From JAYEMH01 sp034717985 [NCBI: Candidatus Ratteibacteria bacterium] (lineage in GTDB: Bacteria; CAZDME01; JAYEMH01), in assembly GCA_034717985.1 (NCBI GenBank), contig JAYEMH010000036.1:24583-31183 (forward strand): a stretch of DNA of 6,601 nucleotides. The letters are read 5' to 3'. The notes under the pieces are model-generated. The model was not told the DNA's origin, did not search any database, and worked only from the letters and a program-made list of their open reading frames with translations. This document shows, piece after piece, positions 1 through 6,601 of the stretch (the stretch's first letter is position 1; each line of letters starts with the position of its first letter). The position numbers and the translations under genes were made by a program.

Positions 1-1421
1 AGAAATACTCCCTCTTCAGTCCGAAATTTAATGGTTACCTCCCCGAGAGCATCTTTTCCCTTGGTAACCGATTTGACACTATAATCAACCAGCTCTCCGG
101 TTAGCCCGGTAATCTTATCAATGGTTTTGTAAACAGCGTCAATCGGCCCGTCTCCCTTGCTTGTTTCTTTAACCTCTTTATTTTCTTTTTTAAGAACCAC
201 GGCCGCTTGGGGAATTATTCCTGTGCCGCTGGTAACGTGTAAACTGACCAGGGAAAAAGTTTCCGGCAGGGAAATTAACTCACCTTCGACGATTACCTCT
301 AAATCTTCGTCGTAAATTTCCTTTTTCTTATCAGCTAATTCTTTAAACTGTTCAAAGGCTTTTTGAAAATCCCCGGGAGGAAGCTGATAACCTAATTCCG
401 CTAATCGCTCCTGGAAGGCGTGGCGGCCGGAATGTTTGCCTAAAACCAAGCGGCTCATCGCTAATCCAATGGTTTCCGCCCGCATAATTTCGTAGGTCGT
501 CGGTTCCTTCAAAACACCATCCTGATGAATGCCTGCTTCATGGGCAAAGGCGTTGGCTCCAACAACGGCTTTATTAGGCTGTACCGGAATACCGGTGAGA
601 TGGCTAACCATCCGGCTGGTTTTATAAATTTCCCGGGTAGTAATGCCGGTCTTGAAATTAAAGAAATCCCGGCGAGTGGCAACAGCCATGACTACCTCCT
701 CCAGAGAAGTATTTCCGGCTCTTTCTCCGATGCCATTAATAGTGCATTCTATCTGACGGGCACCGTTAACTATGGCCGAAAGAGAATTGGCTGCCGCCAA
801 ACCTAAATCATTATGACAGTGAACGCTGATTACCGCCTGATTAATATTTTTCACGTTTTTTCCGATTGTTTTAATTAAATTACCGAATTCCTCCGGCATG
901 GTGAAACCAACCGTATCGGGAATGTTAACTGTTCGGGCACCAGCCTCAATCACCGCCTCGACCACCTCACAGAGAAAATCAATATTACTTCTTCCGGCAT
1001 CTTCCGGAGAAAATTCCACATCAGCAACACATTTTTTAGCCAGTTTCACCGCTTTAACCGCATTTTTTATCACTTCTTCCCGGCTCATCTTTAATTTATA
1101 CTGAAGATGAATATCTGAGGTGGCAATAAAGGTGTGGATACGCCTCTTGGCCGCTTTTTTTAAGGCTTGAGCCGCAGATTCAATGTCTTTATCAATCGCT
1201 CTGGCCAAACCACAAATGATAGGACCCTTTACTTCTTCAGCGACGGCTTTAACAGCTTCAAAGTCCCCGGGCGAAGAAACAGGAAAACCGGCCTCAATTA
1301 TATCCACCTTTAACCGGGCCAGCTGCCTGGCAATCTCCAGTTTTTCCTTGACGTTTAAACTAGCTCCCGGAGATTGCTCTCCATCTCGAAGCGTTGTATC
1401 AAAAATTATTATTTTATCCAT
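1..1421 (-). CDS. leuA: 2-isopropylmalate synthase, partial (3' end beyond window)
   Basis: Catalyses the first committed step of leucine synthesis, condensing acetyl-CoA with 2-ketoisovalerate to 2-isopropylmalate in the cytoplasm. I translated 473 codons by hand with no stop. The N-terminal TIM-barrel domain carries the family signature [12 protein letters not shown] at residues 8-19 (catalytic Arg12, metal ligand Asp13), the metal-binding HCHND at 201-205, [11 protein letters not shown] at 232-242 and HEAGIHQDG at 294-302. The C-terminal part enters the leucine-binding regulatory domain (about residue 385 onward), including GDGPIDAV at 423-430. The family is usually a little over 500 residues, so roughly the last 35-50 are missing through the window edge, not mutation. 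It lies 43 bp downstream of ilvC and uses the same pathway intermediate pool. ATG at 1421 places the signature at the usual distance from the N-terminus. An in-frame ATG at 1451 would add ten residues. Neither has a strong ribosome binding site. Confidence 0.97.
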
Positions 1422-1433
1422 AATTATTCTTTT

Positions 1434-1460
1434 ACGTTTCCCGTCTAACATTTCCCGTCT
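1434..1460. repeat. Two-copy 14-bp-period direct repeat in ilvC-leuA spacer
   Basis: ACGTTTCCCGTCT at 1434-1446 is repeated as ACATTTCCCGTCT at 1448-1460, with one mismatch and one base between copies. The block can also be read as four degenerate heptamers (ACGTTTC, CCGTCTA, ACATTTC, CCGTCTT) sharing C, T and T at positions 2, 4 and 6. It fills most of the 43-bp spacer upstream of leuA, on the stretch where a ribosome binding site would be expected. Function is unknown. The unit differs from those in the other two spacers. Confidence 0.7.
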
Positions 1461-1464
1461 TTAA

Positions 1465-2457
1465 TTATTTCCTCATCCAGGGCATCATTTTGCGAAGCTT
1501 CCGGCCGATTTCCTCAAGCGGGTGTTTTTCCTCTTTTTTTTCCGCCGCCCGGAAAACCGGACGGTTGGCCTGGTTCTCGGCAATCCACTCCCGGGCAAAC
1601 TCACCGCTTTGAATCTCACGCAGAATCTTCTTCATCTCCCGGCGGGTACTCGCAGTAATTATTCTCTTTCCCCGGGTTAAATCGCCATATTCAGCCGTAT
1701 CGCTTACCCGGCTGCGCATGCCCATAATACCATTTTCATAAATCATATCGGTAATAAGTTTCAACTCGTGGAGACATTCAAAATAGGCCACTTCCGGTTG
1801 ATAGCCGGCGGCAACTAAAGTCTCGAATCCCGCCTTGATTAATTCGGTAACCCCGCCGCAGAGAACCACCTGTTCGCCAAACAAATCTGTCTCTGTTTCC
1901 TCGGCAAACGTAGTTTCAATCACCCCAGCCCGTCCACCGCCGATCGCCCTGGCATAAGCCAGCGCTAACTGCTTGGCTTTTCCCGAAGGGTTCTGGTAAA
2001 CGGCCATCAAACAGGGCACTCCCTTTTTTTCCTCATACATCCGGCGAACTAAACTGCCCGGGCCCTTAGGGGCGATCATAAAAACATCAACATCGGACGG
2101 AGGAATAATCTGGTGAAAATGAATGTTAAAACCATGGGAGAAAACCAGGGCCTTTCCCTTTTTTAAATGAGGTTCGATACTCTGTTTATAGACTTTAGGC
2201 TGGACCGGGTCCTGGGTTAGAATTTGAATAATCTGAGCCGCCTTGGCCGCTTCAGCCGCCGAAACAGGCTTGAACTTATCTTTTACCGCCTGAACATAAT
2301 TTTTTGTCCCCTTGAGTTCGGCAATAACCACCTTAATGCCGCTATCGCGAAGATTCAAAGCCTGACCTCGTCCCTGAATACCATAACCAATAATTGCTGC
2401 TGTTTTGTTTTTCAAAAGTTTAAGTTTGGCGTCTTTATCATAATATACCTTAACCAT
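1465..2457 (-). CDS. ilvC: Ketol-acid reductoisomerase (class I)
   Basis: Isomerises and reduces 2-acetolactate or 2-aceto-2-hydroxybutyrate to the dihydroxy acids of the valine and isoleucine pathways, using Mg2+ and a nicotinamide cofactor. At 330 residues it has the short class I length. The Rossmann domain begins with GYGIQG at 24-29. SHGFNIHF at 107-114 and APKGPG at 129-134 supply the conserved His108 and Lys131. The knotted C-terminal domain has [10 protein letters not shown] at 187-196 (metal ligands Asp191, Glu195), ECLHELKL at 227-234 (Glu227, Glu231) and Ser252 in the substrate site. The protein ends in the typical MMPW region. The cofactor loop at 46-54 reads AELKGTKNY. Aligned without gaps to Azotobacter KARI as I remember it (GLRAGSASV), the phosphate-binding Arg is Leu48, the two Ser are Thr51 and Asn53, and Glu47 precedes them, so NADPH preference is doubtful. 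ATG at 2457 has an AGGAGG six bases upstream. The catalytic assignment is firm; the cofactor inference is not tested. Confidence 0.98.
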
Positions 2458-2463
2458 ATTTTT

Positions 2464-2469
2464 CCTCCT
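2464..2469 (-). promoter_or_regulatory. ilvC ribosome binding site
   Basis: On the minus strand AGGAGG lies six bases before the ATG at 2457. It is the strongest Shine-Dalgarno match in the window and fixes the ilvC start. It sits just downstream of the heptamer repeat and its potential hairpins, so RNA structure there could affect access to it; that is inference. Confidence 0.88.
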
Positions 2470-2482
2470 ATGTTGCTCCGCA

Positions 2483-2510
2483 GTCCATAGACCATAGTCT
2501 ATAGTCCATA
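2483..2510. repeat. Heptamer tandem repeat (GTCCATA)x4 in ilvN-ilvC spacer
   Basis: Four consecutive 7-bp units are visible: GTCCATA, GACCATA, GTCTATA, GTCCATA, two identical and two with a single change each. A second block in the opposite orientation lies at 2569-2589 (TATGGAC, TGTTGAC, TATGGAC). Between them is a 9-bp direct repeat TTTCTATCT at 2524-2532 and 2536-2544. In RNA from the minus strand, positions 2506-2490 can form a short stem of seven pairs (one G-U) with a three-base loop, about 20 bases before the ilvC ribosome binding site. Function is unknown. Confidence 0.85.
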
Positions 2511-2592
2511 GTAAAATCTTAAATTTCTATCTGTTTTTCTATCTACCGACTACTTGTGTCCGTTATGGTATGGACTGTTGACTATGGACTAT
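2501..2592. repeat. Perfect 12-bp inverted repeat spanning ilvN-ilvC spacer
   Basis: ATAGTCCATAGT at 2501-2512 is the exact reverse complement of ACTATGGACTAT at 2581-2592, with 68 bases between the arms. The arms belong to the two oppositely oriented heptamer blocks. One arm begins three bases after the ilvN stop and the other ends about 30 bases before the ilvC ribosome binding site, so the transcript could fold into a stem separating the two messages. The arms are AT-rich with a long loop and no adjoining U tract on the ilvC side, so this is not a standard intrinsic terminator. An RNA-stability or processing role is only a possibility. Confidence 0.75.
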
Positions 2593-2594
2593 TT

Positions 2595-3068
2595 TTACTC
2601 CTTACCGACGGCAATCCTGCCCGAGCGCACCAATTCGGTAATACCAAAAGGCTTAAGCAGCTCGATAAACTCCTTCACCTGCTTACCTGCACCAAGCAGT
2701 TCAATAGTTAAAAGATCCTTGCCCGCATTTAATATCTTAGCTTCATTTCCCTCGGCAATCTGCTCAATCTCAGGACGGGTTTTGCTGTCAGCTTTTACCG
2801 TAACTAAAATTAACTCCCTTTCAACAAACCCTTTTTTAGTTAAATCCTGGACAGTAATGATATCTATCAGCTTATTCAGCTGTTTGCTGACCTGTTCTAA
2901 AATGCGGTCGTCTCCTTCAACCACAATGGTCATCCGGGAAACACTCGGGTCTTCGGTTTCTCCGACGGTAAGACTGGTGATGTTAAAACCCCGGGCGCTA
3001 AAAAGCCCGGCAACGCGGGCTAAAACTCCGAAGCGGTTTTCTACTAAGACGGAGATGGTATGTTCCAC
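2595..3068 (-). CDS. ilvN: Acetolactate synthase, small regulatory subunit
   Basis: Binds and activates the IlvB catalytic subunit and confers valine feedback inhibition. The first 70 or so residues form an ACT domain with the motif ENRFGVLARVAGLFSARGFN; the rest matches the C-terminal domain of small subunits, ending near ELVRSGRIAVGKE. I chose GTG at 3068 (157 residues): GAGGAGG lies five bases upstream, and the protein then begins MEHTISVLVEN, matching family N-termini. With this start Asn11, Gly14 and Asn29 fall exactly at the positions known from E. coli IlvH valine-resistance mutants, so the valine site appears intact. An in-frame TTG at 3089 would add seven residues and overlap the ilvB end by 8 bp, but it would place the ribosome binding site inside the gene. 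The gap to ilvB is 13 bp, consistent with translational coupling. The symbol could equally be ilvH. Confidence 0.95.
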   Translation of the reverse strand: MEHTISVLVENRFGVLARVAGLFSARGFNITSLTVGETEDPSVSRMTIVVEGDDRILEQVSKQLNKLIDIITVQDLTKKGFVERELILVTVKADSKTRPEIEQIAEGNEAKILNAGKDLLTIELLGAGKQVKEFIELLKPFGITELVRSGRIAVGKE

Positions 3069-3073
3069 TTTAT

Positions 3074-3080
3074 CCTCCTC
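3074..3080 (-). promoter_or_regulatory. ilvN ribosome binding site, decides GTG start
   Basis: GAGGAGG on the minus strand, five bases before GTG at 3068 and overlapping the region immediately after the ilvB stop (3084-3082). Its position makes the upstream TTG at 3089 unlikely and implies that ribosomes ending ilvB arrive directly at the ilvN start. Confidence 0.85.
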
Positions 3081-3081
3081 T

Positions 3082-4746
3082 TTAGGCAAGTCCTGAAATC
3101 ATCTCTTTAAGCGAAGCGCCGGCTGGCACCATCGGAAAGACGTTCTCTTCCTCAACAACCTTGAAATTCAAAAATACCGGCTTATTTATCTTCAGGGCCT
3201 TTTCAATGGCCGGTCTAACTTCCTCTTTCTTGTTTATCTCAATGCCTACCGCCCCAAAGGCCTCGGCCACCTTAACAAAATCAGGATTGGTCAAACAGGT
3301 GCCGGAATATCTCTTCCTATAAAAAAGCTCCTGCCATTGCCTGACCATACCCAGACAGGAATTATTCAGTATGGCAACCTTTACCGGCGCCTGAGAACCA
3401 ACCGCCGTAGTTAACTCCTGAATGTTCATCTGGATACTACCGTCACCGGCAATATCAAAAACAATTTTGTCCGGCCTGCCCAATTGCGCCCCAATAGCCG
3501 CCGGAAAGCCATAGCCCATTGTCCCCAAACCTCCGGAAGAAAGAAAGGTCCTCGGCTGGGCATATTGATAAAACTGGGCCGCCCACATCTGGTTCTGTCC
3601 CACCTCAGTGGTAATAATCGCCGCGCCCTTAGTCGCTTCATAAATCTGCTCGATTACATACTGCGGTCTAATATCCTGGCCGTCGTTTTTATAGGTAAGC
3701 GGATATTTTTCTTTCCAATCCTGAATTTTTTTCTGCCATTTCTCAATTGAAGGCGGGGCAATTTTTTTGTTCATCGCCGCTAAAATTCTCTTCACATCTC
3801 CGACAATCGGAATGTCAGCTTTAATATTTTTGCTGATTGAAGTGGGATCGATATCAAGATGGATAATCTTCGCCTGAGGAGCAAAGTCTTTAACCCGGCC
3901 GGTTACCCGGTCATCAAAACGCGCCCCGACGGCAATAATCAAATCTGACTCCATAATGGCGTGATTAGCATATTGAGTGCCGTGCATCCCCAGCATACCC
4001 AAAGAAAGTTTATGATTGGAAGGAAAGCCGCCTAAACCAAGGAGGGTAGTCGTAACCGGAATTCGGGTTTTTTCGACAAATTCTTTTAGTTCCTGATTAG
4101 CCCCGGATATAATCAGCCCGCCGCCGGCATAAATTATCGGCCTTTTCGATTCGGCAATAGCCAGAATTGCCCGCTTGATCTGTCCGGGATGACCGTCATA
4201 GGTGGGATGATAAGTGCGTATATCTATTTCATCCGGATAATTAAACTCGGCTTCGGCCATACTTATATCTTTAGGCACATCAATCAGTATCGGACCGGGC
4301 CGTCCGCTCCGGGCTAAATAGAAGGCTTCTTTGATAATCCGGGCAAAATCCTTAACATCCTCTACCAAATAGTTGTGTTTAGTTATCGGCCGGGTAATTC
4401 CAGTAATATCGGCCTCCTGAAAAGCGTCGTTACCGATCATCCTGGTCGGCACCTGACCGGTAATCGCCACCATCGGAATAGAATCCATATAGGCGGTGGC
4501 AATACCGGTAACCAAATTGGTCCCTCCCGGACCCGAGGTAGCAATACAAACACCCACCTTGCCGGTTGCCCGGGCGTAACCGTCAGCGGCGTGAGCGGCC
4601 GCTTGTTCGTGACGGGTTAGAACAAACCTTATCGGAGCCTCAAAAAGCTCATCAAAAATAGGCAGAACTGACCCACCGGGATAGCCAAATAAAATCTCCA
4701 CCTTTTCTTTTATTAAAGATTTAACTAAGATTTCTGCGCCCGTCAT
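3082..4746 (-). CDS. ilvB: Acetolactate synthase, large catalytic subunit
   Basis: Thiamine diphosphate and FAD enzyme that condenses two pyruvates to 2-acetolactate, or pyruvate with 2-ketobutyrate for isoleucine; the first common step of the pathway. At 554 residues it is full length. The N-terminal pyrimidine-binding domain has [10 protein letters not shown] at 20-29 and [15 protein letters not shown] from 45, with catalytic Glu47, then SGPGGTN. The central FAD-type domain includes [11 protein letters not shown]. The C-terminal ThDP-binding domain has GDGS at 434-437 and [12 protein letters not shown] from 461, giving metal ligands Asp435 and Asn461. Cys464 stands where an aromatic residue is more usual; one transition separates TGT from [11 protein letters not shown] and the length indicate an anabolic AHAS, not a catabolic pyruvate oxidase relative, and the adjacent regulatory subunit agrees. 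ATG at 4746 has GGAG eight bases upstream. It is separated from ilvD by a 98-bp repeat-filled spacer. Confidence 0.98.
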
Positions 4747-4754
4747 CTCTTCTT

Positions 4755-4758
4755 CTCC
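4755..4758 (-). promoter_or_regulatory. ilvB ribosome binding site
   Basis: GGAG within the purine run GGAGAAGAAGAG on the minus strand, eight bases before ATG at 4746. It lies about ten bases downstream (in transcription) of the octamer repeat array. Confidence 0.75.
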
Positions 4759-4768
4759 AATATGTTTT

Positions 4769-4840
4769 CCAGTTAGCCGGTTTTCCAGTTTACCGGCTCA
4801 CCCGCTAACCGGAGCACTGGCTAACCAGTTAACCCGTTTC
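4769..4840. repeat. Nine-unit degenerate octamer tandem array in ilvD-ilvB spacer
   Basis: Reading in steps of eight from 4769 gives CCAGTTAG, CCGGTTTT, CCAGTTTA, CCGGCTCA, CCCGCTAA, CCGGAGCA, CTGGCTAA, CCAGTTAA, CCCGTTTC. Position 1 is C and position 4 is G in all nine units; positions 2 and 6 are C and T in eight. The consensus is CCnGyTaA. The best-conserved part is a 16-bp doublet at 4765-4780 and 4781-4796 (14 of 16 identical). ACTGG at 4816-4820 and CCAGT at 4825-4829 form a five-pair hairpin with a four-base loop, and CCGG cores offer others. The array occupies 72 of the 98 intergenic bases. Function is unknown. Confidence 0.85.
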
Positions 4841-4844
4841 TCTA

Positions 4845-6497
4845 TTACCTAAAAATTGCTCCGGTGCTGGCCGAGCCCACCAATCGGGCATAGCGTTTAA
4901 GATAGCCGGTTTTTATCTTGGGCTCCGGAACCTGCCAGAGACGGCCTCTTTCCTCTAATTCACCCGGCATAAGATTCAAATCAAGTTTTCTGGCTGGAAT
5001 ATCAATGACAATTTCATCGTTATCTTCAACTAAAGCAATCGGCCCTCCGGCGGCTGCCTCCGGGGAGATATGCCCGATACAAGGACCTCGCGTTCCTCCG
5101 GAAAAACGTCCGTCGGTAACTAAAGCTACTTCCTCCCCCAAACCCATACCGACTAAGGTAGAAGTAGGCAGAAGCATCTCTCTCATTCCCGGACCGCCCT
5201 GCGGTCCTTCATAACGGATAACCACCACATCGCCTTTTTTTATCTGATTTTTCAAAATTGCTTCCATCGCTTTTTCTTCCGAATCAAAAACCATGGCTGT
5301 CCCCTTAAATCTTTTAGCCTTATCGCTGACCGCCGCTTGTTTGACCACCGCCCCATCCGGAGCCAAAGTTCCGAAAAGAACGGCAATCCCCCCTTCGGGA
5401 AAAACCGGTTCTTCCAGGCTGTGAATTATCTCCCGGCTGTAAATCACCCCTCTTTTAGCCAGTTCTTTTACTTTTTCACCGCTGACGGTTAAACCATTTT
5501 CTAATTTTGTCAAAAGAGACTGCATTAAGCCGGGTATGCCGCCGGCGTCATCTAAATCTTCCATAAAATAATCTCCCCCCGGACGAAGACTGGTAAGCTG
5601 AGGCGTCTGGCGGGATATCTCATCAAACAAGCTCAGAGGCAATTTTATACCGGCTTCATGGGCAATGGCGGTAAGATGCAAAGCAGTATTGGTTGAACCG
5701 CTTAAAGCCATATCAGCTCGAATGGCATTGCGAAAATTCTCTTCTTCCATAATCATCCGGCTGGTAATATTTTTTCTGACGAGTTCCATAATTTTTTCAC
5801 CACTCTCCTGGGCAATTCTTTTCTTTTTAGCCGATACCGCTAAAGCGGTCGCGCAGCCGGGCAAACTCATTCCCATCACTTCGGTCAGACAGGACATAGT
5901 GTTAGCCGTGTACATCCCCTGGCAGGAACCCGCCCCGGGACAGGCCTCAATGGTTAAATTTTCCAACTCTATCTCATCGATTTCTCCCTTTTTAAAACGA
6001 CCAATGGCTTCAAAGGTATCGCGAACCAAGGAAAGTTTTTTCATTTTATATCGCCCGGAAAGCATTGGGCCGGCTGTTACCACGATGCAGGGTATATCCA
6101 GACGGGCGGCGGCCATTAGCATCCCCGGGGTAATTTTATCACAATTGGTCAGCAGGACCAATCCGTCAAAAGCATGAGCCATAACCACTGATTCAACCGC
6201 ATCGGCAATCAACTCCCGGGTCGGCAAAGAATAATGCATCCCCTGATGTCCCATGGCTATCCCATCGCAAACTCCGGGAATACCAAAGAAAAAAGGAAGC
6301 CCCCCCCCGACGGAAATTCCTCTTTCAATCCAGCGTTCCAAATCACGCATCCCCACATGTCCGGGGATGAGGTCACTGAAACTGGTGGCAACACCGATAA
6401 AAGGTTTAGAAAAATCTTTTTTTCTAAGGCCGGTGCCAAAAAGCAGGGCGCGGTGAGGAGCTCGTTCTACTCCTTTTTTTGTTACATCACTGCGCAT
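4845..6497 (-). CDS. ilvD: Dihydroxy-acid dehydratase
   Basis: Iron-sulfur enzyme that dehydrates 2,3-dihydroxyisovalerate and 2,3-dihydroxy-3-methylvalerate to the 2-keto acids preceding valine and isoleucine. The 550-residue product opens [19 protein letters not shown], typical of the family. Signatures are [12 protein letters not shown] from 76, NCDKITPGM from 118 (Cys119, Asp120 and Lys121, the carbamylated Lys of homologues), [16 protein letters not shown] from 186, and the second family signature [11 protein letters not shown] at 459-469 with the probable general base Ser466. Cys77, Cys119 and Cys192 are candidate cluster ligands. Gly46, in IPGHV, occupies the site where several well-studied [2Fe-2S] members have a TPCN cysteine; E. 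coli IlvD has the same PGHV form. ATG at 6497 is preceded by GGAGG five bases upstream; the in-frame GTG at 6509 would add four residues and is unlikely. It is the first gene after the promoter. Residues 64-66 are encoded by nine consecutive G. Confidence 0.98.
6300..6308 (-). repeat. G9 homopolymer inside ilvD
   Basis: Nine G on the coding strand (nine C on the plus strand) encode Gly64-Gly65-Gly66 as three GGG codons, shortly followed by a T6 run that encodes part of a Phe stretch. The reading frame is intact. Such runs are prone to replication slippage, transcriptional slippage and sequencing error. Confidence 0.9.
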
Positions 6498-6502
6498 GTT
6501 TT

Positions 6503-6507
6503 CCTCC
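6503..6507 (-). promoter_or_regulatory. ilvD ribosome binding site, decides ATG start
   Basis: GGAGG on the minus strand, five bases before ATG at 6497. The alternative GTG at 6509 overlaps this motif, so it cannot use it, which supports the shorter protein. Confidence 0.88.
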
Positions 6508-6555
6508 ACAAATGACGGTTAAAATCTCCACTTTATTAAACCTGGAAGAGAATGT

Positions 6556-6584
6556 ATTATATAGTAAATAAAAAGAGGTGTCAA
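6556..6584 (-). promoter_or_regulatory. Perfect sigma-70 promoter for the ilv-leu cluster
   Basis: On the minus strand TTGACA (6584-6579) and TATAAT (6561-6556) are both exact consensus hexamers separated by the optimal 17 bp. The bases upstream of the -35, to the window edge at 6601, are AT-rich and could act as an UP element. Transcription is predicted to start near 6549, giving a leader of roughly 50 nt before ilvD. That leader has no room for a T-box, riboswitch or leader-peptide attenuator. No promoter of similar quality was found in the gene spacers, so this is likely the main promoter for all five genes. Confidence 0.88.
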
Positions 6585-6601
6585 TTTATTTGTTAATGAA
6601 T

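What the first reader, a model, noticed from the sequence alone, without database searches (positions are those of the whole stretch)
2281..2340. IlvC cofactor loop lacks phosphate-binding residues and carries Glu: possible NADH-using KARI
Seen: the loop after the second Rossmann strand (residues 46-54) reads [10 protein letters not shown] gap-free comparison with the Azotobacter KARI loop as I remember it (GLRAGSASV) replaces the Arg by Leu48 and the two phosphate-contacting Ser by Thr51 and Asn53, and puts Glu47 at the strand end. Known: most KARIs prefer NADPH, with this Arg and Ser contacting the 2'-phosphate; acidic residues at this place in Rossmann folds favour NADH, and a few natural NADH-preferring KARIs are known. 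Inference: this enzyme may be NADH-preferring or bispecific, which would fit an anaerobe with surplus NADH. Lys49 and Lys52 could still bind the phosphate, so this is not certain.
Basis: partly seen in the sequence, partly recalled or inferred. Interest (0 to 1): 0.6.

Follow-up and report, generated by a model that had tools for sequence, protein, structure and literature searches.

The report
Likely NADH-using branched-chain amino-acid enzyme
A housekeeping enzyme of valine, leucine and isoleucine synthesis from an uncultured bacterium carries an NADH-type signature where most of its kind grip NADPH, and among sampled relatives in the same phylum this signature goes almost entirely with the absence of oxygen-respiration genes.

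Summary
IlvC (window 1465-2457, minus strand) is an intact-looking class I ketol-acid reductoisomerase (KARI) whose loop after strand beta-2 reads E47-L-K-G-T-K-N53, with Leu in place of the usual Arg. It most probably prefers NADH. In PMC5940873 Table 3, both natural enzymes with an acidic first loop residue (Tp, Ua) prefer NADH, as do four of five natural enzymes without loop Arg.

Relatives add evidence. Of 263 Omnitrophota genomes read, 195 are acidic at 47 (Arg48 in 2) and 68 are not (Arg48 in 68). An oxygen reductase occurs in 56 of 68 Arg-type but 2 of 195 acidic-type genomes, PntB in 33 and 6. A tree-based test supports correlated evolution; a stricter paired test is underpowered and not significant. 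Planctomycetota agree, with an exception.

Not shown: kinetics, a cofactor complex, or the window organism's physiology (no genome held). Its two loop lysines are rare (2 of 194), so bispecificity stays open. NADH-type KARIs are known; I found no report of the two-residue switch tracking oxygen respiration.

The parts
1465..2457 (-). ilvC, class I ketol-acid reductoisomerase, 330 aa
   Evidence: NCBIfam NF004017 528.7 bits (cut-off 336) and TIGR00465 444.6 bits (cut-off 226.15); Pfam KARI_N and KARI_C over cut-off; H108, K131, D191, E195, E227, E231 and S252 present in the window and invariant in a 54-row alignment
2320..2334 (-). strand beta-2 of the Rossmann domain, residues 42-46 (KVVIA)
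   Evidence: AlphaFold model, block pLDDT 97; codon coordinates
2299..2319 (-). seven-residue beta2-alphaB cofactor loop, residues 47-53 (ELKGTKN)
   Evidence: loop frame as in PMC5940873 Table 3
2317..2319 (-). Glu47, proposed acceptor for the adenosine ribose hydroxyls of NADH
   Evidence: first residue after beta-2; aligned with Glu237 of an S-adenosylhomocysteine hydrolase
2314..2316 (-). Leu48, where canonical KARIs carry the phosphate-binding Arg
   Evidence: aligned to Arg of 8upq; Arg48 in 2 of 195 acidic and 68 of 68 non-acidic Omnitrophota loops
2595..3089 (-). ilvN, acetolactate synthase small subunit (pathway neighbour)
   Evidence: NF008864 203.6 bits, cut-off 119
3082..4746 (-). 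ilvB, acetolactate synthase large subunit (pathway neighbour)
   Evidence: TIGR00118 865.7 bits, cut-off 538.35
4845..6509 (-). ilvD, dihydroxy-acid dehydratase (pathway neighbour)
   Evidence: TIGR00110 753.4 bits, cut-off 618.15
3..1451 (-). leuA, 2-isopropylmalate synthase, cut by the window end (pathway neighbour)
   Evidence: open frame; name from my reading of the translation, no family search run; tblastn partners at the same place in relatives

Best explanation
This is a working class I KARI that most probably prefers NADH. Shown: the fold-level layout, the catalytic residues, and a loop with Glu at the first position after beta-2 and Leu instead of Arg. Inferred: Glu47 accepts hydrogen bonds from the 2' and 3' hydroxyls of the NADH adenosine ribose and repels the 2'-phosphate of NADPH; Leu48 removes the main phosphate clamp; Asn53 holds the ribose side as Ser does elsewhere. 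Also inferred: the acidic (E-L) and Arg (Q-R) loops are two states of one switch, the acidic state belonging to lineages without oxygen respiration, where NADH is plentiful and NADPH supply is narrow, and the Arg state to oxygen-respiring lineages. The window's organism is predicted to lack oxygen reductases.
For: Characterised precedents: Tp DIPSSEN (74-fold NADH), Ua ETEILGGNKNPS (152-fold), Do QLEGDAY (NADPH n.a.), Af LPEWDKAT (13-fold) (table in PMC5940873). E47 directly follows beta-2 and aligns with the Glu of an S-adenosylhomocysteine hydrolase, an NAD enzyme. Positions 47 and 48 covary: Arg48 in 0 of 32 acidic and 40 of 49 non-acidic rows, 2 of 195 and 68 of 68 in Omnitrophota; six independent pairs on well supported branches, none opposed. 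PntB in 4 of 7 Arg-type versus 0 of 44 acidic genomes of the first set, then 29 of 61 versus 6 of 151 in the genomes not yet looked at. Heme-copper oxidase family over cut-off in 49 of 68 versus 3 of 195; cytochrome bd 17 of 68 versus 2 of 195; either (heme-copper at 260 bits or more) 56 of 68 versus 2 of 195. Correlated-evolution likelihood test LR 59.2, p 4e-12. In 15 genomes checked, one full KARI each except G014 with two, so the acidic-loop enzyme is the only KARI found in those that have it.
Against: No kinetics and no cofactor-bound model. Lys49 and Lys52 together are rare in acidic loops (2 of 194) and could restore some NADPH use. Hs-KARI lacks Arg and is bispecific, and engineered Ec and Se variants keep the first Arg yet prefer NADH, so the loop rules are not absolute. 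The strict paired test on well supported branches is not significant: 5 pairs, on average 2.4 the same way, 2.6 without difference, 0.0 opposed (1 of 200 pairings held an opposed pair). 12 of 68 Arg-type genomes show no oxygen reductase. One of 10 acidic Planctomycetota has a strong oxidase (G466). Glucose-6-phosphate dehydrogenase was in 2 of 53 genomes, both acidic-type.
Confidence: 0.8

Rival explanations
1. The enzyme is bispecific: Glu47 favours NADH, but Lys49, Lys52 and Thr51 supply enough positive charge and hydrogen bonds to use NADPH about equally well.
For: Both lysines are present in the window and this pair is rare among acidic loops (2 of 194), so the window may be atypical; bispecific natural KARIs with acidic loop residues exist (Ia, Ms, Hs).
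Against: The bispecific Ia and Ms keep an Arg in the loop and have the acid one place later; the acid-first natural enzymes Tp and Ua are listed as strongly NADH-preferring.
Confidence: 0.15
2. The enzyme still prefers NADPH, the phosphate being bound by Lys49, Lys52, Thr51 and backbone amides at the helix start.
For: KARI loops are versatile, and Sac-KARI with an acidic second loop residue still prefers NADPH about 20-fold.
Against: Sac-KARI keeps an Arg; here no Arg remains, the two lysines are not conserved in acidic loops, and acidic-type genomes seldom carry PntB (6 of 195).
Confidence: 0.05
3. The link between loop type and oxygen respiration is shared ancestry or genome size rather than selection for a cofactor: a few respiring lineages happen to carry Q-R loops.
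For: Both traits cluster on the tree; the strict paired tests are not significant; genome size was not controlled; genomes are mostly uncultured assemblies of unstated completeness.
Against: Likelihood tests on the best KARI tree favour correlated change (PntB LR 30.9; COX1 LR 39.5; oxygen reductases LR 59.2); simulated unlinked traits reached the observed correlation in 1 of 2428 and 0 of 677 runs; a flagellin control was not associated (LR 5.7, p 0.22), though with only 9 positive genomes it is a weak control; Planctomycetota point the same way (1 of 10 versus 22 of 40, p 0.014 uncorrected).
Confidence: 0.25

Closest known systems
Tp-KARI (Thermacetogenium phaeum), loop DIPSSEN
   Same: Seven-residue loop, acidic first residue, aliphatic residue in place of Arg, Asn last; listed as NADH-preferring 74-fold
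   Different: Other middle residues (P-S-S-E against K-G-T-K); full sequence not compared here
Do-KARI (Desulfococcus oleovorans), loop QLEGDAY
   Same: Leu in place of Arg and Gly at the fourth loop position; listed as NADH
   Different: Gln instead of Glu at the first position, Asp instead of Thr at the fifth
Ua-KARI (uncultured archaeon), loop ETEILGGNKNPS, PDB 4xdy named from recall
   Same: Glu as first loop residue, no Arg; NADH 152-fold
   Different: Twelve-residue loop
Canonical NADPH class I KARI, e.g. Se-KARI loop LREGSSS
   Same: Same fold, catalytic residues and loop length
   Different: Arg and two Ser that contact the 2'-phosphate (passages) are Leu, Thr and Asn here
S-adenosylhomocysteine hydrolase NAD domain
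   Same: Glu in the aligned place after beta-2; works like it in the proposed ribose contact
   Different: Different enzyme family; only the Rossmann half is alike (about 100 aligned columns)

Membership tests
Class I ketol-acid reductoisomerase | KARI_N and a single KARI_C domain, about 330 residues | tested here: met
   Pfam hits 15-178 and 184-327 over cut-off; NF004017 and TIGR00465 over cut-off
Class I ketol-acid reductoisomerase | Mg2+-binding acidic residues and catalytic residues | tested here: met
   D191, E195, E227, E231 (numbers as in PMC8615647 passages), plus H108, K131, S252 present
Natural NADH-preferring KARI | Acidic residue in the beta2-alphaB loop in place of NADPH phosphate-binding positions | tested here: met
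   E47 at the first loop position, as in Tp and Ua; strictly it is next to, not on, the Arg position
Natural NADH-preferring KARI | No Arg left in the loop | tested here: met
   ELKGTKN; four of five Arg-less natural loops in the table are NADH-preferring, Hs is bispecific
Natural NADH-preferring KARI | kcat/KM higher with NADH than with NADPH | not testable with these tools
   Needs purified enzyme
Omnitrophota acidic-loop KARIs | Nested among Omnitrophota KARIs on a tree built without the loop | tested here: inconclusive
   Inside a 60-row set with SH-aLRT 99 on the 130-row tree, but no starred set holds it on the 270-row tree

The most novel reading that the evidence does not exclude
In this part of the bacterial tree KARI carries a two-residue redox switch, E47-L48 (NADH) against Q47-R48 (NADPH), that has flipped repeatedly with the loss or gain of oxygen respiration and of proton-driven transhydrogenase. 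NADH would then be the ordinary KARI cofactor of large anaerobic lineages, and the view that natural NADH use is a rare trait of extremophiles would reflect which enzymes were sampled.
Probability: 0.5. Interest if true: 0.75.

Novelty: new member of a known kind. Interest (0 to 1): 0.58.

Why it matters
[quoted passage not shown] PMC5940873 (passage) says the native NADH-utilising KARIs then known came from thermophilic, acidophilic or halophilic microbes. Here a loop of the NADH type is the majority state of a phylum and tracks absence of oxygen respiration, which offers another reason, redox supply, and a simple test with two codons: E47 GAA to a Gln codon and L48 CTC to an Arg codon are each one base away.

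Tried and rejected
Searching the window's own genome: none is held, so its oxygen reductases, PntB and second KARI copies could not be checked. Reading the primary papers: Cahn 2015 is not held and Brinkmann-Chen 2014 was seen only as cited; the kinetics come from the table in PMC5940873. Glucose-6-phosphate dehydrogenase as an NADPH marker: 2 of 53 genomes, too rare to use. Idea that Lys49/Lys52 are a conserved phosphate site: rejected, since position 49 is mostly Glu or Pro and 52 mostly Pro in acidic loops. Idea that the acidic loop arose once: the acid state needs 11 to 12 changes on the trees. Paired tests restricted to well supported branches were underpowered for the loop-lifestyle link. 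No fold search, no cofactor docking and no second structure job was run. The intergenic inverted repeat gave no Rfam match.

Choices made after seeing data: the 260-bit line for a heme-copper oxidase in Omnitrophota and 300 bits in Planctomycetota were set after the scores were seen; at the curated cut-off the Omnitrophota figures are 49 of 68 against 3 of 195, and in Planctomycetota 33 of 40 Arg-type and 2 of 10 acidic genomes have some match over cut-off. The three acidic Omnitrophota matches below 260 bits (G065, G077, G194; 188 to 211 bits) may be nitric-oxide-reductase relatives; that was not tested. Rows left out: 22 of 285 Omnitrophota genomes have no loop in the table (11 without any match, 8 without a match at 1e-20, G106 and G118 with fragments lacking the loop, and G015, whose Q-R loop is known from L018 but was not entered). 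Two of 263 short rows were left out of the tree tests (261 rows). In the 130-row tree one duplicate row was dropped. One of 195 acidic loops with a gap was left out of the residue counts.

Full report
What is there. The window holds ilvD, ilvB, ilvN, ilvC and a leuA-like frame in a row on the minus strand (the leuA name is my reading of the translation). The ilvC product has 330 residues, passes the curated cut-offs for ketol-acid reductoisomerase (KARI) and has the class I layout. The residues that bind magnesium and act in catalysis are present. It aligns without gaps to the canonical L-R-E-G-S-V-S of 8upq. An AlphaFold model made with 53 relatives (mean pLDDT 94.4) ends beta-2 at residue 46 and starts helix alpha-B at 52, which puts Glu47 directly after the strand.

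Whose gene. No genome is held for the window. The five-gene order is kept in L001, with 65 to 76% identity per gene. On a 130-row tree built without the loop the window lies in a set of 60 rows with SH-aLRT 99, while the 270-row tree has no starred set that holds it. It is probably an Omnitrophota bacterium or close to it.

What characterised enzymes say. PMC5940873 was seen in passages and its section 10 with Table 3 in full. Natural loops with an acid first, DIPSSEN (Tp) and ETEILGGNKNPS (Ua), are listed with 74- and 152-fold NADH preference. Five natural loops lack Arg: Tp, Ua, Af and Do are listed as NADH enzymes, Hs (LDDKSPH) as bispecific. Loops with the acid one place later and Arg after it (LERQGDS, LEREGKS, LEREGNS) are bispecific or prefer NADPH. 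Engineered Ec and Se variants keep the first Arg and still prefer NADH, so Arg alone does not decide. By this table ELKGTKN falls with the NADH enzymes, closest to Tp (acid, aliphatic..., Asn) and Do (Leu for Arg, Gly fourth).

A structural parallel. The KARI Rossmann half resembles S-adenosylhomocysteine hydrolase. Taking one such protein from a relative's genome (L097, confirmed by Pfam), both a profile comparison and a pairwise alignment put Glu47 opposite its Glu237. From general knowledge, the acid at this place in NAD-binding Rossmann folds binds the adenosine ribose hydroxyls.

The two loop types. In the window plus 80 named loci, 32 of 81 are acidic at 47 and none of these has Arg48; 40 of the 49 others have Arg48, the rest Tyr, His or Gln. 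Thr51 and Ser or Ala46 go with the acidic type. I then read the loop in 263 of 285 Omnitrophota genomes drawn by the tool: 195 acidic, of which 2 have Arg48 (L191, L198), and 68 non-acidic, all with Arg48, mostly Q47-R48. The acid state changes about 12 times on the 130-row tree; in 6 independent pairs on well supported branches loss of Arg follows the acid in 5 or 6, never the reverse. In the 15 genomes there is one full KARI each, except G014 with two, so the acidic enzyme does the whole job where it occurs among them.

A genome-level test. In 53 genomes I first noticed that PntB, the membrane transhydrogenase that makes NADPH, was over cut-off in only 4, all with Q-R loops. I then searched all 285 (39 positive) and read the remaining loops. 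In the 212 genomes not used for the first look, PntB is in 29 of 61 Arg-type and 6 of 151 acidic-type genomes (Fisher p 2.6e-13, uncorrected for kinship). One of the six is the E-R hybrid G231 and another (G091) is a 47.5-bit fragment. I chose heme-copper oxidase and flagellin as controls for lifestyle and gene content. The oxidase turned out to be the stronger partner: 49 of 68 against 3 of 195 at the curated cut-off, 48 of 68 against 0 of 195 at 260 bits or more, a line set after seeing the scores. Cytochrome bd, searched as an attempt to break the pattern, is in 17 of 68 and 2 of 195; either oxygen reductase is in 56 of 68 and 2 of 195. Among genomes without any oxidase-family match PntB still differs, 10 of 19 against 6 of 192. 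Flagellin is not associated (0 of 68 against 9 of 195, p 0.12), but with 9 positives it is a weak control.

Kinship. On the best KARI tree with the loop removed, likelihood models with linked change beat unlinked ones: PntB LR 30.9, p 3e-6; oxidase LR 39.5, p 6e-8; any oxygen reductase LR 59.2, p 4e-12. Simulated unlinked traits matched the observed correlation in 1 of 2428 runs for PntB and 0 of 677 for oxygen reductases; runs with extreme counts had been set aside. These tests take one tree as given. The stricter test that uses only well supported branches had 5 pairs: on average 2.4 go the expected way, 2.6 show no difference and 0.0 the opposite way, with 1 of 200 random pairings holding one opposite pair; it is not significant. 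For PntB the same test gives 1.3 of 5, with 4 of 200 pairings holding one opposite pair. Genome size was not controlled.

Second phylum. In Planctomycetota 95 of 246 genomes had a match. For the 50 best-scoring I read the loop and searched the oxidase: 1 of 10 acidic and 22 of 40 Arg-type genomes have a match of 300 bits or more (p 0.014, uncorrected). G466 is a clear exception, acidic with a 496-bit oxidase. Seven Arg-type genomes have none.

Fit with what is known of the phylum. In passages of PMC10066038 the Omnitrophota classes Gorgyraia and Velamenicoccia are predicted to be mainly obligately anaerobic acetogens, while other classes hold most cytochrome c oxidases; the term ketol-acid does not occur there.

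Conclusion. The enzyme most probably prefers NADH, by a known kind of loop change. What seems new is how common the acidic loop is in one phylum, how tightly residues 47 and 48 switch together, and how closely the switch follows oxygen respiration. Searches for print reports (open-licence PubMed Central only) showed none of this; from PMC8615647 I saw passages and the discussion, from PMC12674515 and PMC4518329 passages.

Noticed in passing
window 2482-2592: Imperfect inverted repeat (22-nt arms, 82% complementary) in the ilvN-ilvC gap; the transcript strand folds with z -4.57. The same motif stands just upstream of ilvC in L103 (888-991) and right after a PF05635 (23S rRNA intervening sequence protein) frame in L001 (10387-10740), so it may be a relic of a small mobile element.
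   Followed up: partly
L191 (G231) and L198 (G230), residues 47-48: Hybrid E-R loops (AEREDSANY, AERGGTPNF) in Omnitrophota, possible intermediates between the two loop types; G231 also has PntB.
   Followed up: partly
L015, L024, L060, L062: Acidic loops (AEAKGSANW, AETKGANW, AELNEARR) in Nitrospirae and a Desulfitobacteriaceae MAG, placed among Leu-type loops and away from the Omnitrophota set: likely separate origins.
   Followed up: partly
L042, L047, L049, L052, L054: A third loop type, S-T-R-x-G-T-P-N-Y, in anammox-related Planctomycetota.
   Followed up: no
window ilvC residues 24-31: The glycine-rich turn reads GYGIQGRG instead of the usual GYGSQGHA; I27 is in 7 of 32 acidic and 3 of 49 other rows, R30 in 7 and 5. 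It resembles the GYGxxGRG of S-adenosylhomocysteine hydrolase.
   Followed up: no
window 4764-4795: Tandem pair of 16-nt repeats (88% alike) in the ilvB-ilvD gap.
   Followed up: no
G085 (L175, L332) and G279 (L351, L362): Two Omnitrophota genomes with two full KARI genes each, all four with Q-R loops.
   Followed up: no
Planctomycetota draw: Only 95 of 246 genomes match the window KARI at 1e-20, and many of the weaker ones are only 32-46% identical, so other KARI types or other routes may be common there.
   Followed up: no
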